64,000 nt of DNA, taken from NCBI GenBank assembly GCA_018711625.1, contig DVID01000042.1, positions 1 through 64,000 on the forward strand, in the 5' to 3' direction. Positions 1 to 64,000 of this stretch are shown piece by piece. The notes beneath the pieces were generated by a model. It ran no database searches and had not been told where the DNA came from. It saw only the letters and a list, made by a program, of their open reading frames with translations. The stretch's first letter is position 1. Each line of letters opens with the position of its first letter. The translations under genes were made by a program, and so were the position numbers. Origin of the DNA: Candidatus Limicola stercorigallinarum (GTDB taxonomy: Bacteria > Actinomycetota > Coriobacteriia > Coriobacteriales > Coriobacteriaceae).

Positions 1-1923
1 GGAACGACGAGCAATTCAACGCTCCCACGGCCGGTCTTCCGCGTTGTGTCTTCTCCGGCAAACACGAATGTTGAGGACTTTATCTTCACCAATACCATTA
101 CTGATGCCACGGGTGGGCAGGTCAGCACGAATAGCTGGAACCTCGTGCCTGTTGCTGTGGTTGAGGGCGGCGAGCAGTATTACCGCTTCGCAGGAACCTC
201 AGAGACGACCCCTGACGTCAGGTTCCAGTTTGCCGACGCCAATGGAAACACCACGACGGATGGCGAGTTTAGTCTTGAGGCGGAGCAGGAGCTTTTCAAA
301 CAGTTCCGCATCTCAATTTTCTCTGGTGCAACAGACGGTCAAACAAGTACCGTTTCAGTTTCATATAACAATCAACCCTACACGCCGGTTGTTGGTTTCG
401 GCGAGCTGACAGTGCGTGCGACGGCGGAGGAGAAACCAGTTTCAAGCGTGCTTTCTTCTGAGCCTGAGAGTATCGATCCGGGTAAGGCCGCGGCTGTTGT
501 GGATGCGGATACGGTTTATACGCTTGGCGGTACAGACGTCATCCTTTCCGAAATTGAGAACAAGGGCTTCAAGCCGTCCTTGCTATTCGATGCCATCATC
601 GATGAGGATGACGTCAATAGGACAGAGGCTCTTCTCGCCCGCATTGACGGCGCCACTAAGGAAAACTCCCAGGCACGGTACCTTGATCTTGTCGATCCCA
701 ATAATGGTAATGCATGGATCGCCTCGAGCAAGGGCGTCACGATTTACTGGGCGCTGCCCGAGGGTGTTCCCGAGGATGCAGAGATCGCAGTGTGGCACTT
801 CAAGGGTCTCCACCGTGACGCTAGCGGATCCGGCTTCGACATCGATGAGGTTGCAAGCACGACTCTCGAGCAGGTGACTGTCGAGCGGGATGGCTCCCTC
901 GTGGTATTCCACGTGGATGAGGGCGGTTTCTCCCCGTTCGTGCTTACGTGGGCGGAGCCCGACGAGCCCGACACGCCTGTCACCCCGCCGTCGAAGCATT
1001 TCACCATCACCGCTTCGGCCGGTGAGGGCGGCTCCATCAGCCCGTCCGGCTCCGTGAGCGTTGCGGCAGGCGCTGATAAGACGTTCACCTTCACGCCCGA
1101 CGAGGGCAACCGCGTGGCAGACGTTATCGTGGACGGTGAGAGCCTGGGCGCGCTCGGCTCCTACACCTTTGAGGACGTTGCGAGCGACCATACCATCCAG
1201 GTTGTGTTTAAGCCTGGAAATGCTCCGGCCGACCCGGACGACACCGGCGTTTCCGATTGGCTCAACACCAAAGATCACGATGTCTATCTGCACGGTTATC
1301 AGGACGGCTCGAACACCTTCAAGCCCAACGGCAACATGACGCGCGGCGAGGTGGCGTGCATGTTCTACAACCTGTTGCTCGACAAGTCGATGGGCGATGC
1401 TTCCGTAGCGTTTGAGGACGTGCCCGAGGGTGCCTTCTACGCAGAGCCCATCCGTGTACTCGCCTCGCGCGGCATCCTCTTCGGCACCTCGCCCACAACG
1501 TTCGCGCCCGACCGGCCCATCACCCGCGCCGAGTTCACCGCCATCGCCATGCGCTTCTCTAAGGGAGACCTTTCCGGCGAGAACATCTTCGTGGACGTCG
1601 CCGAGGGCGCGTGGTATTACGACGTGATCGTGGGGTCCATCAAGTACGGCTGGATTTACGGCTACCAGGATGGCTCGCACCGCTTTGGCCCGGATGACAC
1701 CATCACACGTGCCGAGGCCACCTGCATTGCCAACCGCATGCTGGGCCGGCTCCCCGATGGCGCCTACATCGCCGAGCATAAGGACGAGCTCAGGCTGTTT
1801 GCGGACGTGCCCGAGGAGCACTTTGCTTGGCGCGACATCGTTGAGGCCACGAACGCTCACAACTATGTGAAGGACGGCGGCTACGAGGACTGGACTAGCC
1901 TTAAGGACGGGGCGGATGCATAG
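1..1923 (+). CDS. SLH-domain cell-surface protein, 5' end outside the window
   Basis: The reading frame is open from base 1, so the N-terminus and any signal peptide are missing; 640 residues are visible. The first 330 residues are Asp/Thr/Ser-rich, typical of extracellular proteins but not assigned. Residues about 333-405 resemble a divergent InlB/Listeria-Bacteroides-type repeat (GEGGSISPSGSVSVAAG, then DHTIQVVFKP). Three S-layer homology repeats follow at about 417-465, 470-520 and 530-580, each with the G-F-x-P-x-x-x-x-T/I-R-A-E type core (FKPNGNMTRGE, FAPDRPITRAE, FGPDDTITRAE). SLH triplets bind secondary cell-wall polymer, so the protein is probably wall-anchored at its C-terminus. A hairpin terminator follows. 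The ligand of the N-terminal part is unknown. Confidence 0.88.
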   Translation, partial: GTTSNSTLPRPVFRVVSSPANTNVEDFIFTNTITDATGGQVSTNSWNLVPVAVVEGGEQYYRFAGTSETTPDVRFQFADANGNTTTDGEFSLEAEQELFKQFRISIFSGATDGQTSTVSVSYNNQPYTPVVGFGELTVRATAEEKPVSSVLSSEPESIDPGKAAAVVDADTVYTLGGTDVILSEIENKGFKPSLLFDAIIDEDDVNRTEALLARIDGATKENSQARYLDLVDPNNGNAWIASSKGVTIYWALPEGVPEDAEIAVWHFKGLHRDASGSGFDIDEVASTTLEQVTVERDGSLVVFHVDEGGFSPFVLTWAEPDEPDTPVTPPSKHFTITASAGEGGSISPSGSVSVAAGADKTFTFTPDEGNRVADVIVDGESLGALGSYTFEDVASDHTIQVVFKPGNAPADPDDTGVSDWLNTKDHDVYLHGYQDGSNTFKPNGNMTRGEVACMFYNLLLDKSMGDASVAFEDVPEGAFYAEPIRVLASRGILFGTSPTTFAPDRPITRAEFTAIAMRFSKGDLSGENIFVDVAEGAWYYDVIVGSIKYGWIYGYQDGSHRFGPDDTITRAEATCIANRMLGRLPDGAYIAEHKDELRLFADVPEEHFAWRDIVEATNAHNYVKDGGYEDWTSLKDGADA

Positions 1924-1975
1924 CAGCCTGTCCGTCCACAACAAGCGCTAACCGGGGAAAGCTCTCCGCGGCAAC

Positions 1976-2015
1976 GGAGGAGCCCTGCTCACGAGCGGGG
2001 CTCCTCCACGTTTTT
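1976..2015 (+). terminator. Rho-independent terminator after the SLH gene
   Basis: A perfect 10-bp stem (1976-1985 with 1998-2007) closes a 12-nt loop and is followed after three bases by five T at 2011-2015. It lies 53 bases past the stop codon of the SLH protein. Confidence 0.85.
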
Positions 2016-2034
2016 GGAGCGCCTGAAGCTGCGA

Positions 2035-2185
2035 TGGACAAAAATCCGAGAAGTCGGCGATTTTTTGCCCTTCGGGGTGGCCATGCATAAATCTATCCTG
2101 GGGTTTCGTTGCTCGGATCTCCCCGGTGGAGCAATCACACCGCCAAAACCCGGGATGAATCGCCGACTTCTCGAATTTTTGTCCA
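2035..2185. repeat. 151-bp palindromic element A (MITE-like)
   Basis: The ends 2035-2062 and 2158-2185 are 28-bp inverted repeats with one mismatch. The interior is also partly self-complementary, with TTGCTC at 2109-2114 facing GAGCAA at 2129-2134, so the whole unit could fold into one long hairpin. No coding sequence is inside. Its size and layout match the other palindromic elements at 11411, 15414 and 56288, but its arms have a different sequence. Without other copies in the window, mobility is an inference. Confidence 0.6.
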
Positions 2186-2299
2186 CCTAGACGGGGCACT
2201 TCTGAGAAACTGTCGATTTCCGAGCTCTTTGTTGAAAATTGTATGCAGTTTAATGGCTATTTTATGCAATCGCTGCGAGCGGCTATCGCCTGTCATCAA

Positions 2300-2351
2300 T
2301 GCACTACGTTTCGGTCAGAAAAGGCGGCTTTCTTGACCGAAACGTCGTGCA
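2300..2351. repeat. Palindromic repeat with TTTCGGTCA arms, copy 1
   Basis: Arms 2300-2317 and 2334-2351 are 18-bp inverted repeats with one mismatch around a 16-nt loop. Arms and right flank (GTGCATCGGCGTG) resemble the element at 58541-58597, so this is a dispersed family. It lies in the spacer between the SLH gene and the convergent glycosyltransferase. No T-run follows on either side, so a terminator role is not evident. The rest of 2186-2470 shows nothing else I can name. Confidence 0.55.
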
Positions 2352-2470
2352 TCGGCGTGCATCGGACGCATCGGCGAGCGCCGGGCATATCGACCCGCAT
2401 TGGTCGCTTCGGCGAATGCCGAGTCCCGTTCCAGCGGCGAGGCGCAACGTCCGGTGCGTCCAAGGTTTCG

Positions 2471-4753
2471 TTACTCAGCGGGCCTGCACAGCGCCCGGTC
2501 TATGAACTGGAAGTGCCCCTGTGAGGCGCGGATGAGCTCGCTGGCATCGAGCGGCTCGGAGGCAATGAGCGCATCCACCACGGCCGCGGCGTCGGCGCCT
2601 TCCAGCACATCCATGGTGAGATTTGGCGGATTTCCCAGGTCGTCAAGGACTTTCTGGGTCTTCTGGTCATACACCAGGGGTAGCACCTTACAGCTATGGG
2701 CATAACCCAGCACCATGGCGTGGAAGCGTGTAGCAACCACGCATTCGCTTTCGGCGAAGGCGTGCAGCACTTCAGCGGGCGTGTCCCGGTAAAAGACCGT
2801 GCGCACGTGCGCTAGCTCAGACACAGTGAGGGAATCCGTAAGGCGTTCAATCTCGTTTTCGTCACCCTGTCCCTGGCAAAACGATGCCAGCACCACATTG
2901 TAGCCGCGCTGCAAGAAGGCGCGGATGGCATCCACATGGAAGCGCTGGTAGGCCATGGTGTACTGCTCAAGAGGGCGCTTGCCCATGCGTCCCACCAACA
3001 AAATGGGGGAGAAGAGCACCTGCTTGCGCTTGGGTAGCACCTCTGTGGGATAACCAAAGATCATATCGGGCGCATAAGCAACATTGGGGTAGTCTTCAAA
3101 GAGCGCAGCCGAATACCGATCACGGAAGGTGATTCCAGCATAGCGGCGGAACAGGTCCCGGTACGCCTCAAGGTACGACGGGCTGGTATACGGCCCAAAG
3201 TTGCCGCCTGCAAAGAAGAGCTGCCGCGCGTTTTCCACCAAGAAGCGGTCAACGTTCAAGAAGGCCGAGAAGTCATCCTCATGCTGCACAAAGCAGCAGC
3301 CGCCGATGTGCACCACAGCATCTGAGCTGCGCACAAGTGCCTCAAAGTCACCCGTGGGATGCACTGTAAGGTTGGGAATGTCGGCAAAGCGCGACCGATA
3401 ATCGTCGGTGGCGGCAACGGTAAAGTCTACCTGCGGGTAGCGCGCACACAGCAGACGCACAAACAGGTCGTCACCCAGGTTGGCCGCCAAAAAGGCGTGT
3501 ACAAACACCTGCATGCGCGAGGAAGTGGCGGCAGCAGTGCCCGTGCCATCGCCGTGAACACGCCGGCTGAGGGCACGCAAGGGCCGTGTGATGCGCCAGC
3601 TCGTGGAACCTTCAAGGTCTGCCACGCGTGCCGTGAGCCGGGCGACCTCAGCCTTGAGCTCGTCGTTCTCGCGGCTCAGCCGTGCAGCCTCATTTGTAAG
3701 GTTCCATTCGCGGCCACCACGTATGCCCTGCAGAATGGGGTCGTTGTACATATGCTTGGTGGCCAGCTCGTAAAAATCGTGCACCCTAAAGCCGTACACG
3801 TCCTTGAGCACTGCGGCCGTCTCCGGGCGATCGAGCAGCTCTTTCAGCGCGCGCAGTCCCATGGGCACCGCGTCTACCTGCCACTCGCGCTGCGGCGTGC
3901 AGAGCAGGAAGGCCTTCTCACAGGCCAGCTCTTCGGGTGTGGAGGCCGCAGGGTTGCGAAAGTCCTCGCCAAAGGCATCGATGAACACCTCGTTGGGCAT
4001 GTCCTCAAAGAGGTGCCCGCGGATGTCCATAAACTCGTTGAAGGTGCGCGTGTCGTTGGCCTCGCTTTCCACACTGGAGTTGCGGGCCTGGTCGTCGGCG
4101 CCCATAAAACGCCGCATGGCGATGAGCCGCTCAGGGATAACGAGGATGTTCCGGCGTTTGGCCACGCGTACCCAATAGTCAAAATCGTGAAGCTGGCGAT
4201 AGGTGGGCTCAAAGCCGCCCAACTCGCGCACTACCTCCATGCGCATGAGCACCGAGGAATGCAGAAGGCAATTGCCGTGGTAGAAGAAGCGGCGCAGCCA
4301 TTCGCGCTGCGTGGTGTAGGTGGGGCTGGTGAGGCGCGAGAGGTCGGCGAGCTCACCGGTGATGTCGCGGTCGTGTTCGTCAATCCAGCGGGCCCAGCTA
4401 AAGCAGATATCGAACTCGGGATGCTGAGCCATGACCTCCATCTGGCGCTCAAGGCGCTCAGGGACCCAGAGGTCGTCGCTGTCGATACGCGCCAGCCAGT
4501 CGCCACGCACCAGGGAAAGTCCCACGTTGGTAGCACGGCAAATGTGCTCGTTTTCAAGGAGGCGGTGCAGGTGCACGTGCGGGTCGTCCATGAAGGACTC
4601 AACCACGGCGCACGACCCGTCCGTCGAGCCGTCGTCCACGACCACAAGCTCAAGGTTCTTCCACGTTTGGCCGAGCACGCTTGCTATGGTGGCGCCAAGG
4701 GTGTCCTCGTGGTTGCAGTTAACTATGAGCACACTAATAAGAGGTTCGTTCAT
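2471..4753 (-). CDS. Glycosyltransferase family 2 fused to polysaccharide pyruvyl transferase domain
   Basis: This 760-residue protein has a GT-A family 2 domain at about 1-230 (start PLISVLIVNCNHEDTL, nucleotide-sugar motif VVVDDGSTDGS, metal motif ARIDSDD). A heptad-like helix lies at about 365-395 (ENDELKAEVARLTARVADLE), followed by the STSWRITRPLR string common in modular cell-surface glycosyltransferases. The C-terminal 340 residues match the polysaccharide pyruvyl transferase family (ANLGDDLF near the start, later VVHIGGCCF, ECVVATRFHAMVLG). The expected role is building and perhaps pyruvylating a surface polymer. Pyruvylated wall polymers are the usual ligands of SLH domains, so the convergent SLH gene next door is a suggestive neighbour. 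Start ATG 4753 has GGGAG upstream. Domain calls are firm; the substrate is unknown. Confidence 0.85.
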   Translation of the reverse strand: MNEPLISVLIVNCNHEDTLGATIASVLGQTWKNLELVVVDDGSTDGSCAVVESFMDDPHVHLHRLLENEHICRATNVGLSLVRGDWLARIDSDDLWVPERLERQMEVMAQHPEFDICFSWARWIDEHDRDITGELADLSRLTSPTYTTQREWLRRFFYHGNCLLHSSVLMRMEVVRELGGFEPTYRQLHDFDYWVRVAKRRNILVIPERLIAMRRFMGADDQARNSSVESEANDTRTFNEFMDIRGHLFEDMPNEVFIDAFGEDFRNPAASTPEELACEKAFLLCTPQREWQVDAVPMGLRALKELLDRPETAAVLKDVYGFRVHDFYELATKHMYNDPILQGIRGGREWNLTNEAARLSRENDELKAEVARLTARVADLEGSTSWRITRPLRALSRRVHGDGTGTAAATSSRMQVFVHAFLAANLGDDLFVRLLCARYPQVDFTVAATDDYRSRFADIPNLTVHPTGDFEALVRSSDAVVHIGGCCFVQHEDDFSAFLNVDRFLVENARQLFFAGGNFGPYTSPSYLEAYRDLFRRYAGITFRDRYSAALFEDYPNVAYAPDMIFGYPTEVLPKRKQVLFSPILLVGRMGKRPLEQYTMAYQRFHVDAIRAFLQRGYNVVLASFCQGQGDENEIERLTDSLTVSELAHVRTVFYRDTPAEVLHAFAESECVVATRFHAMVLGYAHSCKVLPLVYDQKTQKVLDDLGNPPNLTMDVLEGADAAAVVDALIASEPLDASELIRASQGHFQFIDRALCRPAE

Positions 4754-4800
4754 GCTGCTCTCCCGGTTTGTCGCCGCGCGGTGCTGTGTTGGTCGCCATA

Positions 4801-4806
4801 ATTATA
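4801..4806 (-). promoter_or_regulatory. Possible -10 element of the glycosyltransferase gene
   Basis: A perfect TATAAT reads on the reverse strand from 4806 to 4801, about 50 bases before the ATG at 4753. No recognisable -35 hexamer is placed 16-18 bases upstream, so this is a candidate only. Confidence 0.35.
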
Positions 4807-5027
4807 CGGGGACGGGGAAGTGGCGGCGCGATGAGCGTCCCGCAGCCCATGAGGCGACCATGCACGGCTCGCGCATCCAGATTTGTAGGTCTCATGTTTG
4901 TCCCACACCGGCCCTCAGCGCGATGGCGCAAACAAGCCCAACGCAATTGCCTCATCAGTCAGAGGCGACCCCCGCCGTGAGCAGCAAAAACCTTTGTGAT
5001 CAACTCATGGAGACGCCCGCGGGCGTG

Positions 5028-5033
5028 TATACT
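5028..5033 (+). promoter_or_regulatory. Possible -10 element of the rplC operon
   Basis: TATACT at 5028-5033 lies 179 bases before the rplC start. No good -35 is visible at the normal spacing. It would give a leader of about 170 nt that includes the hairpin at 5142-5192. Between 4807 and 5027 I see nothing further. Confidence 0.4.
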
Positions 5034-5141
5034 AGGCAGCTGTGCCCTTATGGGGAGGATTCTGTCTCGACAAAACGGCTGCTAAATTGGGTTGCGCGGC
5101 CATGCGGGCGGAACAGCCACACAAGGCGCACACAGTAGGTA

Positions 5142-5192
5142 GTGGTCCGCTGGGGGCGTCCGCAAGGGGTGGACGCAGTGTCCCAAGACCAC
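5142..5192 (+). promoter_or_regulatory. Structured leader hairpin upstream of rplC
   Basis: A compound stem pairs GTGGT (5142-5146) with ACCAC (5188-5192), TGGG (5151-5154) with CCCA (5182-5185), and GCGTCC (5156-5161) with GGACGC (5171-5176). The hairpin ends 19 bases before the rplC ATG. S10-type operons are often controlled by binding of their own r-protein to the leader; assigning that role here is inference from position and structure. Confidence 0.4.
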
Positions 5193-5211
5193 CGAGAGTT
5201 AGGATCATTGA

Positions 5212-5832
5212 ATGATCAGCATGATTCTCGGCCGCAAGATCGGTATGACCCAGGTGTGGGACGAGAACGACAACGTCGTCCCCGTCACGGTCATCCAGGC
5301 TGGCCCCTGCGCCGTCTCGCAGGTTAAAACTAAGGCGACCGACGGCTACGATGCCGTCCAGATTGGTTTCGGCAGCATCAAGGCCAAGAACGTGAACAAG
5401 CCCATGGCTGGTCACTTCGCTAAGGCTGGCGTCGAGCCCGTTCGTTACCTCCGCGAGGTCCGCGTCGAGAACGGCGAGGATCACAAGGTGGGCGAGGTTG
5501 TAACCGTCGCCGATTTCGCCGATGTCGCCAAGGTCGATGTCATCGGCACCTCCAAGGGTAAGGGCTTCCAGGGTCGCATCAAGCGCTGGGGTCAGCGCCG
5601 CGGTCCTATGACCCACGGCTCCCACTTCAAGCGTCATCCTGGTTCCATTGGCCAGTGCGCCTATCCCGCCCGTGTTCTCAAGGGCGTCAAGATGGCCGGT
5701 CACATGGGTAACGAGCGCGTGACCGTGAAGAACCTTTCCGTTGTCCGCATTGATGCCGAGCAGAACCTCATGCTTGTCAAGGGCGCAGTCCCTGGCGCAA
5801 AGAACGCTCTGGTCGCCATCCGTATGGCTTAA
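5212..5832 (+). CDS. rplC: 50S ribosomal protein L3
   Basis: This 206-residue protein is L3, an early 23S rRNA-binding protein near the peptidyl-transferase centre. The start MISMILGRKIGMTQVWDE and the signature GTSKGKGFQGRIKRWGQ are diagnostic, and the length is normal. It is the first gene of the cluster: rpsJ (S10), which normally precedes rplC, is absent and a reverse-strand glycosyltransferase takes its place. rplD follows 45 bases later. The start used is ATG 5212; an alternative ATG lies three codons on. Confidence 0.97.
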   Translation: MISMILGRKIGMTQVWDENDNVVPVTVIQAGPCAVSQVKTKATDGYDAVQIGFGSIKAKNVNKPMAGHFAKAGVEPVRYLREVRVENGEDHKVGEVVTVADFADVAKVDVIGTSKGKGFQGRIKRWGQRRGPMTHGSHFKRHPGSIGQCAYPARVLKGVKMAGHMGNERVTVKNLSVVRIDAEQNLMLVKGAVPGAKNALVAIRMA

Positions 5833-5877
5833 GGGCCAGTCCCGTAACGCCCAGTGTCATACCAAGGAGAACACAGA

Positions 5878-6504
5878 ATGTCTAAGTTTGAAGTCAAGAA
5901 CAGCGAGGGCAAGACGGTCGCCGAGGCCGAGCTCGCCAGCGCGGTGTACGGCATCGAGCCGAACATGCATGTCATGCATCACATCGTCACCTGCCAGATG
6001 GCTTGCTGGCGTCAGGGCACCCAGTCCACCAAGGGTCGTAGCGACGTTTCTGGTGGCGGCAAGAAGCCGTGGCGTCAGAAGGGCACCGCTCACGCTCGCC
6101 AGGGTTCCACCCGCGCCGGTCAGTGGCGTCATGGTGGCGTTATCCATGGCCCCAAGCCCCGTCTTTACACCAAGCGCATGAACAACAAAGAGGTCAAGCT
6201 CGCTATGCGTTCTGCCCTCTCTGCCAAGCTGCGCGACAACGAGCTCGTGCTCGTCGACGATTATGGTTTTGAGAAGCCCAACACCAAGGCTGCTGTCGCC
6301 ATGCTTAAGGCGCTCGGTCTTGAGGGCAAGCGTCTCACCATCATCGTGCGTGAGGACGACATCAACGCATATCTCTCGTTCCGCAACATCCCCAAGACGT
6401 TCATCATCACCCCGTCTGAGGCCAACACCTACGACCTCATCAACAACGGTGCCCTGCTGATGCCCGCCGATGTTGCCGCTCACTTCGGGGAGGTGCTTGC
6501 ATAA
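5878..6504 (+). CDS. rplD: 50S ribosomal protein L4
   Basis: This 208-residue protein is L4, which lines the exit tunnel and in some bacteria represses its own operon. The start ATG 5878 (MSKFEVKNSEGKT) follows AAGGAGA at the right distance; an upstream in-frame start at 5854 lacks a ribosome-binding site. The loop region reads KGRSDVSGGGKKPWRQKGT, typical of L4. The stop is immediately followed by the rplW start, giving tight coupling. Confidence 0.97.
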   Translation: MSKFEVKNSEGKTVAEAELASAVYGIEPNMHVMHHIVTCQMACWRQGTQSTKGRSDVSGGGKKPWRQKGTAHARQGSTRAGQWRHGGVIHGPKPRLYTKRMNNKEVKLAMRSALSAKLRDNELVLVDDYGFEKPNTKAAVAMLKALGLEGKRLTIIVREDDINAYLSFRNIPKTFIITPSEANTYDLINNGALLMPADVAAHFGEVLA

Positions 6505-6792
6505 ATGGACGCATACAGCGTGATCATCCGCCCGGTCGTGTCCGAGCGTTCGTTCTCGCTCATGGAGCAGAACAAGTATACGTTCGAGGTCGCCCGTGAT
6601 GCTAACAAGTATCAGATCAAGGACGCCGTCGAGGAGCTCTTCTCGGTGCATGTCGTGAGTGTCAACACGATCAACGTCAAGCCCAAGAAGAAGCGCGTGC
6701 GCTACGCTGCCGGTTACACCCGTCAGTGGAAGAAGGCCGTTGTTACGGTCGCCGAGGGCGAATCCATCGAGATCTTTGGCAACCAGGCCTAA
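6505..6792 (+). CDS. rplW: 50S ribosomal protein L23
   Basis: This 95-residue protein is L23, found at the tunnel exit where trigger factor and SRP dock. The start MDAYSVIIRPVVSERS and the basic KPKKKRVR segment are characteristic. It begins directly after the rplD stop. An unusually long 170-base spacer separates it from rplB. Confidence 0.97.
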   Translation: MDAYSVIIRPVVSERSFSLMEQNKYTFEVARDANKYQIKDAVEELFSVHVVSVNTINVKPKKKRVRYAAGYTRQWKKAVVTVAEGESIEIFGNQA

Positions 6793-6846
6793 GGTTTCGG
6801 CCCTGCTCGTACGTTCATCCTGAAAGGGATGGAAGATAAGCGTGCT

Positions 6847-6873
6847 GGGCGCTTCATATGGAGCCGCCCGGTA
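6847..6873 (+). other. Imperfect hairpin in the long rplW-rplB spacer
   Basis: The spacer 6793-6962 (170 bases) is long for an S10 operon. It holds an imperfect hairpin in which GGGCGCTTC pairs with GGAGCCGCCC around a short loop. No T-run follows. It could be an internal regulatory or processing site, or merely spacer. Confidence 0.25.
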
Positions 6874-6962
6874 CCGTGGTAATCCGGTGTCGTCGCACCC
6901 TGAGGTTTTCCTCACATCCCTGCCTGCGACGGCCAACGGATAGAAGATGAAAGGGATAGGTA

Positions 6963-7793
6963 ATGGCTGTAAAGCACCTTAAGCCGACCAGCGCGGGCCG
7001 CCGCTGGCAGACGATCTCTGACTTCTCCGAGATCACCTGCACCACGCCCGAGAAGTCGCTTCTCGAGCCGCTGCCCAAGAAGGCCGGTCGTAACAACAAC
7101 GGCCGCATCACCGTTCGCCACCAGGGTGGCGGCGTGAAGCGTCGTTATCGTCGCATCGATTTCAAGCGCAACAAGGACGGCGTGCCCGCCAAGGTTGCCA
7201 CCATCGAGTACGACCCCAACCGTTCTGCTCGCATCGCTCTGCTCCACTATGTGGACGGCGAGAAGCGCTACATCCTGGCTCCTAAGGGCCTCAAGGTGGG
7301 CGACACCGTTGTCTCCGGTTCCGATGCCGACATCAAGCCGGGCAACGCTCTTCCGCTCGCTGACATCCCCGTGGGTACGCTCATCCACGCGATCGAGTTC
7401 CAGCCGGGCAAGGGCGCCGCTATCGCCCGTTCGGCCGGCACCGCTTGCCAGCTCATGGGCAAGGAGGGCAAGTACGCCATCCTCCGTATGCCCAGCTCCG
7501 AGATGCGTCGCGTGCTTGCCACCTGCCGCGCCACCATTGGTGAGGTGGGCAACGCTGATCACTCCAACATCGTGATCGGCAAGGCTGGCCGCAAGCGTCA
7601 CTTGAACGTCCGTCCGACCGTCCGTGGTACGGTCATGAACCCGGTCGACCATCCGCACGGCGGTGGCGAGGGCAAGAACCACACCTCTGGTCGCCCGTCC
7701 GTCACGCCTTGGGGCAAGCCGACCAAGGGCTACCGCACGCGCAAGAAGAAGAAGGCTTCGAACAGCCTCATCATCCGCCGTCGCCGCAAGTAG
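6963..7793 (+). CDS. rplB: 50S ribosomal protein L2
   Basis: This 276-residue protein is L2, needed for subunit joining and peptidyl-transferase activity. The N-terminus [13 protein letters not shown], the RNA-binding region [17 protein letters not shown] and the conserved catalytic-centre motif [12 protein letters not shown] are all present. Length is normal. A ribosome-binding site (AAAGGGATAGGTA) precedes the ATG. rpsS follows 33 bases downstream. Confidence 0.98.
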
Positions 7794-7826
7794 TTTTTGG
7801 ATACCGAGTATTAGGAGTTAGCACCT

Positions 7827-8087
7827 ATGAGCAGAAGTCTCAAAAAAGGGCCGTTCGTGGAAGCTCGCCTTCTCTCGCGTATCATCGCGATGAACGAGGC
7901 TGGCAAGAAGGACGTTGTGAAGACCTGGTCCCGCGCGTCCACCATCTTCCCCGAGATGGTCGGTCACACGATCGCCGTGCACGACGGTCGCAAGCATGTT
8001 CCCGTGTACGTCACCGAGTCCATGGTTGGTCATAAGCTCGGCGAGTTTGCGCCGACTCGTACGTTCCGTGGCCACAAGGCCAAGTAG
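7827..8087 (+). CDS. rpsS: 30S ribosomal protein S19
   Basis: This 86-residue protein is S19 of the 30S head, starting [16 protein letters not shown], with the conserved [16 protein letters not shown] tail. The order rplB-rpsS-rplV is canonical. Confidence 0.98.
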
Positions 8088-8101
8088 GGGGTTTCACGTA
8101 A

Positions 8102-8473
8102 ATGGCAACTAAAGCTACCGATACCGAGACCCGCGAGGTCCGCGCCGTCGCCAAGTACGTGCGCGTGTCCCCCAGCAAGGCTCGCCTCGTGGTTGATCTC
8201 ATCCGTCGCAAGTCCGTTCCTGCGGCTTTCGACATCCTGCATTTCTGCGATCGCGCTGTTGCGGTCGACGTGGAGAAGGTTCTCCGCTCCGCCGTGGCCA
8301 ACGCCGAGCACAACAACAACATGCGTGCCGACAACCTTGTTGTCTCTCAGGCGTATGTTGACGAGGGCCCCACGCTTAAGCGCATCCGTCCTCGTGCTAA
8401 GGGCTCCGCTTCCCGCATTCTGAAGCGCACGAGCCACATCACCATCGTCGTCGCTCCTCGAAAGGAGGCATAA
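8102..8473 (+). CDS. rplV: 50S ribosomal protein L22
   Basis: This 123-residue protein is L22, whose beta-hairpin reaches into the exit tunnel. The conserved [17 protein letters not shown] and the hairpin segment with [18 protein letters not shown] are present. The C-terminus is followed by the rpsC start five bases later, with AAAGGAG inside the end of this gene serving as the next ribosome-binding site. Confidence 0.97.
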
Positions 8474-8478
8474 GCGCA

Positions 8479-9191
8479 ATGGGTCAGAAAGTTTACCCCA
8501 CCGGTTTCCGTCTTGGCATTACCGAGAACTGGCGCTCCCGCTGGTTCGCCAACGATAAGAACTACGCCAAGACCCTTGGTAACGACCTTGAGATCCGTAA
8601 GTATCTCAAGAAGCGTCTTGCCCGCGCCGCCGTCTCCCGCGTTGAGATCGAGCGCGCTGGCGACAAGGTGAAGGTCATCATCCTCACCGCTCGCCCCGGC
8701 ATTGTCATTGGTAAGAAGGGTGCCGAGATCGACAACCTTCGCACCGAGCTTGAGCGCGTTGCCGGCGTGAGCAAGGGCCAGCTCTCGGTGGACGTCATCG
8801 AGATCAAGCGCCCCGAGCTCGACGCTGAGCTCACCGCTCAGTCCATCGCTGAGCAGCTCGAGGGCCGCGTGGCCTTCCGTCGCGCTATGCGCAAGGCTGT
8901 TCAGTCCGCTCGCAAGGCTGGCGCCAAGGGTATTCGTATCCAGTGCTCCGGTCGTCTTGGTGGCGCCGAGATGGGCCGCCGCGAGTGGTACCGCGAGGGT
9001 CGCGTGCCGCTGCACACCCTCCGTGCCAAGATTGACTATGGCACGGCTGTCGCCCGCACCACCATGGGCGCTTGCGGCGTGAAGGTTTGGATCTACCTGG
9101 GCGAGAAGCTCCCGGGTCAGCCCGTTCCTAACCCCGCACTCGAGGGCTCTTCGCGTCCTCGCCGTCGTAATAACGAGAGGAGGGGTCAGTA

Positions 9192-9192
<1 letters not shown>
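8479..9192 (+). CDS. rpsC: 30S ribosomal protein S3
   Basis: This 237-residue protein is S3, part of the mRNA entry site. It starts [14 protein letters not shown], has the KH-domain GxxG loop ([11 protein letters not shown]), and carries the C-terminal S3 domain ([17 protein letters not shown]). Its stop codon TAG shares one base with the GTG start of rplP, implying translational coupling. Confidence 0.98.
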
Positions 9193-9617
<425 letters not shown>

Positions 9618-9621
9618 GTAG

Positions 9622-9837
9622 ATGAAGCCCGCAGAGATTCGTGAGCTCTCCGACGACCAGCTCGTCGAGAAGCTGAAGGAATGCCGTGCTGAGCTGTTCA
9701 ACCTTCGTTTCCAGATGGCCACCAGCCAGCTCGACAACACCGCTCGCGTCAAGACCGTGAAGAAGGACATCGCTCGTGTCCTCACGGAGCAGCGCGCCCG
9801 TCAGATTGCAGCGGAGAAGACCGCTGCGGCAGAGTAG
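9622..9837 (+). CDS. rpmC: 50S ribosomal protein L29
   Basis: This 71-residue protein is L29, located at the tunnel exit beside L23. It starts MKPAEIRELSDDQLVEKL and has the helical-hairpin pattern of the family with a short Ala/Glu tail. It lies four bases after rplP. Confidence 0.96.
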   Translation: MKPAEIRELSDDQLVEKLKECRAELFNLRFQMATSQLDNTARVKTVKKDIARVLTEQRARQIAAEKTAAAE

Positions 9838-9854
9838 ATGTGCAGGAGTGAACT

Positions 9855-10121
9855 ATGACTGAAACGACTGAGCGTAACTCGCGCAAGGTCCGTACGGGTG
9901 TCGTCGTCTCCATCTCTGGCAACAAGACCATCGTTGTTCAGACCACGGAGCGCAAGCGTCATCCCAAGTACGGCAAGATGATGACCACCACCAAGAAGCT
10001 TCATGCGCACGATGAGGAGTGCACTGCCGGCGTGGGCGACAAGGTTCGCGTCATGGAGACCCGTCCTCTGTCCAAGATGAAGCGTTGGCGTCTCGTCGAG
10101 ATCATCGAGCGCGCCAAGTAA
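9855..10121 (+). CDS. rpsQ: 30S ribosomal protein S17
   Basis: This 88-residue protein is S17, a primary 16S rRNA binder with an OB fold. Recognisable segments are [19 protein letters not shown] and [16 protein letters not shown]. It is the last gene of the S10 block; a 91-base spacer with a perfect hairpin separates it from rplN. Confidence 0.97.
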
Positions 10122-10150
10122 GCTGCTTTTAGACACGTTCCGCTGATGAT

Positions 10151-10181
10151 GTGCGTCGTATACGCACGTTCTACGACGCAC
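10151..10181 (+). promoter_or_regulatory. Perfect hairpin at the S10/spc boundary
   Basis: A perfect 10-bp stem (10151-10160 with 10172-10181, GTGCGTCGTA/TACGACGCAC) closes an 11-nt loop between rpsQ and rplN. No T-run follows, so a terminator is unlikely. In many bacteria this is where S10 and spc operons meet. A processing or r-protein binding site is possible but inferred. Confidence 0.4.
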
Positions 10182-10212
10182 CTCTCACCAGCCTAAGTTC
10201 GGAGGAACTACC

Positions 10213-10581
10213 ATGATTCAAATGCAAACCATGCTGAACGTCGCCGATAACTCCGGTGCGCGCAAGGTTCGCTGCATCAAGGTGCTTGGCGGTTCCAAGC
10301 GCCGTTATGCGGGAATCGGTGACGTGATCGTGGCTGCCGTGCAGGAGGCCACTCCTGGCGCCAACATCAAGAAGAAGGACGTTGTGAAGTGCGTCGTCGT
10401 GCGTACGGTGAAGGAGGTCCGCCGCAAGGACGGTTCCTACATCCGCTTTGACGACAACGCTGCCGTTGTGATTAACAACGACGGTTCGCCGGTGGGCACC
10501 CGTATCTTCGGGCCCGTCGCTCGCGAGCTTCGCGACAAGAAGTACATGAAGATCGTCTCGCTTGCACCCGAGACCCTGTAA
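10213..10581 (+). CDS. rplN: 50S ribosomal protein L14
   Basis: This 122-residue protein is L14, a subunit-interface protein. The start [19 protein letters not shown] and the C-terminal [17 protein letters not shown] are diagnostic. GGAGG lies just before the ATG. It heads the spc part of the cluster. Confidence 0.98.
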
Positions 10582-10599
10582 GGAAAGGAGAGATACGCA

Positions 10600-10923
10600 A
10601 TGGCTATGTCCATCAAGAAGGGCGATACCGTCAAGATTCTCTCCGGCAAGGATCGTGGCAAGCAGGGCACTGTTCTGCGCGCCTATCCCGCTGAGGGCAA
10701 GATCAAGGTTGAGGGCATCCAGATGGTCAAGAAGGCCGTCCGTCCCAACCAGCAGAACCAGCAGGGCGGCATTGTTTCTCAGGAGGCCAAGATTGACGCC
10801 TCCAACGCCATGCTTGTTTGCCCCGAGTGCGGTGCCGCGACCCGCGTCGGCCGTGAGTCGGGCGAGCTCGATGGCAAGCGCACCAAGGTTCGCGTTTGCA
10901 AGAAGTGCGGTCACAAGTTCTAA
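10600..10923 (+). CDS. rplX: 50S ribosomal protein L24, Cys4 form
   Basis: This 107-residue protein is L24, an assembly initiator. It has an N-terminal KOW motif ([20 protein letters not shown]) and, near the end, two Cys pairs (CPEC and CKKC) forming a zinc-ribbon-like tail seen in some L24 proteins. The start ATG 10600 follows AAAGGAG; a second ATG two codons on is possible. This is the last forward r-protein gene before the operon is interrupted: rplE, its normal neighbour, lies 7.2 kb away. Confidence 0.97.
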
Positions 10924-10948
10924 GTTGAGCTTTTGACACTCATGTGAA

Positions 10949-11039
10949 GGCCCCGGAAGGTTCCTTCGCGCGCTCCTCGCAGGTTGGTTCACCCGACCTG
11001 ATGCGGGAGATGCGCTTCGGAATCCCTCCGGGGTCTTTT
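10949..11039 (+). terminator. Long compound hairpin ending the rplC-rplX transcription unit
   Basis: About 90 bases fold into an extended imperfect stem. GGCCCCGGA near 10949 faces TCCGGGGTC at 11027-11035; an inner helix pairs CAGGT (10979-10983) with ACCTG (10996-11000). The right side ends in TCTTTT at 11034-11039. Position 25 bases after the rplX stop suggests transcription ends here, in keeping with the break in the spc operon. Confidence 0.45.
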
Positions 11040-11410
11040 GTGTATAGAGGTCGTGTGGCGCGACAGCTCGGTGGATACGTCGACGATTTCGATGCCTTGT
11101 CCCATCAACTGCGTGGTTCTGTTGCCCGTTGTGTGCACTGGCCATCGACCGGGCGGATGGGGACGGGATTATTTCATCCAGCGATTCCAAACTCATGCCA
11201 AAAAAAGTGTAAGGGTCTTAGATTTCCAGACAGATCAACCACGACCGACCTTCCAACCTGGGCGTCCTTATGGTGTGTTGGCCTGACTATCCGGGGGCAT
11301 CCCGTTTCTTACACCGTTTTCCGTTTTGAGTTGATGCCCGCAGTTGTAACAATCGGGTGTATGCATGCTTGCACGACGCTGTTGAGGGCTTTAGGCTTAA
11401 CGGCGCTCTC
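11040..11410. other. Non-coding stretch after rplX
   Basis: No convincing coding region, RNA gene or promoter is seen. Open frames across it lack family resemblance and ribosome-binding sites. Confidence 0.5.
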
Positions 11411-11577
11411 TCAATGTAGAAATATTACCGTTTTGTACGAGTTGTTTTTGATGTCCGCCTGCCTGCGGGCTTCTGTTTGCTCTGACCTGCGGAAACGCAT
11501 GTATAAAACTGGCTTTGAAGTGGCCTTTGATGCATAACGATTTTTAGTCGTACAAAACGGTGATTTTTCGACATTGG
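11411..11577. repeat. 167-bp palindromic element B
   Basis: Arms 11411-11440 and 11548-11577 are 30-bp inverted repeats with four mismatches, including an unbroken 14-bp match (TCGTACAAAACGGT on the right arm). The interior carries no gene. It has the same size class as the elements at 2035, 15414 and 56288 but its own arm sequence. Confidence 0.5.
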
Positions 11578-11719
11578 AAACGGAAATAGGAGCCTTCTCT
11601 GGATTGCAAATGGCGTACTGGGCGCAGCCGGCTGTCATGACACGGCAGTAAAGGCATCGGAGCCGCGCACGAATCTGGTAGGAGTTGATCAATCTTGTCT
11701 CCCATGCCTGTGTTTGGGC

Positions 11720-12637
11720 CTATGCGGTAGCATCTCTGCTGATCAACCCGCATGCTTGGAAGCGCTTCGGCATTGGGGCTTCGATGGTGACGGCTTCCCC
11801 GGTAATGGGGTCCGTAAAGGCAAGGCGTGCGGCATGGAGCATGAGGCCGCGTGGATCGGGGTGGCCGTAGAGGGCATCTCCCACGATGGGGAAGCCCGCA
11901 TGGCTTAGGTGTACGCGGATCTGGTGCTTGCGACCGGTGAGGATATGCACTTTGAGCAGGGAATACTGCTTGCCAGCCTTGCGCCAAGTCTTGATGAGTT
12001 GAGCTTCGGTGTGGGCCGGTTTGCCTGTTTTGCTCACGCGCATGCGCCTTGCGTCGTGACGGTCGCGTCCGATGGGGCCGGTGAAGACGGCGCGTCCCTC
12101 GGGGAATTTGCCAGCTACGATGGCGAGGTAATGCTTATCAATCTGGCGCTCTGCTATTAGGCGGTCGTACGCCGGTTGTGTTTCTTTACAGAGCGAGAGC
12201 AGCACAATACCCGAGGTGTCGCGGTCAAGCCTTTGCAGCGCTTGGGCTTCTTCAAATCTATGGGCTCCTGCCGGGTGAATGTTGTGGGCAGTTGCTGGTG
12301 TGTTGCTAGAGCTGGCCGCGTCATGTGAGCGGTGCGCGTTGCCAGGGTTGCGGGGATTCTCATTGCATGGGCCGCTGTCATTCGAAGTGTCACGCAGTGT
12401 GAGCAGTGTTCGCACGGCATCGGTGAGTGTGGGCGTGCCGGTGCCGTCACCATGCACAAGGATGCCTGCAGGCTTGTTTACCGCGATGAGCGTGCGGCTT
12501 GTGTAGAGCACATCGAGTGTAGGGAGGGACGCGTGTTTGCGGGTTGGTTGCTCGGGGCACGCTCCAGCGCTTTGGCTGCGAGTCCTAACCTGAGTAGGTT
12601 TGTAATCCTCTCGATGTTTTTGCCCCGCTACGGTCAC
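11720..12637 (-). CDS. RluA-family pseudouridine synthase
   Basis: This 305-residue enzyme converts uridine to pseudouridine in rRNA or tRNA. The catalytic motif LQRLDRDTSGIVLLS holds the essential Asp. LIAVNKPAGILVHGDG at the domain start and LLKVHILTGRKHQIRVHLSHAGFPI near the end match the RluA/RluC/RluD fold. The GTG start at 12637 is chosen because GGGAG lies just upstream and it begins two bases after the stop of the U32 gene, implying coupling; a longer frame to 12736 would overlap that gene. An S4 domain is not evident. The exact RNA target cannot be told. Confidence 0.88.
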   Translation of the reverse strand: MTVAGQKHREDYKPTQVRTRSQSAGACPEQPTRKHASLPTLDVLYTSRTLIAVNKPAGILVHGDGTGTPTLTDAVRTLLTLRDTSNDSGPCNENPRNPGNAHRSHDAASSSNTPATAHNIHPAGAHRFEEAQALQRLDRDTSGIVLLSLCKETQPAYDRLIAERQIDKHYLAIVAGKFPEGRAVFTGPIGRDRHDARRMRVSKTGKPAHTEAQLIKTWRKAGKQYSLLKVHILTGRKHQIRVHLSHAGFPIVGDALYGHPDPRGLMLHAARLAFTDPITGEAVTIEAPMPKRFQACGLISRDATA

Positions 12638-12638
12638 G

Positions 12639-15188
12639 TTAATCCACTCCCACAAAGAGACAACCAGCACTGGCTCCACGCTGGCGCCCGGCAGGACGAA
12701 GTCCTGCACGTGCCGCATCGAGTGCACGGCGCGCACGTGTGACCTGTGCCGTTACCTCATCCTCGCCCAGCAAGGTGCCATCCACCAAGAACCGCGTAAC
12801 GCCTGCAGCCATGAGCTGTGGAATCTGTGGTGTAAGGTCGAGCGGCACGGCATCATAAAGGTGCGAGCGGCCATGAACGTCGGTGGTAACCGGTAGAAGC
12901 TTGCCGTCGATGTTGTGCAGGAAAAGTTTGCGTTTGCGAAGGTGACAGCGTACGCAGTCGTGTATGCAGGCATTTGCCACCTGCAGAATGCAGTGCTCGC
13001 TGGTCATAACGCGCGGCTTGCCAAAGACTGCGATGCCAAGCGGTGCGGGCGCGTGGGGTGCAATTCGTTCAATCTCGGCAAGTGTGAGCTCGGGGGAAAG
13101 CCAAAAGCCGTGCGCGCCAGCGGAGTTAAGCGCTTGCATGCAAGCTACGTTGTGTACAGGAATGCATGAACGAATTTCAGCCTGGGCGCCGCGCTCGGCC
13201 GCAAGCGCAAGCTCCGAGATGTTGCCGATAGCAACGGGTGCACCAGAGGTGATCCAGGGGTCAAGGCGCTCGTGATCGCGCTCGCGACAGACCTCATCAA
13301 GGATGGGGATGAGCTGTGCTTCCTGCACATCACGGGGCGATAGCCCGGCGTCGAGCAGGGCGTCAACGGGTAGGTAAATGCGCTCGGCTCCAGCGGCGCG
13401 GGCCGCCTCAGCGGCCGCAAGCGTCGTGACCTGCGCGCAGATAACGGGGGCCTCTTCGCAGAATGTGGGGGCAGGTCCACGCTCCGTCATGTCTTCAGCA
13501 ATGCGTGTCACCGTTTCGGCCGTCGATGCCTTTTCAGCAAGCGGGCCGCATGCAGTCGACTGCTCCGCAAGCGTAACGCTGGGAGCAAGAATCGCCACCT
13601 CGAGCGCCTCGCACGCTGCCGCACGCACCTTATGTACGGCCGAGAAGCCCATGCCTACGTTCTCGTCCATATCCACCGAGAACGCAACAGCCTCGAAGGG
13701 CGACGACCCCATGCGGCCCACATGCTCAATAAGCTCGTCCTGTGTGACAGCACGGGTTCTGGCGGCTTCCACCACAAAGTCCTCAGCGGTGGCCATGAGC
13801 TCGGGTTCGTCAGCACAGGCAAGCGTTACCTGGAACGGCATGCCCTGGCGAGCGCGAATGTGCACCTTTACGGCGCGCTTGCGTGCATAAGGCTTTTTCA
13901 GTGCGGCGCTCGCCACGTCAAGGGCTGCTTGGCTGCGAATGAGGCGTACGCGGCATCCGGCGGGCATGGGCCGCGCCGTTTCCACCTCTATAACCGTGCC
14001 GGCAGGAGCGTCTGAGCGGGCAATGGCGGTAAGAAACTTCTCAGGCTCGTCGTCGTGACGAAGCTCAAGGAGATCGCCCGCGCCCACGGGCTCGGTAAGC
14101 TTGATAGCAGCGCGGCCCATGGCGCCGCGTGCGGCGTCGCGCATGGCCTGAGCTTTGGTGGGGGCTTTGCGGGGTGTAAAGTCCACGACCTCGCCCACCA
14201 CTTGGCCACGGTTGTTCGAGCGTTCGTAGCTCATCATTTCATCGCCCGCGGTGCCATCCTGGTACGCATGGGTGAAGTCGCGGTTGAAGCAGCGTTTGAG
14301 CTGGCGCGCCCGTAGCTTGTGCTCTTCGCTGCTCGTTGTGCGTCCGGCGAGGATATCGTCCAGCTCACGGCGGTACACGTCGGTCACGGCGTAAACATAG
14401 TCCGGTGCCTTCATTCGGCCTTCGAGCTTAAGAGCGTGCGCGCCCGCCGCAAGAAGGTCGGGCAGCAGGCTCGTGGTGTTGGTGTCGCGCGGGCAGAGCG
14501 GGCGGCCGCGTCCGGCGGGGGAGAGCACCGTGCCGGTTTCGTCTACCAGCTCGTAGGGAAGGCGACAGGGCTGGGCGCACATGCCGCGGTTTGCGGAGCG
14601 CCCGGCGCAGGCAAAGCTCGAAAGCAGACAGACGCCCGAGTACGAGAAGCAGATGGAGCCGTGGGCAAAGACCTCCAGATCGATGTCCACACACTTATGA
14701 ATATGGGCAATCTCAGCTACCGAAAGCTCACGCGAGAGCGTTACGCGGTCAGCGCCAGCGTCACGGCACCATGCCACGCCGCGCGCGTCGTGGATGTTCG
14801 CTTGCGTGGACACGTGCGTTTCGAGATGCGGCATAAGGCGGCGAACCTCAGCAAAAAGGCCCCAGTCCTGGATGATGAAAGCATCGGCGCCCAGCATGGA
14901 ACAGCGACGGATGAGCTCAAGCGCCTCTACCATCTCGTTATCTTTGATGACGATGTTCACCGTTACATACACGCGTGCGTCGGCTAGATGCGCTGCACGG
15001 CACGCCTGTTCAAACGAGTCGTCGTCAAAGTTGTCGGCCTTGCGGCGCGCGTTGAATGATCCCATACCGCAGTAGATAGCATCGGCGCCGGCAGCGAGGG
15101 CTGCAGCAAAAGGCTCAGGGCCACCAGCGGGTGCCAGCAACTCGGGGCGTTGCGTGGCGTTGGCGTGTGAAGTGGGGGATGATCCCAT
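12639..15188 (-). CDS. Large U32 family protein (RlhA/YhbU-like, rRNA hydroxylation type)
   Basis: This 849-residue protein opens with PELLAPAGGPEPFAAALAAG and carries the U32 signature EVFAHGSICFSYSGVC, followed by further cysteines (GMCAQPC, LCPRD) expected to ligate an iron-sulphur cluster. A DUF3656-type middle region and a Cys-containing C-terminal segment (CIHDCVRC) follow. Although named peptidases, characterised members such as RlhA and TrhP take part in RNA hydroxylation, so an rRNA or tRNA modification role is likelier than proteolysis. It precedes the RluA-type gene with a two-base gap, making a two-gene RNA-modification unit. At 849 residues it is longer than E. coli RlhA. Confidence 0.85.
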   Translation of the reverse strand: MGSSPTSHANATQRPELLAPAGGPEPFAAALAAGADAIYCGMGSFNARRKADNFDDDSFEQACRAAHLADARVYVTVNIVIKDNEMVEALELIRRCSMLGADAFIIQDWGLFAEVRRLMPHLETHVSTQANIHDARGVAWCRDAGADRVTLSRELSVAEIAHIHKCVDIDLEVFAHGSICFSYSGVCLLSSFACAGRSANRGMCAQPCRLPYELVDETGTVLSPAGRGRPLCPRDTNTTSLLPDLLAAGAHALKLEGRMKAPDYVYAVTDVYRRELDDILAGRTTSSEEHKLRARQLKRCFNRDFTHAYQDGTAGDEMMSYERSNNRGQVVGEVVDFTPRKAPTKAQAMRDAARGAMGRAAIKLTEPVGAGDLLELRHDDEPEKFLTAIARSDAPAGTVIEVETARPMPAGCRVRLIRSQAALDVASAALKKPYARKRAVKVHIRARQGMPFQVTLACADEPELMATAEDFVVEAARTRAVTQDELIEHVGRMGSSPFEAVAFSVDMDENVGMGFSAVHKVRAAACEALEVAILAPSVTLAEQSTACGPLAEKASTAETVTRIAEDMTERGPAPTFCEEAPVICAQVTTLAAAEAARAAGAERIYLPVDALLDAGLSPRDVQEAQLIPILDEVCRERDHERLDPWITSGAPVAIGNISELALAAERGAQAEIRSCIPVHNVACMQALNSAGAHGFWLSPELTLAEIERIAPHAPAPLGIAVFGKPRVMTSEHCILQVANACIHDCVRCHLRKRKLFLHNIDGKLLPVTTDVHGRSHLYDAVPLDLTPQIPQLMAAGVTRFLVDGTLLGEDEVTAQVTRARRALDAARAGLRPAGRQRGASAGCLFVGVD

Positions 15189-15272
15189 GGATGAATCTCC
15201 TTGATATGCCCGCAGAAGAGCGGGATGTTTGGGCGCCGTCAGCGCGGTGCGCCCTTCGTTTGTGTGTCCACC

Positions 15273-15278
15273 ATTATA
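15273..15278 (-). promoter_or_regulatory. Possible -10 element of the U32-RluA unit
   Basis: A perfect TATAAT reads on the reverse strand (15278 to 15273), about 85 bases before the U32 start. Upstream a TTGAAG is present but closer than the usual spacing. The rest of 15189-15413 shows nothing further. Confidence 0.4.
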
Positions 15279-15413
15279 GAAGTGATGCCCGCCTTCAAGG
15301 ACGGGCGCGGGTGGCAGAACGGGCTACGGCGAGGAGTCTTGCCGCCTTACCGGTGGTCCCGCACATTTTGCCATCTGAGCCCGTTCCCGAAGGCGAGTCT
15401 TATGCGTTGCCCT

Positions 15414-15558
15414 AAAAACTTTTCGATTTGTTGCAGTTTGGAGCGCACCCTTCGAGTAGACCAGCCTTTATGCAGAACAAACCCGCAGGTCACAGTGTTG
15501 GACATTGGCGGTGTATTTGTGGGATCGGTCCTAAACTGCAACAAATCGAAAAGTTTTT
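15414..15558. repeat. 145-bp palindromic element C with perfect 26-bp arms
   Basis: Arms 15414-15439 and 15533-15558 are perfect 26-bp inverted repeats. The same arm sequence, with two to five changes, recurs at 56184-56209, 56470-56495 and 56532-56556, so this is a dispersed family. The interior has no gene. Perfect arms suggest recent movement or selection for the hairpin. Confidence 0.7.
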
Positions 15559-15725
15559 CCTTGGCTGACCGGTATGGCCCCAAACGTATCGCCGGCACGG
15601 CTTCGCTTCGGCTATCATTACCAAATCCGTTTGGCCAAGGGTGGCGCCGCGCGGGTTGAAGCTGCGCCGCGCCCATGTTGCCCTTTGGTCTTGGTGCGAC
15701 GTGTTGGACGCCCGAAAGGTGCATC

Positions 15726-16337
15726 ATGGAATTTGTTTTGTTGTATTTACTCGTGAATATCGCCGTTGGCGCCATTGCCTGCTTCTTTGGTAAGAAGCTC
15801 TTTTATCTCATGCTGGGCGCCCTGGTATTTTTGGGCGTGTTCAACATGGGCCTCTCTGTTACCGACGGCTCTCCCGTTGCGCTGGTGCTGGCAATTGCGC
15901 TGGGCGTTATTGCGGCGCTGCTCTCTAAATATGCCTACAAGGTGGGCGTGTTTCTTATGGGTTGCGTCGCAGGGGCGGCGCTTGGGTTTGTGATTTCAAT
16001 CCTTCTGCCGGCCGAGATGGCCGATTACAGCATGATTGTGATTGTTGTGCTGGCGATTGTGTGTGCGCTCGGGGCGCTTCATTGGTGCGATCTGTTTGTG
16101 CGCTGGGGAACGGCGTATTCGGGTGCCACGTTTATGAGCTCCAACTTGCTGGCTGCAATCTTTGCATTTACCTCGCTGAGCGCTCTGGCAGTTTCGGATG
16201 ACATGCTTGCTACGTTTGACGCTTTGAGCTCCTACATCGCGGGCCCTTTTTCGGCTGCGTATGCCACGCCCATTTTTGTAGCCACCCTCGTGCTTACCGT
16301 TGTGGGTGCTGTGGTCCAGAAGCACGGCGGCGAGTAG
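15726..16337 (+). CDS. Polytopic membrane protein, DUF4203/TMEM198-like
   Basis: This 203-residue protein is almost wholly hydrophobic, with about seven predicted membrane spans beginning at residue 1 (MEFVLLYLLVNIAVGAIACF). The pattern of small-residue-rich helices and the GKKLFYLMLGALVFLGVF segment resembles the DUF4203 family, whose function is unknown. The start ATG 15726 follows GAAAGGTG. It stands alone, convergent with the aminotransferase gene. The family assignment is tentative; the membrane topology is clear. Confidence 0.6.
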   Translation: MEFVLLYLLVNIAVGAIACFFGKKLFYLMLGALVFLGVFNMGLSVTDGSPVALVLAIALGVIAALLSKYAYKVGVFLMGCVAGAALGFVISILLPAEMADYSMIVIVVLAIVCALGALHWCDLFVRWGTAYSGATFMSSNLLAAIFAFTSLSALAVSDDMLATFDALSSYIAGPFSAAYATPIFVATLVLTVVGAVVQKHGGE

Positions 16338-16431
16338 CCCTACCAAAAAGACGCACGGCGCGCGAACAATCTCGTGCCGCAGCTGTGCGTAAGGGGGCGG
16401 GGGCGTAGCGGTCGATCTGCGCCCAAAAGCA

Positions 16432-16470
16432 AGCAGCCTCTTCTGCCTTTTTCAGGCGGAAGAGGCTGCT
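16432..16470 (-). terminator. Convergent terminator hairpin
   Basis: A 17-bp stem with one mismatch (16432-16448 with 16454-16470) closes a 5-nt loop. Read on the reverse strand it is followed by TGCTTTTG, fitting termination of the aminotransferase gene; on the forward strand no T-run follows. Confidence 0.7.
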
Positions 16471-16503
16471 GCGTTGGTGCCACTTGAGCGTGAGGCGCAC
16501 TGC

Positions 16504-17712
16504 CTACGCCGAGAACAGGTGTTCCTCAAGCCGGCGGAATGCTTCCATCACGCGGCTATGCGGTGACGCCAGGTTCATGCGGATGTGGCATGGGCCGTGG
16601 AAGGGGCGACCGTCCTGCCAGCCTACGCCCACCTGCCAGCCGCGACGCAAAAGCTCGCCCACGTCGCAGCTGTGCTTGGCGCACCAGTCGCTGGCATCGA
16701 GGAAGAGCATGTAGGTGCCCTCGGGATGCGTCGTGGTGATGCCGTCAAAGCGTTCGTCAATAATGTGGCAGGCGTCCTGGATGTTTTCGTTGAGCACGGT
16801 CCTAAGTTCGTCCACCCATACGCGGCCCTCGGGGGTGTAGGCGCCCATGAGGGCATACATAGAGAGCATGTTCATCGAGTTGTAGTGGCACTTCGAGGCT
16901 TGCGTGCGCACGCGATCGCGCAGGTAGCTGCCATAGATAATGTGATAGCTACCCACCAAGCCGGCAAGGTTAAAGGTTTTGCTCGGCGCATAGAGCGCCA
17001 CGGTGCGCTCGCGCGCGTCCGCCGAAACCGACTGCGTGGGTACGTGGCGGTGTCCCGGCATAATGATGTCCGACCAGATTTCGTCTGAGACAACGACGCA
17101 ATCGTGGGCACGGAAGAGTTCCATGGCGGTTTCGATCTCGGCGCGTTCCCACACGCGCCCCACAGGATTGTGGGGCGAGCAGAACACAGCTGCATGAATA
17201 TGCTCCTCGACAAGCTTGCGCTCCATATCGGCATAATCCATGCGCCACACGCCGGCAGCGTCTTGCACAAGCGGGGAGAGCACAATGCGCCGCCCGCAGT
17301 TTTCGATGCTCTTGGTAAAGCCTATATAGGTGGGGCTGTGCACAAGGACGGCATCTCCCGGAGCGGTAAAGGCCTCGATAGCAGAGACAACGCCACCCAG
17401 CACGCCGTTTTCGTAGCCAATATGCTCGGGGGAGAGGTCCTCGGCGCCGTTACGGTCACGCTGCCAGGCAACAATGGCGTCCAGGTATTCCCGCCGTGGC
17501 TCAAAGTACCCAAAGTGCGGCTCGCGCAGGCGACGTTCGATGGCCTCGGTGATGGTGGGGAGCACGGGGAAGTTCATGTCGGCCACCCACATAGGGATGG
17601 GGTCAAAGCCAGGCGCGGGCAGGTCGGGCGCGCCGCCGCCGAGCCCCATGCTATCGAGCGCGGTGGCGTCATGTCCGCGGCGGTCAAGAATCGTGGTGAA
17701 GTCGTACGTCAT
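16504..17712 (-). CDS. MalY/PatB-type PLP aminotransferase, probable cystathionine beta-lyase
   Basis: This 402-residue enzyme belongs to fold-type I PLP proteins of the MalY/PatB group, which cleave C-S bonds in cystathionine or cysteine conjugates. Visible landmarks are PMWVADMNFP and YGYF-like REPHFGYFEPR at the N-terminus, ENGVLGGVVSAI, the PLP contact CSPHNPVGRVW, the aspartate motif VVSDEIWSDI, and the Schiff-base lysine in APSKTFNLAG. Length is normal. It is monocistronic here. C-S lyase, methionine-related or cystine-degrading roles are all possible. Confidence 0.85.
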   Translation of the reverse strand: MTYDFTTILDRRGHDATALDSMGLGGGAPDLPAPGFDPIPMWVADMNFPVLPTITEAIERRLREPHFGYFEPRREYLDAIVAWQRDRNGAEDLSPEHIGYENGVLGGVVSAIEAFTAPGDAVLVHSPTYIGFTKSIENCGRRIVLSPLVQDAAGVWRMDYADMERKLVEEHIHAAVFCSPHNPVGRVWERAEIETAMELFRAHDCVVVSDEIWSDIIMPGHRHVPTQSVSADARERTVALYAPSKTFNLAGLVGSYHIIYGSYLRDRVRTQASKCHYNSMNMLSMYALMGAYTPEGRVWVDELRTVLNENIQDACHIIDERFDGITTTHPEGTYMLFLDASDWCAKHSCDVGELLRRGWQVGVGWQDGRPFHGPCHIRMNLASPHSRVMEAFRRLEEHLFSA

Positions 17713-18099
17713 AAAAGGTCCCCTCTAGTTCCTAGGAGAGATGGCAGTAACGAAAGTAACTATGAATCATAGATGAGCTGCGTGACCCATACGACCGACA
17801 TCCGTGCAGCTGTCGTGACGCGCAGCGCACCATGTTGCTCCTAGGCCCCACTCAACCCCAGAAATTATGGATTTCCACAGCTCGCAGAGTTTTTGTAGCA
17901 ATTCCGCCCATAAGCGCGTATCATACCGACTCGTATTGACCGGCTCCTGTCGGTGTTTCGTTGTGCCGTTTCAGCCAGAGCGGCGCCGCGACGACAGGAG
18001 GCACGAGGACAACCCAGGCCGGTGGAAGGATGCCGGCAGATGGGCGGCACGCCGTCCGGAGTGGCCAAGCCCCGTGCTTAAAACCCCAAAGGAGTGAAC
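17713..18099. other. Spacer before rplE with a weak promoter candidate
   Basis: This 387-base spacer must hold the promoter that restarts the spc operon at rplE. TATCAT at 17919-17924 could be a -10 box, with TTGTAG at 17893-17898 twenty bases upstream as a poor -35. The stretch 17985-18090 is GC-rich and probably structured leader. No gene is seen. Confidence 0.35.
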
Positions 18100-18657
18100 A
18101 TGGCTGAAGAGAAGTATGTCCCGCGCCTGAAGACCAAGTACCTCAACGAGGTCAAGCCTGCTCTCCAGGAGAAGTTCAACTATAAGAACGTCATGATGAT
18201 CCCGAAGATGGAGAAGATCGTCGTGAACATGGGTGTCGGCGAGGCCGCTACCGATTCCAAGGCCATCGACGGCGCTGTGCGCGACCTCCGCGCCATCACC
18301 GGCCAGCAGCCCATGGTCACCCGCGCTCGTAAGTCCATCGCTTCGTTCCGCCTGCGTGCCGGTATGCCCATCGGCGCCAAGGTCACCCTCCGCGGCGACC
18401 GCATGTGGGAGTTCTTCGACCGTCTCACCTCGGTGGCGATCCCCCGTATCCGCGACTTCCGCGGCATCTCGCCCAAGAGCTTCGACGGCCGTGGCAACTT
18501 CTCCATGGGCGTGACCGACCAGCTCATCTTCCCCGAGATCCCCTACGACTCGGTGGATCGCACCCGCGGTATGGACATCACCATCGTTACCACCGCTAAC
18601 ACCGATGAGGAGGCCAAGGCGCTTCTCGACGCGTTCGGCTTCCCGTTCAAGAAATAA
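18100..18657 (+). CDS. rplE: 50S ribosomal protein L5
   Basis: This 185-residue protein is L5, which binds 5S rRNA. It has [20 protein letters not shown] and the loop [18 protein letters not shown] 18100 is taken as the start because AAAGGAG precedes it; a GTG two codons earlier sits inside that site. It begins the second half of the split spc operon. Confidence 0.97.
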
Positions 18658-18666
18658 GGTAGGTCT

Positions 18667-18714
18667 GCTCCACAACGGCCGGCGGGGACAAAAGGGTCCT
18701 CGCCGGCTTGGAGC
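18667..18714 (+). promoter_or_regulatory. Strong hairpin between rplE and rpsN
   Basis: An outer GCTCCA/TGGAGC pair (18667-18672 with 18709-18714) encloses a 12-bp GC-rich stem with one G-U pair around a short A-rich loop. There is no T-run, and rpsN starts 30 bases later. It may protect or punctuate the mRNA, or bind a protein. Confidence 0.4.
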
Positions 18715-18744
18715 ATGCATATACAACATGTGAGGAGGAAATAC

Positions 18745-18930
18745 GTGGCTAAGACATCGATGATCGTCAAGCAGCAGCGCAAGCCGAAGTTCTCGACGCG
18801 CGCCTACACCCGTTGCCAGCGTTGCGGCCGTCCGCATTCGGTCTACCGCAAGTTCGGCATCTGCCGTGTCTGCTTCCGCGAGCTTGCGCTCAAGGGCGAG
18901 CTTCCTGGCATCAAGAAGGCCAGCTGGTAA
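18745..18930 (+). CDS. rpsN: 30S ribosomal protein S14, zinc type
   Basis: This 61-residue protein is the short Cys4 form of S14 (type Z), with CQRC and CRVC pairs. The start is GTG 18745 (product [16 protein letters not shown]), preceded by GAGGAGGAA. Confidence 0.96.
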
Positions 18931-18968
18931 GTCACTACCAGTGTGTGCGCATGCACACAGGGAAGAGC

Positions 18969-19015
18969 GCGCGTGCCTGGCTTGCTAGCTATGGGTTAGC
19001 GAGAACCACACGTGC
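18969..19015 (+). promoter_or_regulatory. Irregular hairpin upstream of rpsH
   Basis: Helices GCGCGTG/CACGTGC (18969-18975 with 19009-19015), TGG/CCA and GCTA/TAGC form an interrupted stem 30 bases before rpsH. S8 represses the spc operon in E. coli by binding a bulged helix; this could be an analogous site, but no covariation data are at hand. Confidence 0.25.
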
Positions 19016-19044
19016 GAGTTCATCAAGAACGAAGGAGAATCTGT

Positions 19045-19443
19045 ATGAACCTTACAGACCCGATCGCAGATATGCTTACGCGCATCCGTAACGCAAACGC
19101 TGCGAACAAGGCCACGGTCTCGATGCCGAGCTCCAAGAAGCTCGTCGAGATCGCTCGCGTTTTGCACGAGGAGGGCTACATCGAGTCGTACTCCGTTGAG
19201 GACACGACCCCCCAGAAGACCCTCCACATCACCCTCAAGTATGGTCCGAAGAAGCAGAAGGTCATTTCCGGTATTCGTCGCATCTCCAAGCCCGGCCTGC
19301 GCAAGTACAGCCGTGTTATGGACCTTCCCCGCGTCCGTGGCGGCCTGGGCACGGCCATCGTGTCCACCAGCAAGGGCGTTATGACCGACCGCGACGCCCG
19401 TAAGCTCGGCGTTGGCGGCGAGGTCGTCGCCTTCGTGTGGTAA
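19045..19443 (+). CDS. rpsH: 30S ribosomal protein S8
   Basis: This 132-residue protein is S8, a central-domain 16S binder. It starts [17 protein letters not shown] after GAAGGAGAA, and ends with the [20 protein letters not shown] block. An upstream in-frame start at 19012 has no ribosome-binding site. Confidence 0.97.
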
Positions 19444-19476
19444 GCGGCTAGGCGCGTAGAAGGAAAGGAGAACACC

Positions 19477-20013
19477 GTGTCCCGTATCGGTAAGAAGCCT
19501 GTCCAGATTCCCGCCGGAGTCGAAGTGGCAGTCGACGGTTCGCACGTTACCGTCAAGGGCCCCAAGGGCCAGCTTGAGCTTGATGTCTACAACAAGCTCA
19601 CCGTTGAGGTTGAGGAGGGCGTCCTGACCGTCGTCCGTCCCGACGACGAGCGCGAGACCCGCGCCCGCCATGGCCTCACCCGTGCGCTCATCCACAACAT
19701 GGTCGTGGGCGTTTCCGAGGGCTACACCAAGAGCCTTGAGCTCGCCGGCGTTGGTTACCGTGTCCAGCTCAAGGGCACCACGCTCGAGCTCTCCCTGGGC
19801 TACTCTCACCCGGTGATGTATGAGGCCCCCGAGGGCATCACCTTCGAGGTGCCCGACAACACGCACATCAACGTGAAGGGCATCGACAAGCAGCAGGTGG
19901 GCCAGGTTGCCGCCGAGATCCGCGGCAAGCGTCCGCCCGAGCCCTACAAGGGCAAGGGTATCCACTACGTTGGCGAGCACATCCGCCGCAAGCTTGGCAA
20001 GGCTGCTAAGTAG
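19477..20013 (+). CDS. rplF: 50S ribosomal protein L6
   Basis: This 178-residue protein is L6, located near the factor-binding centre. The GTG start at 19477 follows AAAGGAG; the product begins [17 protein letters not shown] and contains the L6 signature [11 protein letters not shown]. Confidence 0.97.
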
Positions 20014-20085
20014 TAGGAACCGCTGTCATCAGGTAAGACCAGCACCCCGTCAGGTGTTGGCAGCTCATCTTTAAGGAGTCTCACG

Positions 20086-20448
20086 ATGAACAAGAACAAA
20101 GCGAAGCTCGCGGGCCTTAAGCGTCGCCAGCGTCGCGTGCGCGGCAAGATCTTCGGCACGCCGGAGCGTCCCCGCCTTCGCGTGAATCGCACCAATGCGA
20201 ACATCTACGCCATGATTGTTGACGACACCAAGGGTCACACCCTGGTTTCTGCGTCGACCGTCGAGCCCGAGTTCAAGGGCACCCACACGTCGAACAAGGA
20301 AGCCGCCGAGAAGATTGGCGAGCTCGTGGCCAAGCGCGCTCTCGAGGCGGGCATCACCAAGGTCACGTTCGACCGTGGTGGCCGTATCTACCATGGCCGC
20401 GTCAAGGCCCTCGCCGACGGCGCTCGTGCCGCCGGACTCGAATTCTAG
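20086..20448 (+). CDS. rplR: 50S ribosomal protein L18
   Basis: This 120-residue protein is L18, which binds 5S rRNA with L5. [20 protein letters not shown] and the C-terminal [20 protein letters not shown] are characteristic. TAAGGAG precedes the ATG. Confidence 0.97.
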
Positions 20449-20462
20449 GAGGTAAGTAGCAC

Positions 20463-20987
20463 ATGGCTCGTAATCCTAAGCAGCAGCGCGAGGCCTCCGA
20501 GTTCGAGGAGCGCGTCGTTTTCATCAACCGTGTTTCTAAGACCGTCAAGGGCGGCCGTCGTATGTCGCTCGTGGCTCTCGTCGTCGTCGGCGACGGCAAG
20601 GGCAACGTGGGTCTTGGCATGGGCAAGTCCGCTGAGGTGCCTCTGGCCATCTCCAAGGCTTCGCTCGACGCCAAGAAGAACATGTTCCACGTGCCTGTGA
20701 CCGAGACCGGCACCATCCCGCACGAGGTCATCGGCCACTTCGGTGCTGGCCGCATCATCATCAAGCCCGCTGTCGAGGGTACCGGCGTTATCGCCGGCGG
20801 CGCTGTGCGTCCCCTCTTCGAGCTTGCTGGCATCAAGAACGTCCTCTCCAAGTCGCTCGGCACCGATAACGGCCTCAACATCATCAAGGCCGCTGCCGAG
20901 GGCCTTAAGGAGCTCTCGAGCCCGGAGGAGGTCGCGGCTCGCCGTGGTCTCACCGTTGCCGAGATGTTCGTTGGTAAGGAGCAGTAA
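20463..20987 (+). CDS. rpsE: 30S ribosomal protein S5
   Basis: This 174-residue protein is S5, involved in decoding fidelity. [20 protein letters not shown] and [16 protein letters not shown] are family landmarks. The rpmD start follows two bases after its stop. Confidence 0.97.
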
Positions 20988-20989
20988 GC

Positions 20990-21172
20990 ATGGCTGACAC
21001 CATCAAGATCAAGCAGGTCCGCAGCACCAATGGCTGCAAGAAGGACCAGGTTAGGACTGTCCGTGCCCTCGGACTCCGGAAGATCGGCGCTGTGCGCGAG
21101 ATCCCCGACAACGAGTCCGTTCGCGGCATGATCTTCAAGGTCAAGCACCTTGTCGAGATTGTAGAGGAGTAG
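20990..21172 (+). CDS. rpmD: 50S ribosomal protein L30
   Basis: This 60-residue protein is L30, with the VRTVRALGLRKIGAVREI core. It sits between rpsE and rplO as usual, with spacers of only two and three bases. Confidence 0.96.
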   Translation: MADTIKIKQVRSTNGCKKDQVRTVRALGLRKIGAVREIPDNESVRGMIFKVKHLVEIVEE

Positions 21173-21175
21173 CAA

Positions 21176-21625
21176 ATGCAGCTTCATGATCTCACTCCCG
21201 CGCCCGGCTCCACGCATAGCCGTAAGCGCATCGGCCGTGGCAACTCCTCTGGTCACGGCACCACCGCGGGTCGCGGCCAGAAGGGCCAGCTCTCCCGCTC
21301 CGGTGGCGGCAAGGGTTCGGGCTTCGAGGGCGGCCAGACGCCGCTTGCGATGCGCCTGCCTAAGCTCCCCGGCTTCCGTAACCCCCGTCGTGTGGAGTTC
21401 ACGGCTGTGAACATCGCACGTCTCGACCGCAAGTTTGAGGACGGTGCCGTGATCGACGGTGCTGCGCTCAAGGCGGCCGGCATCATCAAGAAGGAATTTG
21501 AGCCGGTCAAGATTCTTGGTGTGGGCGAGACCACCAAGAAGTGGACGGTCAAGGTGGACAAGATCTCGGCTTCTGCTAAGGCCAAGATCGAGGCCGCCGG
21601 AGGGTCGGTCGAACTTCCGTGCTAA
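21176..21625 (+). CDS. rplO: 50S ribosomal protein L15
   Basis: This 149-residue protein is L15, a late assembly protein. It has KRIGRGNSSGHGTTAGRGQK and FEGGQTPLAMRLPKLPGF. Its last seven bases overlap the start of secY. Confidence 0.97.
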   Translation: MQLHDLTPAPGSTHSRKRIGRGNSSGHGTTAGRGQKGQLSRSGGGKGSGFEGGQTPLAMRLPKLPGFRNPRRVEFTAVNIARLDRKFEDGAVIDGAALKAAGIIKKEFEPVKILGVGETTKKWTVKVDKISASAKAKIEAAGGSVELPC

Positions 21626-22902
21626 CTGCTCTGAAGAATGCGTTCCGCATCTCTGAGCTGCGGGGCAAGATTCTCTTCACCATAGCAATGCTCGTGGTGT
21701 ACCGCGTAGGTGCCCACGTCCCTGTGCCCGGCATCCCCTTCCAGTCGATGCTGGACCTCTTCGGCGGCGACGATTCTGTCGCCGCCGGCGCTATGGCGCT
21801 GTTGAATCTCTTCTCGGGCGGCGCGCTGAGCTATGTCTCGGTCTTCTCCCTGGGCATCATGCCCTATATCACGAGCTCGATCATCCTTCAGATGCTCCAG
21901 AGCGTGATTCCCAGCCTGCACGAGCTCGCTCGTGAGGGCGAGGTGGGCCAGACCAAGATCACCCAGTATTCTCGCTACTTGACGCTCGCGCTTGCACTGC
22001 TCAACTCCATTGGATACCTGTTCCTCTTCAAGAGCTACGGTATCAACTTCAACGGTGCTGGTGCACCCGAGATCATCTTCGACATCATGATCGTGGGCAC
22101 GCTTACGGCGGGCGCCATGCTCATCATGTGGATCGGTGAGCTCATCACCCAGCGCGGTATTGGCAACGGCATGTCGCTCATCATCTTTGCGAACATCATG
22201 GCCGGCCTGCCGCAGGCGATCATCTCCTCGGTGAGCGCCGACGCGTACGGTGTCATCATCACGGCGGTCATCCTCGTGGTCATCATTTGCGTCATCCCGC
22301 TCATTGTGTTCATCGAGCGTGGTCAGCGCCGCATTCCGGTGCAGTACGCCAAGCGCGTTGTTGGTCGTCGCATCATGGGTGGTCAGTCCACCTACCTGCC
22401 CATTAAGGTCAACACGGCCGGCGTGGTGCCCATTATCTTCGCGAGCGCGCTGCTCTATTTCCCGGCGCAGCTTGCGGTGTTCTTCCCGGGCATCGGCTGG
22501 GTTCAGGCGGTTGCGGGCGCTCTGTCGTCCGGCTGGATCAACTGGATCCTGAACGTCGTGCTTATCGTGTTCTTCGCGTACTTCTACACCTCCATGGTGT
22601 TCAATCCCGAGGATACGGCCGACAACCTTAAGAAGCAGGGTGGCTTCATCCCGGGCGTGCGTCCTGGTAAGGCCACCGCGGCCTACATCAAGAACGCGCT
22701 CAACAAGATCACGCTTCCCAGCGCTGTCTTCCTGGCGTTTATCGCCATCGTCCCCTCCATCGTGTTCTCGTTCACCAACAACCAGCTCATCCAGTCCTTT
22801 GGTGGTACGTCCATCCTCATCATGGTGGGTGTGGTGCTTGACACCATTGCCAAGGTTGAGAGCCAGTTGAAGATGTACGATTACGATGGGTTCTTTAAGT
22901 AG
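21619..22902 (+). CDS. secY: Preprotein translocase channel subunit SecY
   Basis: This 427-residue protein forms the SecYEG channel in the cytoplasmic membrane. Ten membrane spans are readable, with the plug/TM2 region after GGALSYVSVFSLGIMPYITS and the cytosolic loop RGQRRIPVQYAKR where SecA and ribosomes dock. The start is GTG 21619, inside the end of rplO, so the two are translationally coupled. Its motor partner secA is also in this window at 50958. Confidence 0.97.
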   Translation: MLTALKNAFRISELRGKILFTIAMLVVYRVGAHVPVPGIPFQSMLDLFGGDDSVAAGAMALLNLFSGGALSYVSVFSLGIMPYITSSIILQMLQSVIPSLHELAREGEVGQTKITQYSRYLTLALALLNSIGYLFLFKSYGINFNGAGAPEIIFDIMIVGTLTAGAMLIMWIGELITQRGIGNGMSLIIFANIMAGLPQAIISSVSADAYGVIITAVILVVIICVIPLIVFIERGQRRIPVQYAKRVVGRRIMGGQSTYLPIKVNTAGVVPIIFASALLYFPAQLAVFFPGIGWVQAVAGALSSGWINWILNVVLIVFFAYFYTSMVFNPEDTADNLKKQGGFIPGVRPGKATAAYIKNALNKITLPSAVFLAFIAIVPSIVFSFTNNQLIQSFGGTSILIMVGVVLDTIAKVESQLKMYDYDGFFK

Positions 22903-22919
22903 GCCGAGAGAGGAGAGAC

Positions 22920-23546
22920 ATGAACATCGTGTTGTTGGGAGCTCCTGGTGCTGGCAAGGGCACCATGGCTCAGCGCCTTGTGGCCGATTACGGTGTGGCG
23001 CACATCTCGACGGGCGATCTTTTGCGTGCCGCTGTTAAGGCGGGTAGCGATTTGGGTCGTGCGGCTAAGAAGTACATGGATGCCGGCGAGCTTGTTCCCG
23101 ATCAGCTTGTGATCGATTTGGTGAAGGAGCGTCTCGGCGAGGATGATGCCCAGCAGGGCTTCCTGCTCGATGGCTTCCCGCGCAACACGGTTCAGGCGGT
23201 CACGCTTGACTCGGAGCTTTCGTCGCTTGGTCGCGCCATTGATTGCGCGTTGCTTATCGACGTGAAGCCCGAGGTGATTGTTGAGCGTCTGTCGTCTCGT
23301 CGTACCTGCCGCGCTTGCGGTTACACCGGTACGGCTACTGACACCACCTGCCCCGCCTGCGGTGGCGAGATGTACCAGCGTGACGACGACAAGCCCGAGA
23401 CCATCAAGAACCGTCTCGATGTGTACGAGAAGTCCACGAGCCCGCTTGTGGAGTACTATCGCGGCCAGGGTCTCTTGAAGGCTGTCGACGGCGCTCATGC
23501 CATCGACGATGTGTATGCAGCGGTGAAAGAAGCGCTCGCTCTATGA
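22920..23546 (+). CDS. adk: Adenylate kinase
   Basis: This 208-residue enzyme balances ATP, ADP and AMP. The P-loop GAPGAGKGT is near the N-terminus, LLDGFPRN is conserved, and the LID has two CxxC-type pairs (CRAC, CPAC) consistent with bound zinc. It lies between secY and map and overlaps map by four bases. Confidence 0.97.
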   Translation: MNIVLLGAPGAGKGTMAQRLVADYGVAHISTGDLLRAAVKAGSDLGRAAKKYMDAGELVPDQLVIDLVKERLGEDDAQQGFLLDGFPRNTVQAVTLDSELSSLGRAIDCALLIDVKPEVIVERLSSRRTCRACGYTGTATDTTCPACGGEMYQRDDDKPETIKNRLDVYEKSTSPLVEYYRGQGLLKAVDGAHAIDDVYAAVKEALAL

Positions 23547-24331
23547 TCAAAATCAAGTCTCCATTAGAGATCGAGGCTATGAAGAAGGCCGGGGCACTGT
23601 CTAAGATGGTGCTCCGGCATGTTGGTGCCATGGTGCACCCTGGTGTCTCGACCTTTGAGCTCGACCAGCTGGCCGAGCAAATCATTCGTATGCATGGTGG
23701 CATCCCGGCCTTCAAAGGCTACGGTGGATTTCCCGGCTCCATTTGCGCCTCGCTGAACGACGCCGTGGTGCATGGTATCCCCAACCCCGATATCATCCTC
23801 CGCGATGGTGACATCATCTCCATCGACACCGGAGCGATTGTTGACGGTTGGGTGGGCGATAACGCCTGGACGTTCTATGTGGGCACGGTTGCCCCCGAGG
23901 TTCAGGCACTCTGCGAGGTTACCCGCGATTGCTTGAAGGCGGGTATCGAGCAGGCTGTCCCCGGCAACCACATTGGCGACATCGGTCACGCTGTTCAGAG
24001 CCTCGCCGAGGCTCACGGCTATGGCGTGCTGCGCGAGTATGTGGGCCATGGTGTGGGCCGTAACATGCATGAGGACCCCAACGTGCCTAACTTTGGCAAG
24101 AAGGGGAGAGGCGTGCGCCTGCAGGAGGGCATGGTTATCGCCATCGAGCCCATGATCACCTTGGGTACGCACCATGTGAGCACGGGCGCCGACGGATGGA
24201 TCGTCACCACCGACGACCACCTGCCCGCCGCTCACTACGAGAACACCATCGCCATCACAGCCGATGGCCCCGTGATTCTCACCTCCGACGCCCAGGGCCC
24301 CTGGTGCAGTATGCAGGGCGGCGAAATGTAG
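23543..24331 (+). CDS. map: Methionine aminopeptidase, type I
   Basis: This 262-residue metalloenzyme removes the initiator Met. The metal ligands fall in SIDTGAIVDGWVGDNAW (two Asp), YVGHGVGRNMHEDP (His), and two Glu in AIEPMITLG and the C-terminal ENTIAI. The ATG overlaps the adk stop as ATGA. Length is that of short type I enzymes. Confidence 0.96.
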   Translation: MIKIKSPLEIEAMKKAGALSKMVLRHVGAMVHPGVSTFELDQLAEQIIRMHGGIPAFKGYGGFPGSICASLNDAVVHGIPNPDIILRDGDIISIDTGAIVDGWVGDNAWTFYVGTVAPEVQALCEVTRDCLKAGIEQAVPGNHIGDIGHAVQSLAEAHGYGVLREYVGHGVGRNMHEDPNVPNFGKKGRGVRLQEGMVIAIEPMITLGTHHVSTGADGWIVTTDDHLPAAHYENTIAITADGPVILTSDAQGPWCSMQGGEM

Positions 24332-24346
24332 CCAACTTACCCCATT

Positions 24347-24419
24347 GAGGTCGACCTGTTTCATCCCGTGCTCAAACAGCGCTGCGCGAACTGCGCGCGG
24401 GACGAAACAGGTCGACCTC
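24347..24419. repeat. Hairpin element 1 with conserved loop
   Basis: Arms 24347-24368 and 24398-24419 are 22-bp inverted repeats with one mismatch. The 29-nt loop (24369-24397), read on the reverse strand, matches the loop of the element at 24511-24562 with one substitution and one inserted base, while the outer arms of the two share nothing beyond the inner CCCG/CGGG pair. It lies 15 bases after the map stop. No T-run follows. Confidence 0.65.
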
Positions 24420-24499
24420 GAGCGTTCGGCTACGTTCTTGCAGGATTCAATGGTCTCATTGTGCATCCATCATGTATCCGGCATGTTTTGCGCGCTTTT

Positions 24500-24575
24500 G
24501 CGGGCGGACTATACCCTCCCGCGCGCAGTTCGCGTCAGCGCTGTCTGAGCACGGGAGGGTATGTCCCGCCGACGC
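24500..24575. repeat. Hairpin element 2 with the same loop, opposite orientation
   Basis: A perfect 11-bp core stem (24511-24521 with 24552-24562) extends imperfectly to about 24500 and 24575. The 30-nt loop (24522-24551) is nearly identical to the reverse complement of the loop at 24369-24397. It lies upstream of infA. The rest of 24332-24689 holds only the infA leader. Confidence 0.65.
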
Positions 24576-24689
24576 GGGGGACAAAAGACTTCAAAGTCGA
24601 AATTGTGAAGTCGATAAGAAAAATACACGATTCAGCACGTTGTGTTGTATCATTCGCTGTTGCTGTCGTTTCGAGAGAAAGATGTGCTT

Positions 24690-24908
24690 GTGAAGAAGGA
24701 AGACGCAATCGAACTCGAGGGTACGGTTACCGAGCCCCTGCCCAACGCCATGTTTCGCGTTGAGCTGGAGAACGGTCATAAGGTGCTTTGCTCCATCTCG
24801 GGCAAGATCCGTATGAACTACATCCGTATTCTTCCCGGTGACAAGGTTGTCGTGGAGCTCTCTCCCTACGATCTTACCCGCGGTCGCATCACCTATCGCT
24901 ACAAGTAA
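24690..24908 (+). CDS. infA: Translation initiation factor IF-1
   Basis: This 72-residue OB-fold protein binds the 30S A site during initiation. The sequence after the start, [19 protein letters not shown], and the end [15 protein letters not shown] are diagnostic. GTG 24690 is chosen because it gives the family's usual N-terminus and has GAGAGAAAGA upstream; another GTG two codons earlier and an ATG at 24642 are less likely. Confidence 0.95.
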
Positions 24909-25055
24909 CGCCAGCACACACGCATGCATTATCGGCTGCACGGATTGCTCAACCTGCAGTCGTCTTTGCATGTCAAGGCCAGCCATCGTGATTCACGCCT
25001 GCGGCTGGGCGAGTAGATAGTAGGGAAAGTCTGAGCACTACCGAAAGGAAGAACG

Positions 25056-25169
25056 ATGAAGGTACGTCCTTCGGTCAAGAAGATGTGCGACAAGTGCAAG
25101 ATCATCAGGCGCCATGGCAAGGTTCTCGTCATCTGCGAGAATCCGCGCCACAAGCAGCGTCAGGGTTAA
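25056..25169 (+). CDS. rpmJ: 50S ribosomal protein L36, zinc form
   Basis: This 37-residue protein is L36. [19 protein letters not shown] carries Cys11 and Cys14, with Cys27 and His32 completing the zinc site. AAAGGAAG precedes the ATG. It sits in the canonical infA-rpmJ-rpsM order. Confidence 0.96.
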
Positions 25170-25184
25170 GAGAGGAGATTGAAG

Positions 25185-25559
25185 TTGGCCCGTATCAATG
25201 GTGTCGACCTTCCGCGTGAAAAGCGCGTCGAGATCGGTCTGACCTACATTTACGGCATCGGCCGCACCACCGCGACGAAGATTCTCGCCGCGACGAACAT
25301 CAATCCGGACACCCGCGTCAAGGACCTCACTGATGAAGAGGTTGACGCTATCCGTAAATACATCGACGAGGCCCATCTCATGGTTGAGGGCGACCTCCGT
25401 CGTGAGCGCAACCAGAACGTCAAGCGCCTTATGGACATCGGCTGCAACCGTGGTCTGCGTCACCGCAAGGGCCTCCCGGTCCGCGGCCAGCGCACCCACA
25501 CCAACGCTCGTACCCGCAAGGGTCCGAAGCGTCAGATCGGTGCCAAGAAGAAGAAATAA
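25185..25559 (+). CDS. rpsM: 30S ribosomal protein S13
   Basis: This 124-residue protein is S13 of the 30S head. The start is the rare TTG at 25185, giving [17 protein letters not shown] as in other S13 proteins, with AGGAG seven bases upstream; a TTG two codons earlier would place the site too close. [20 protein letters not shown] marks the C-terminus. Confidence 0.96.
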
Positions 25560-25569
25560 GGAGCGCTAG

Positions 25570-25977
25570 ATGGCTACTGCAAAGAATAAGCGCGGCGCCG
25601 TTACCCGCATCAAGCGCGCGGACCGCAAGAACATCTCCGTGGGGCAGGCCCATATTCGCTCCACGTTCAACAACACGATCGTCTCCATCACCGATCCCCA
25701 GGGCAACGTCATCGCTTGGCGCTCCGCTGGCCAGGTCGGCTTCAAGGGTTCGCGCAAGAGCACCCCGTTTGCTGCTCAGATGGCCGCTGAGGCCTGCGCG
25801 AAGGCCGCCATGGAGCACGGCATGCACAAGGTCGCCGTGTTCGTGAAGGGCCCGGGTTCCGGTCGTGAGACCGCTATCCGCTCGCTTCAGGCCGCTGGTC
25901 TCGAAGTCACGAGCATCCAGGACAAGACCCCCATTCCGCACAACGGCTGCCGCCCCAAGAAGCGTCGCCGCGTGTAA
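25570..25977 (+). CDS. rpsK: 30S ribosomal protein S11
   Basis: This 135-residue protein is S11, part of the platform. It has [19 protein letters not shown] and the C-terminal [18 protein letters not shown]. Confidence 0.97.
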
Positions 25978-25996
25978 CTGAAAGGATCGTACCAAC

Positions 25997-26593
25997 ATGG
26001 CAATCGATAGGACGCCTGTTCTCAAGCGCTGCCGTCAGCTGGGGATCGACCCGGTCGAGCTTGGCTACAGCAGCAAGAAGGAATCTATCCGCCAGCCCAA
26101 GCGCCGTCGCAAGGAATCTGAGTACGGCATGCAGCTGCGCGAGAAGCAGAAGGCTAAGTTCATCTACGGCGTGCTCGAGAAGCAGTTCCGCCGTTACTAC
26201 GAGCGCGCTCTGCGCATGCCCGGTGTCACCGGTGGCAACCTCATGACGCTGCTCGAGTGCCGTCTCGACAACGTCGTGTTCCGTCTGGGCTTCGCTCGCA
26301 CCCGCAAGGAGGCCCGTCAGACGGTGCGCCACGGTCACTTCACCGTCAATGGTCGTCGCGTCGACATCCCGTCTTACCTCGTGAAGGCTGGCGACGTTGT
26401 GGCTGTGGGCGAGAAGTACCGTGACCTTCTCCCCATCAAGGAGGCCCTCATCCAGTCCGAGCGTTTCGAGGTTCCTGGCTGGCTCGAGGTTGATATCGAG
26501 AATCTGTCGGGCAACGTTTTGTCGCTCCCGACCCGCGAGCAGATCAGCACCGATATCCAAGAGCAGCTCATCGTCGAGCTCTACTCCAAGTAG
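25997..26593 (+). CDS. rpsD: 30S ribosomal protein S4
   Basis: This 198-residue protein is S4, a primary 16S binder. It has the S4 RNA-binding domain at [20 protein letters not shown]. The short form lacks the N-terminal zinc cysteines found in some S4 proteins. The gene lies between rpsK and rpoA. Confidence 0.97.
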
Positions 26594-26625
26594 TCCTGTT
26601 GGGCTGCTGAGGCTGGAGGTAATAC

Positions 26626-27567
26626 ATGCAAGAATTCATTAGGCCTCAGGTTCAGGTCGATGAAATCAACGAGACGTCTGCGCGCGTTTCCGTTGAGCCG
26701 CTTGAGCGCGGCTACGGTGACACGCTGGGCAATTCGCTGCGCCGCGTTCTGCTGTCGTCCCTTGAGGGCGCTGCTGTCGAGGCGATCCAGATCGATGGTG
26801 CCCAGCATGAGTTCACGACCATCCCTAACATGGTCGAGGATGTCACCGACATCGTCTTGAACGTCAAGGGCCTGGTTTTCAGAGCTCTCGGCACCACCGA
26901 TGAGGCGACCGCCACGATCTCGATCGACGGTCCCTGCGAGGTTACTGGCGCGGACTTCTTCATTCCGTCCGACTTTGAGTTGGTCAACCCCGATCAGCAC
27001 ATTGCGACGCTCAATGAGGGCGGTCACCTCACCATGAGCATGCGCATTGGGTACGGCCGCGGCTATGTGTCCTACGAGGGCAACAAGCGCGACAACGATC
27101 CCATTGGCATCATTCATGTTGACTCGCTGTTCTCGCCCGTTCGCCGTTGCGCCAAGCTTGTCGAGGCGTGCCGCGTTGGTCAGCACACCGACTACGACCG
27201 CCTTGTCCTTGAGGTCGAGACCAACGGCGCTATCGCTCCGCGCGATGCCGTTGTTCAGGCTGCGAACATCATCAACCAGCACATGCAGGCCTTCATGAAT
27301 CTCGCCGAGACCCCCGAGGTCGAGGAGGAGGCCTCCATCTTCGCGCCTGAGGTCACGAGCGACAACGCCGAGCTTGATAAGCAGATTGAGGATCTGGACC
27401 TTTCGGTGCGTTCCTACAACTGCCTCAAGCGCGCGAGCATCCATTCGGTGCGCCAGCTCGTCGAGTTCTCTGAGAACGACCTGCTGAACATCCGCAACTT
27501 CGGCGTTAAGTCGATCGAGGAAGTCAAAGACAAGCTTGAGTCCATGGGCCTGAGCCTGAAGGCTTAA
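26626..27567 (+). CDS. rpoA: RNA polymerase alpha subunit
   Basis: This 313-residue protein has the dimerisation N-terminal domain (LERGYGDTLGNSLRRVLLSS) and the C-terminal promoter UP-element and activator domain (LSVRSYNCLKRASIHSV, NFGVKSIEEVKDKL). Length is normal. It is co-transcribed with r-protein genes as usual. Confidence 0.98.
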   Translation: MQEFIRPQVQVDEINETSARVSVEPLERGYGDTLGNSLRRVLLSSLEGAAVEAIQIDGAQHEFTTIPNMVEDVTDIVLNVKGLVFRALGTTDEATATISIDGPCEVTGADFFIPSDFELVNPDQHIATLNEGGHLTMSMRIGYGRGYVSYEGNKRDNDPIGIIHVDSLFSPVRRCAKLVEACRVGQHTDYDRLVLEVETNGAIAPRDAVVQAANIINQHMQAFMNLAETPEVEEEASIFAPEVTSDNAELDKQIEDLDLSVRSYNCLKRASIHSVRQLVEFSENDLLNIRNFGVKSIEEVKDKLESMGLSLKA

Positions 27568-27594
27568 TGCTTCGCATATAGAGGAGAACGACCA

Positions 27595-28086
27595 ATGCGT
27601 CATAACAAGAAGAAGGGTCTGAAGCTTGGCACCGACGCCGCTCACACCCGTGCGATGAAGAAGAGCCTGGCCAAGGCCCTTCTGGAGAACGACCGCATCA
27701 AGACCACCGAGACCCGCGCCAAGGCTCTCCGTGGCTATGTTGAGCCCATCATCACCTGGGCCAAGAAGGGCGACCTGCACTCTCGTCGTCTTGCCATAGC
27801 TAAGCTCGGCGACAAGAACCTCGTGGCCGAGGTTTTTGACAAGGCTGCTCAGGGCATGTGGGCCGACCGCAACGGTGGCTACACCCGCATCATGAAGCTC
27901 GGCACCCGCAAGGGCGACAACGCTCCGATGGTTATCATCGAGATCGTTTCCGAGCCCGTGGTGAAGAAGGCCCCGAAGAAGGCTGCTCCCGTGAAGGCCG
28001 CTGCCCCCAAGAAGGTTGAGGCCGTTGAGGAGCCTGCCGAGGAGCCGGCCGCCGAGGAGGCTGCTGAGGAGCAGGCTGCCGAGTAG
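27595..28086 (+). CDS. rplQ: 50S ribosomal protein L17 with Ala/Glu/Lys tail
   Basis: This 163-residue protein is L17. The core (HNKKKGLKLGTDAAHTRAM, TTETRAKALRGYVEPIITWA) spans about 118 residues. A 45-residue tail of Ala, Lys, Glu and Pro follows, like the tail on L31 in this window. It is the last gene of the alpha operon. Confidence 0.96.
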   Translation: MRHNKKKGLKLGTDAAHTRAMKKSLAKALLENDRIKTTETRAKALRGYVEPIITWAKKGDLHSRRLAIAKLGDKNLVAEVFDKAAQGMWADRNGGYTRIMKLGTRKGDNAPMVIIEIVSEPVVKKAPKKAAPVKAAAPKKVEAVEEPAEEPAAEEAAEEQAAE

Positions 28087-28165
28087 GCGCTGGATTAGCG
28101 CTTTCGGCTTGTGCCGCTAACTCTGGGCCTACGGTTTAGGGCGCGCGGCATACTCATAGAGCATA

Positions 28166-28196
28166 AAGAAGGGGCGATTTCGCCCCTTCTTTTTTA
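28166..28196 (+). terminator. Rho-independent terminator of the spc-alpha operon
   Basis: AAGGGGCG faces CGCCCCTT around an ATTT loop, and seven T follow. It lies about 80 bases after the rplQ stop and ends the ribosomal cluster. Confidence 0.9.
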
Positions 28197-28324
28197 GGGA
28201 TAAGGCGAGCTAGCCAGTTGTTTGGTAGGGGATGCGTGCGGGCCGGGTCCATCGTGCTCGCATTCCTGGCAAAACGACGCGGGCAAGAGCCTTGGTAGAG
28301 CGGGCACGCGAGGGGAGGGTGCAC

Positions 28325-31012
28325 ATGATTGAGGTGCGTGGAGCTACGGTCGCGCGGGATGCGCTCGCCAGCGCGCCGCATGAGGCGGATGGTGCGTTCG
28401 AGGCGGATGCCGCTTCTGGCCGCGGCGCCGTCTCTGATCGCCGTTCGTCGGCTGACGGCACTGATGCGCACGCGTATGCGGCTGAAGCTGCGCGCCCCGT
28501 GCTCTCCGACGTCACCCTTTCTGTTTCGCCCGGCGAGCTTGTTGCCCTGGTGGGCGAAAACGGCGCCGGCAAGTCCACGCTTGCCAACCTTATATGCGGC
28601 TCGCTCGTGGCTCAGCCCGGCATGGTCGCGGTAGATGGTATCGACCCTGCCGCAAGCGATGACGCGCGCATGCAGGTTCGACGTACGGTGGGTCATGTGT
28701 TTCAGCAGCCGGAGGACCAGATTGTCTCCACCGCGGTCTTTGATGAAGTGGCGTTTGGGCCGCGCAACATGGGCTGGGATGAAGCCGCTGTCGAGCATGC
28801 GGTGATAAGCGCGCTTTCAATTGTGGGGCTTGCGGGCTTCGAAGACCGCGAGGTTGCCGCGCTTTCGGGCGGAGAGCAGCAGCGCTTGGCCCTTGCGAGC
28901 GTTCTTTCCTGCGCACCCGCCTATGTCGTGCTCGATGAGGTGACCTCGCAGCTGGATAGCGCGACGCGCCCGGCGTTTCGCTCCCTCTTTCGCTCGCTTG
29001 CTCACGAGCAGGGGCATGGCGTGGTGCAGGTGACGCACGACCCCCTCGAAGTGCTCATGAGCGACCGTGTGCTCGTGATGGAGGGCGGGAGGCTGGTATG
29101 GGAAGGTTCGCCTTCGCGCTTGGTGCGTGAGCGTCGGCAGCTCTGGGATGCCACGCTGCCACCGAGCACCTATGCCTCGGCCCTTTGTACGGCCGTGGAA
29201 CGGGGTTATGACATGAGTCTGGGTGTAGAGCCCGGAGACCTTGTTGCGTGGCTGTATGCGGGCCCTGAGGGCGCTGACAAGGAGTGCTCCTGGGATCCGA
29301 CGCGCGCTTCGGTGCGTGCAGCTGTGGCGCATATCCTTGAAGAGGCGGGCGGCGCGGGAGCGCTCGCGTCTTCGTGTGAGATGCGGGAGCACGCCCAGAC
29401 GGAGGGCATCGAGGCGCATCGGGTCTCGTTTGCCTATGAGGATCCCCGTGGGCGCACGCCGGCTCGCGAGGTGCTGCATGCGGTGGACCTCTCTGTTGCG
29501 CCGGGCTCCATCACCCTGGTCGCAGGCCGTACGGGATCGGGTAAGTCAACGCTGCTTTCGCTCGTGGCGGGCCTTGAGGAGCCGCGGGAGGGCATCGTTA
29601 CCGTGGGCGGGGTCGCGCCCTGCCCGGGAGACGTTGCGGTGGCGTTCCAGAACCCTGAGCGTCAGCTCTTTTTGGAAACGGTGGCGTCGGAGCTCACGTT
29701 TGGTCCGCGCAATCTGGGCTGCAGGGAGGAGGAGGCGGCGCGCCGTGCCGAGGCCGCACGCGTGCGCTGTGGCGTGTCGCGTGATCTTATGGCACGCGAT
29801 CCCTTTGCGCTATCGGGCGGGCAGGCACGGCGTGTGGCTATTGCAAGCGTGCTTGCGCTTGATGCCCGGGCGCTTGTACTTGATGAACCCACAAGTGGTC
29901 TCGATGCACGGGGGCGGCGTGATTTGCATGCGTTGGTGCGCAGTCTTGCGGCTGACGGGATGCCCATCGTGGTGGTCAGCCACGACCTTGAGGAATGGTT
30001 GCAGATCGCTTCGCATGTGGCGCTCTTGGACGCGGGCAGAGTTGTGTGGCAGGGCGCCGTGTCCGCGCTTGCGCAGCAGCCCGATGCCTTTGCTCGCGCG
30101 GGGCTATGTCCTCCTGAGGCCTGGACGCTGCGCGACCTGCTCGCTCAGAAGGAGGAAGAGCACGCGGGCAGCGGTGCGCGCACGGGCGATCCCGATACCG
30201 ACGTGCCTGCGGCTAACCCTGGCGCGGCTCACGCCCGCCAAGTCCTCAAGCCGGCGCTGAACCCCGTGCAAGCGGTGGATACACGTGTGAAATTGACCCT
30301 CCTGTTGGCGCTGACGGTGGCGCTCTTTGCTTCGGCGCAGCCGGTGACGCTTGCGCTGTGGGCGGTGCTTGTGTGCGCGGTGCTCCGTTTGGCGAAGATC
30401 CGCCTGCGGTTTGTGTTGCGCTCCTTGCGACCGCTTGCCATCTTGTTTGCCATTGTGGTGGTCGTGAACCTTGTGTCGCTTGATGGCACGGCCGATCTTA
30501 TGCTGGCGGCTCCGTTGGGCTTGAGTTTCGCCGGTGCCGCACGGGCTGCATGGGCCATGTCGCGCATTCTGGTCTTGGTGGGTGCTGCGCTCGCGGTATC
30601 AGAGACGTCCACGCCCACTCAGCTTGCCGACGCTTGCGTGCGCCTGCTTAAGCCGTTGGGCCGCCTTGGCGCACCCGTGGGCGCCCTAGGCCTCGTGCTC
30701 TCGCTCGCGTTGCGGTTCATTCCCATGGCTATGGAGGAGGTCATGCGTATATCGATGGCGCAGCGCGCCCGCGGTGTGCGGTTTGACGAGGGCGGCGTGG
30801 TGCAGCGCGTGCGCCTCTGGGCCGCCGTGCTGGTGCCCGCCGTGGTGTCGCTCTTCCGTCGTGCCGACCGCGTGGCGGAATCCATGGACGCGCGCTGCTA
30901 CGAGGCGGGATCCGCCGGCGAGCTGCCTCCTCATCCGCTTGCTTTGCGCGACAAGGCCCTGCTTGCGGGAGGTGTGGCCCTCATGGTGGCAGTCGTTTTC
31001 CTCATGAGGTGA
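28325..31012 (+). CDS. ECF transporter energy-coupling module: EcfA-EcfA-EcfT in one polypeptide
   Basis: This 895-residue protein fuses three normally separate subunits. The first ATPase has Walker A GENGAGKST at 77-85, signature LSGGE at 180-184 and the Walker B string YVVLDE; a 45-residue Ala/Asp-rich insert interrupts its N-terminal strands at about 10-55. The second has GRTGSGKST at 401-409, LSGGQ at 496-500 and ALVLDEPTSGLD. From about 645 the EcfT membrane subunit follows, with several spans and coupling motifs ARG at 815-817 and ARC at 856-858, where ARG would be typical. It would power uptake of vitamins or metals with S components encoded elsewhere. Start ATG 28325 has GAGGGGAGGG upstream. 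Position before truA matches the usual ecfA-ecfA'-ecfT-truA order. Confidence 0.9.
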   Translation: MIEVRGATVARDALASAPHEADGAFEADAASGRGAVSDRRSSADGTDAHAYAAEAARPVLSDVTLSVSPGELVALVGENGAGKSTLANLICGSLVAQPGMVAVDGIDPAASDDARMQVRRTVGHVFQQPEDQIVSTAVFDEVAFGPRNMGWDEAAVEHAVISALSIVGLAGFEDREVAALSGGEQQRLALASVLSCAPAYVVLDEVTSQLDSATRPAFRSLFRSLAHEQGHGVVQVTHDPLEVLMSDRVLVMEGGRLVWEGSPSRLVRERRQLWDATLPPSTYASALCTAVERGYDMSLGVEPGDLVAWLYAGPEGADKECSWDPTRASVRAAVAHILEEAGGAGALASSCEMREHAQTEGIEAHRVSFAYEDPRGRTPAREVLHAVDLSVAPGSITLVAGRTGSGKSTLLSLVAGLEEPREGIVTVGGVAPCPGDVAVAFQNPERQLFLETVASELTFGPRNLGCREEEAARRAEAARVRCGVSRDLMARDPFALSGGQARRVAIASVLALDARALVLDEPTSGLDARGRRDLHALVRSLAADGMPIVVVSHDLEEWLQIASHVALLDAGRVVWQGAVSALAQQPDAFARAGLCPPEAWTLRDLLAQKEEEHAGSGARTGDPDTDVPAANPGAAHARQVLKPALNPVQAVDTRVKLTLLLALTVALFASAQPVTLALWAVLVCAVLRLAKIRLRFVLRSLRPLAILFAIVVVVNLVSLDGTADLMLAAPLGLSFAGAARAAWAMSRILVLVGAALAVSETSTPTQLADACVRLLKPLGRLGAPVGALGLVLSLALRFIPMAMEEVMRISMAQRARGVRFDEGGVVQRVRLWAAVLVPAVVSLFRRADRVAESMDARCYEAGSAGELPPHPLALRDKALLAGGVALMVAVVFLMR

Positions 31013-31261
31013 TGATGGGTGCACGCGGTCTCCGCAAGCATGCGTGCGCCTTGTCTTCTCCTGCGTCTCTCGTTTTGAGAGGATGGTCAGGTTGTTGGGT
31101 CAGATGGGCGCGGGAGCGCTCGGCAGGTGCGAGAGCGTGTGCGCCATAGGAGCCCTGCATGCTCGGCACGGGCACCCTTCCGAGCATCGGCCATGTATCG
31201 ACTATGATGGGTGCAGAACAATCCGGGCGCGAGGGTGCCCTTTGATGGCGAGGAGCTTGCT

Positions 31262-32155
31262 ATGACAGGATCCCTGGAGGGTGTTGCTGTGGCCGAGAAG
31301 GCGCTTGGTGTCGCGAAAGATGCCGCAGCTTGCGGCGAGGCAGCGTGCGGGCACATGGATTACGCGGGTACGTTGGTGTTCCGCCTGGGATATGACGGTG
31401 GCGCGTACAGCGGTTTTGCCGAGCAGACGCAGCCAGGCATACACACTGTGGCGGGCGAGTTGCGACGGGCTATCGAGACGTTTTTGCGCCGCGAGGTTGA
31501 GATCACCTGTGCTGGCCGCACCGATGCTGGCGTCCATGCGGTGTCGCAATACATCAGCGTGCCGGCAAATGCCGATGAGCTCGCTATTCCGCGCCAGCGT
31601 TGGCTGCGTGCCCTGGATGCACTCCTGCCGCAAGACATTGCGGTGAGCGAGGTCTACCATTCCGCGCCGGGGTTCTCGGCACGCTTTGACGCGCAGGATC
31701 GCACCTACGTTTACCGTATGGCGGATCGCTCCGAGCGTCCCGTGCTTACGCGCAACCACGTGTGGTGGCAGCGCCTGCCGCTCGATGAGGCGGCCATGCT
31801 TGAGGGGGCGCGCCATCTGCTGGGAGAGCATGACTTCAAGAGCTTCTGCAAGGTGGCCTCGGCAATCGATAAGCCTACCTGCCGGAATGTCATGTGGGTA
31901 GACATGTGCCGCACCACCGAACTTGGTGAGGACGTGCTTGAATTTTGGATTCAGGGCAACGCCTTCCTCCACTCGATGGTCCGCACCATTGTGGGCACGT
32001 TGGTGGAAGTGGGACGCCATCGCCGCGAGCCGGCATGGGTGGCCGAGGCGCTTGCTGCCTGTGATAGGCGCGCGGCGGGTCCCACGGCACCCGCATGCGG
32101 CCTTACCTTTGCAGCCGTAAGCTATCCCGAGGGCGCATTGACTCCTGCGCCGTAA
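31262..32155 (+). CDS. truA: tRNA pseudouridine(38-40) synthase TruA
   Basis: This 297-residue enzyme modifies the anticodon stem-loop. The catalytic Asp is in CAGRTDAGVHA; FRLGYDGGAYSGFAEQ opens the catalytic domain at about residue 36 and GNAFLHSMVRTIVG lies near the end. The ATG at 31262 follows GAGGAG; an internal ATG at 31355 would remove a poorly conserved 31-residue leader and is an alternative. The usual rplM-rpsI pair is not downstream. Confidence 0.92.
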   Translation: MTGSLEGVAVAEKALGVAKDAAACGEAACGHMDYAGTLVFRLGYDGGAYSGFAEQTQPGIHTVAGELRRAIETFLRREVEITCAGRTDAGVHAVSQYISVPANADELAIPRQRWLRALDALLPQDIAVSEVYHSAPGFSARFDAQDRTYVYRMADRSERPVLTRNHVWWQRLPLDEAAMLEGARHLLGEHDFKSFCKVASAIDKPTCRNVMWVDMCRTTELGEDVLEFWIQGNAFLHSMVRTIVGTLVEVGRHRREPAWVAEALAACDRRAAGPTAPACGLTFAAVSYPEGALTPAP

Positions 32156-32288
32156 CGCCTGCGCATTGTGTTGCTCACGTGGTGAACATCTGTGCATGAC
32201 GTGCATCGCCATGCGGTTGCTTGGGCAATGCACCTGCGGTGATACCATATTTTTGGCTTGCATCCGCTAGATTCTGGAGGCGTGGCAG

Positions 32289-33362
32289 GTGGCTCGTCGC
32301 GCAACAACCCGTCCGCAGATTACCGTCATCATGGCGGTGCATAACGCTGCCACGCATGTTGCGCGAACTGTTGAAAGCGTTCTGGGGCAAGAGTTCTCCA
32401 GGGTTCAGCTTGTAGTCGCCGATTGCGCATCAACCGACCGTACGCCCGAGATGTTGCGCCGCGCGGCAGAGCGCGACATGCGTCTCGATGTGCTCACGCT
32501 TGACACCACCAATACCTGGCATGCTCTCGATGAGGCCCTCGACGCCGCGCGTGGCACCTATCTGATGGTCATGGGGCAGGATGGATGGCTTGGCCTGCAG
32601 GCGCTCGACCGCCTGGTTGAAGCGGCGGAGGAAGATAGCCTTCAACTGGCAATTCCCTCATATTCCTGGGATACCTATTACAGTACGGGCGAGCGTTCGT
32701 CGCGCGTGACGGCGCTTTCAAGCGAGCGCTGCTTCGAGCGTGCTGCGTTTAGGCGGGATGCCCACATCCTTATCGACAGCGGGCTTTTTGGCAAACTCAC
32801 CGGCACGCTTATGGAGCGCGATCGCATTGACGAGCTGGGGCTGAGGTTTTCGCTCATCGAAGACGAGCAGGCGTTTTTCATTCGATACGTTGAGGACATC
32901 GACCGCGTGGGCTCCGTGGAGGCGGCTGTGTACCATGCGCCGCAGACGGAGTTGCTTGACGACGGTCCCTCGAGCGCTGCGCAGTATGCACGTTGCGAGC
33001 GCGAGCACAAGCGCCTGCTGAGCTTGATTGCCCAGTGGGGGATGGACAAGGACGCCGAACTGGTGCATGCGGTGCACTGCAGCCATATGAGCGCGATTAT
33101 CGCCTGCGTTGAGGCCACCTGCTCTGCCCGGTCGCTTTCCTCTATTGAACGCAACGAGCGCGTGCGCGACATCGTGGAGGCCGAGAGCACGCGTGCCACC
33201 ATAGAGGTGCTGCATGGGAGCCATCGTGATTTTGGGTTGCTCTACGGGCCGATAGCGCGCAAGAATGTTGTCACGTGCTGCCTGAGCGCCAAGCTGATGC
33301 AGCTCGTACGCAGCTCACACCTGCCTATTCCGGGAGTTGTTGCTTCGGGTTCTGCTGCTTAG
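32289..33362 (+). CDS. Glycosyltransferase family 2
   Basis: This 357-residue protein has a GT-A fold N-terminal half: QITVIMAVHNAATHVARTVE, the nucleotide-sugar segment VVADCASTDRT, and MGQDGWL in the place of the usual DxD region, which is atypical. The C-terminal 130 residues are helical and unassigned. The GTG start at 32289 follows TGGAGG. No membrane span is evident. Acceptor and donor are unknown; cell-surface polysaccharide synthesis is the general expectation. Confidence 0.8.
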   Translation: MARRATTRPQITVIMAVHNAATHVARTVESVLGQEFSRVQLVVADCASTDRTPEMLRRAAERDMRLDVLTLDTTNTWHALDEALDAARGTYLMVMGQDGWLGLQALDRLVEAAEEDSLQLAIPSYSWDTYYSTGERSSRVTALSSERCFERAAFRRDAHILIDSGLFGKLTGTLMERDRIDELGLRFSLIEDEQAFFIRYVEDIDRVGSVEAAVYHAPQTELLDDGPSSAAQYARCEREHKRLLSLIAQWGMDKDAELVHAVHCSHMSAIIACVEATCSARSLSSIERNERVRDIVEAESTRATIEVLHGSHRDFGLLYGPIARKNVVTCCLSAKLMQLVRSSHLPIPGVVASGSAA

Positions 33363-33514
33363 GGGTGGCTGCTGCACCTTCTGGGTTCCAGATAACTCCA
33401 CGCATATGCGCACCATGACGCGCCCAGCTGCGCATGGCACATCCTTCATACGCTGCTCACCGGCGCTTCAATGATTCGTAACAATCGCGATATTTTCGAA
33501 AAGGTATGCACCTT

Positions 33515-33533
33515 TTACTCAAATTATGAGTAA
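33515..33533 (+). promoter_or_regulatory. Palindromic operator candidate upstream of argR
   Basis: A 19-bp palindrome with 7-bp arms (TTACTCA and TGAGTAA) around a 5-base AT centre lies 46 bases before argR. Size and AT-rich centre recall ARG boxes, though the half-site differs from the TGAAT consensus. Autoregulation by ArgR is a plausible reading. Confidence 0.4.
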
Positions 33534-33578
33534 ACTATGCAAGAGCAAGTATGGAACTATCGGTGAACAGGTGCAATC

Positions 33579-34019
33579 ATGGCAAAACGGCGCAACGGGC
33601 GACAGGATGCGATTCGCGAGATTGTGCGCGGCAAGAACATTCGCACGCAGCGGATGCTTGTTGACGAGCTCAAAGAATGCGGGTTCGACTGCACCCAGGC
33701 AACCGTTTCGCGCGATATTGCCGACATGGGTCTGCGCAAGCTGCCTGAAGGCGTGTATGTGCTTGCTGAAGACCTGCACCTGCAGCGTATGGTGTCTGAG
33801 CTGGTGGTAGATGTTCTGCGCACCGAGAACCTTGTGCTCATTAAGGCGCAGCCTGGCACGGCTTCGGGTATTGCGGCGGCGGTTGATGCTGCCGAGCTCC
33901 CTGATGTTTTGGGATCGCTTGCGGGCAATGACACCATTTTGGTTGTGGCGCAAACAGCAGAGGATGGCGAGCGCCTGGAGGCGCTGATCAGCAAGCTGTG
34001 CAGCCCCCGCCGCGGATAG
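33579..34019 (+). CDS. argR: Arginine repressor ArgR
   Basis: This 146-residue regulator has the N-terminal winged helix-turn-helix (IRTQRMLVDELKECGFDCTQ, then ATVSRDIADMGLRK) and the C-terminal arginine-binding hexamerisation domain (GTASGIAAAVDAAELPDVLG, then GNDTILVVA). It normally represses arginine synthesis with arginine as corepressor. No arg genes are nearby, so it acts in trans, and perhaps on itself through the palindrome upstream. Confidence 0.93.
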   Translation: MAKRRNGRQDAIREIVRGKNIRTQRMLVDELKECGFDCTQATVSRDIADMGLRKLPEGVYVLAEDLHLQRMVSELVVDVLRTENLVLIKAQPGTASGIAAAVDAAELPDVLGSLAGNDTILVVAQTAEDGERLEALISKLCSPRRG

Positions 34020-34110
34020 CGATTCAGGTCGCACATAACGATTCGGCAGGCGAAGGCGCCTGTGGTATGCTTTCCGCCGATGATGAACCGAACTGCTACA
34101 GGAGTATGTA

Positions 34111-34215
34111 ATGATTGCCTTCATTCACATTACGTTGATGGCGCTGGTGCTGTTGTTGCCTATTGCACTGGTTGCTTTGCTTGTGTACTACTTCATCCAC
34201 ACGCGCCAACACTAA
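34111..34215 (+). CDS. 34-residue single-span membrane peptide
   Basis: The frame encodes MIAFIHITLMALVLLLPIAL followed by VALLVYYFIHTRQH: a single hydrophobic segment of about 24 residues with a short basic, polar C-terminus. CAGGAG lies seven bases before the ATG. It is free-standing between argR and a shared terminator. No family is recognised. Good ribosome-binding site and clean membrane segment argue it is real; small membrane peptides often modulate a partner protein. Confidence 0.5.
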   Translation: MIAFIHITLMALVLLLPIALVALLVYYFIHTRQH

Positions 34216-34277
34216 GGGTGCGCTTGGGTTTGCAAGCCCGCTAAAAGGTATTCCAGAAGCTCGTAGTGAGAAAAGAA

Positions 34278-34309
34278 AATGGGGAGCAGCTTTTCTGCTG
34301 CTCCCCATT
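34278..34309. terminator. Bidirectional terminator hairpin
   Basis: A perfect 13-bp stem (34278-34290 with 34297-34309) closes a 6-nt loop. On the reverse strand it is followed by TTCTTTTC, terminating the penicillin-binding protein gene; on the forward strand it lies after the small membrane peptide. Confidence 0.75.
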
Positions 34310-34313
34310 CTTG

Positions 34314-36524
34314 TTACGAAACGGGCGCTTCGCCGCCGCCACCAGAGGGTGTATGCGGCGGAGGCGGAGGCGGAGGCGTAGGCGTATCGGGCGTGCTCGG
34401 CGTTTCAGGCGGTGTGGGTACGTCGGGCGAGGTCGGCGAATCCGGGCTAGAAGGCGAGCTCGGGCTATCGGGCGAGCTCGGGCTATCGGGCGAGCTCGGG
34501 CTATCGGGATTCTCGGTCTCGGGCTCCTCGTTTTCCTCATCGGTCTCGGCCTCGGTGTCTGCCTCGGAGGCCCTGCCAACGAGCGGCTCGCCCTCAACCT
34601 TCCACACGCTGTTGCTCTTGTAGGTGGGCGCCGGGGCGTCGGGGAACTCCTCGCGCTCCACACCCGCCAGGATGGCGTTGAGCGTGTTGCGCACGATGGG
34701 TAGCGTCACGTCGTCACCCAGGGCGTCGCGCCAGCCAATCTTGATGGGGATGGCGCCCTCGGTGTAGCCCGACCAGATGGCCAGGGTGTACTGCGGGGTG
34801 TAGCCGGCGAAATAGAGGTCGGCGACATCGGTCGTGGTTCCAGTCTTGCCCGCGAAGGGCTGGTTCACCGAGGGGCGCGCAGCCGCACCCGTGCCACCAC
34901 CCGAGACGACCGTCTTGAGCACGTCGGTGACGGCGCTCGTGACGCTTGTGTCGAGCACCTGCTCGCCCGCGGTGTCGAGCTCGTAGATGGCATCGCCATT
35001 GCGGTTGGTGATCTTCACAATGCCCGTGGCGTCGCGGCGAATGCCACCGGTGGCGAAGGTGGAGTAAGCCTCAGCCATCTCGAGCGTGGAGAAGCTCGAC
35101 ACGCCGAGCGTCGTGCTGGTGACGTCCTCGATGTCAGACTCAATGCCGAGCTTGCGGCACATCTCGATGATCTTGTCGTTGCCCACAGCTTTCGCCACCT
35201 GCACGTAGCCCGTGTTGGACGAAAGCGCCGTGGCACGCGTGAGCGAGATGGTGCCATAGCTCTGGTTGGCGTAGTTTTGGATCTTGTTGCGATGGTTGTC
35301 GAAGTACATCGGCGAGTTGCAGTTGATGGGGATGTTGGGGTTCATGCCCTCGTTGATGGCCGTGGCAAGCGTGAGGCCCTTGAACGAGGAGCCTACCTGG
35401 CGCTTGGAGAGCGCGTGATTCACGTGGCTCTCGTCGGCGTAATAGTCCTTGCCGCCCACCATGGCTTTGATGGTGCCCGTCTTGTTGTCGAGGATGGTCA
35501 TGCCCACCTCAAGGCCATCGAGGCCCAGTTTGTTGAGCTGGTCGACGGTTGCCTGCTCAGCCGCCTGCTGAACGGTGGGGTCGATGGAGGTCTGGATGGT
35601 GAGGCCGCCCGAGAAGATAGCGGTGTAGGAGAGGTTCTCCTGCAGCTGGTCGAGAATGTAGTCCACAAAGTAGGGGAAAGCGTACACATCTACGCCGGTG
35701 CCGGAGGTCTCGGTGAGGTTAAGTGTGATGGGCTCCGCCTGGGCGGCATCGTGCTCCTCCTGCGAGATATAGCCGTTGCGAAGCATGCGGTCGAGCACCG
35801 TGTTGCGGCGTTGCGTGGCAAACTCAACATTCTTGGTGGGGTCGTACTGCGAGGGCGCGTTGGGCAGACCAACCAGCATGGCCGCCTCGGCGAGGGTGAG
35901 GTCGCTCGCGCTCTTTGAATAGTAGGTTTGCGCGGCTGCCTCAATGCCATAGGCGCCGTGGCCGTAGTAGATGTTGTTGAGGTACATCATGAGGATCTCT
36001 TCTTTTGAGTAGATCTCCTCCATCTTGATGGCAAGGTAGGCCTCGCGCACCTTGCGCTCAAGGGTGATGTCAAACTGCTCGTCGGAGAGAATCGTGTTGC
36101 GCACGAGCTGCTGCGTGATGGTGGAGGCTCCCTCGTGGCCGCCGGTGAGCTGCACCACCACGGCGCGCGCGATACCAATGAGGTCCACGCCGTTGTGCTC
36201 GTAGAAGCGCTCGTCCTCGGTGGCGACGGTGCCGTCCTTCACGTATTTGGAGCACTCGTCCCACGAGATATTGGTGCGGTTTTGGGTGTAGAAACGCGCA
36301 ATCGTGTTGCCCTGGGCATCAAGCACCGTTGAGGGCTCGCTCGTAAGATACAGCTCGGCGTTGCGGTAGTCGGGCAGATCTTCGAGCCAGCGGTTGACGT
36401 TGCCCAGCATGCCCACGCCAAATGCGATTCCGCAGATGAGCAGGAATCCAAAGAACGAAACGAGCACGATGGGGAGGGTGTGCGATTTCTCGACGCTATG
36501 TCGATTGCGTTCGCGAGGACCCAT
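34314..36524 (-). CDS. Class A penicillin-binding protein (transglycosylase/transpeptidase)
   Basis: This 736-residue enzyme polymerises and cross-links peptidoglycan outside the membrane. It has a short cytosolic N-terminus, one span at about 17-40, a GT51 domain with TEDERFYEH (102-110) and EGASTITQQLVRNTI (131-145), and a transpeptidase domain with SxxK at 379-382 (SSFK), SSN at 435-437 and KTG in FAGKTGTTTD. The last 90 residues are Glu-rich and then a Ser-Pro-Asp repeat ending in a polyproline/Gly tail, coded by 18-bp tandem repeats. AGGAGG precedes ATG 36524. It is divergent from the U32 gene. Confidence 0.95.
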   Translation of the reverse strand: MGPRERNRHSVEKSHTLPIVLVSFFGFLLICGIAFGVGMLGNVNRWLEDLPDYRNAELYLTSEPSTVLDAQGNTIARFYTQNRTNISWDECSKYVKDGTVATEDERFYEHNGVDLIGIARAVVVQLTGGHEGASTITQQLVRNTILSDEQFDITLERKVREAYLAIKMEEIYSKEEILMMYLNNIYYGHGAYGIEAAAQTYYSKSASDLTLAEAAMLVGLPNAPSQYDPTKNVEFATQRRNTVLDRMLRNGYISQEEHDAAQAEPITLNLTETSGTGVDVYAFPYFVDYILDQLQENLSYTAIFSGGLTIQTSIDPTVQQAAEQATVDQLNKLGLDGLEVGMTILDNKTGTIKAMVGGKDYYADESHVNHALSKRQVGSSFKGLTLATAINEGMNPNIPINCNSPMYFDNHRNKIQNYANQSYGTISLTRATALSSNTGYVQVAKAVGNDKIIEMCRKLGIESDIEDVTSTTLGVSSFSTLEMAEAYSTFATGGIRRDATGIVKITNRNGDAIYELDTAGEQVLDTSVTSAVTDVLKTVVSGGGTGAAARPSVNQPFAGKTGTTTDVADLYFAGYTPQYTLAIWSGYTEGAIPIKIGWRDALGDDVTLPIVRNTLNAILAGVEREEFPDAPAPTYKSNSVWKVEGEPLVGRASEADTEAETDEENEEPETENPDSPSSPDSPSSPDSPSSPSSPDSPTSPDVPTPPETPSTPDTPTPPPPPPPHTPSGGGGEAPVS
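34444..34508. repeat. 18-bp tandem repeat in the PBP tail
   Basis: About 3.6 copies of GGGCTATCGGGCGAGCTC, the first copy diverged, encode Ser-Pro-Asp/Ser-Pro-Ser units. The repeat length is a multiple of three, so copy-number change would keep the frame. Confidence 0.85.
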
Positions 36525-36702
36525 AAAGACCTCCTGCATGCTATCCAGAGAGCCAGCGTGCCCTCTCACAAACAAGATACATACGTGGATACACATTAGC
36601 GCAACACGCGCCAGCAGGCTCTCGTGTATCCTTGTCCCAGGCAAATTCCAGAGCGTATGCACACCTCGTGGCCTGCGGGATACGGGGTCGAGGAGGAGTG
36701 CC

Positions 36703-38838
36703 GTGCCGCATACGACCCATAACATTCCGGAGTTGTTGGCCCCTGCCGGTGGCAGGGATGCCCTGATTGCCGCCGTTGTGGCGGGGGCAGACGCGGTATA
36801 TGTGGGTGCCGGGCGCTTCAACGCGCGGGTGAGCGCCGAGGGTTTTGACGCGCCTACGCTTGCGTGGTCGTGCCGGTTTGCCCACGCGCATGGGGTGCGC
36901 GTATATGCCGCTCTGAACATCATGGTCTATGAGCACGAGATGGCCGAGGCGCTCAAGCTTGCGCGTGACGTGCTCGCTTTGGGCGCAGACGCGCTCATCG
37001 TGGCCGACCTGGGCCTTCTGCGCCGACTCCGCGCCGAGATGCCTGAGGTGGAGCTGCACCTTTCCACCCAGGCGGGCGCCCAGTCGGCGCAGACGGTGCG
37101 CGTGGCGGCGCAGGAGCTGGGGTGTGCCCGGGTGACGGTGGCGCGCGAGCTTACGCTTGACGAGATTGAAGCGGTGGCAGCTACTGGTGTGCCGATAGAG
37201 GTCTTTTGCCACGGTGCCATCTGTATTGCGTATTCGGGTGCGTGCGCGTTCTCGGCGTTGCGGCGGGGACGCTCGGCCATGCGGGGCGATTGCACACAGC
37301 CTTGCCGACAGTCCTATGGCCTTGAGGATGCTCATGGGCACTCTGTTGCCACGCCGGATGGTGCGATGCTGCTGTGCCCGCGCGATTACCTGGGCGTAGG
37401 CCATGTGAGCGAGCTCGCCCGTGCGGGGGTGGCCTCGCTCAAGATCGAGGGCCGCATGAAGAACCCGGACTACGTGTACAACGTGACGCGCATCTACCGC
37501 GCGGCGCTCGATGCGTATGCTGCGGGGCTGCCGTTTGATGCCGAGCGGGCCGAGCGTGCGCTGGGGCGCTCATTCAACCGCGGATTTACCGATGCGTATC
37601 TTCGCGGCTCCTCGGGCGCGGAGCTCATGAGCTTTGAGCGCTCGTGCAACCAGGGCGTGCGCGTGGGCGTGCTGGTGGCGCGCCGCCACGAGGCGGTGGA
37701 GGTTGCCTTTGAGGCGCCCGTGGCAGCGGGCGATATGCTCGAGATTCGCTCGACACCCGGGCCGGATGCCCCTGCTGATGTGCCCAAACGCTGGCCGATG
37801 GTGCCCTGCCCCGAGAATGCTGAGGCGGGCGAGCGCCTGTGGGTGCGCTGCAAACGCCGTGTGGAAGTGGGGAGTGTGGTGCACCTGGTGCGCTCGGTAG
37901 CGGTGTTGGACGAGGTGCGCGCACAGCTTGATGCGGCGCTCGAAGGCGCGGCGGCAGAGGTGGCGGACGCAGCGGATGCGGCGGAGATGCCCGCGGTGCT
38001 GAATGCCAAAGCTGTTGGGACGGACGACGGGCTGGAGGCGCCTGCGTCTGAGACGGGCACACCAGATGTCGCCGAGGTTCCGCGCGTGGCGTTCCCGGAG
38101 AGCGCGGCCCAGCACGATGCGCCTTTGGTTCATGCCCCCGCAGAAATCATCATGGTGGCAACGCCTGATGAGGCGTGGCGCCAGTACTGCGATGCGGACG
38201 CGGCGCCCGCCGGCCCTCGCGAGGTGGGTGTGTTCGCCTGGCGCATGCTGGAGGATCGTGCCGCCTGGGATGATCTGCTGGGGAGCATGACGGTGGTGCT
38301 CGACGAAGTGCTCCGCGCGGATGACGTTGAGCGTTGCCGTGCGCTGTGTACGCAGGCGCGTCGTGTGGTTTGCCGCAACCTGGGCGAGCTTGAGCTGGCG
38401 CGCGCAGCGGGCGTGCCCTTCGATGTGGCACCGCCGCTCTACGCGGCAAACGTGGATGCGATCCATGCGCTCAGGGCACTTGGGGCGGAGCGCGTGGTTA
38501 TGCCCGACGAGCTTGCCCAGCCTGGGCGCCGCGCGCTCATGTGCGCGGCGGGGGATGCGCCGTTTGCCGTTTTGCGCACGCCGTCGCCCGAGCTCATGGT
38601 GTGCGAGCATTGCTTGCTCACGGCCGAAGGGCCGTGCTCGGGCTCGTGCGCCACGTGCACGCGGCGCCAGGCAGAGCACCTGCTTGTATGCTCCGATGGG
38701 ACCCGTTTGCCCGTGGTGGTGGACGCGCTTGGCCGTACGCGTATTTTTGATGCGAGCACGTCCGATGCACCAGTGGAGGATGCCGACACGGCACTGCGAG
38801 ACAACACCGCAGCCGGCGGAACAAGAGGGGAGCGCTAA
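36703..38838 (+). CDS. Second U32 family protein
   Basis: This 711-residue protein shares the U32 layout with the protein at 12639: IPELLAPAGGRDALIAAVVA at the N-terminus, the signature EVFCHGAICIAYSGAC, GDCTQPC and LLCPRDYLG as further cysteine motifs, and a C-terminal segment with CEHCLL and CATC. Sequence similarity to its paralogue is moderate, so they probably modify different RNAs. The GTG start at 36703 follows GAGGAGGAG. Its stop overlaps the start of the next gene by one base (TAATG). Confidence 0.85.
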   Translation: MPHTTHNIPELLAPAGGRDALIAAVVAGADAVYVGAGRFNARVSAEGFDAPTLAWSCRFAHAHGVRVYAALNIMVYEHEMAEALKLARDVLALGADALIVADLGLLRRLRAEMPEVELHLSTQAGAQSAQTVRVAAQELGCARVTVARELTLDEIEAVAATGVPIEVFCHGAICIAYSGACAFSALRRGRSAMRGDCTQPCRQSYGLEDAHGHSVATPDGAMLLCPRDYLGVGHVSELARAGVASLKIEGRMKNPDYVYNVTRIYRAALDAYAAGLPFDAERAERALGRSFNRGFTDAYLRGSSGAELMSFERSCNQGVRVGVLVARRHEAVEVAFEAPVAAGDMLEIRSTPGPDAPADVPKRWPMVPCPENAEAGERLWVRCKRRVEVGSVVHLVRSVAVLDEVRAQLDAALEGAAAEVADAADAAEMPAVLNAKAVGTDDGLEAPASETGTPDVAEVPRVAFPESAAQHDAPLVHAPAEIIMVATPDEAWRQYCDADAAPAGPREVGVFAWRMLEDRAAWDDLLGSMTVVLDEVLRADDVERCRALCTQARRVVCRNLGELELARAAGVPFDVAPPLYAANVDAIHALRALGAERVVMPDELAQPGRRALMCAAGDAPFAVLRTPSPELMVCEHCLLTAEGPCSGSCATCTRRQAEHLLVCSDGTRLPVVVDALGRTRIFDASTSDAPVEDADTALRDNTAAGGTRGER

Positions 38839-40562
38839 TGGCAGACCAGCAGACGGCACCCGCGCGGCACCTGCGCGGCTCGCATGCGGCTCATAGCCCA
38901 TGGCGCACACTGGCGCTCACCTGCGCCATCCTCCTTGCGGTGGCCCTTATTCCCATGCTCGTCATCTCGATCTTTGATCATAGCTACGCCGACGACTGGC
39001 ACTATGGTGTTGACGTGCACCTGGCGCTTCAGGCGGGCGGCGGCGTGGTTGAGGCGCTGCGCGCAGCCCTGGCCAAGGCCGCCAGCACCTATTTCTCCTG
39101 GCAGGGGACGTACTCGGCCATCTTTCTTATGGCTTTGCAGCCCGGCGTGTTCTCCGAGGCGCTCTATGGCTGGGGTGCGGTGTTCATCATGCTCTCGCTT
39201 GTGGCGGCAACCTTCTACGCCAGCTACGTGTTTGTACGCGATCTGCTTCATGGCGACGGTGCCTGTGCGAGCGCGATTGCGTGCGTGGTGCTCTTGCTCC
39301 AAACACAGCTTCTTCCCAGCCCGGTTGAGGGCATCTGGTGGTACAACTCGGCCATCTACTACACGTTCTACCATGCGCTCATGTTGGTGATGGTGGCGCT
39401 TGCCGTGCGCGTGGTGCGCGGCAAGACGGCGCGGCGCGCCTACGGCGCCGCGGGGACGGCGGTGCGTGCGTTCGTGCTCGTGCTACTTGCATTTGTGGTG
39501 GCAGGCGGCAACTTTGTCACCGGCCTTGTGGCGGTGCTCGTGCTTCTTGCGGTGTTCGTAGCTGGCCTTATACGCTGGCGCCGCCGCGTATGGATTGTGT
39601 TTCCCGCCTTGGTGGTGCTTGTGGTGGGCTTTGCGTTCTCTATGGCGGCGCCGGGGAACGCCGAGCGCCAAATGTCGCAGTTTGCGGGCGACAATATTGG
39701 TGTGATCGCCACGCTGGCGCGTAGCTTCTTCGCGGGCTTTGAGTACCTGGTGCTCTGGACCAACGGGTATTTGGTGGTGGCGCTGGCGGCCCTCGTGCCC
39801 GTGTTTGTGTACCTTGCCCGCCGCTCTCCGTGGTCATTCCGTCTGCCGGGTGTGGCCGCACTCGCCGCACTGGCGCTTTTTATGGCAAGCTTCACGCCCA
39901 CCTTTTTCTCTATGGGAACGGTTGGTCCGGGCCGCGTGCAGAATATTCGCTACGACCTGTTTGTGGTGCTGGTGTTTGCCTGCACTGCTTGGACGTGTGG
40001 TTGGTGTGTGCGCCAGATTGATGCTCGCATGGGGCGCGATGGTGCCGATGCAGGGCGTGGTCTCCTGGAGGCCCTGGGCGCGGAAGTGGGAGAAGAGCCC
40101 GCGGTGCCCCCGCTCGGCGCCCACGCATCTGGTGCGCCAGGTGCGCATGCTCGCAGCTCGTCGGACGAGGGACTACCCGAACGCCCGGGCTCCCCAGAAG
40201 ATGCCCCCGCCCACCTGCCGCGCTTCCTTCGCTGGGGCTACATCATGCTTGCTTGCGTGCTGGTGGTGAGCGTGGTGGCGCTTGCGATTGATGAGCGCCA
40301 TGTGGACGACCTCACCTCTATCTCGGCCACCGCGTCGCTGCTCTCGGGCGAGGCGGAGGAGTACGACCATCAAATATGGGACCGTATTGAGCGCATTGAG
40401 AGCACAGATGCAGATACGGTGGAGGTGCCGTTTATCACCACGGCGCCCAAGGTGCTCTTTATGGGTGACATTCGCGACAACATGGACACCTATATCAACT
40501 TCAGGCTCTCGCAGTGGTACGGCAAAGAAGCCATCCTGGGCTACCACGGCCTGCTCGGCTAA
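38838..40562 (+). CDS. Large polytopic membrane protein, DUF6056/GT-C-like
   Basis: This 574-residue protein has about ten membrane spans. After the first span comes DHSYADDWHYGVDVHL, an acidic extracytoplasmic loop like that of lipid-linked-sugar glycosyltransferases of the GT-C type, then SWQGTYSAIFL and the conserved AAPGNAERQ. A 70-residue soluble, Pro/Ala-rich loop sits at about 400-465 before the last span. A surface glycan role is suggested but unproven. It is translationally coupled to the preceding U32 gene. Confidence 0.65.
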   Translation: MADQQTAPARHLRGSHAAHSPWRTLALTCAILLAVALIPMLVISIFDHSYADDWHYGVDVHLALQAGGGVVEALRAALAKAASTYFSWQGTYSAIFLMALQPGVFSEALYGWGAVFIMLSLVAATFYASYVFVRDLLHGDGACASAIACVVLLLQTQLLPSPVEGIWWYNSAIYYTFYHALMLVMVALAVRVVRGKTARRAYGAAGTAVRAFVLVLLAFVVAGGNFVTGLVAVLVLLAVFVAGLIRWRRRVWIVFPALVVLVVGFAFSMAAPGNAERQMSQFAGDNIGVIATLARSFFAGFEYLVLWTNGYLVVALAALVPVFVYLARRSPWSFRLPGVAALAALALFMASFTPTFFSMGTVGPGRVQNIRYDLFVVLVFACTAWTCGWCVRQIDARMGRDGADAGRGLLEALGAEVGEEPAVPPLGAHASGAPGAHARSSSDEGLPERPGSPEDAPAHLPRFLRWGYIMLACVLVVSVVALAIDERHVDDLTSISATASLLSGEAEEYDHQIWDRIERIESTDADTVEVPFITTAPKVLFMGDIRDNMDTYINFRLSQWYGKEAILGYHGLLG

Positions 40563-40686
40563 TGGGTTGGATGGGGACGGGTTCGTTTTGACCCATCGCA
40601 TCTCCAAGGGCGTCCCAAGGAGCCTCAGAATAAGTAGCCACAGCCCGCACATTCTCGGCTACACTAGACAGGTTATATGATTGCCA

Positions 40687-40741
40687 GCACCGCCCTAGTT
40701 GCTTGGATGGCCGCCTTGCCGGCCGCAGGGCGAGGGTGCTA
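40687..40741 (+). promoter_or_regulatory. Hairpin in the tyrS leader
   Basis: An outer stem pairs AGCACC with GGGTGCT and GCCCT with AGGGC, with an inner GGCCG/CGGCC helix. It ends shortly before the tyrS ribosome-binding site. A T-box was looked for because tyrS genes often have one, but its GGTGG-ACC antiterminator motif is absent. Confidence 0.35.
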
Positions 40742-40761
40742 GATAGCAGGAGGACAGAATC

Positions 40762-41976
40762 GTGTTGTCAGTAGATGAGCAGATGCGCATCATCACCTCG
40801 GGCGCTGCGCAGATCGTTCCCGAGGCTGATCTGAGGAAGAAGCTTGAGCGCGGTGTGCCGCTCAACATCAAGCTGGGTGTTGACCCCACCTCGCCCGACC
40901 TCCATTTGGGCCATGCGGTTCCGCTGCGCAAGATGCGCCAGTTCCAGGATTTGGGCCACAAGGTGACCCTCATCATTGGTAACGGCACCGCCATGATCGG
41001 TGACCCGTCGGGCAAAAACACCACGCGCCCGCAGCTTTCGCAGGAGCAGGTTGAGGCCAACGCTGCAACCTACGTTGCTCAGGCGATGAAGATCCTCGAC
41101 CCCGAGAAGACCACCATCGTGCACAACGGCGACTGGATCTTGTCGCTCGACCTCAAGGGCATGCTCGAGCTCTGCAGCAAGTTCACCGTGGCGCGCATTC
41201 TGGAGCGCGACGACTTCACCAAACGGTACCAGTCCCAGACGCCGATTGCCCTGCACGAGTTCCTCTACCCGGTGATGCAGGCGTTCGACTCCGTGCAGAT
41301 CAAAGCCGACGTGGAGATGGGTGGCACCGACCAGCTCTTCAACCTGCTTGCTGGCCGCGAGCTCATGGAGAAGATGGGTATGGAGCCGCAGGTGGCGCTC
41401 ACCATGCCGCTTCTGGAGGGCACCGACGGCGTGCGCAAGATGTCCAAGAGCTACGGCAACTACGTGGGCCTCACCGACGAGCCGGCGGATGCCTTTGGCA
41501 AGATCATGTCGATCCCCGACAACATGATTGGCAAGTACTACCGCCTCGCTTCGACGCTTACGGTGGACGAGGTTGATCGCATCGACGCGGCGCTTGCCGA
41601 TGGCTCTGCCGATCCGTACGAGCTCAAGCGCGCTCTGGCCGTCAACATTGTGGATGCCTACCACGGCGCCGGCGCTGGCGAGGAGGCCAAGGCGGCGTTT
41701 GACCGCGTGTTCAAGGAGTCGCAGCTGCCCGAGGATATCGCCGAGGTTGAAGTTGACCTTACCCCCAACGACGAGGGCAAGGTGTACCTGGCGGCCGTGC
41801 TGAAGGACGCGGGCCTGGCACCTTCTGCCGGCGAGGCGCGTCGCCTTATTGACGGCGGCGGCGTAAAGATTGACCAGGTGCCCGTGGAGCCCAAGAGCTA
41901 CAACGTGGACCCGGCGCTGTTGCATGCGGGCGTGGTGCTGCAGGTGGGCAAGCGTAAGTTCGCGCGCTTGAAGTAG
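40762..41976 (+). CDS. tyrS: Tyrosyl-tRNA synthetase
   Basis: This 404-residue class I synthetase charges tRNA-Tyr. The HIGH-type motif reads HLGHAV, the KMSKS loop is VRKMSKSYGN, and the tyrosine pocket lies in QAFDSVQIKADVEMGGTDQ. The C-terminal S4 domain has SAGEARRLIDGGGVKID. The sequence fits the TyrZ-like branch of bacterial TyrRS. GTG 40762 is preceded by AGGAGGA. Confidence 0.95.
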   Translation: MLSVDEQMRIITSGAAQIVPEADLRKKLERGVPLNIKLGVDPTSPDLHLGHAVPLRKMRQFQDLGHKVTLIIGNGTAMIGDPSGKNTTRPQLSQEQVEANAATYVAQAMKILDPEKTTIVHNGDWILSLDLKGMLELCSKFTVARILERDDFTKRYQSQTPIALHEFLYPVMQAFDSVQIKADVEMGGTDQLFNLLAGRELMEKMGMEPQVALTMPLLEGTDGVRKMSKSYGNYVGLTDEPADAFGKIMSIPDNMIGKYYRLASTLTVDEVDRIDAALADGSADPYELKRALAVNIVDAYHGAGAGEEAKAAFDRVFKESQLPEDIAEVEVDLTPNDEGKVYLAAVLKDAGLAPSAGEARRLIDGGGVKIDQVPVEPKSYNVDPALLHAGVVLQVGKRKFARLK

Positions 41977-42013
41977 CTCGGCTGCAAATACGAGGGTTAT
42001 CCCCGAGCTTCAG

Positions 42014-42048
42014 GGGGGGCTGGACGGTGACGATGCCGTTCAGCCCCC
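42014..42048 (+). terminator. Hairpin after tyrS
   Basis: A G-rich 13-bp stem with one G-T pair (GGGGGCTGGACGG with CCGTTCAGCCCCC) lies about 40 bases after the tyrS stop. The following TTCGCTTTG is only a weak T-tract. Confidence 0.55.
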
Positions 42049-42175
42049 TTCGCTTTGTGTTGCGCGCGCCGCAGCGGCCGGGCAGGTGACGTGGAGCGCT
42101 CGTGCGGCGCAATGATTTGCCTGCCTCACAACGGGTACCATCAATGCAAGTTGCCGTCGTCAGGGGAGGCTGCCC

Positions 42176-43999
42176 ATGTCTGTTGCATCCGTTGAAGATC
42201 TGCATGTGCTGGTAGATGCTGCGATGGGGCGTATCCCGGTGGATACGCTCTTTGTTAATGCGCAGGTGGTCGATGTATACGGGCACCGGGTCGTGCCAGG
42301 TGCGGTGGCGGTGAAAGACGGCATTATCGTGGGCGTGCGCTTTGATGGCCGCGATGACGCACCGCTACCTCAGGCGGAGCGCACCATCGATTGCGACGGC
42401 CGGTACCTTGCGCCAGGCTTTATTGACGGCCATTTGCATATTGAGTCGTCCAACGTGCGGCCTGCGGAGTATGCGCAGATGGCGCTCGCCCGGGGTACGA
42501 CCACGGCTATTGCCGATAGCCATGAGATTGCCAACGTCTGTGGTCTCGACGGCCTGCACTTTATGATCGAGGATGCTCAGCGCGCTCCGCTCGATATCAA
42601 GTTCATGATGCCCTCCTGCGTGCCGGCGCTGCCTGACGAGCAGGCGGGCGCCACCATTACCGCGGAGGACATGCGTGCGTTTATGGGCGAGCACGCGGGC
42701 GCGGTGTTTGGCCTTGGTGAGATGATGAACACGCCGGGCGTTATCGGCGCCGATGATGAGACGCTCGCACGGATTGATGCGGCGAGCCTTACCACGTCGG
42801 GCCTGGTTGATGGCCATGCACCTCTGGTGGCTGGTGCAGAACTCGACGCGTATACCACCTGCGGCATCATTGCCGACCATGAATGCACGCGCCCCGAGGA
42901 AGCGCTCGACAAGCTCTCGCGCGGTATGTACATCATGCTGCGCGAAGGCACGTGCAGCCACGATTTGGCGGCGCTGGTGCCACTTGTTGCCGAGGACCCG
43001 GCGCGCATGCGGCGCTGCTGCTTTGCCACCGACGATCGCGCGCCTTCGGACGCCCAGGCGACGGGCATGATTGATAACGCGTGCCGCATGGCCATCGCGG
43101 CAGGTATTGACCCGGTGGACGCCATCACTATGGCAACGCTCTCTACAGCGGAGTGCTTTTGCTTGGAGCATGGCCACGGTGGTGCGCACGAGCACCGGGG
43201 TGCAATCGCTCCGGGTAAGCGGGCCGATCTGCTGGTGCTTGACGACCTGAGCTTCCAAGAGCCTCCGGCGCAGGTATACACGGCTGGTACCCTGGTGGCG
43301 GAGCGGGGGCGTTTCGTGGGCGCCATCGCCCCGGCAGGGGAGAAGGTGGCGCAGCTTGAGGCGCTGCTGCGCAACACGGTGCATCTGCCCCAGCTGGCGC
43401 CCGAGGTGCTTGTCTATGACTTCCATCCGGGTGAGCCGGTGATCGACGTGGTGCCAGGCAACGCGGTGACCGGAGTTGTGCGGCCCGAATCTGCCGAGGG
43501 TCTGCGTCGCATCATGCTTATTGAGCGCCATGGTCGTGCCGTGGAGGCACAGGCTGCAGGAATTGACGGTGATGGCCCGGCAGGCGTGGGCCTTGTGGGC
43601 AAGCATGTGGGCTGCGGCTGGGTGCGCGGCTTCACCATCACGGATGGCGCTATCGCCTCCACAGTGGGTCACGATTCGCACAACGTGTGTGTGGTGGGCG
43701 ATAACCCCGGAGACATGCGCGTGGCCGTTGAAGCGGTCGGCCAGGGCGGATTTGTGCTGGTGCACAATGGTGCGGTGTCGGCACGCCTTGATCTGCCTCT
43801 TGGCGGCCTCATGAGCGACAAGCCCGCTGACGAGGTGGCACGCGAGCACGACGCCTTTGTGGTGGCGGCGCGGGCACAGGGTATCGAGGCGCCGCTCGAC
43901 CCCATCATGGGCATGATCTTCCTGCCACTTCCGGTTATTCCGTCGCTGCGCATTCGCCCAGAGGGCATGTTTGATACGGTGAGCTACACCTACGTTTGA
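42176..43999 (+). CDS. ade: Adenine deaminase
   Basis: This 607-residue amidohydrolase converts adenine to hypoxanthine and ammonia for purine salvage. Metal-binding motifs are GFIDGHLHIESS near residue 85, the DGHAPL and IADHECT histidines, and FATDDRAPSDA with the catalytic Asp. The C-terminal half has the Ade-specific blocks GKHVGCGWVRGF and VGHDSHNVCVVG. Length matches bacterial Ade. It is convergent with the ABC transporter gene, leaving only 17 bases between stops. Confidence 0.93.
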   Translation: MSVASVEDLHVLVDAAMGRIPVDTLFVNAQVVDVYGHRVVPGAVAVKDGIIVGVRFDGRDDAPLPQAERTIDCDGRYLAPGFIDGHLHIESSNVRPAEYAQMALARGTTTAIADSHEIANVCGLDGLHFMIEDAQRAPLDIKFMMPSCVPALPDEQAGATITAEDMRAFMGEHAGAVFGLGEMMNTPGVIGADDETLARIDAASLTTSGLVDGHAPLVAGAELDAYTTCGIIADHECTRPEEALDKLSRGMYIMLREGTCSHDLAALVPLVAEDPARMRRCCFATDDRAPSDAQATGMIDNACRMAIAAGIDPVDAITMATLSTAECFCLEHGHGGAHEHRGAIAPGKRADLLVLDDLSFQEPPAQVYTAGTLVAERGRFVGAIAPAGEKVAQLEALLRNTVHLPQLAPEVLVYDFHPGEPVIDVVPGNAVTGVVRPESAEGLRRIMLIERHGRAVEAQAAGIDGDGPAGVGLVGKHVGCGWVRGFTITDGAIASTVGHDSHNVCVVGDNPGDMRVAVEAVGQGGFVLVHNGAVSARLDLPLGGLMSDKPADEVAREHDAFVVAARAQGIEAPLDPIMGMIFLPLPVIPSLRIRPEGMFDTVSYTYV

Positions 44000-44016
44000 T
44001 GACGGTGCGCCGCTGC

Positions 44017-45537
44017 TCAGTGCTGAAGGCTGATGGCGCGGGCGCCCAGCAGATGTAGGTCGGCAGGGTCGTGCGTGGCAACCAGTACGATGCGGCCCTG
44101 CTCGTGCTCGGCCACGAGACGCGCCGCTAACACATGGGTTGCCTCGTCGAGGCCCGTGAACGGCTCATCGAGTAGCAAAGTGGCATGCGGTGCAAGGAGC
44201 GCGCGGGCAAGGGCGCAGCGTCTGCGCTCGCCGCCGGAGCAGGTATGGGCGGGTGCAAACATGCGATCCGCCAGGCCGAGTGCGGCAAGCATGTGGGGCG
44301 CCTCGGCCCAGGCGGCACTTCCCGCGGCAAGCGGTGCACGCACATTGGTAAGAAGGCTCGCCTGCTCGGCGAGGCGGTCTTCTTGGAAGAGCATGGCGGC
44401 GGGGGCGGGAACGTCAACGCACCCGGCGCTGGCGTGCTCCAGACCGGCTGTAATGCGCAGCAGGGTGGTTTTACCGGCACCCGAGGGGGCCATGATGCAC
44501 GCGACCTCTTCCTGGTGCAGCGAAAGCGAGAAATGGTCGATGAGTGCAGTGCGCCCGGCTGGCTCAGGGGGCGTATCCGTCGCCCCGTCCGTGGGCACCG
44601 CATCCTTAGCGCCCCAGGTAATCTGGCTCAGTCGCAGGGTTTGATCGCTTGAGAGCGGGGCGTCATTTGCCGTTGCGGAAGCGTGTCCTTCTTGGGGCAT
44701 GGCCCCAGCCTGCACAGCCCGCTGCTCCGACGTGCTGCCTGCCGCCGCGATGAGCCATGGCTTGAGTGCATCGATTGCGAACAGCAGCGCCCGTTCGCTT
44801 GCCACGCTGAGCGCCACCACGGCAAGCGTCCACGCAAAGAGGGCAGGCGTATCAAACGCCACCTTGGCGGCATAGATGGCCTCACCAAACGAGCCGGTGG
44901 GGATACCGATGACCTCGGCTGCCACCCCCGCTTTCCAGGCCATTGAAAGCGAGAGGGCAAGCCCAGACCGCAGGTGCGGCATGAGGGCGGGGAGGGCGAT
45001 GAGGCGTACCCGCCGGAGTGCGGGAATGTGAAAGAGCGTCGCCATTTCCACCAGGCGGGTGTCTTGTGCACGCAGCCCTGCCGCCACGTTCTCGTACATC
45101 ACAGGCGTCGCCACGAGCATCACCACAAACACGGCGAGGTTTGCCGCCCGCAGCCACACGAGTGTAAGCACGGTGATTGAAGCCACGGGCACGCTTTTCA
45201 TAACGGCGATGGCGGGGGCAAAGAACTCCTCGGCGCGGCGAAACCGCACCGCGAGCGCTGCCGCAGCGATGCCCAATGCGGAGCCAAGTGCAAAGCCAAC
45301 GAAGATGCGAGCCAGGGAAAACGCCACGCGCTGCCAGAACGCGGCAGTGAGGGCGAGCTCGGCCGTGCGGGCAATAACGGTAAGCGGCGCCGGCAGCAAC
45401 AGTTCGCTGTCGAGGGCCATTGCTGCTACCTGCCAGATAACCAGCCAGGCAAGAACCGCCCAGAGCGCCAAGCGCGGCCGACGCACGCGCCTGGCAGGTG
45501 CGGGAGATGCTGAGGTATGGCGTTTGCTCTTTGCCAT
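44017..45537 (-). CDS. ABC importer with permease and ATPase fused (SsuC-SsuB/TauC-TauB type)
   Basis: Residues 1-265 form a BPD-type permease with about six spans and an EAA loop at about 160-190 (RLVEMATLFHIPALRRV). A 60-residue linker leads to an ATPase with Walker A APSGAGKTT at 350-358, signature CSGGE at 433-437 and Walker B LLLDEP at 454-459. Permease and ATPase of this nitrate/sulphonate/thiamine-precursor group are normally separate genes. The ATG lies two bases after the stop of the binding-protein gene, so the two form one operon. The ATPase lacks some of the residues usual in the A-loop region and is short. Confidence 0.88.
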   Translation of the reverse strand: MAKSKRHTSASPAPARRVRRPRLALWAVLAWLVIWQVAAMALDSELLLPAPLTVIARTAELALTAAFWQRVAFSLARIFVGFALGSALGIAAAALAVRFRRAEEFFAPAIAVMKSVPVASITVLTLVWLRAANLAVFVVMLVATPVMYENVAAGLRAQDTRLVEMATLFHIPALRRVRLIALPALMPHLRSGLALSLSMAWKAGVAAEVIGIPTGSFGEAIYAAKVAFDTPALFAWTLAVVALSVASERALLFAIDALKPWLIAAAGSTSEQRAVQAGAMPQEGHASATANDAPLSSDQTLRLSQITWGAKDAVPTDGATDTPPEPAGRTALIDHFSLSLHQEEVACIMAPSGAGKTTLLRITAGLEHASAGCVDVPAPAAMLFQEDRLAEQASLLTNVRAPLAAGSAAWAEAPHMLAALGLADRMFAPAHTCSGGERRRCALARALLAPHATLLLDEPFTGLDEATHVLAARLVAEHEQGRIVLVATHDPADLHLLGARAISLQH

Positions 45538-45539
45538 GG

Positions 45540-46691
45540 CTAGCCGAGGTAATAGAAGGCGTCGCCGGGAAGCGCACCGCCTACGCTGGCAGGGTCGGCC
45601 TCAAAGAGCGTCTGAAGGTAGCCGGCGAGGTCGGCCTGCATGGCCTCACCCGTTTCGCAGACGATGTTGCAATAGGGAATTGCCTGCTCAGCGACTGTGG
45701 CGGCGATGATGCCCGCGGCCTCGATGAGCTGGGCGGCCTTGGCGGGCTCGCTGTTTACAAAGTCCACCGAGGTGGCGTAGGCGTCCAGGAACTCTTCAAT
45801 GGTGCCAGGGAAGTTCTCTACAAACTCCGTCCGCGCCACGGCGACGCCGGTAATGAGCTGGGAGGGCTGGCCTGTGTCTGCCACCGCCTCGTTCCATACG
45901 TCGGTGAGGTCAAGCGCGATGCGGGCGCCTTCGAGCTTAGCGAGGGCGCTCGTGGCAAAGGGCTGGGGCAGCATAGCAACCGCGGTGGGGTCGTTTTGCA
46001 GCGCAGCCAGGCATTCTGCGTGCTCGCTGCACCACTGGATTGTTACGTCGGTAGCGGGGTCCACGCCTGCTGTGCGCAGTAAAAACTCAAGCGCGTACTG
46101 CGGTGTGGAGCCTTTGCCGGCGGAGTACAGGGTGCGCCCGCGGAGGTCCGCCATGGTTGTTATGGTTTCACCCATCTCTACGATGTCGAGAACGCCCAGG
46201 GTGTTCACGCAGAGCACCTGCACAGCGCCGTCCGTTTTTTGGTAGAGCGTGGCGGCAAGATTGGCCGGCACGCAGAGCACGTCGAGGTCGCCCTGGATGA
46301 GCTGGGGTGTGAGCTCATCGGCCGATCCCGCGAGCGTGAACTCGTAGGTGTTCTTGAGGCTGCCGATGCCCGCGGGGTTCGTGCCCACCACGGAGTCATC
46401 CCCGGCATCCTCAGGCTTCTCGACGGCGCCCACATGATCCATGAGGCCCACCAGGCCCATGCCGGTGGGGCCTTTAAGCGCGCCCACGCGCATGGTGGTA
46501 ACGATTGTGGCCGCGCTGCCCGTGCCGCTTCCCGAGGTGCTGCCCGCCGGTGTGCTGCCCGACGTTGTGCCCGTGTTGCCGCAGCCCACAAGGCCCATGC
46601 CCGCCAGCATGCCGAGTGCGCAGCTCGTAGTGAAGGCACGCCTGCTCAGCGGTTGTGATGCTGCTAGGTGGTGTGCTGTTGCGTGGAACAT
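45540..46691 (-). CDS. ABC substrate-binding lipoprotein (SsuA/NMT1-like)
   Basis: This 383-residue protein has a signal peptide ending in the lipobox LVGC (LGMLAGMGLVGCGN), then a Gly/Ser/Thr linker. The mature part has the periplasmic-binding type II fold of the NMT1/SsuA group (GALKGPTGMGLVGLM, LRGRTLYSAGKGSTPQYALE). Preference among sulphonates, nitrate, thiamine precursors or aromatic compounds cannot be told. GGAGGAGA precedes ATG 46691. It is first in the operon with the fused permease-ATPase. Confidence 0.85.
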   Translation of the reverse strand: MFHATAHHLAASQPLSRRAFTTSCALGMLAGMGLVGCGNTGTTSGSTPAGSTSGSGTGSAATIVTTMRVGALKGPTGMGLVGLMDHVGAVEKPEDAGDDSVVGTNPAGIGSLKNTYEFTLAGSADELTPQLIQGDLDVLCVPANLAATLYQKTDGAVQVLCVNTLGVLDIVEMGETITTMADLRGRTLYSAGKGSTPQYALEFLLRTAGVDPATDVTIQWCSEHAECLAALQNDPTAVAMLPQPFATSALAKLEGARIALDLTDVWNEAVADTGQPSQLITGVAVARTEFVENFPGTIEEFLDAYATSVDFVNSEPAKAAQLIEAAGIIAATVAEQAIPYCNIVCETGEAMQADLAGYLQTLFEADPASVGGALPGDAFYYLG

Positions 46692-47183
46692 AGATATCTC
46701 CTCCGTCGAGGGCAGCGCGCGCTCCGCGGTACGCGTGAAAGCGGTGTTTGCTTCCCGAAGCTCGCGTGGCGTGAGCGACGCGCGGCGATGGCTGCACCTG
46801 TTACGTCTGCGGCCCAAAGCGTTCGCGTAGAGTATCTTTGTATTTCATCATACGCGAGTGCCGCGGTGACTGTTCGCACGATGTGCCACGATGCGCCTAC
46901 ATTTACTTACACCGATCAACTCAGATTTCCACCCACCATTTCAGTTCCTCTATTGAAGCGCCTGCTCTCCAAATCCAGCATCTTGCCGAACAAGATTCAG
47001 ATGGCGCGTGGCTTTGCAGGGCAGGGTGCCGACCTTGTTATTATGGCGCTCCGCATCGAGAAGCTTGAGGCGCTCGACCGAGATGCTGGGCGCCACCTGG
47101 AGCGCGAGGGATGGAAATCGTCGCGTACGCAACGGTCCACTCCATATATGGTTCTATAAATCCCTGCTTGGCCTGCTCACACT
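46692..47183. other. Spacer, with a possible degenerate coding remnant
   Basis: This 492-base gap holds the upstream region of the lipoprotein gene. On the forward strand the last 70 codons of a frame ending at 47159 (including DLVIMALRIEKLEALDRDAG) look coding-like, vaguely resembling small phage terminase subunits, but there is no start signal and the frame is short. No promoter or riboswitch is evident. Confidence 0.3.
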
Positions 47184-48050
47184 TTAGCTAAGCCGTTCAA
47201 GCTCCTCGAGAATAAAACGCGCCACGCCCTCATCGTTGTTGCTGGCACACGTTACATCCGCAGCGGCTTTGGTCTCTGCCTCGGCATTTGCCATAGCAAC
47301 GCCTGTGCCTGCGCGCCTGAGCATCGAGAGGTCATTGATGCTGTCGCCAAAGGCGTACGAGCGCTCGCGGGCAATGCCCAGGTGCGCGCAGAGCCACATG
47401 AGCGCCGTGCCTTTGGTTGCCTGTGCATCAGACACCTCAAAGTTGAAGGGGAGCGACCGCACCACCGAGAGGGAGGGGTCTGCCGCAAGCCCGCGGGCAA
47501 GTGCGTCGCGATCGGCAGAGTCGCGCCACAGGAAGGTCACGCGGTCGGCATCCTCAATGGTCTCGATAAACTCCGCAGGGCTCTCGTCGTAAGGGGTGCG
47601 GAGCGATTGCATAAAGCGCGTTTCGGCCTCGTCGCGCGTGAAGGCGCCGAGGCGGTCGTAATTGGGGCGCCAGCAAAAGCACGTCCCATGCGCAAAGATG
47701 TCAAATACCACATCGCGTCCGCGCGTGAGGGCAAATAGTTCCACCAAGCGCTCCCGGGAAAGCGGCGTGCGCATAAGCGCCTCGCCCGAGGCGGCATCGT
47801 AAACAGCGGCACCGTTTGACGCCACCACATAGCGCACCGCGGGATGTTCTACCAGCTCATGCGGAATACCTGTGAGTGCGCGCCCCGTGCAGGGCACAAA
47901 GAGCGCCCCGGCGGCGGCAACAGCATCAAGCATCTTCCAGCTCAGGGGCCCTATGCGTTTCTGGTCATCCAGGAAGGTGCCATCCATGTCGGAGAAAAAG
48001 ATGGCCGGCGCGGATGGGGTCGCCTCCATCGAAAGCGTCGTCTCACTCAT
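47184..48050 (-). CDS. HAD-superfamily phosphatase, Cof type
   Basis: This 288-residue protein has HAD motif I FFSDMDGTFLDD near residue 20, motif II VPCTGRAL, the type IIB cap in the middle, motif III Lys in ATKGTAL and motif IV AFGDSINDLSMLRRAG. Such enzymes hydrolyse sugar phosphates, flavin or other phosphorylated metabolites. Its ATG overlaps the citrate synthase stop by four bases (ATGA), so it is co-translated. Confidence 0.88.
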   Translation of the reverse strand: MSETTLSMEATPSAPAIFFSDMDGTFLDDQKRIGPLSWKMLDAVAAAGALFVPCTGRALTGIPHELVEHPAVRYVVASNGAAVYDAASGEALMRTPLSRERLVELFALTRGRDVVFDIFAHGTCFCWRPNYDRLGAFTRDEAETRFMQSLRTPYDESPAEFIETIEDADRVTFLWRDSADRDALARGLAADPSLSVVRSLPFNFEVSDAQATKGTALMWLCAHLGIARERSYAFGDSINDLSMLRRAGTGVAMANAEAETKAAADVTCASNNDEGVARFILEELERLS

Positions 48051-49465
48051 GAGCGGCGCTCCGCAATAGGCACGTACGTCACGTCATCCATCACCGAGTT
48101 GTATGCGGGGCGGATGATGCGATGCGCGCCGTAGAGCTCTTCCATGCGGTGTGCGGCCCAGCCCGCCATGCGTGACACGGCGAAGAGCGGCGTGAACAGG
48201 GTCTCGGGCACGCCGAGCATGTTGTAGATAAAGCCGGTGTAGAGGTCGATGTTGGCGCAGATGGGTTTCTTGGTGCCGCGCACCTCGCGCATGACGCCGG
48301 GGGCGATGCGCTCGATGCGCTCGATGAGTGCAAACTCGTCGCCCAGCCCTTTCACGTTGGCAAGGTGACGTGCATAGCGCTTGCAGATCTGGGCGCGCGG
48401 GTCGGAGAGGGTGTAGATGGCGTGGCCCATGCCATAGATAAGCCCCGATTGGTCAAAGGCCTCGTGGCGCAAGATTTTTTCCAGGTAGGCTGCCACCTCG
48501 TCATCGTCGTCCCAGTGCTCCACGTGCTCGCGAATATCGGCATGCATCTGGGTGACCTTGGCGTTGGCGCCACCATGGCGCGGGCCCTTGAGCGAGCCGA
48601 TGGCCGCGGCGTAGGCCGAGTAGGCGTCGGTCGCCGAGGACGAGAGCACGCGACAGGCAAACGTGGAGTTGTTACCGCCGCCATGCTCGGCATGGAGCAT
48701 GAGCATAACGTCGAGCAGCATGGCCTCTTCGTGCGTAAAGTCGTCGGGGCCACCGCGGAGCACCTCGAGGATGGCCTCGGCCATCGAGGATGAGGCGTTG
48801 GGAGCGGGCACCTGAACGCGGATGCCGCTTTCCGAGGCGGCGTGCGTGATGTGGGCGATGGCGGCAATGCGCGGCAAGCGGGCGAGTAGCGAGAGCGCCA
48901 CGTCCACCTCGTGCGGGGCGCTCGTGTCATCGGGCGTTTCGTCAAACGCGTACAGCAGAAGCACCGCGCGCTGCAGCACGTTCATGATGCTCTTTGATTT
49001 GGTGGTGATGGGGAATTCCGAGATGTACTCGTCTTCAAGCAGGCGCAGGCTGCCAATGCGTGCGCCAATGCTCTCCAGCTCGTCGTAGCGGGGGAGGGCG
49101 CCGGTGAGGAGCAGATAAGCCAGTTCCTCGTAGCCAAAGCGGTCCTCGGTATGCGCGTTGTCGATGAGGTCGGCAATGTCGTAGCCGCGGATGGTGAGCT
49201 TGCCCTCATCAGGGATGAAGACGCCGTCTTCCTTGCGGTAGCCGTGCACGTCGGAGATGCGCGTGAGACCGGCAACCACGCCCGAGCCGTCGGCGTTGCG
49301 CAGGCCACGCTTTACGTCGTGCTCGCGGTAAAGCTCCTCGTCGTACTCCTCCATCGAGGCGCCGGTATAGAGACGTTTGGAGGCGGGGGAGATGCGGCGC
49401 GACTTTGCAAAGTCCTGCGTACGTCGCTGCGATGCGATGCTGTGGTTGTAATACTGGTCGATCAT
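48047..49465 (-). CDS. gltA: Citrate synthase
   Basis: This 472-residue enzyme condenses oxaloacetate and acetyl-CoA. Active-site blocks are MLHAEHGGGNNSTFACRVLS, GSLKGPRHGGAN with a catalytic His, YGMGHAIYTLSDPRA, and the oxaloacetate-binding Arg near the end. An N-terminal extension of about 55 residues precedes the usual domain. AAGGAGG precedes the ATG. In a fermentative gut bacterium its likely role is the glutamate branch rather than a full cycle. Confidence 0.92.
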   Translation of the reverse strand: MIDQYYNHSIASQRRTQDFAKSRRISPASKRLYTGASMEEYDEELYREHDVKRGLRNADGSGVVAGLTRISDVHGYRKEDGVFIPDEGKLTIRGYDIADLIDNAHTEDRFGYEELAYLLLTGALPRYDELESIGARIGSLRLLEDEYISEFPITTKSKSIMNVLQRAVLLLYAFDETPDDTSAPHEVDVALSLLARLPRIAAIAHITHAASESGIRVQVPAPNASSSMAEAILEVLRGGPDDFTHEEAMLLDVMLMLHAEHGGGNNSTFACRVLSSSATDAYSAYAAAIGSLKGPRHGGANAKVTQMHADIREHVEHWDDDDEVAAYLEKILRHEAFDQSGLIYGMGHAIYTLSDPRAQICKRYARHLANVKGLGDEFALIERIERIAPGVMREVRGTKKPICANIDLYTGFIYNMLGVPETLFTPLFAVSRMAGWAAHRMEELYGAHRIIRPAYNSVMDDVTYVPIAERRS

Positions 49466-49589
49466 GCTGCCTCCTTACGTATGCGACGGCTGGAGGCGGC
49501 GCCTCTTCGTCGTGGCGGAATGAGTCGTCACCTGTGCCAGAGCAACGCATGCAGCGGGGCGCGCTTTGGCGCCCCTAGTTTGCCGTTTG

Positions 49590-49877
49590 CTACAGGCGAT
49601 ACATAAAGTTGAAAACATCCTCGCGCTGCACCTGCACCTCAACACCAATCTCGTCACCGGTGTGGGCAAGGCGCTCCTGCAGCTCCGTGAAATCAAGGGA
49701 CGCAGCGGCCATATCGGCGAGCATGGTCATGGTGAAGATGTCGTCGATAATGCTCTGGGTGATGTCGCGGATGTCGACGTTGGCCTCTCCGAGCACGCGC
49801 GTGATGGCGGCGACGATGCCAGGACGGTTCTTGCCGAGAACGGTGATGACGATGCGGCTCGAAGTTGCTTCTGCCAT
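49590..49877 (-). CDS. ACT-domain protein (UPF0237-like)
   Basis: This 95-residue protein is a single ACT domain of the glycine-cleavage-repressor type (RIVITVLGKNRPGIVAAITR, NVDIRDITQSI). Such proteins sense amino acids or related ligands. ATG 49877 follows AAAGGAA; an in-frame start at 49955 has no such site. It lies upstream of citrate synthase with a 124-base gap containing a GC hairpin at 49556-49575. Its usual neighbour, a DUF711 protein, is absent. Confidence 0.85.
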   Translation of the reverse strand: MAEATSSRIVITVLGKNRPGIVAAITRVLGEANVDIRDITQSIIDDIFTMTMLADMAAASLDFTELQERLAHTGDEIGVEVQVQREDVFNFMYRL

Positions 49878-50146
49878 TGGGTTCCTTTCAACGATGCCGG
49901 GCCGTAGCGTGCGGCCGGCATTTGTGCAGTCTACCCATTTTATCGTGATGCACACCGCCGTGCCCTGTGCTCACGAGACTGTTACACAAGGGCAAGCCCG
50001 GGTGCGTGAGCCCGCGGAGCTGTGGCTGCCGGAAAACATGGAATCGCGCTGGCAGGCTATCGTTGCGCCCTACCGCCCGAGCCTGTTTCGCTGTCTTGTC
50101 ATCGTTGCTGATTTTGTGATGCTGGCGTGCAGCTTGGAGCCTGTGG

Positions 50147-50152
50147 TATTCT
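50147..50152 (+). promoter_or_regulatory. Extended -10 promoter of rpmE
   Basis: TATTCT at 50147-50152 is preceded by TGG, an extended -10. No clear -35 is seen, which extended -10 promoters can tolerate. Start of transcription near 50159 would place both leader hairpins in the RNA. Between 49878 and 50146 nothing else is seen. Confidence 0.45.
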
Positions 50153-50167
50153 AATCCGGTTGTTTTT

Positions 50168-50216
50168 GCCTTGGTCGGAAACCAAGGCGCCTTTTGTCCT
50201 GGTCGGCAACCAGGAC
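50168..50216 (+). promoter_or_regulatory. Two-hairpin r-protein leader of rpmE
   Basis: Two perfect 8-bp stems with 5-nt loops stand in tandem: 50168-50175 with 50181-50188 (loop CGGAA), and 50196-50203 with 50209-50216 (loop CGGCA). Both share the GGTCGG-A-ACC apex. They end 22 bases before the rpmE start. L31 leader motifs, one of them for Coriobacteria, have been described from comparative RNA searches; this fits that class by position and shape, but I could not align it. Confidence 0.65.
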
Positions 50217-50238
50217 ACGAGTACAAGGAGTCCCTGCT

Positions 50239-50658
50239 ATGAAACCTGGAATTCATCCCGAGTACATGGAGTGCACGGTGCGCTGCTCCTGCGGCAACAC
50301 CTTCGTGACCCACGCCACGGTCCCCGAGATCCGTGTCGAGCTTTGCAACGAGTGCCACCCGTTCTACACCGGCCAGCAGAAGTTTGTTGACACCGGTGGA
50401 CGCGTCCAGCGCTTCGCCGACAAGTTCGGTGGCGCCGCTCAGGCCGCCCTCGAGCGCGAGGCCGCCAAGAAGGCCGCTCGTGCCAAGGCTTCCGAGGAGG
50501 AGCAGGCCAAGAAGGCTGCTGCTCGCGAGGCCAAGGCTGCCGAGAAGGCTAAGCGTGCTGAGAAGTACGCTGCTGAGGCTGCCAAGAAGGCTGCCGAGGC
50601 CCCTGTTGAGGCTCCCGCCGAGGAGGCCGCTGCCGAGACCGAGGCTGCTGCCGAGTAG
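50239..50658 (+). CDS. rpmE: 50S ribosomal protein L31, zinc form, with long tail
   Basis: This 139-residue protein has an L31 core of about 70 residues with four cysteines (VRCSCG, then [11 protein letters not shown]), the zinc-binding type. A 65-residue tail of Ala, Lys and Glu follows and is likely helical. AAGGAG precedes ATG 50239. It is monocistronic with a terminator behind it. Confidence 0.95.
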
Positions 50659-50688
50659 CTTTAAGCTCGCCGCACATATCACGTGCCG

Positions 50689-50721
50689 AAAAGGCCCTGC
50701 GAACTTCGCGGGGCCTTTTTT
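50689..50721 (+). terminator. Rho-independent terminator of rpmE
   Basis: AAAGGCCCTGCGAA faces TTCGCGGGGCCTTT with one G-T pair, followed by a run of T. It lies about 30 bases after the rpmE stop. Confidence 0.88.
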
Positions 50722-50818
50722 GTGCCGCAGGACAGCCGCAGTCTGCGGGCGATAGTGTCCCCAGCATGGTTTATCCGTGGGCACACTGAACATTCGCAAA
50801 CGCCTTTGTGCAAAGGGA

Positions 50819-50824
50819 TAGAAT
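50819..50824 (+). promoter_or_regulatory. Possible -10 element of secA
   Basis: TAGAAT at 50819-50824 lies about 135 bases before secA. The best -35, TTCGCA at 50793-50798, is 20 bases away, so the assignment is weak. Confidence 0.35.
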
Positions 50825-50957
50825 AGCGGCCATCTGAGTGTTTCCGTCGGATGGGGACGAGCAGTAAAAAGCGAGATGGAAGGCCGTTTCGTTCTCGGGC
50901 GCACCCGCGCTCGAGCTGCTGTGTTGCCACCCGACGCTCGTTCGAAAAGGAACAGGC

Positions 50958-53848
<2,891 letters not shown>

Positions 53849-53849
<1 letters not shown>

Positions 53850-55009
53850 TGGCCGAGGTTGCATCTTCGGTTGCCGAGCGCCTGGATGCCCTGGAGGTAC
53901 GCCTCGCTGAGGTTGAGGCGTACCTTCATTTGGACGAAAAGCGCGCTCGTATTGCCGATTTGGAGCAATCGAGCGCCGCGCCCGGGTTTTGGGATGACGC
54001 TGCACGTGCCCGTGAGCTTATGGAAGAGCTCTCGGGCGCTCGTGCAGAAGTGAAGACGGTGGAAACCGCTCGCGCTCAGCTCTCCGATGCTCGCGCTGCC
54101 CTTGAGCTGGCAGGCGAGATGGGGGAGGACGACGAGACTGCCGAGATTTTGCAAGAGGCCGAGCAGGCTGCAGACGCGCTTGCGCACTCGGTAGACGAGA
54201 TGGAGCTTGCAAGCTGGTTTACCGGCGAGTTTGACCATGGCGACGCCATCGTAACCATCAAGCCGGGTCAGGGCGGTCTGGAGGCCCAAGACTGGACCTT
54301 CATGCTCTTCAAGATGTACATGAAGTACTGCGCCCGCCGCGGCTGGAAAGTCACGGTAAACGACTGCCCGGCTGCCGAGGGTATCGGTATTGACCGCGCC
54401 ACCTTTACCGTTGAGGGCAAGGATGCCTTTGGCATGCTGCGTGCCGAGGCGGGCGTGCATCGCCTGGTCCGCATCAGCCCCACCGATGCCAAAAAGCGCC
54501 GGCAAACGACGTTTGCAGGTGTTGAGGTTATTCCCGTGCTGCCGGATGACATCGACATCGAGATTGCGCCGGACGACATCCGCGTAGACGTGTACCACGC
54601 GAGCGGCCCCGGCGGCCAGGGCGTCAACACCACCGACTCCGCAGTGCGCGTGACGCACCTGCCCACGGGCATTGTGGTCACCTGCCAAAACGAGCGCAGC
54701 CAGATTCAAAACAAAGCTGCGTGCATGCAGATCTTGAAGGCGCGCCTCTACGAGCTTGAGCTGCAAAAGCGCGAAGAGGCCCTGGACGAGATTCGTGGTC
54801 CCAAGACAGACATTGGTTTTGGCAACCAGATTCGCAGCTACGTGCTCTATCCCTACCAGATGGTGAAAGACCTGCGTACGGGTGTGGAGACGAGCAACGT
54901 GGACGCGGTTCTGGAAGACGGCGACCTCGATGCCTTTGTGGTGGGATACCACCGTTGGGCTACGGGAAATGCCGACGGCGCGCCCGTGAGTGAGGGCGCA
55001 GAATTATAA
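53849..55009 (+). CDS. prfB: Peptide chain release factor 2 with atypical SPT tripeptide
   Basis: This 386-residue factor releases peptides at UGA and UAA. The catalytic GGQ is at 255-257 (SGPGGQGVNTTDSAVR). The codon-recognition tripeptide, normally Ser-Pro-Phe, is Ser-Pro-Thr at 210-212 (RISPTDAKKRRQTTF; codons AGC CCC ACC at 54476-54484). The gene is one continuous frame: the +1 frameshift site with an early UGA that autoregulates prfB in many bacteria is absent around codon 25 (EAYLHLDEK). Overall domain order and length are those of RF2, not RF1. It is coupled to secA by a one-base overlap. Confidence 0.95.
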
Positions 55010-55105
55010 ACGAGCACAGAGATGCCCGAACATGATTGATCCGCGGCTGGTGTTGCCGCCACGGAGGTCAGGTTCGGGCGCCATAGTATGAGGGGAAGGG
55101 TTGCC

Positions 55106-56008
55106 ATGGCGCGTGGCAAGGGCGTCCGGCTGGACGTAAAGCGGATTATCACATCGCAGTTTATGCGCGACCTGCCGCTTGTTGTGGCAGGGTGCGCCAT
55201 CGCCGCCCTTGGTATTGATGCCTTCATGGTGCCCAACGGTCTTGCTGCGGGTGGTGTGACCGGCGTTGCCACCATCATCGCCGAGCTGGGTGCACGGGCG
55301 GGTGTACTCTTGCCCGTAGGCGTGCAGACCATCGTGCTCAATGCGCTGCTTTTGCTCTTGGCCTTCCGTGCCGGTGGGGCGCGCTATGCCCTGCGTACCG
55401 TGGTGGGCTTCATTCTTCTGGGTGTGTTCACCGATGCCTTTGCTCCGCTTGTAGCTTCGTTTGTGCCTGACGACCTCATGCTTTCTGCCCTCTGGGGTGC
55501 CATTATCTCGGGCTTGGGCTATGGCCTGGTGTTCCGCAGTGGTGCCAACACGGGCGGCTCGGACACCGTGGCACAGATTATCTCGCGCAAGACGTCGCTT
55601 CCGGTGGGCTCCACCGTTATGGCCATCGATGTGGCGGTGTGTGCAGCCTCTGCCCCGGTGTTCTCGGTAGAAAACGCTCTCTACGCCGCGCTTTCCATGG
55701 TGCTTATGGGATATGTGGTGGATATGGTGGTGGACGGCGGCAACCGTAAGCGCGCGGCGTTCATTGTGTCTGCAAACTACGATGCCATCGCGAGCGACGT
55801 TATGCGCGGCATGCACCGCGGTGCCACGCTCATCGATGCACACGGCATGTGGAGCGGTGAGGAGCGCCCCATGCTCTTTGTGATTTTGGGCAAGCGCGAG
55901 GTGCCTATTTTGAAAGCTATCGTGGCCGAGCACGATCGCAATGCGATTCTCATCATCACCGATGTGAACGAAGCCTTTGGTGAGGGGTTCAAGGGCCTGG
56001 ACGCGTAG
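55106..56008 (+). CDS. YitT-family membrane protein (DUF161 and DUF2179)
   Basis: This 300-residue protein has about five N-terminal spans with the family pattern AALGIDAFMVPNGLAAGGVT and FRSGANTGGSDTVAQIISRK, then a cytosolic DUF2179 domain (RGMHRGATLIDAHGMWSGEE). Function is uncertain for the whole family. The ATG at 55106 has GGGGAAGGG upstream; one at 55088 is possible. Confidence 0.85.
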   Translation: MARGKGVRLDVKRIITSQFMRDLPLVVAGCAIAALGIDAFMVPNGLAAGGVTGVATIIAELGARAGVLLPVGVQTIVLNALLLLLAFRAGGARYALRTVVGFILLGVFTDAFAPLVASFVPDDLMLSALWGAIISGLGYGLVFRSGANTGGSDTVAQIISRKTSLPVGSTVMAIDVAVCAASAPVFSVENALYAALSMVLMGYVVDMVVDGGNRKRAAFIVSANYDAIASDVMRGMHRGATLIDAHGMWSGEERPMLFVILGKREVPILKAIVAEHDRNAILIITDVNEAFGEGFKGLDA

Positions 56009-56183
56009 GAGACGTGATTCATTGGTTCCGCTGGGTCCACGCCCAACACGGCCCACGTACGACCCTGGGGGGCGGCGAGCCGCGCCTAGCGCCGGCGACG
56101 ACGCGGAGGCTTCTTTCGACGGCCCCGATGCTGAGAGATCGCCGTTTGACGGGACGGGATCGGCCTTTTCCGGCCCGCCAAAC

Positions 56184-56495
56184 AAAAACATTGCGATTTA
56201 TTGCAGTTTGAGGCCGGCCCGCAAAACACGCAGAGGGGGCGAAGCGCACCGACCCGCCCTCCCGTTCTGCGCGGGGGCCGCCCGCTGGAAAAAAGTGCGC
56301 CATTTCAGTACGTGATTCGCGTTTTGCCGGGTACACCGCCGCCTGCGCTCGGCAAAACCCCAGTTGGCGGGCCCCTCCAAGTCACGTCTTCCAGCAATAA
56401 TTTGAAGTACGTTCTGAAATGGCGTACTTTTTTCTGGAGGCGGATGGAGGCGGGGCTGTCCATCCCGTCAAACTGCAACTTATCGAAAAGTTTTT
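56184..56495. repeat. Palindromic element E, related to element C and interrupted by element D
   Basis: The left arm 56184-56209 matches the left arm of element C in 23 of 26 bases, and the right arm 56470-56495 matches its right arm in 24 of 26. The left interior (from 56210) also aligns loosely with element C. Removing element D (56288-56434) leaves 165 bp, close to the 145 bp of element C. This fits insertion of D into E. Confidence 0.6.
56288..56434. repeat. 147-bp palindromic element D
   Basis: Arms 56288-56313 and 56409-56434 are 26-bp inverted repeats with two mismatches. An inner perfect 9-bp pair (GTTTTGCCG/CGGCAAAAC) lies in its left half. It sits inside element E. Confidence 0.6.
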
Positions 56496-56531
56496 GGTCG
56501 GGCGGGCGAGACAAGCTCAACTCGTCCGACC

Positions 56532-56556
56532 AAGCTGCAATTAATCGCAATGTTTT
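56532..56556 (-). repeat. Solo arm of the element C/E family
   Basis: This segment matches the right-arm sequence of elements C and E with a few changes, and resembles the left arm of E most closely (ATCGCAATGTTTT). It may be the remnant of a further copy. The remaining parts of 56009-56734 (56009-56183 and 56557-56690) show no gene. Confidence 0.5.
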
Positions 56557-56695
56557 GCGGGGCTCGTCGGGGCGGCCGACGCATCTGCGTGGATGTTGCG
56601 CGCGGTGCCTTCCATCCACCCCCCACCTATCCGCTCGTTGGCGCCGATATGCGTTCGTTACACATGCTCCTGCCGTGTATGAGCACGACTAAGGT

Positions 56696-56704
56696 TGGTA
56701 CAAT
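56696..56704 (+). promoter_or_regulatory. Extended -10 promoter of the 591-residue membrane protein gene
   Basis: TACAAT at 56699-56704 follows TGG, forming an extended -10, 31 bases before the ATG. No -35 is clear. Confidence 0.45.
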
Positions 56705-56734
56705 AGCGCCAGCACGTACGAGCAGGAGCGACCT

Positions 56735-58510
56735 ATGATCGAAGACGAGCGCGAAGCCCTGGGGGCACACGCAAAAAGCGAGCAGCATACCAATTCGCCC
56801 ACGGCACAGCCTATGGCGCGTGGGGCTCACATGCGTGCAGCCGGCGCGTCGGGCGAGGCGGGCCTGTCTACGCGCATTGTGCCGCCCACGGCACGCTTTG
56901 TTCCGGCGCACGCTGCCGGTGCTCAGATGGGGGAGGCCTCGTCTGATGAAGGGCTGGCGCCTGCTGGCACTCCCGTTGGAGCGTCTGTGGCTTCTTCCGC
57001 TGCATCGTCTGCTGCAGAATCTGATGTGGTGCCTGCCGATGAGCCTTCTGACGCGCTTAACGATGCGACGGTTGTCTGGGACCGTCTGCCCGCTGCTTTA
57101 CAGGCTGCCCGCGAAGCCGCTGCGGCTGCTGCGCCGGATTTCGCTGAGCCGGTCGCAGAATCTGCATCGGAGCCCGCGCTTGAGCCGGCGCCCACGGCAA
57201 CTGTCTTTTTCGCTAATGCATGCGAGCGCGCGGCAGCAGCCGAGCGCGCACTGCGCGATACCGACCTTGCATTGAACTCGCTTGCGGGACAGGCGTCCGA
57301 AACCTTTGTTTTGCCCAATGGGTCGCGTGCTGTTTCCGGCACGCAGGAGTTCCCTAGCACGCTTCGTCAGGCGCTCGATGATGCCGATGCCAAGAAGGCG
57401 CGCATTCAGGCGGACGACCGCTCCTACCAGGAGGACGAGCATCCGCGCCGCGGGCGCGTGCTGCGCCGTGTGCTCATTGGCCTTGCGATTGCGCTCGTTC
57501 TTGCGGGTTCTGCGCTTGCCGTAGCCTACTTCGCGCTCGATATTCCCTCGTGGTTCCAAGAGGTGGAGCTTGCGGATGTTGAGCATACGCTCGAGCAGGA
57601 CGAGGACTTCATGGCGGGATTTGCGTCAAACGACTACGTGACACCTTCTGCCTACACGCTCTCCGATGTTGCTATCGATAGCTCGGGCGAGGGCGAGGAT
57701 GGCTCGGTTACTGTTCAGGCCACCGCCCGGCTTACCAACGATAGCTTCGAGAGTGACTGCGCGGCCACGCTGTTCTTCGTGCGTGCAAGCAACGCGGGTA
57801 CCTACAGCCAATTCTCTGAGGTGGATACTTCCAGCTACGACCCCTCCGACTGGGTAGGCGTGGTGCTCGATAAATCAGCCACCACGCGCGCCATCGCGGG
57901 GGTTACTGTTGATGCTGAGTTTGGGTCGGCATTCGAGCCGAGCTTTGATGAGGCGTCGCAGACCTGCTCGTACACCACCACCGCCACGACCGATTTGTGG
58001 TTCGCCACGCGCTCGACGGCGATTACCTATACCTACACGTTCGACGGTACCGCCTGGACACGCGCCGCAGGCGATCCGCAACAGACGCTTAACTATAGCG
58101 CGGATGCCCTGCAGGGCGAGTACCAGGCCCAGTCGGGCGATGCCGGGCGCATGGACGCGTTCCGCATCACCAATGTGGACGCGTCGGCTGGAACTTTTGT
58201 GGTGGAGTATCAGGCCACGCCGTCTGGCTTTGGCAGCGAATCCATCACAGGTGTGATCAACTGCACCATTTCGATTGTGGACGCATCCGACGCAGCGCGG
58301 GGCTATCGTCAAGCAGATGGCTATGCCTATGCGTTCTCGGGCGATGGTTCGAGCACGGGCGGCGAGAACACGGCTCATATCGAGGGCTACCTGGGGCTTG
58401 ATGGCGCCATCGTCTTTGAGTTCTCGGGCGACTACACGCATACGCCCTTCCTCTTTGGCGAGCCCACCGCCGAAACCATGCGTGCTGCTGGCACCGTTGT
58501 CAAGAAGTAG
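56735..58510 (+). CDS. Single-pass membrane protein with long acidic cytosolic part, function unknown
   Basis: This 591-residue protein has about 230 cytosolic residues rich in Ala, Glu and Ser, a basic stretch (HPRRGRVLRR), one span at about 245-268 and an exported C-terminal half of about 320 residues with beta-like Thr/Ser/Asp sequence. No family is recognised. GGAGCGACC precedes the ATG. It lies just upstream of ftsE, whose N-terminal extension has a similar Ala/Pro/Asp composition, so an envelope or division link is possible but only by context. Confidence 0.6.
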   Translation: MIEDEREALGAHAKSEQHTNSPTAQPMARGAHMRAAGASGEAGLSTRIVPPTARFVPAHAAGAQMGEASSDEGLAPAGTPVGASVASSAASSAAESDVVPADEPSDALNDATVVWDRLPAALQAAREAAAAAAPDFAEPVAESASEPALEPAPTATVFFANACERAAAAERALRDTDLALNSLAGQASETFVLPNGSRAVSGTQEFPSTLRQALDDADAKKARIQADDRSYQEDEHPRRGRVLRRVLIGLAIALVLAGSALAVAYFALDIPSWFQEVELADVEHTLEQDEDFMAGFASNDYVTPSAYTLSDVAIDSSGEGEDGSVTVQATARLTNDSFESDCAATLFFVRASNAGTYSQFSEVDTSSYDPSDWVGVVLDKSATTRAIAGVTVDAEFGSAFEPSFDEASQTCSYTTTATTDLWFATRSTAITYTYTFDGTAWTRAAGDPQQTLNYSADALQGEYQAQSGDAGRMDAFRITNVDASAGTFVVEYQATPSGFGSESITGVINCTISIVDASDAARGYRQADGYAYAFSGDGSSTGGENTAHIEGYLGLDGAIVFEFSGDYTHTPFLFGEPTAETMRAAGTVVKK

Positions 58511-58540
58511 GCGGCTGCTCGCCGCCTCATCCGTTTCACC

Positions 58541-58597
58541 GATGTGCTACTTTTCGGTCAGGGAACGGTCAATTATTTGACCGAAAAGTGGTGCATC
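58541..58597. repeat. Palindromic repeat with TTTCGGTCA arms, copy 2
   Basis: Arms 58541-58560 and 58578-58597 pair at 17 of 20 positions and share TTTCGGTCA/TGACCGAAA plus the flank GTGCATCGACGTG with the element at 2300. It lies between two forward genes, about 30 bases after a stop. Confidence 0.55.
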
Positions 58598-58703
58598 GAC
58601 GTGGAGAGCGGCTTGCGACGGCGTACAACGGATTCAACCAGATGGACAGGCCAGCAGCCCAGAGCTCTGGGGCCGTGTCGCTTCTGTGTGGCATTACGTC
58701 TGC

Positions 58704-58712
58704 TGCTAAAAT
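58704..58712 (+). promoter_or_regulatory. Extended -10 promoter of ftsE
   Basis: TAAAAT at 58707-58712 is preceded by TGC, an extended -10, 45 bases before the ftsE GTG. Confidence 0.45.
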
Positions 58713-58756
58713 AAATGCGTTTATGTAGATCAAACGTACGACGCGAAGGAGCTCCA

Positions 58757-59971
58757 GTGGGTAACCACTTCCGTAAACCCGAGGATGCGCAGGGGGTGGC
58801 CCCCGAGTATACGCCGGATGTAGCCGCCGCGCATTTTGCTACCTCGGACACCGCTGCGGACGCAGCGCCTACGCAGGAGCCGGTACAGCCGGTGGCCGCA
58901 GCGAGTCAGCCCGATCCCTTTGCCTATAATCCCGACCTTGATGTTGATGTTCCGGCGCCGTCTGCGCCGGCGGTGAATCCGCTTGCAGCGGGCATCCCCG
59001 CCATCGACGCCGATTCTGCGGCCGCAGGCGATGCCACGCCGGCGCAGGATGCGCCTGCTATCCCGCAGGTGCCCGACCTCGCCGCCATCCCCGATCCGCT
59101 GGCGCCGGCTGCACCCCAGGTGCCCGATGTGCGCATGGCGCCCGAGGTCACGGCGGACCAGGCTGAGGAGGTTGCCGATTTGGACGCGGCCCTTTCCAGC
59201 CCCGATTTCACCACGGTCTTCGCCCCCCAGGCCGAGTCGCGTCGCCAGCAGGCGCGCGAGGCGGGCGTGGAGCCCGTCATTCTCCTGGAGCATGTGACCA
59301 AGGTCTATCCTGCGCAGCCCAACAAGCCGGCGCTCGACGACGTGAACCTCGAGGTGTATCCGGGCGAGTTTGTGTTCTTGGTCGGTCACTCCGGTTCGGG
59401 CAAAACAACGCTTCTGCGCACTATGACGCGCGACGTCAAGCCCACCTCGGGCCGCATTCTCATCGCGGGCCAGGACCTCATGCGCATCAAGAACCGCAAG
59501 GTTCCGTTCTTCCGTCGCCAGATTGGTACGGTGTTCCAGGACTACAAGCTCCTGCCGGGCAAGACGGCCTACGAGAACGTTGCCTTCGCGCTTCAGTGCA
59601 TCGGCAAGCCCAAGGGTGTTATCCGCAGCCAGGTTCCTGAGGTGCTCCGCTTGGTGGGCCTCGCCGACCAGATGGATTCTCTGCCCGATCAGCTCTCTGG
59701 TGGCGAGCAGCAGCGTGTGGCCGTGGCCCGCGCCATGGTTAACCGTCCGCCGCTCCTCATCTGCGACGAGCCTACGGGCAACCTCGACCCTGCTATTTCG
59801 CTCGGCATTATGAAGCTTTTGGAGCGCATTAACCGTACCGGTACCACCGTGATTGTGGCTACGCACGACCGCGAGATGGTGGACTCCATGCATCGCCGTG
59901 TTATCGCCCTCGAGGCGGGCCATGTTGTTCGCGACCAGGAGAGGGGAGGCTACGGCAATTATGGCGCCTAG
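58757..59971 (+). CDS. ftsE: Cell division ATPase FtsE with long N-terminal extension
   Basis: This 404-residue protein has an FtsE ATPase at about 173-404: Walker A GHSGSGKTT at 210-218, the FtsE-type RRQIGTVFQDYKLLPGKT, signature LSGGEQQRVAVARA and Walker B LLICDEPTGNLD. Ahead of it are about 170 residues rich in Ala, Pro and Asp, probably disordered; typical FtsE is about 230 residues. FtsE works with FtsX to control wall hydrolases at division. The GTG start at 58757 follows GAAGGAG. The extension is in frame with no internal start that has a good ribosome-binding site. Confidence 0.92.
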   Translation: MGNHFRKPEDAQGVAPEYTPDVAAAHFATSDTAADAAPTQEPVQPVAAASQPDPFAYNPDLDVDVPAPSAPAVNPLAAGIPAIDADSAAAGDATPAQDAPAIPQVPDLAAIPDPLAPAAPQVPDVRMAPEVTADQAEEVADLDAALSSPDFTTVFAPQAESRRQQAREAGVEPVILLEHVTKVYPAQPNKPALDDVNLEVYPGEFVFLVGHSGSGKTTLLRTMTRDVKPTSGRILIAGQDLMRIKNRKVPFFRRQIGTVFQDYKLLPGKTAYENVAFALQCIGKPKGVIRSQVPEVLRLVGLADQMDSLPDQLSGGEQQRVAVARAMVNRPPLLICDEPTGNLDPAISLGIMKLLERINRTGTTVIVATHDREMVDSMHRRVIALEAGHVVRDQERGGYGNYGA

Positions 59972-60878
59972 TAATTTTGGATACTCCATGCGCGAGGCGG
60001 GCAGCCACTTCGTGCGCAATTGGACGACGTCGCTTGGCGCCGTTATCACCATCTTCCTTTCGCTCTTCATCATCGGCCTGTTCATTGTGGGCTCGTCCAT
60101 GGTCACCTCGGCCATCGGCACCATCGAGCAGACGGTTACCATCAACGCGTTCATCTCCGACGACGCCTCCGACGAGGACGTCGAGGCCTTCATGGAGGAG
60201 CTGAGGAGCTGGGACAACGTAAAGAGCGTTGAGTTTAAGGACAAGGACGACGCTGCTGAGGATTACCGCAGCATGTCCAATAACGCCGACGCCACGTTCT
60301 CCGCGCTTGACGGCGAGAACCCGCTGCCGCGCTCCTACGTGATTGAGATGGAAGACCCCTCGCAGGTTGCTGACATGGCGCAGCAGATTAAGGACAATGC
60401 CGACTTCCAGGAGATTGTGGACGGCGGCAATGTAGAAGAGAGCGTGCTCTACGGCCAGGAGGAGGTGGGCCGTCTCTTCCAGGTGACCACCTATATCCGC
60501 TTGGCGGCCATCGTGCTCGTTGCGCTGCTGACCTTCATCGCGTTCATCTTCATCAACAACACCATTCGCCTCTCCATTACCGCACGCCGTCGCGAGATTG
60601 CGATCATGCGTCTGGTGGGTGCGTCGAACAGCTTTATTCGTGGGCCGTTTGTGACGGAGGGTGTGCTGCAGGCCATCCTGGGTTCGCTGCTTGCCATTGG
60701 TGTACTTGAGCTTGGACGAAACCTGCTCATTCCGAAGGTTCAGGATGCGATTCCGTGGCTTTCACTTTCCATTCCGATGGAGATGTATCTGGTTACCTAC
60801 GCCGCGCTTGTTGTCGTGGGTATTGTGATTGGCCTATTTGGCTCGGCGATTGCGATGAGGCGGTATCTGAAGGTGTAG
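59961..60878 (+). CDS. ftsX: Cell division membrane protein FtsX
   Basis: This 305-residue protein has a span at about 25-47, an extracellular domain to about 180 (FISDDASDEDVEAFMEELRS onward) that would touch wall hydrolases, then three spans in the FtsX permease core (ITARRREIAIMRLVGASNSF). The ATG lies 11 bases inside the end of ftsE with GAGGGGAGG upstream, so the pair is translationally coupled. Confidence 0.95.
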   Translation: MAPSNFGYSMREAGSHFVRNWTTSLGAVITIFLSLFIIGLFIVGSSMVTSAIGTIEQTVTINAFISDDASDEDVEAFMEELRSWDNVKSVEFKDKDDAAEDYRSMSNNADATFSALDGENPLPRSYVIEMEDPSQVADMAQQIKDNADFQEIVDGGNVEESVLYGQEEVGRLFQVTTYIRLAAIVLVALLTFIAFIFINNTIRLSITARRREIAIMRLVGASNSFIRGPFVTEGVLQAILGSLLAIGVLELGRNLLIPKVQDAIPWLSLSIPMEMYLVTYAALVVVGIVIGLFGSAIAMRRYLKV

Positions 60879-60954
60879 TCCCTGCGGGGGCTCGCTCCCC
60901 ATTCTTTGCGGTCCTCGCCACGCTTTGCGGGGCTGCGGAGTGCTTGAATGGGAA

Positions 60955-61098
60955 GCGAGCGCCCTGACGACGCCTTCGATAGCGACGGAGGTTGTTGGGT
61001 GGCTTGCGTCCCGTGCTGGCTGCGCAGAACGGCCTCATGGTTGGGGCGAGGACTGATGAGCCTGCTGGGCGAGCGCCCTAGTTACGCCTTCGTTAGCC
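60955..61098 (+). repeat. Direct repeat pair in the ftsX-rnr spacer
   Basis: Segments 60955-60984 and 61069-61098 share 24 of 30 bases (GCGAGCGCCCT, four variable bases, ACGCCTTCG, one variable, TAGC). They lie 114 bases apart upstream of the exonuclease gene. No gene is seen in this 289-base spacer. Confidence 0.5.
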
Positions 61099-61122
61099 GT
61101 GCAGTAGAGAGAATGTGTGCGC

Positions 61123-61152
61123 GCCCTGGGTGCTTGGCACCCGGGGCATTTT
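61123..61152 (+). terminator. Terminator-like hairpin just before the RNase R-type gene
   Basis: GCCCTGGGTGC (61123-61133) faces GCACCCGGGGC (61137-61147) with one mismatch and a 3-nt loop, followed by ATTTT. The next gene's ribosome-binding site begins only a few bases later, so it could end upstream transcription or act as an attenuator. Confidence 0.55.
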
Positions 61153-61167
61153 GTATGGGGAGGATAT

Positions 61168-63273
61168 ATGGGGCGGAAGCAGCGGGGTAGTGGGCATAGG
61201 AAGCCTACGCGCACGCAGCGGCGGCCAAGCTTGATGGGGACCATTCGGCTTACAGATGCGGGTGGCATGGTCGAGACGGCTGAAGGGTCGTTTAGGGTCA
61301 CGCCGCGCAGCATGCGTGAGGTTATGAATGGTGACGAGGTGAGCGTGAGCATACACCGCGGGCCCTACGGCAAAAACGTGGCGACGGTGGAAAGCGTCAT
61401 GGGGCGTGCTGCCACCACGGTGGTAGGTATGTTTGAGGTGGCCGGGCCACTTGGCGTGGTTCGCCCGCTTGACACGCGCCTTAAAGCTGATTTCTTCGTG
61501 TTGCCCGAGGACCATTCGCCGCGTGATCGGGGTGTTGCCGTGGGCGACGTAGTGCTCGCCCGTATTGTGAGCTACCCCACGCGCATGGAGTCGGGCATCG
61601 TGACCATTGAGAGCCGGCTGGGAGACGCGTCGGCACCCGATGTGGGTATTCGCTGCGTGATGGCGCGCTACGACCTTACGGATGACTATCCCGCGCCAGC
61701 GCTTGCCGAGGCTGATGCCCTTGAGCTCGATATTACGCAGGCGCTTGAAGATCCGCTGCGACGCGACATCCGCGACCGTTTCACGCTTACGATTGACCCG
61801 GCGGACGCCCGCGACTTTGATGACGCCATCTCTGTTGAGCCGCTTGACGAGGGCGGATATCGCCTGGCGGTGCACATTGCCGACGTATCGCAGTATGTGC
61901 GTTGGGGCTCTTCGCTTGATCTGGCGGCGCGTGCGCGGGGCACTTCGGTGTATTTGGCCGATCGTGTATTACCCATGCTACCTGAGCATCTTTCGTGCGA
62001 CATCTGCTCGCTGAGGCCCGAGGAAGACCGCTTGGCTTTTACCGTGGACATGGAATTCGACGCACGCGGTATGGTGAAGGTTTGCCGTATGTATCCGAGT
62101 GTAATTCGCTCACGGGTGCGTCTCTCGTACGACGAGGCGGATGCGCTGCTTGCGGGCGAGGGTGATGCCTCAGCTCCCGCTGTCTCTACTCTTGCCAAGC
62201 ACGTGGCCCATGCGGCGAGCGCCGGCGTTGACTTGGTGGCGTTTCTCCAGGCGGCGCATGAGCTTGCCGAGCTTCGTCGGGCTATGCGCGCACGTCGCGG
62301 TGCGGTGGACTTTGACACTGTAGAGGTACATGCAATTGTGGGCGAGGACGGTTTCCCGACGGCGCTCACCTGCCGGCGTCGCACCGCGGCCACCAGTCTC
62401 ATCGAAGAAGCGATGTTGGTGGCAAACGAATGCGTGGCGCGCAAGCTTGCTGCCACCGACGTGCCGGCGGCCTATCGTGTGCACGACGCGCCTACGGCAG
62501 ACCATCTGCACACTGCGGCGGATACCCTGCTCACACTGGGTGTTGTGGACCGCGTACTTGCCGAGGGCATTGCGCTGGGAAGCCAGGGGTCCATGCAGCA
62601 AGCCTTGACGCGTGCCGCGGGTACCCCGGCAGAGGAGCTGGCAAACGCGCTTCTTTTGCGGGCTATGCAGCGAGCTGTGTATCGTCCGCGCAATCAAGGA
62701 CATTACGCGTTGGGGGCCACGGCATATTGCCACTTCACAAGCCCCATTCGTCGCTATCCCGACCTGCTGGTGCACCGCGCGCTCAAGATGGTGCTCGCTC
62801 GCGAGCGCCTGGGAGCCCAGGCTGCGCGCTCGCGAGCGCCCGAGCTCGTGGGTATGGGGCGTGAGGCTATGGAGAACATTCTGCCGGCTTTGTGCCAAAC
62901 AGCGAGTGAGCGCGAGCGCATTGCCGACGCTGCGGCCCGTGCGTCGCAAAAGGTCGAGGTTGCCCTGTACTATCGTTCGCGCGTGGGTGAGCGAGCGCGG
63001 GGCGTGATTACCTGGATCGACCAGATGGGCGTATTTGTGCGCCTGGACGAGACCCATGCCGAGGGACTTGTGCGCATGCAAGACGTGGGTGACGAATGGT
63101 TCGACCTCAACGAGCGCGAGCTCACGCTCACGGGCGCCTCTACGGGCAGGCGCATTCGGGTGGGGGAGCGTGTGGTGGTGGAGATTGCTCACGCTAATCC
63201 GGTGCGGGGCCATCTCGATTTCAAGCTTATCGCCTCAGCAGGTGGGCGCAGCTCAGCACCTGCGCTACACTGA
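61168..63273 (+). CDS. rnr: RNase R-type 3'-5' exoribonuclease
   Basis: This 701-residue enzyme has two cold-shock-like domains at the N-terminus, the RNB catalytic domain with TIDPADARDFDDAISVE holding the metal-binding Asp residues, the conserved GHYALGATAYCHFTSPIRRY and a C-terminal S1 domain (GVITWIDQMGVFVRLDE). RNase R degrades structured RNA and works in trans-translation. ATG 61168 follows GGGGAGGA. The usual smpB is not the next gene. Confidence 0.93.
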   Translation: MGRKQRGSGHRKPTRTQRRPSLMGTIRLTDAGGMVETAEGSFRVTPRSMREVMNGDEVSVSIHRGPYGKNVATVESVMGRAATTVVGMFEVAGPLGVVRPLDTRLKADFFVLPEDHSPRDRGVAVGDVVLARIVSYPTRMESGIVTIESRLGDASAPDVGIRCVMARYDLTDDYPAPALAEADALELDITQALEDPLRRDIRDRFTLTIDPADARDFDDAISVEPLDEGGYRLAVHIADVSQYVRWGSSLDLAARARGTSVYLADRVLPMLPEHLSCDICSLRPEEDRLAFTVDMEFDARGMVKVCRMYPSVIRSRVRLSYDEADALLAGEGDASAPAVSTLAKHVAHAASAGVDLVAFLQAAHELAELRRAMRARRGAVDFDTVEVHAIVGEDGFPTALTCRRRTAATSLIEEAMLVANECVARKLAATDVPAAYRVHDAPTADHLHTAADTLLTLGVVDRVLAEGIALGSQGSMQQALTRAAGTPAEELANALLLRAMQRAVYRPRNQGHYALGATAYCHFTSPIRRYPDLLVHRALKMVLARERLGAQAARSRAPELVGMGREAMENILPALCQTASERERIADAAARASQKVEVALYYRSRVGERARGVITWIDQMGVFVRLDETHAEGLVRMQDVGDEWFDLNERELTLTGASTGRRIRVGERVVVEIAHANPVRGHLDFKLIASAGGRSSAPALH

Positions 63274-63300
63274 GTGTTCGAAACGAACCGAGGAGGATCC

Positions 63301-64000
63301 ATGGATTTGACCGTTAGCCTGCATGACCTGCAACGCGCGGAGAACTTTTTGGCCCAGGGCGACCTGGAGACTGCGCTGCCCATGCTGCTTTCGATGCGCG
63401 ATGCGGCAGAGGAATACATCGAGGCGTCGTGTCAAACCACGGACGACACCCAGTATTTCAGCTTTGCCGACGCCTTTGAGCGCCTATGCTATCGACGTGT
63501 TGAGCGCGATCCCCGCTCGCTGGTGCAGGTGGAGTTTCCCTTTGACCACCTGTATTCCGACCTTGCGTTTGCCTATATTCGCCAGCAGGAATACACGATG
63601 GCGCGCGACGCGCTGATGCGAGCCGTGCGCTGGAATCCCATGAACTGCAACTATCGCCTGGACCTGGCGGAGCTTTTCCGCGCGCTGGGCAACAAGCAGG
63701 AATGGGCGGCGCTTTCGGTCTCGGTGCTTGAGCGCGCGGCAGATCCGGTGTCCGCGGGGCGCGCCTATGCAAATCTGGGCCAGTTTTTCTTGGATGAAGA
63801 CAACACCGATGCTGCCGTGGCTTGCGTGCGTCTGGCTTCTGCCCTGGCGGCGGGCGATCAGCGCACTACGCGCTTGGTGGATCGCCTGGCAGAGGAGGAT
63901 CCCGCGTGGGAGGAGCTGGCCGAGGATCGTGCGACGGGCGCTTTGGCCGATCAGGGTGTTCCCACATCGCCCAATGCCGAGGTGGCTATTTGCTTGCTCA
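63301..64000 (+). CDS. Tetratricopeptide-like repeat protein, 3' end outside the window
   Basis: The frame starts at ATG 63301 after CCGAGGAGGATCC and stays open to the end of the window (233 codons). Helical repeats are visible, such as LYSDLAFAYIRQQEYTMARD, followed by ALMRAVRWNPMN, and later GRAYANLGQFFLDEDNTDAA; these match TPR spacing. No membrane segment is seen. Such proteins scaffold protein contacts; a precise role cannot be told. Confidence 0.75.
   Translation, partial: MDLTVSLHDLQRAENFLAQGDLETALPMLLSMRDAAEEYIEASCQTTDDTQYFSFADAFERLCYRRVERDPRSLVQVEFPFDHLYSDLAFAYIRQQEYTMARDALMRAVRWNPMNCNYRLDLAELFRALGNKQEWAALSVSVLERAADPVSAGRAYANLGQFFLDEDNTDAAVACVRLASALAAGDQRTTRLVDRLAEEDPAWEELAEDRATGALADQGVPTSPNAEVAICLL

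Follow-up and report, generated by a model that had tools for sequence, protein, structure and literature searches.

The window, which is the whole 64,000-nucleotide stretch of DNA analyzed here, contains two hairpins between the genes map and infA (Table 1). Its host genome lies within the Collinsella/Enorma group. The preliminary description placed the pair at the borders of the map-infA spacer, but both hairpins are located inside it (24332 to about 24690), with approximately 15 nt separating the map stop codon from the first of them, hairpin A.

Table 1. Coordinates of the hairpins, their cores and the neighboring genes in the window
Feature	Positions	Strand	Description
map (methionine aminopeptidase)	23543..24331	+	Upstream neighbor; named from its sequence and its position in a ribosomal-protein gene cluster
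Hairpin A	24346..24420	+	Variable outer arms 24347-24374/24392-24419 enclosing the core; model R1 24354-24412 (+), 75.7 bits
Core A, conserved	24369..24397	+	GCTCAAACA, inner stem and AACTGCGC, forming an asymmetric internal loop, plus closing bases; conservation from alignment A1
Inter-hairpin spacer of the '+-' doublet	24421..24497	.	From sequence
Hairpin B, inverted second hairpin	24498..24575	-	Arms 24503-24528/24545-24570; model R1 24507-24566 (-), 70.0 bits
Core B, conserved	24522..24551	-	Differs from core A by a single substitution and one inserted base
infA (translation initiation factor IF-1)	24690..24908	+	Downstream neighbor; GTG at 24690 is the assumed start; infA protein search

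Paired hairpins in the map-infA spacer

The apex of hairpin A reads TGCTCAAACAGCGCTGCGCGAACTGCGCG on the + strand and that of hairpin B reads TGCTCAGACAGCGCTGACGCGAACTGCGCG on the - strand. Recomputation upholds the earlier observation that these 29- and 30-nt segments are nearly identical on opposite strands, as a single substitution and one inserted A are the only differences and both segments are closed by CCCG/CGGG. The arms are likewise as first described, matched within each hairpin (89% complementary in A and 81% in B) with no arm sequence common to the two. The segments were originally called loops, and although the shared apex stands, it is not simply unpaired and holds a conserved internal loop together with a short inner stem. 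Hairpin A is predicted to fold on the + strand with -54.3 kcal/mol (z -8.8), and hairpin B gives z-scores of -4.0 on the + strand and -5.4 on the - strand; in both cases no shuffled sequence was as stable.

Scanning the window for nearly perfect arms with a minimum of 16, a threshold that hairpin B does not reach, recovered hairpin A and, besides it, a single unrelated hairpin at 2299-2352. The latter has the arms ATGCACTACGTTTCGGTCAG...CTTGACCGAAACGTCGTGCAT and shows no sign of the core of the family described below. Elsewhere in the window, positions 50196-50230 match the Rfam model of the L31-Coriobacteria ribosomal protein leader with 34.1 bits, barely above its gathering score.

All three genomes of the host genus have the doublet in the map-infA spacer, as do genomes from two further genera, and the arms differ. 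The start-to-start distance of approximately 150 bp recurs at the same site in both congeneric genomes. No core precedes infA in, for example, G025, G033, G047, G061, G004, G006, G051, G021, G062 and G065. The map-infA spacer is short in most core-less genomes, one of which (G063) carries a plain short hairpin, and the doublet-free spacers come from more distant species. In the map-infA spacer of G066 (locus L201), a different palindrome doublet (TGTCCCAAAATGCACCTGTCCC...) is found between the two hairpins, and this spacer is therefore shared by several repeat families.

Core anatomy, arm covariation and distribution of the family

Together, hairpins A and B make up one doublet of a previously uncatalogued hairpin family. 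None of 4227 Rfam models matched the family, and no description of the element was found in the literature searched, which lay mostly outside subscription papers and bioRxiv preprints. The constant apex with changing, self-complementary arms had been noted as a signature to be pursued by searching the genome and its relatives for further copies. Scoring with a covariance model yields 11 copies in the host genome, and many more are found elsewhere. In the host copies printed, the outer arms differ from copy to copy and each set is self-complementary.

The conserved part of the family is an asymmetric internal loop, 5'-GCTCARACA/AACTGCGC-3', flanked on one side by variable outer arms and on the other by an inner stem that likewise varies (CGCTTCGCG, CGGCTTCGCCG, CACGCTTCGCGTG and others that are much longer). 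A T.G pair adjoining the core recurs in most copies, and in Collinsella-type copies the model's tenth outer pair is recurrently an A.C mismatch. In longer variants there is a further conserved block, GTCCTG..CTCGCACG / CGGCTCGTGCGGAAC, and the innermost stem varies. The closing TGC/GCG is exchanged for other paired combinations in some copies from Omnitrophota and Atopobiaceae. The hairpin base is variable across copies.

Arm covariation, which the preliminary description proposed as a check, is strong. Among 84 hairpins from many genomes, the mean arm score is 22.8 with the hairpin's own partner and 7.5 with arms swapped between copies, a contrast that measures specificity and not frequency because the set had been preselected for pairing. 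An alignment of 42 sequences has 93% of its cells paired, compared with 69% in shuffles, and 235 double-changed cells, compared with 60. Covarying base pairs, a criterion used for structured RNAs, are therefore present in the family, but they do not single out RNA because template switching yields the same signal.

With the covariance model, copies are detected in 160 of 348 Coriobacteriia genomes and 47 of 135 genera, with at most 15 candidates scored per genome. Fuller scoring of seven genomes gave 49, 26, 25, 12, 11, 6 and 4 copies, with 49 being the most in any one Coriobacteriia genome; the unclassified 'bacterium Co_bin.265' has 12 copies by fuller scoring and an Omnitrophota genome has 3. 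The counts of 49 and 25 come from two genomes of the Atopobiaceae genus g35. Among Omnitrophota, a distant phylum, 14 of 193 genomes carry the family, in some cases with arms of approximately 45 bp. The model found the family in none of about 270 genomes of other Actinomycetota, and all 14 matching genomes in a draw of 296 Actinomycetota genomes are Coriobacteriia, which indicates a specific model and a disjunct distribution. The non-coriobacterial copies have a flank G+C content of 38-54%, which is evidence against coriobacterial contamination. The family is a widespread and uncatalogued repeat of common gut bacteria (Collinsella, Enorma and Atopobiaceae). A phage origin was considered and rejected: scorable matches in viral contigs had unpaired or poorly paired arms and were read as chance matches, as were most hits of one sequence search outside Coriobacteriia, Omnitrophota and Co_bin.265. 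One Omnitrophota locus (L085, around 219-245) has a half-copy of the core joined to CCTGAGCAAAGTCGAAGGA, a sequence similar to a widespread palindromic repeat.

Orientation, arm alleles and nesting

Close pairs of opposite orientation are arranged '+ then -' in 31 of 31 cases and never '- then +'; one further pair is '++'. Inverted doublets in extragenic DNA, a feature used to recognize REPINs, are therefore found in this family. Relative to genes, and read in the orientation of the core, 77 of 141 hairpins begin no more than 60 nt downstream of a stop compared with 14 on the opposite side, where genes are the ORF calls of this analysis and orthologous sites were entered more than once. This sense bias near stops arises largely because a doublet places its nearer hairpin in the sense orientation behind whichever gene is adjacent. 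Single hairpins between co-directional genes are divided into 19 sense and 18 antisense, as expected if singles are decayed doublets, and almost no hairpins occur in divergent (promoter) contexts. The neighboring genes, as judged by sequence, include map/infA, def, dut, thiC, leuA, leuC, anaerobic ribonucleotide reductase and thymidylate synthase. Three hairpins checked in Co_bin.265 lie 16-30 nt after stops.

The def-fmt site was compared among 22 related Collinsella genomes with readable sequence behind def, whose def proteins are 97-100% identical. At least five unrelated arm alleles occupy this site within an almost constant outermost GTCCC...GGGAC. The alleles are mutually unalignable and each is self-complementary. 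The core is inverted in the allele of G029, and G042, G010 and G019 have chimeras that combine the 5' arm of one allele with the 3' arm of another. The immediate flanks, approximately 25 nt on each side, are variable as well, and the core is absent from the site in the more distant species G030, G047, G062, G057 and G021. The presence of so many arm alleles between similar flanks makes DNA-level copying of arms directly testable.

In Atopobiaceae, 17 of 62 hairpins interrupt an older core, with one half of it on either side. Nesting is seen in 0 of 121 hairpins outside this family of bacteria, and a swapped control also gave 0. A repeated unit of G234 has an empty loop at L303 (CCTCG-TTCC-TGCGG), and a complete hairpin fills this loop at L291, L297, L308 and L309; three nesting levels are present at L295. 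The inserted units carry their own arms, and only in Atopobiaceae are arms partly shared between copies. A larger repeated unit, whose ends resemble GTCAAATC...GATTTGACGC and which has the core at its center, is seen at L303, L291, L297, L308 and L309, and again at the RGIG5869 loci L049, L054, L061, L090, L095 and L130. In those Atopobiaceae, it may be this larger unit that moves. Among the loci compared in Collinsella genomes, no arms are common to different sites, as they would be for a single hopping hairpin. Mobility is well supported in Atopobiaceae, and elsewhere we infer it. Of the initial suggestion of a mobile hairpin that takes its arms from its surroundings, the mobility gains support from nesting, '+-' doublets and allele replacement; uptake of arms from the surroundings was not observed, and nested units bring their own arms.

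Interpretation and competing explanations

The reading we favor, with confidence and doubt about evenly balanced, is a family of REPIN-like dispersed DNA palindromes that are mostly settled and whose arms are kept complementary by template switching. The hairpins would probably be mobile palindromes of old origin, in which the arms repeatedly serve as templates for one another. Observed directly are the family with its conserved core and covarying arms, the '+-' order, the def-fmt alleles with one inverted core and the nesting in Atopobiaceae. The conserved asymmetric internal loop would serve as the presumed recognition site of a putative structure-specific enzyme whose substrate would be folded single-stranded DNA or a cruciform, and the stems on both sides of the core would need only to be self-complementary. 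Template switching is known to homogenize the arms of inverted repeats and to invert their spacers (PMC8794818, PMC8604942). During replication it would copy one arm onto the other, such that drifting arms stay complementary, and it could also invert the spacer. New hairpins would arrive by insertion, with hairpin loops as one target, and most copies in the host genome would be old and settled, kept or tolerated directly after stop codons. The published template-switch hairpins resemble the present ones in having arms kept complementary and spacers inverted by this process; they reflect a mutational process that can act on any inverted repeat, whereas here one conserved core recurs throughout a family (PMC8794818, PMC8604942). 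The family offers a natural test bed for the idea that arm copying at the DNA level can produce strong stem covariation, which is usually taken as proof of RNA structure.

Several results weigh against REPIN-like palindromes. No mobilizing enzyme was found, nor any RAYT gene in the hairpin loci. No near-identical copies were seen at different sites outside Atopobiaceae, and no clean empty site was found between close relatives. Most hairpins lie within approximately 60 nt of a stop codon, and this placement could reflect a 3'-UTR function.

A more far-reaching version, advanced tentatively, is that these DNA hairpins, common to Coriobacteriia and Omnitrophota, form a new class that is mobile or can be exchanged. 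Such elements would be recognized by an enzyme via the bulged core, would insert into the terminal loops of hairpins including their own copies and thereby build nested 'matryoshka' palindromes, and could be exchanged whole at fixed positions downstream of housekeeping genes. If these elements do insert into hairpin loops, a ssDNA-processing enzyme with an unusual target remains to be found.

The leading alternative to the favored reading, which we consider distinctly less likely, is a structured RNA at mRNA 3' ends. The hairpin would be transcribed with the upstream gene, and a protein or RNase acting on the internal loop would terminate, process or protect the transcript. The concentration of hairpins shortly after stops, including the three in Co_bin.265, their near absence from divergent contexts, the sharing of sites by related species and the covarying arms all agree with this explanation. 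However, selection of the arms as RNA predicts more G.U than A.C on the functional strand, and arm mismatches comprise 26 G.U and 37 A.C (p=0.21). An apparent preference for G.U in the inner stems (19 versus 0) came from a model-fitted alignment and is unreliable for that reason; an unbiased recount gave 9 versus 5 and the claim was dropped. Tolerance of G.U above A.C, as used to recognize structured RNAs, is thus seen neither in the arms nor in the inner stems. Folding of whole elements as RNA does not reliably favor either strand. The orientation of the hairpins also stands against an RNA role, as co-directional spacers contain one doublet hairpin in antisense and singles are nearly equally divided, and so do the inverted core in one def allele and the nested copies. 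Of the selection on a fold that was originally proposed, the arm covariation is borne out but an RNA-like preference for G.U in arm mismatches is not. Homogenization of arms at the DNA level explains the covariation at least as well as fold selection does. The absence of a G.U excess fits arm copying by template switching, and the core could still have an RNA role.

The hairpins resemble intrinsic terminators in being G+C-rich and located soon after stop codons. They differ in their strongly conserved internal loop, arms of roughly 20-45 bp and inverted doublet arrangement, and no T-rich segment (U-tract) is present directly 3' of the stems. Intrinsic termination was rejected on account of the missing U-tract, and the map-infA spacer has no terminator-like site.

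Mobilization as classical REPs or REPINs by the RAYT (Y1 tyrosine) transposase that these genomes encode appears improbable. Y1_Tnp (PF01797) genes, mostly of RAYT size, are present in 55 of 67 genomes with the family, and REPIN doublets are mostly inverted pairs (PMC3116915), similar to the dispersed extragenic palindromes described here, which lie behind genes and often form inverted doublets tens to hundreds of bp apart. A RAYT gene, of the kind that the preliminary description proposed to look for, does exist in the host genome, but it is not linked to these hairpins. The core is absent from the flanks of all 20 RAYT loci examined, of which those printed carry other palindromes, and no RAYT gene was found at the hairpin loci; a cognate RAYT gene flanked by the repeat, as expected for REPINs, was therefore not observed. 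The RAYT-free genomes G025 and G056 each have 8 copies of the family. By definition, a REP has an unpaired GTAG or CGTC tetranucleotide at one end (PMC3733652), whereas at 132 hairpin ends GTAG occurs 3-5 times and CGTC 0-1 times, about the level of control windows. REP stems are conserved between copies of one genome, but in the host and other Coriobacteriaceae the arms are unrelated between copies. The present hairpins are also much longer, are conserved in a bulged core at mid-hairpin instead of in the stem, have a low copy number in most genomes and nest in each other. As a separate observation, RAYT genes of Coriobacteriaceae (L217, L218, L221, L224, L225 and L233-L236) have flanking palindromes of their own, of the types GGGGACGTGTTCC, GGGACGGGG, AAAACCCCTGGGGT and TTTAGGGTCTGACCCTAAA, and several of these likewise combine a constant apex with differing arms.

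A local inverted duplication within the map-infA spacer, with arms matched by chance or by conservation, would account for near-identical, inverted apices approximately 150 bp apart, but this refuting case of the preliminary description has virtually no standing given the 11 host copies and hundreds elsewhere with unrelated, self-complementary arms.

Integron attC sites are imperfect palindromes that are recognized via their structure; they have R boxes conserved at the base of the hairpin and depend on a tyrosine integrase. The present hairpins share with them the imperfect palindrome, the unpaired bases and the variable terminal structure. No cassette array was seen here, and in contrast to attC sites the hairpin base is not conserved and the constant block is placed between two variable stems.
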